Made by a program: the position numbers and the translations under genes. From Brachionus koreanus (lineage: Eukaryota > Rotifera > Eurotatoria > Ploima > Brachionidae), in NCBI GenBank assembly GCA_016987375.1, contig PJRA01000005.1, forward strand, positions 2,985,124 through 2,997,186: 12,063 nt of DNA, in the 5' to 3' direction. This document shows, in pieces, positions 1 through 12,063 of this stretch (position 1 is its first letter; the number at the start of each line of letters is the position of its first letter). The notes beneath the pieces are model-generated. The model was not told the origin of the DNA and did not search any database. It saw nothing but the letters and a program-made list of their open reading frames with translations.

Positions 1-2
1 AA

Positions 3-253
3 AATATAAATTCGTTGGAAACATGTGTAAATATGTGTCTGACAATCAATCAGTATTCATACTGTGCTTATAGTCAAAAGCTTTTAGAATGTGTTTGTCT
101 AAAAAATTTAACTTTTGAGTTCCGCTCTCAAATAACTTTGTCATGTACTAACATTGGAGATTTTTTTTCAGTTTATCACACAGGTCTTATTGGTAATGTT
201 GAATTAAAAAAATTACTAAACTTGAATTTATTTAAACATTTAAGAGACCAAAA
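3..253 (+). other. WSC-domain exon of the xylosyltransferase (partial)
   Basis: This is the first visible exon, open from the window edge. It encodes a cysteine-spaced segment (CVNMC, then ECVC, then SCTN) followed by SVYHTG, which is how WSC carbohydrate-binding domains end. A WSC domain before the GT14 domain is known in invertebrate xylosyltransferases such as C. elegans SQV-6. The exon ends in phase 2 at a GTGATA donor and joins the exon at 309, giving HLRDQKKLKEEKN. An alternative acceptor at 277-279 keeps the frame open but is in the wrong phase for this donor. Confidence 0.7.
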
Positions 254-2409
254 GTGATAATTTTTTTTATAATAAACAGCCAATTCAAAACATTATCTCT
301 GAATTTAGGAAATTAAAAGAGGAAAAAAATCTTCCACGAATTGTTTTCATGCTAACATTAAATGGACGCTCATTAAGACAAGTGTTCAGACTAATCAAAA
401 CAATATATGATGATATTCACTTTTATTATTTTCATATTGATAAAGTAGAAATTAGTTCAATTATTTAGCTTTAATAATATGTTTTTGTTTTTTAGCGTAT
501 GACATATTTAAGAACAAAAATTGAGAAATGTTTGAATGAAAAAAGGAAAAAAAATTTTTATATTTCAAAATGGTCTTTTCCTACAATTTGGGGAGGTTCA
601 AATCTTCTTCAAATGCACTTAAAGGCTATGGAAGAGCTAATCGAGATGAAGGATAAAAATTTATGGCCTTGGGATTTTGTTTTAAATTTAAGCGAGTCGG
701 ACTTTCCGGTCAAAAGTGTCCAGGAATTGACATTGTTTTTAAATCAAAATAGGAACACAAATTTTTTGAAATTTTTTAAAACTCACTATGAAAAGTACTA
801 AAAAATTTTTATTAAATTAAAATTTAAAGGCTTTTAGTTATTCTTTTTTTAATTTAATTAGATTTTCAATGAATCAAGCTTATGAGACTGCATTTTTACA
901 ATGTGAAAATCGAATGTGGCGATTGGGAGACAAAACAATCCCAATCGGAATTCAATTTTCTGGCGGATCGGACTGGTTTTGTCTTAATTCAAAATTTGTA
1001 GACTATATAATTAAGTCAAAAGAGAATTTCGTAGATAATTTGAAACATTTTTTTGAATATTCACTTCTTCCTTCTGAGGTATGAATTTTATTATTTAATT
1101 ACTAATTAATTAGAAAAATATTTCAAGTCATTTTTTCATACTGTATTAATTAATTCTCCATTTTGTGAACAAAATTATGTCAACTTTAATCTTCGATTTG
1201 TAAATTGGCAACGAAAACTCGGTTGTAATTGTCAGCATAAAAAAGTTGTTGACTGGTGTGGTTGTTCACCAAATTTTTTATCATTTAAAAGCTCCATTCA
1301 AGCTATTAAAGTAAGAAAAGGATTAAAATTTTGAAAAGAAATTTTTAAAATTTGTGCGATAGGATTTGAATAGCGTTCCAATTTTTTTTGCGAGAAAATT
1401 TGATCCTTTACGCAACAACTTGATGATTAATTATGTTGATCAATCCATTTATGGTTTTTATTCAGCTGACTTCAAATCTCTGACATCATTTTGGCAAAAT
1501 GTTTTTGATTCGAGTGAACAAAATGAAAATAAATTTCAAATTTTATTTGAATTGATGTCGAAAATTTCCTGGAACAAGCTTGAAAATTTGATTAATGTTG
1601 CCAAACTAGATACCAATTTTGTTGGAAAAGAATACTTTTTGAGAAGTGTTGAAGCATTTTTTGAAGCAGATTCATTTAAAGGATATGTGTTGAATTTTAA
1701 AACAAATAAAAATTTTGAATTTGAAGCATTTTTTAGATTAAATAGTTTCAAAAATTTAATTAAAATATTCAATTTAAACGAGAGCAAAAATCAGACTTTG
1801 ATTTTAATGCGAGAAAATTTTCTTCAATCATTAATAAAAATTCAAATTTCAACTGATTTTGAACAAAAAGAGAGGCAATTCTCAAACTATGCAAATGTCA
1901 TGGATGTAAACAGTAATCCAATTTTGTCAATTGAATTAGATCCGATTAAAGTAGCTTTGGAATTTAGCGTCAAATGGATTGACCCATTAGGTAGTTTGAT
2001 TAAAGAAAAATACATAAAAATGAATTCAAGTGAAAAAAATCAATTGTTAGTTCATAGTTTAGAGCAATCTGAAAATTTAACAATTAAAAAATCACCAGGT
2101 GAATGGAGGCTAAATATATACATGCATGATGTTGCCCATGAATTTTTGGTACTTTCAAAAAAATTTTTAATTTTACCAAAAATGATAGAGGTTTTCTCAA
2201 TTTGGTCATCTATAATTGAAAATTTTTGGCAATTCGACTCACTTTGTGCTAATCAAATCGAATTGGGGTTATATTTGAATCATTCATTTTTAGTAAAACA
2301 CATTTTTAATGATTGTAAAGAATGTTCACATTGGAGTTCGTACTATCCAGATCCTAAATCAGATTTAAACTCAAATTTAGATATTAATTTTTCATATAGA
2401 ATTGTTTGA
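3..2409 (+). CDS. XYLT: Peptide O-xylosyltransferase, 3' part (six exons)
   Basis: This Golgi type II membrane enzyme moves xylose from UDP-xylose to serines of proteoglycan core proteins, the first step of heparan and chondroitin sulfate chain synthesis. The exons I read are 3-253, 309-444, 496-794, 862-1078, 1128-1310 and 1363-2409, giving 710 residues in one frame; all five introns are GT-AG and 49-67 bp. The first exon is the end of a WSC domain. GT14 signatures follow: [69 protein letters not shown] across an intron, [19 protein letters not shown] and FFARKF. The Glu of LLPSE matches the family catalytic base. The C-terminal xylosyltransferase domain runs to YPDPKSDL and stops at 2407-2409. 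Human enzymes are 865-959 residues, so the cytoplasmic tail, membrane anchor and start of the WSC domain lie before position 1. Identity is secure; each border could be off by a few bases. Confidence 0.93.
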
Positions 2410-2444
2410 ATATTTTTTAAATTAAAATTAAATTCATTTTTTTA

Positions 2445-2450
2445 AATAAA
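2445..2450 (+). terminator. Possible poly(A) signal of the xylosyltransferase gene
   Basis: AATAAA lies 36 bp after the stop codon at 2407-2409. In sequence this AT-rich the hexamer also arises by chance, so position is the main support. Confidence 0.4.
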
Positions 2451-2694
2451 ATTTAAATTAACTTAATTTTCGTTTTAAATGAAATCGAAAAGTTGGTCAA
2501 AATAGGCTTATGAAAAAATAATTAATTCCAATATTACAATTTTTTCAATATTTTTAATGCTAACCAATTTTAGAAATTAATTGCAACACTAAATATAAAA
2601 TTTAATGATTATTTCTTTAAGTAAATACGATTTATTATATTTCTGTAAATGAAAGGTCTTAAAATAAAATTGGAAAAAAAATTAAATTTTAAAA

Positions 2695-2700
2695 TTTATT
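2695..2700 (-). terminator. Possible poly(A) signal of ATP23
   Basis: TTTATT on the plus strand is AATAAA on the minus strand. It lies about 40 bp beyond the ATP23 stop codon at 2741-2743. Base composition makes chance occurrence likely, so the call rests on position. Confidence 0.4.
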
Positions 2701-2740
2701 TTTGATTAAATAATTAAAAACTGGTAAAATTATAATATAT

Positions 2741-4138
2741 CTATTCAAAGCCGAAACGTTTTCTGTCTCTATAAGCACGTATGGAATCATTTTCTGTGGG
2801 AATTCGTCTGCCAAAAGGCTCCATATCATTGTAGCATTTATCAAATACTTGGTCAACTATTCTAAAAGCTTCAATTTCTGATATGTTTCTAACCATTTGC
2901 AAAGAGAGAGCGGCTTTTCTTCTAACACATTCTTTTTGAGCATCTTTAAAATGAAACAATGCTGAATCGTTGCTAATTGCGTCCATTATTGAACATGATG
3001 TCAAATTAGCTGCTCTTATCTTTTCATAAAAAAATATTTAAGTTATTAAAAAAAAAATTCAAAAGATTACCTCGGTACATGCTACATGATAATTGTTCTC
3101 AACATCAATAAAGGCACGACAATAATCAAAAGCATGTACCAATTCGTGTGACAATATCTCTGCACAATCTGTATATTTATTAACTCGATTGTGACACAAT
3201 ATTATCTTTTTTAAAAATAAAAAAAATTAGAACCTGTGTACAAGCCAAATGTCTCAAGTCAAACATGTTATATTCAGCACGACAATAGTCATATGACTGA
3301 AGTAAAGACTGTATTAGTTCAGATGCAACTTGGTCTTTACTGTGATTTTCTAATGTGTTATAACATAATATTGACTTAAATGTTTTTTTGCATTAATCAT
3401 TTTGAACTTGAAGAAAACAATTTTACTTGATTGGTTGAAGGATCAAAACCTCCTTTTACTGCTTTGTCACAATATTCACATGAAAAGTGTCTTAAGATGT
3501 TGGCTTCACTAAAAATTTAAAATTATTTAGATTCCGTATTTTCACCGTTTTAAAAATTTTATTTAAATAAAATTATTGGAAACTCAAAAACTAAAACAGA
3601 AGAAAAAATTAGATTTTTATTTTTTTATGCTGCATTATCGGCCTTAAATTAATGAAATAAAATATTTTCTAATTTAAAATAAACCTTCATCATGAATTTA
3701 ACTATTTAAAATAATTTTTTAAAATAAAATATTTTTATAAAAAATTTAAAAAAATCTTTAATTGAAAGAATAAAAAACGATAAGTAAAATTTTAAAAATT
3801 ACCATCCGATGCTTTTCATTGCACTAAGAAGTAACTTTACTCCAGGATCTAGACATGATTTCAAAATCAAACTTATGAACTATTTGTAAAAAATTTTAAA
3901 TATTACGATTTTCAATGCATTTTTCTACATTTTGTTCACATAAATTTTTGTTTAAAATTTCTCGTGAATTACCATAAAACAAGAATTTTTCATACCATTT
4001 AGGCTTAATGACATTTCCGAACCTTTGTGGAAAAAAAAAATACCCATAATCTTCAAATTTATTTGGTTTAAAATCCTTTGCCGAGTTTAAATACAAGTTA
4101 TTCGTATCACTATTTGACTTTTGATCTTTTCCATTCAT
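2741..4138 (-). CDS. ATP23: Mitochondrial inner-membrane metalloprotease ATP23 (XRCC6BP1/KUB3), complete
   Basis: ATP23 is an M76 zinc protease of the mitochondrial intermembrane space. In yeast it matures Atp6 and also helps assemble the ATP synthase Fo part as a chaperone. Minus-strand exons: 3907-4138 (start ATG at 4138), 3803-3848, 3427-3508, then 3234-3374 or 3071-3205, then 2741-3019 (TAG). Family landmarks in order: YGYFFFPQRF, CEQNVEKCIEN, HPGVKLLLSAMKSIGC, HFSCEYC, GGFDPSTNQ, ILCHN, HELVHAFDYCRAF, VACTE, IRAANL, ECVRRKAALS, VFDKCYNDMEPFGRRIP. With one catalytic exon the protein is 257 or 259 residues, close to human ATP23 (about 246). The oddity is the duplicated catalytic exon, listed separately. 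The 232-bp first exon opens with about 25 polar, poorly conserved residues. The gene sits just downstream of PRKDC on the same strand and converges on the xylosyltransferase gene. Confidence 0.93.
3071..3205 (-). other. ATP23: ATP23 catalytic exon, active copy (HELVH)
   Basis: This 135-bp, phase 0-0 exon encodes 45 residues from IILCHN to VACTE. It contains HELVHAFDYCRAF, the HEXXH zinc and catalytic motif of family M76. Upstream splicing to 3427 gives FDPSTNQIILCHN, as in other ATP23 proteins. Downstream splicing over a 51-bp intron gives VACTEIRAANL. Its donor is GTAATC and its acceptor follows a pyrimidine- and A-rich tract. Confidence 0.9.
3234..3374 (-). other. ATP23: ATP23 duplicated catalytic exon, protease-dead copy (QSLLQ)
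   Basis: This 141-bp, phase 0-0 exon encodes 47 residues, from SILCYN to RHLACTQ, with no stop. It aligns with the active exon: ILCYN to ILCHN, SYDYCRA to AFDYCRA, RHLACTQ to YHVACTE. In the ungapped alignment up to DYCRA, HELVH becomes QSLLQ, losing both zinc-binding histidines and the catalytic glutamate. The RHLAC segment is closer to human ATP23 than the active copy is, which argues against simple decay. Its acceptor is ATTTAAG and its donor, GTTCTA, is weaker than the others in the window. It could be an alternative exon or a relic exon no longer spliced; the open frame and conserved flanks favour the first. Confidence 0.75.
3509..3802 (-). other. ATP23 intron 2, AT-rich
   Basis: This 294-bp intron separates MKSIG (ending in TG) from the exon that supplies T and then EANILRHFSC. 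It is the only ATP23 intron well above 60 bp unless an alternative exon is skipped. I see only AT-rich low-complexity sequence, with no exon or element. Confidence 0.6.
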
Positions 4139-4141
4139 TCT
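4139..4141 (-). promoter_or_regulatory. Possible trans-splice acceptor before the ATP23 start
   Basis: Read on the minus strand, a T-rich tract ends in ATATAG, then one A, then the ATG at 4138. The AG at 4141-4140 would be a natural spliced-leader acceptor leaving a one-base 5' UTR. Rotifers and several other invertebrate groups use spliced leaders, but which group this is remains unproven. An AG before an ATG is also common by chance. Confidence 0.35.
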
Positions 4142-4239
4142 ATATTTAAATTAATTGGGAAATAAAAAATATTAATGAATTAAAAGGCCACTACTCCTCA
4201 AAGCCATATGAAAAAAAAATTGAAAATTTAAATAAAAAA

Positions 4240-4245
4240 TTTATT
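4240..4245 (-). terminator. Possible poly(A) signal of PRKDC
   Basis: TTTATT on the plus strand reads AATAAA on the minus strand, about 53 bp past the PRKDC stop at 4298-4300 and about 100 bp before the ATP23 start codon. Chance occurrence is likely in this composition. Confidence 0.4.
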
Positions 4246-4297
4246 CGATTTAAAAAAATTAAATTTCTATTTGTAATTTTTACAAAAAAAAGAGTAT

Positions 4298-5521
4298 TTA
4301 GCAAAACGGTTGCCAACCGATCCAAGTCCGGCCCAAAATATTGGCATCAGTTGACTGATCAATTATGCATTTTATTTGTTCCTCTACACTAAGACGATAT
4401 TTTTCACCTTTTGATAACAACAATTTGCTTCTTTCCAAAATTGGAGTTCCAGTTTTATCCAAAATTTTACTACCCAAAAGAACATCCACAAAATACGGCA
4501 AATACTTGGAGTCTTTATGTATGCCACTGCACAAATCATTCCTCATAATGACACTTGGATGAATTCCGAAAAGTTTTTGTTTAACACTATTAACTCTATC
4601 CTTAGCATACTGAAGTCCTAAAGTTATTTCCATGTCTTCGTTAAGATTTTTTTTAGCTATTTTAACAGCATTGCCTATCCAGTCAATAGATGGCTCTTTT
4701 ATAAACACATCCAATATGCACAGCAAAAGATCATTGTTTTCTCTCAACGCTTCTAAACAATGAACCATGCTTGATTGAAATAGGCCACGTTGTTCCAATG
4801 GTGCAATTAGTTTTAGAATTTGCCTGGTCAACCTAATAGGAACAAGCTCTGGAACAGGTATGTTCATTGAAGCATGACCAAATGCGATGCCAAAATCAAT
4901 GCCAATTGCTCGGCCATTTTTCAAATCAATCATCCAATTGCTTAAATGTCGATCTCCAATGCCAAGAATGTAATGGCAAGTGCTAGCTACTGCATAGCTT
5001 TTGATAAACTCATTGCGAAGAACAAAATAAGCTTCAGAATCGGATGATAAAGAGCGCAAGAATTGTCTAAATAAGTCCCATGGAATTGAATTTTGAATTT
5101 TGTTGAATTCTTGACAAATTACGTCACGATTATATTTGGCAAATACCATGCCATATATTTCACCATAAGTCTTTTTCGAACCATCGTGATTAATTCCATA
5201 AATAAAGTCAGCATATTTATTTTGTGCATCTTTTACTGCATCATTTTCCAAAATCATTTTTAAAGGCTTTGTTTCTGGTATCCATTCAATTAAGGCTAAT
5301 TTACTTGTCATTGGAATTACTTGATACGTTTTGATAGATAAATTTCGCTTGTAGCATTTTGAGTCTGATTTAAGCAGGTTATTAATGATATCTAGTAAAA
5401 TTTCGACTCGTTGGTCTTGACGCTGATCTTCTCCGCATTTGACCAAAAATTTATACTCTCTTTGGTCATCACCTCGAATTGTTATGCATTTAGGGCGACG
5501 CAAAGAGCTCATTTCTAAAAT
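4298..5521 (-). other. PRKDC: PRKDC final exon: PI3K-like kinase domain and FATC
   Basis: One 1224-bp exon encodes 407 residues with almost the whole kinase domain. Counting from the Met of MSSLRRPK: the ATP-binding lysine is K25 in KFLVKCGED; the catalytic loop is GIGDRHLSN (D187, H189, N192); the metal-binding DFG is residues 206-208 in GIDFGIAFG; and the activation loop leads to [13 protein letters not shown]. The last ~33 residues form the FATC domain. All residues needed for catalysis are present, so the kinase looks functional. The exon begins ILEMSSL at an acceptor ending in CTAG; a second AG eight bases later would break the phase. Confidence 0.92.
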
Positions 5522-8500
5522 CTAGTAACAATTGAATTAATTTAATCATTTTTCTAAGACTAAAATATACTCTTTCATCAAAGCTTTCTATTTTGATATG
5601 ATATTCAGGTAGTGGTTTTCCATGTCCATTATATTGACCTTAAAATTTAAATTAATTTAGATAGAAAAAATAGATATAAATTAATTTTATTAGTAAAATT
5701 ATTATAAAATTTGGAAAAAATAAACAACAAATATTTAAATAAAAAAAAAAATATTTGTAAAATGTTTATTTAACACAGTATTTTATAAAAATTTTTGGGC
5801 TTGTTATATCCTTTAAAAAGGATGGACATTTTTTAATTAAAATTTTTATTGAAAAACTTAAAATTAAGATTTTTTTTTACAAAATCAGTTATTACGCAGT
5901 ATATAGAAAGTTTTTTTTATTATTTTTATTTTTAATCTCAAGCGAGATACACTTCCTTTTTTTTGAACAAGTTTATCTGTCACTTTTTTAAATCAAAAAA
6001 ATACAATCAAGTATTTTCAGTTTTATACTCTTTTAATCTTTTTTCTTAATAAAAAAGTTTTAAAGACTTTTTTTTCTTAAGAAAATGATTAGGCGGATAT
6101 TTCAAAATAAGCTCGTTAAATTCAATTTTAAAAAAGTTTTTTTTTTAAATTTGTTTCTTTACGTGAGAAAAATTATCTTACGTAAAAGTTATTTAAAATT
6201 CATTTTTTTCCTTTATTTTTAATCAATCAAGACAGAAAAGATAGTTTACGTAAATAAAAAAATTTTCAACGTAAACCTAAACTGAAAATTGAAAGTTAAA
6301 TTAAATTATTTTTTAAGTTCATAAAAGGGTTCTAAAAAATTATAATTTTTACCTGGTATTTCGATGTCCTTAGTAATGTTTCTTTTAAAACTCTTGAGCC
6401 ACATTGAAAAGTCGCCCAAGTTGCCATTCATAGGATTTCTTTGACAATACTCGGTTACTTGAATTGAAATATTTTGCAATTTATTTTTAATCTCTAATTC
6501 ACTTAATTGTGGCAACAACTTAAAATGTTCACCAAATTGTTTTGAAAATAAGGGCTTTATAAAATTAGAAAATTCAATCCATAGTCTACCACAAAAGTCC
6601 ATTTTGGTTTCTAAATCGATCAGAGCATTATTTAAATCCTTGAATAATTTAATAACAATGTCATTTTTTTTCAAGTTGCCATTAATTTCTGTAATTAAAT
6701 CATTAAAAAGAAGCTTTGGTGTGTTCAAATGCTCCAAAGCAACAATTAATTGTTCAACTAAAGGCAACTGAGTTCTCAAATGATGGTTTATTTTTTGTAC
6801 AAATTCATTTTGTTCATTTGATTCAAAGTTGAATTTAAAATTTTCAGTACTCATTTTAAAGGAATAAACCAAGGCCTGTGGATACTCTATGGATATTTTT
6901 TCAATAATTCTCTGTATCGCTCTAGCCTCAGGTTTATCTAACAACGCAGTCATTTGACTTAACCAATTCAAAAACATCCAGCTAGGAATATCTTCGCTAC
7001 ATGATATAAATTTCTCCAAACATTGCTCTGGATACATTTCAATTATTTGAAGAAGGCGAGGAAACCTAGTCCTTGCTTCAACGGAATTTAACCGGATTGA
7101 TTTCAAGAGATGTTCGGTTACAATTACTGGAAATTCAGATTTTATCATTTGACAAATTTCTTTCAAGTTATCAAAACTATTTTTATCTATAAATATAAAA
7201 TAAATAAAAAATTCCTTAATTCTATCAATTAACTTACCATTTTCAGCTATTCTCAAGAAATAATCACAGTACGTTGCTAGTTCTAAACTACCTTTATTGG
7301 TATCGTCAATTTTCAATAAATTGTCCACTCCATTTTTCATTAATTTCGATATTGTCTAAAAATATATTATTATAATATTATTATTCTTAATAAAATTATT
7401 ATTTTTTAAATTAAAAAAATATTCAGAATGGTAATAATTAAAAATTTAAATTCTAGCAATATTCTAGATTTAAATTAGATAAATTGCTGCAAATATCGTT
7501 ATTGAAAATACAGATTGACAATTTAAAATCAAGATTTTTGTTTTCAAATAAAGTTAAATTAAAAAATCAAGATATTTTTTTCAAAAATATTAAAAAGAAC
7601 TTGAATTATCACTCAACGTTGCTACTTAATAGACTTGAATTTAAATGATTGGTATTTTAAATATTTTGATCACTAAGATTTACCGGTATAATAACATATA
7701 TACGTTATTATGATCAGAATTTTATTAAAAATGAATTTATAATGTTGAAAATAGAATTAATAAATCATTGAGACATTACCAGCAAAGAAAAATCAATACT
7801 TTTCAATTTTCAAATACAAAAAAAAATTCTAATGGCATCAAATATTCCAAAATATGTTTTGAATATTGAAGTTGAGATGGAGGATGAAGCAGATTGTCCA
7901 ACTTAATCAACAAGAGCAAAACGAACCCGTAAGTTCATAATGGAATAAAAGTACTCAAACCAAGAAGCAGCATTGACAAAAATAAAAGGAGAAAAAACGT
8001 AGAGCTACCATTTTGAAAATATACTCAAGATGGAAACAAGATTTATTATAGATGTAATAAAGCTAAATTAAGAGGTGTTAAAATTTGAATTTTACTTAAC
8101 AAAAAATATTGAATACCTATCAAAATATTTATTATACTAATCAATTAATAATTGTGAGAAAACTATTAAAATTTAAAAATTTTCAAAAATCCTTGATTTA
8201 TATTTAAATATGAAAAAAAAAATTTAATTTAATTATATTTTATAAAAAAATTGAAATATGATTCAAATATCAGAGTTAATGCATAAAAAAATCTTGAAGT
8301 ATTCAGAAAATGGTCTATAGCGTATATAAGAATTTAAGGAAATAAGGCACATGCAATATTGGGCTAACAAAGACGTACACTTAGATTCTTTAGGATTTAC
8401 AGAGAAGAACAATAAAGAAGTTAAAGATTCCAGAAAGCACTATTTAAATATAAAAGTAGCAAATGAGTGGAATTAGCTTCCTATTTAGTGATTTATTTTG

Positions 8501-11500
8501 GCTGAGTGAATTTAGGACGATAAAATTAAGAAAAAGACATTTAATAGACATACATAGTAGCCTAATGTTAATTACATATACCGATTAGAGCTACCATTGT
8601 AGCCAGAGTTGTTCAAAAGTCATAAATTTTAAGTGAAAAGACTTGACTTTTTTTGACTTTGAAACAACTTTAAAATATTTTTTTTTGTTGACTTTGGCAC
8701 AAATCTGGCAGTATCTAATAATTATTTTTATCATTATCATAATGATTGTATAAAAAAACTCTTAAAAATTTATTAATTTCATTGAATATTTAGTTTAAAT
8801 AAAGAAAAATCAATCTTACCAATTGAAAATCATCGATGCTTTCATTTCTAGTATAATCAATCAATTGATTTCTATATTTATCTTCTTGAATAATTTTGTT
8901 AAACTCAGAATCAAAGTCAGAATGGAGATCAATTAACGATTGCATTATAAATTTTGAAAATTTTGAATGCAAAACACGCTGTTCTTGATATAGATAGTTT
9001 TTTTGATTATTTTTGAATTTTTCCGAAAGAGAATCATATTTTAAAATTTCTCTGAGAACCATTGATTCAAGAAACATTTGAAAACTGTCAACATTGTTAG
9101 TTTGTTTGCATCTGTATAAATGTGTGTTCAAGTAACAATGAACCCAAATTAGTTGTAAATCTGATAGATCTAAATTTTTTACTTTCAAAATTGATCGAGT
9201 TTGTTGAAGTTTATTCAGAGCTAGCTTGGAATTTCCTTGACATTGAGCAGCTTGGGCAAATTTTATTTTCATTAAAAAGTTTGTTTTTGTAATTTTTCTT
9301 TTTAATTTTTTTGAAAAATTCAATAAATCTTCGTCAAAGTTATTCACTGTACTATCGCCAATATAAGTTGTCGAAGTATCTGAATCTCTTAGACAAACTG
9401 AATTAAGGTACTTTTCTTCCATTATTTCAAAATAAACAAGACGGTTTGTTACAACATCATCCCAAGTACATGGTGGGTCTGTTAGCATATTTGGCATTGA
9501 ATCACACCAAACATCTATCAAATTATCTATTTTTTTTGCCAAGTTCATTGTAAACACTTGATTTGTGCTGACAAATTTTAAAAATTCATTCAGTTCAACT
9601 ATTGATTGTAGAGATTGAAGCTTGTTTATTTGATTTTGTTTAATTGTTCTATTTGTGCTCGACCATTCCTTGAAAAAAATGTTGTTTAGAAAATTTATCT
9701 AAAATTCAATTTAACTTTCCACAAAAAGTATTCCAAATAATGGAGTACTTAAAATGTCATAAATATATCATATATCAGTCATCGAGTTAGCCAAAAAGTA
9801 TTTTATTAAAGTTTACTGAGTATTCAATTTTAAAGATAATAAAGAATTTATTGGTGTTGGATTTAATTTATTAATTCAAATTAATTAAAAAAATAGGAAT
9901 AAGCTTTTAAGAAATATACTTTTAATTTATAAATTTGAATTGCTTAAAAATAAAGAAAACACTTCTTATTTTTTGCAAAGATGCAACAAATTTACCTTAA
10001 AATTTAAGTTTCAAAACTCCCAATGCATTTTATAAATAAATACGATGAAAATACGATGATTTTATAAATGTCAGAAAGAGAACTTAAAAAAATTTCTTTA
10101 AATTAATCAATTTTCAGAATTTTTTTTATTTTTGTTCTAAATAACAATTAAATTTTATTTTTTTTATTTATTTAAAAAATTATTTAGGAAAGTTTCCAGT
10201 TAAATATTACAAAGCATTCCTAGAGCATATTTTAAATTAATTGTAGAATTGAAATTTTACTTCAAAACTATTTATTACCAAAGTTAATATTTTATAATCA
10301 TGAGTAATTGATACTATGGAATTTAAAGCAAATATTAAAAAAATGAAACTTTAGAACTTTGAACATTTATTATTTCAATACAAAAATATTATTTTTATTT
10401 TATTATTTTGTACCTAATTTTATTTCAAATAAAATGTTAAACAAGAACCCAATATTACACTCACAAGCTACTAAATTTCAATGAATTTTTTACAAATTGA
10501 AATATTTTTTCAATATTTTAAAGATAAAGCTTTGAAATGTAGCTAAAATTTAAAAATCTCCTGATATGTTAACTTGGTTTTTTAAAGTTCTGTTTAATTA
10601 GCGGATGTTCAAAAAGTAATGGTCATTTCTTTAAAATTAATGAAAAAAGTTACCTTAATCAGAGAATATGAATTATTTAAGCATGACATATAGACAAGAA
10701 GAATTTAGAATATATATAAATTATTTTGATACAATTTTTTCCTTATTCACTCCATGTGGAGCATTACTTTTACCCACGTAATTGCCATTCCAATGAGCTC
10801 TAGTGATTTTTGACTGTTATTGCGGGTCTTTCTCCCTTATGTCGCCCTTTGGATGTCCATTGATGGGCTTTTTTTGTATTATTTTTTCTTTAATTCTAAA
10901 TACATGTCCAAGCCATTGCAATCTTTGTTCTTAATTAATTGGCTTAATGGCTCTGAATTTGTTATTTTGTATAGCTCAGCATTTGAAAATGTCTCAGACC
11001 AGTGTATGCCCAGAATCCTCCGCAAACTTTCAGTGTGGGGGGTGTTTAGAATTTTCATATCAGATTCATACATCCACCAACATTCAATTCCATACATCAA
11101 TGTTGCTTTTATTACAGAGTTGTACAATTTGAGTTTTTTTCCCTTGCTAAAGCTAGTTGATTTACAAACTTAGGAAGCACCATCAGTACAGCGATGGAAA
11201 CACAGAGAGGCATTAAGAATAGACTTACTAATGCAAAGAGTACCAATTTTTCAATACTTTATGTCATGCTAAAATTTCAAATTTTGTAAAATCTTCAAAA
11301 TAAAAAATTGAATAGAAATTAATACTAAATGGCTTATAACTTTTTTTTCTAAAAGTTTTCCAACCTCTGTTAATGTAACATAGTGAAATATTCAAAGTTG
11401 CATTAATAGTTCAAGTCTGCTAATGATGTTTAGAAACTTATTCTGATCTTGAAAAAAGATATTTTTTTTTAGGATTTTTTATGTTTAATTTTTCTAATTT

Positions 11501-12063
11501 TTCACACTTGAATACTTAATTGCCTAAGAATTAAAGAAAATAATCAAAATCATATTTTTTTATGATAAAACGAGGTCTTTTTCTTGAAAAATTTATACAA
11601 AATTAAATGATAAAGCACAGCTTTTTAATAAATGATTATATCAATATAATTTTTATATATTTTTAATTTTTTAACTTTTAAAATTTTCTACTTGAATTAT
11701 TTTAATTCATGTAAAAAGTCAATGTGCAAGAGACATTTTTTTTAAATTTATAGCACTTATTTCAAAAGATGATTTACATATATATTAAAAATTCTAGTCG
11801 GAAAAAACTATTTCTAAATATCTTAAACAAATAAATAGTCAACAAATTGGATATTTACAGTGAGATATTTTTGAATTGACAGATGAGCATAGTAGTTGGC
11901 TGCACTAATATCATTTTGATGAAGACTTATCATAGCCATTTCTTGACTAAAAGTTTGCTCCAAATATTTTTTACGATCGACATCTATTCCATTGATAAAC
12001 TTGATTAAATCTTTGTGCTTTTTCTGCTCATTTTCATCCTCTTGAAGAACTAGTTTCAGCTTG
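4298..12063 (-). CDS. PRKDC: DNA-dependent protein kinase catalytic subunit, 3' part (FAT, kinase, FATC)
   Basis: DNA-PKcs is the nuclear PI3K-like serine/threonine kinase that joins Ku at DNA ends and drives non-homologous end joining. Minus-strand exons: 11859-12063 (open at the window edge), 8820-9668, 7238-7355, 6353-7186, 5571-5638 and 4298-5521, giving 1098 residues in one frame. Diagnostic matches run in the order of the human protein: [99 protein letters not shown], then the kinase and a FATC tail ending [15 protein letters not shown]. The NILGRTW ending and the LPEYH linker separate DNA-PKcs from ATM, ATR, SMG1 and mTOR. Only about the last quarter of a protein of some 4000 residues is here. 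Introns are 49, 51, 714, 1464 and 2190 bp; the two longest hold dead mobile elements. Confidence 0.95.
5639..6352 (-). other. PRKDC 714-bp intron with a TTTACGT hairpin
   Basis: This intron splits the glycine codon of EIPGQYN (phase 1; donor GTAAAA, acceptor TTTTAAG). It is AT-rich with long T runs. Near the donor end it holds an imperfect hairpin at 6158-6186 (11-bp arms, TTTACGTGAGA against TCTTACGTAAA, 7-base loop) and a perfect 10-bp palindrome TTTACGTAAA at 6245-6254. I see no exon or mobile-element protein in it. Confidence 0.6.
6158..6186. repeat. Imperfect inverted repeat (TTTACGT arms)
   Basis: Arms TTTACGTGAGA (6158-6168) and TCTTACGTAAA (6176-6186) pair at 10 of 11 positions around a 7-base loop. 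The same TTTACGT core recurs as a perfect palindrome at 6245-6254. Function unknown; it lies inside a PRKDC intron. Confidence 0.5.
7356..8819 (-). other. PRKDC 1464-bp intron with mobile-element debris
   Basis: The intron joins DDFQL to TISKLMKN in phase 0 (donor GTAAGA, acceptor TTTTTAG). On the plus strand it carries a decayed transposase-like fragment at 7832-8088. The next ~500 bp are less AT-rich than the rest of the intron and may belong to the same insertion, but I recognise no protein there. TTGACTTT occurs three times at 8643-8695. Confidence 0.65.
7832..8088 (+). pseudogene. Decayed FLYWCH/MULE-transposase-like fragment
   Basis: On the plus strand, antisense to PRKDC, a frame from ATG 7832 runs [20 protein letters not shown], then [26 protein letters not shown] and SYHFEN, broken by three stops (TAA, TAA, TAG). 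A shift of frame near 8021 continues [20 protein letters not shown] to a TGA at 8086-8088. YYRCN with a following K-rich stretch after an aromatic-rich start resembles the zinc-binding FLYWCH/WRKY-GCM1 fold found at the N-terminus of many MULE transposases in invertebrates. The third stop sits where a Trp would be expected. It is dead. The family assignment is from a remembered pattern only, and no MULE catalytic domain is visible. Confidence 0.4.
10770..11163 (-). mobile_element. Non-LTR retrotransposon relic, C-terminal end of the reverse transcriptase ORF
   Basis: Read on the minus strand, three frames in succession give a typical LINE ORF2 tail: [39 protein letters not shown], then after a frameshift (about 10905-10920) [14 protein letters not shown], then after another (about 10880) [19 protein letters not shown], an in-frame TAG where Trp would fit, and SSLEWQLRG to TAA at 10770-10772. 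It is a 5'-truncated dead copy inserted in a PRKDC intron in the same orientation as the host gene. The pattern suits RTE-, CR1- or Jockey-like clades; the clade cannot be fixed by eye. Minus-strand sequence after the stop would be its short 3' UTR. Confidence 0.85.
11163..11251 (+). mobile_element. Inverted 5' piece of the same LINE relic
   Basis: On the plus strand the frame reads [20 protein letters not shown] and continues [10 protein letters not shown]. In intact elements this FTYLGSTIS...IKNRL..A segment lies just upstream of the [10 protein letters not shown] segment, in the same direction. Here it sits upstream in element order but on the opposite strand, with its 5' end facing the junction near 11150-11165. 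That is the product expected from twin priming during LINE insertion. Confidence 0.7.

Follow-up and report, generated by a model that had tools for sequence, protein, structure and literature searches.

The gene for the mitochondrial protease ATP23 in Brachionus koreanus contains two neighboring exons for the same segment of the protein, only one of which carries the catalytic motif of a metalloprotease, and the question raised by this locus is which proteins such a gene produces. The window (the whole 12,063-nt stretch of DNA analysed here) lies within an 83-Mb genome, and its minus-strand gene at 2741–4138 is identified as ATP23 by a match to the Pfam profile of the Peptidase_M76 family. 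Spliced alignment to the ATP23 protein of Brachionus plicatilis (P0001) gave the following exon model, in which the two exons are called dead and live after their motifs:

3907–4138, minus strand: ATP23 exon 1, 232 nt, start codon at 4138 (spliced alignment to P0001)
3803–3848, minus strand: ATP23 exon 2, 46 nt, preceded by a 58-nt intron (spliced alignment to P0001)
3427–3508, minus strand: ATP23 exon 3, 82 nt, C-terminal FDPSTNQ, preceded by a 294-nt intron (spliced alignment)
3375–3426, minus strand: intron upstream of the dead exon, 52 nt (spliced alignment)
3234–3374, minus strand: dead alternative exon, 141 nt, 47 codons, phase 0 at both ends, QSLLQ replacing HExxH
3206–3233, minus strand: gap between the two exons, 28 nt, GT...AG
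3071–3205, minus strand: live alternative exon, 135 nt, 45 codons, phase 0 at both ends, HELVH
3020–3070, minus strand: intron downstream of the live exon, 51 nt (spliced alignment)
2741–3019, minus strand: last ATP23 exon, 276 nt plus stop, starting IRAANL

The six exons are thus separated by spacers of 58, 294, 52, 28 and 51 nt, and those of 141 and 135 nt are homologous (SILCYNTLENHSKDQVASELIQSLLQSYDYCRAEYNMFDLRHLACTQ and IILCHNRVNKYTDCAEILSHELVHAFDYCRAFIDVENNYHVACTE). The initial annotation had described two minus-strand exons for one ATP23 segment, with QSLLQ in one and HELVH in the other and a 28-nt gap between them; translation bore this out to the base, and spliced alignment reproduced its reading that both exons are in frame with the FDPSTNQ and IRAANL flanks, with products of 259 aa for the dead exon and 257 aa for the live one. 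Inclusion of both would give 304 aa. The pair is not a chance match, because each exon alone scores above the 25.2 bits required for Peptidase_M76, the live one at 49.6 and the dead one at 28.4, and both isoforms match the entire domain (PF09768; 162.4 and 136.3 bits, scored with an incorrect exon 1/2 joint that does not touch the domain core). The live exon retains the HExxH zinc-binding and catalytic motif together with the conserved cysteine and aspartate positions of the M76 family; the dead exon lacks the motif and, judged by its sequence, would specify an M76 homologue with no active peptidase. Adjacent, homologous, of similar length and of the same phase, the two exons have the layout expected of mutually exclusive exons.

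The neighborhood of the gene was also surveyed. ATP23 lies tail to tail with a plus-strand xylosyltransferase gene at 3–2409, whose frame at 1363–2409 matches Xylo_C. On the same strand as ATP23, an open frame with PI3/PI4-kinase and FATC matches (4298–5521) terminates 160 nt upstream of the ATP23 start, with further same-strand exons of the kinase gene reaching to about 12062 and a weak ATR HEAT match upstream. From its motifs we take this kinase to be DNA-PKcs-like, and its position beside ATP23/KUB3 may reflect either a functional link or chance. A 96-aa minus-strand open frame at 10879–11169 has no Pfam match at 0.01 and presumably resembles a remnant of a retrotransposon reverse transcriptase.

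The exon pair is real and conserved. It recurs in B. plicatilis P0001, in P0082 (an open frame of another contig) and in a second, colinear ATP23 copy on contig C44 of the same assembly, where the gap measures 30 nt. The nearest named relative is B. plicatilis, whose form with the dead exon, cut from P0001, is 86% identical to the dead isoform described here; by exon, identity is 43/47 for the dead exon and 41/45 for the live one (both 91%), and 77/92 for the last exon. As for stops or decay of the dead exon in relatives, its frame is kept in both, and identity to P0082 is 33/47 for the dead exon and 37/45 for the live one. C44 was considered as a separate gene and this was set aside: because it is colinear with window positions 1–7367 (of five aligned pieces, the three long are 94–96% identical and the remaining two, both short, 85.5 and 87.5%), we read it as the other haplotype, and the assembly has probably retained both haplotypes in places. 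About 7% of aligned sites differ between the window region on C8 and C44 (528/7279), and a protein search of this genome, limited in its scoring to the top candidates, listed nine matches, all of them at the window locus or on C44. Since the pair recurs in two haplotypes and two other sequences, an assembly artefact is unlikely; a pseudoexon or chance match is likewise unlikely given the Pfam scores, the conservation and the tree grouping described below. The pair is probably functional.

Differences between the haplotypes are few within the pair, with one synonymous and two nonsynonymous changes in the dead exon and one synonymous and none nonsynonymous in the live exon, in each case too few for dN/dS. 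Synonymous changes numbered 2 over 52.8 sites in the pair vs 16 over 82.6 sites in exons 2, 3 and 6 (Fisher p 0.009 on rounded counts, with exon 1 left out). This signal is only suggestive, because 13 of 351 windows of the same length are as similar between the haplotypes as the exon pair, or more so. The initial annotation had also stated that reading through the gap meets a stop; this is true of the window haplotype but not of C44, whose 30-nt gap stays open in frame. That a 2-nt indel between haplotypes toggles the frame points to an untranslated gap.

Whether the two exons can be joined depends in part on the introns that this genome uses. Kinesin and CCT proteins that this genome encodes without interruption were aligned to 28 loci, four of which yielded no intron, and 81 introns were called. 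Calls of 40–200 nt were accepted if their length was not a multiple of three or if they held an in-frame stop (n = 53; minimum 47 nt, median 56 nt, mean A+T 82%); some of the loci are near-copies of one another, and the 53 introns are not all independent. Dropped were 16 calls longer than 200 nt and 12 of up to 200 nt, the latter comprising 11 stop-free multiples of three (ten of 21–45 nt and one of 117 nt; A+T 48–71%) and one of 19 nt (58% A+T). These short calls look like coding insertions, and the filter could conceal a genuine stop-free short intron of, for example, 30 nt. Among the called introns with a length not divisible by three, none measured 20–46 nt, vs 34 at 47–200 nt. The gap of 28/30 nt is well outside these sizes, and direct joining of both exons is therefore unlikely in this species. 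The claim that the gap is far below the other introns stands, with a minimum of 47 nt in this sample rather than the 49 nt given earlier. The accompanying proposal of a steric block to joint splicing fits the intron sizes here but need not extend to the relatives: the P0001 gene model joins both exons in a 304-aa protein with no linker residues, and the P0082 gap consists of 17 open codons (about 51 nt), so that, as far as size is concerned, joint inclusion could take place there. The argument from intron size applies to the species studied here.

Splice-site strength differs between the two exons. Scored against the 53 reference introns, donor and acceptor of the dead exon both fall at the 8th percentile, whereas for the live exon the percentiles are 79 (acceptor) and 91 (donor). 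Weak sites do not imply disuse, because the constitutive ATP23 acceptor at 3849 scores lower than all sites of the alternative exons. The gap contains CTAAT 3 nt after the dead exon donor, which places its A 6 nt downstream of the gap's first base and 21 nt upstream of the AG. That this serves as the branch point of the live exon is a guess, because only 5 of the 53 reference introns contain CTAAY and because the peak near 20 nt of a looser branch-like motif (present in 47 of 53) is partly built in by choosing the occurrence nearest 20 nt.

Other rotifers place the dead exon in a wider context. The search found 229 proteins, and the segment could be cut by its flanks from 183, with P0001 and P0082 set aside. 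HExxH is missing from the segment in 25 of the 183, namely 23 rotifer-like proteins, one jerboa protein (YELIH) and P0171. Among the rotifer and rotifer-like proteins, organism names are attached only to P0001, P0094 and P0096. The motif is absent from every one of the 23 rotifer-like proteins from outside Brachionus in which the segment is covered: P0094 of Seison nebaliae, P0096 of Rotaria socialis and 19 proteins like it (69–93% identical), and P0002 and P0003, which are closest to Brachionus and have the dead segment only. The partial protein P0141 (RSLLH) is a further dead form. P0171, a Peptidase_M76 protein outside the rotifer-like set, has RQLIT in place of HExxH, perhaps through an independent loss. 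Of the 186 proteins with HExxH that lie outside the rotifer-like set, not one is closer to a rotifer-like protein than to a non-rotifer one. Among the proteins found there was therefore no live rotifer ATP23 beyond those of Brachionus, although a diverged one could have escaped the search. P0168, on a 166-kb contig, reads continuously as a single protein of 214 aa, from its start across the dead segment and into IRALNF; this gives a hint that an alternative exon is absent at this position in bdelloids. The Brachionus dead segment resembles the sole type of ATP23 segment found in other rotifer-like sequences, making the live exon the odd one out. Across the sampled rotifers ATP23 has the look of a pseudoprotease, to which Brachionus retains a live alternative.

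A tree of 40 segments, using 24 of 158 HExxH-bearing and 7 of 20 bdelloid-like segments, bears on the origin of the dead form. With the H, E and H columns removed, the Brachionus dead exons group with the dead-only P0002 and P0003 at 97/96. All 13 dead rows fall on one side of the all-column tree (97/92.7), and removing the three columns lowers the support for this grouping to 66/84. Without these columns, the Brachionus live exon can equally well be placed with the bdelloid-like forms (p-AU 0.538). A single clade of Brachionus dead and live exons gives p-AU 0.0665 with all columns and 0.258 without H, E and H, so a duplication within Brachionus is not rejected. These segments make it plausible that the dead form arose once and early, but given the fall in support to 66/84 and the equally good fit of live with bdelloid-like forms, bdelloids may have lost the motif separately.

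Several lines of evidence bear on whether a form without catalytic residues could work. For the dead-only relative P0002, the predicted fold has a mean pLDDT of 85.9 and a pTM of 0.83, so the fold is predicted to be kept; a Foldseek search with this model gave no match at E ≤ 0.001, and the P0001 sequence had no match in the PDB at 0.001. The dead segment of the window is 29/46 identical to P0002, like its flanks (55/93 and 57/90), and 25/46 identical to P0003, slightly below its flanks (46/72 and 54/90). The initial annotation's appeal to an assembly role of yeast Atp23 that does not need protease activity agrees with an account in PMC8877559, according to which a proteolytically inactive atp23 mutant still assembles the ATPase, with HEXXH serving processing and residues 112–115 (LRDK) serving assembly. 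By analogy, the dead form would make sense as a non-proteolytic ATP23, with an assembly role as a putative function. We take the yeast LRDK to precede HEXXH, in which case its counterpart here would lie in exons common to both isoforms.

The reading that we favor, at a probability of about 0.6, is that one ATP23 gene makes two alternative proteins through a choice between tandem homologous zinc-helix exons. We infer an exclusive choice, with a split between protease and helper: exon 3071–3205 would yield an active metalloprotease, and exon 3234–3374 an M76 protein without HExxH, a putative pseudoprotease keeping the assembly role. Joint inclusion would be hindered by the short gap and by a dead-exon donor lying almost atop the possible branch point of the live exon. 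In this history the dead form would be the usual ATP23 of the sampled rotifers, and Brachionus would have kept the live exon alongside it. Both exons might instead be spliced together, giving a 304-aa ATP23 with dead and live copies in series and the gap acting as a very short intron, or being read through in C44. P0001 is itself such a model, the longer P0082 gap is open, the phases are compatible with a joined product in frame, and the C44 gap can be read; we nonetheless consider this outcome unlikely, given a gap of 28/30 nt against the 47-nt minimum of 53 introns (a filter that would drop a 30-nt stop-free intron) and a gap that is unreadable in frame in the window haplotype. In the AlphaFold model of P0001, moreover, order is poor along the dead stretch, where means over blocks of 10 residues are 48–55 (residues 131–170), and the live part is well packed and scores 96, although the alignment used favors such an outcome.

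It is very improbable that the dead exon is a decaying, skipped duplicate and that the live form alone is produced. Weak splice sites and the loss of catalytic residues are what such decay would leave, but the exon has kept its frame and its identity to B. plicatilis and P0082, groups with the dead-only P0002 and P0003, and is as similar to P0002 as its flanks are. Exon choice could also be real with the dead form serving another role, either damping the live form or acting in DNA repair as literature on KUB3 would suggest, a proposal that we regard as distinctly doubtful. ATP23 does adjoin the putative DNA-PKcs-like kinase gene, but gene order alone says little, and for the rotifer-like proteins with a dead segment only, the search brought up no live partner that they could damp. 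The human orthologue of ATP23 is also described, in PMC3742159 and PMC9181541, as the Ku70-binding protein KUB3. Returning to a choice between protease and assembly helper, we tentatively extend it to rotifers at large, where ATP23 might have become a pseudoprotease early and serve as a non-cutting assembly factor group-wide, with Brachionus having the protease solely via the alternative exon and exon choice acting as a switch between enzyme and helper.

One review calls the role of ATP23 in mammals and plants unknown (PMC8847149). Cutting and ATP synthase assembly by ATP23 have been separated in yeast by mutation; rotifers that apparently lack the cutting yet keep the protein, beside a relative with both forms as exons, would be a natural separation-of-function experiment in which the reason for conservation of the ATP23 fold becomes directly testable. 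In open-licence full text we found no described ATP23 with an alternative exon replacing HExxH, in agreement with the initial annotation, and no ATP23 paper treating rotifers or mutually exclusive exons; the single ATP23 paper that came up for pseudoproteases deals with ATP-dependent proteases. Pseudoproteases have been described before, as have exclusive exons in tandem, but an ATP23 that combines the two looks new, and so does the absence, as far as it appears, of active ATP23 from other rotifers.

Comparison with known systems places the gene as follows. Both rotifer isoforms match the whole domain of the ATP23/Peptidase_M76 family (yeast Atp23; human ATP23, also XRCC6BP1 or KUB3), and the live exon has its HExxH, whereas the alternative exon with QSLLQ sets this gene apart from known ATP23. 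Rotaria socialis P0096 (bdelloid-type) and Seison nebaliae P0094 are likewise M76 proteins without HExxH; they have the dead segment only, with no live alternative seen at the protein level, whereas Brachionus has both. Mutually exclusive tandem exons with steric exclusion, as treated in a human survey that takes a donor-to-branch distance below 50 bp as a criterion for steric interference (PMC5740500), share with this pair the adjacent homologous exons of similar length and phase, and also a donor, here that of the dead exon, very near a possible branch point; the rotifer pair, in contrast, is described from genome sequence, and its alternatives would differ in having or lacking a protease active site. 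The inactive atp23 mutant of yeast (Zeng 2007 and Osman 2007, as cited in PMC8877559 and PMC5594102) is described there as losing proteolysis and keeping assembly, whereas in the rotifer the inactive form would arise naturally, from one of the gene's own exons.
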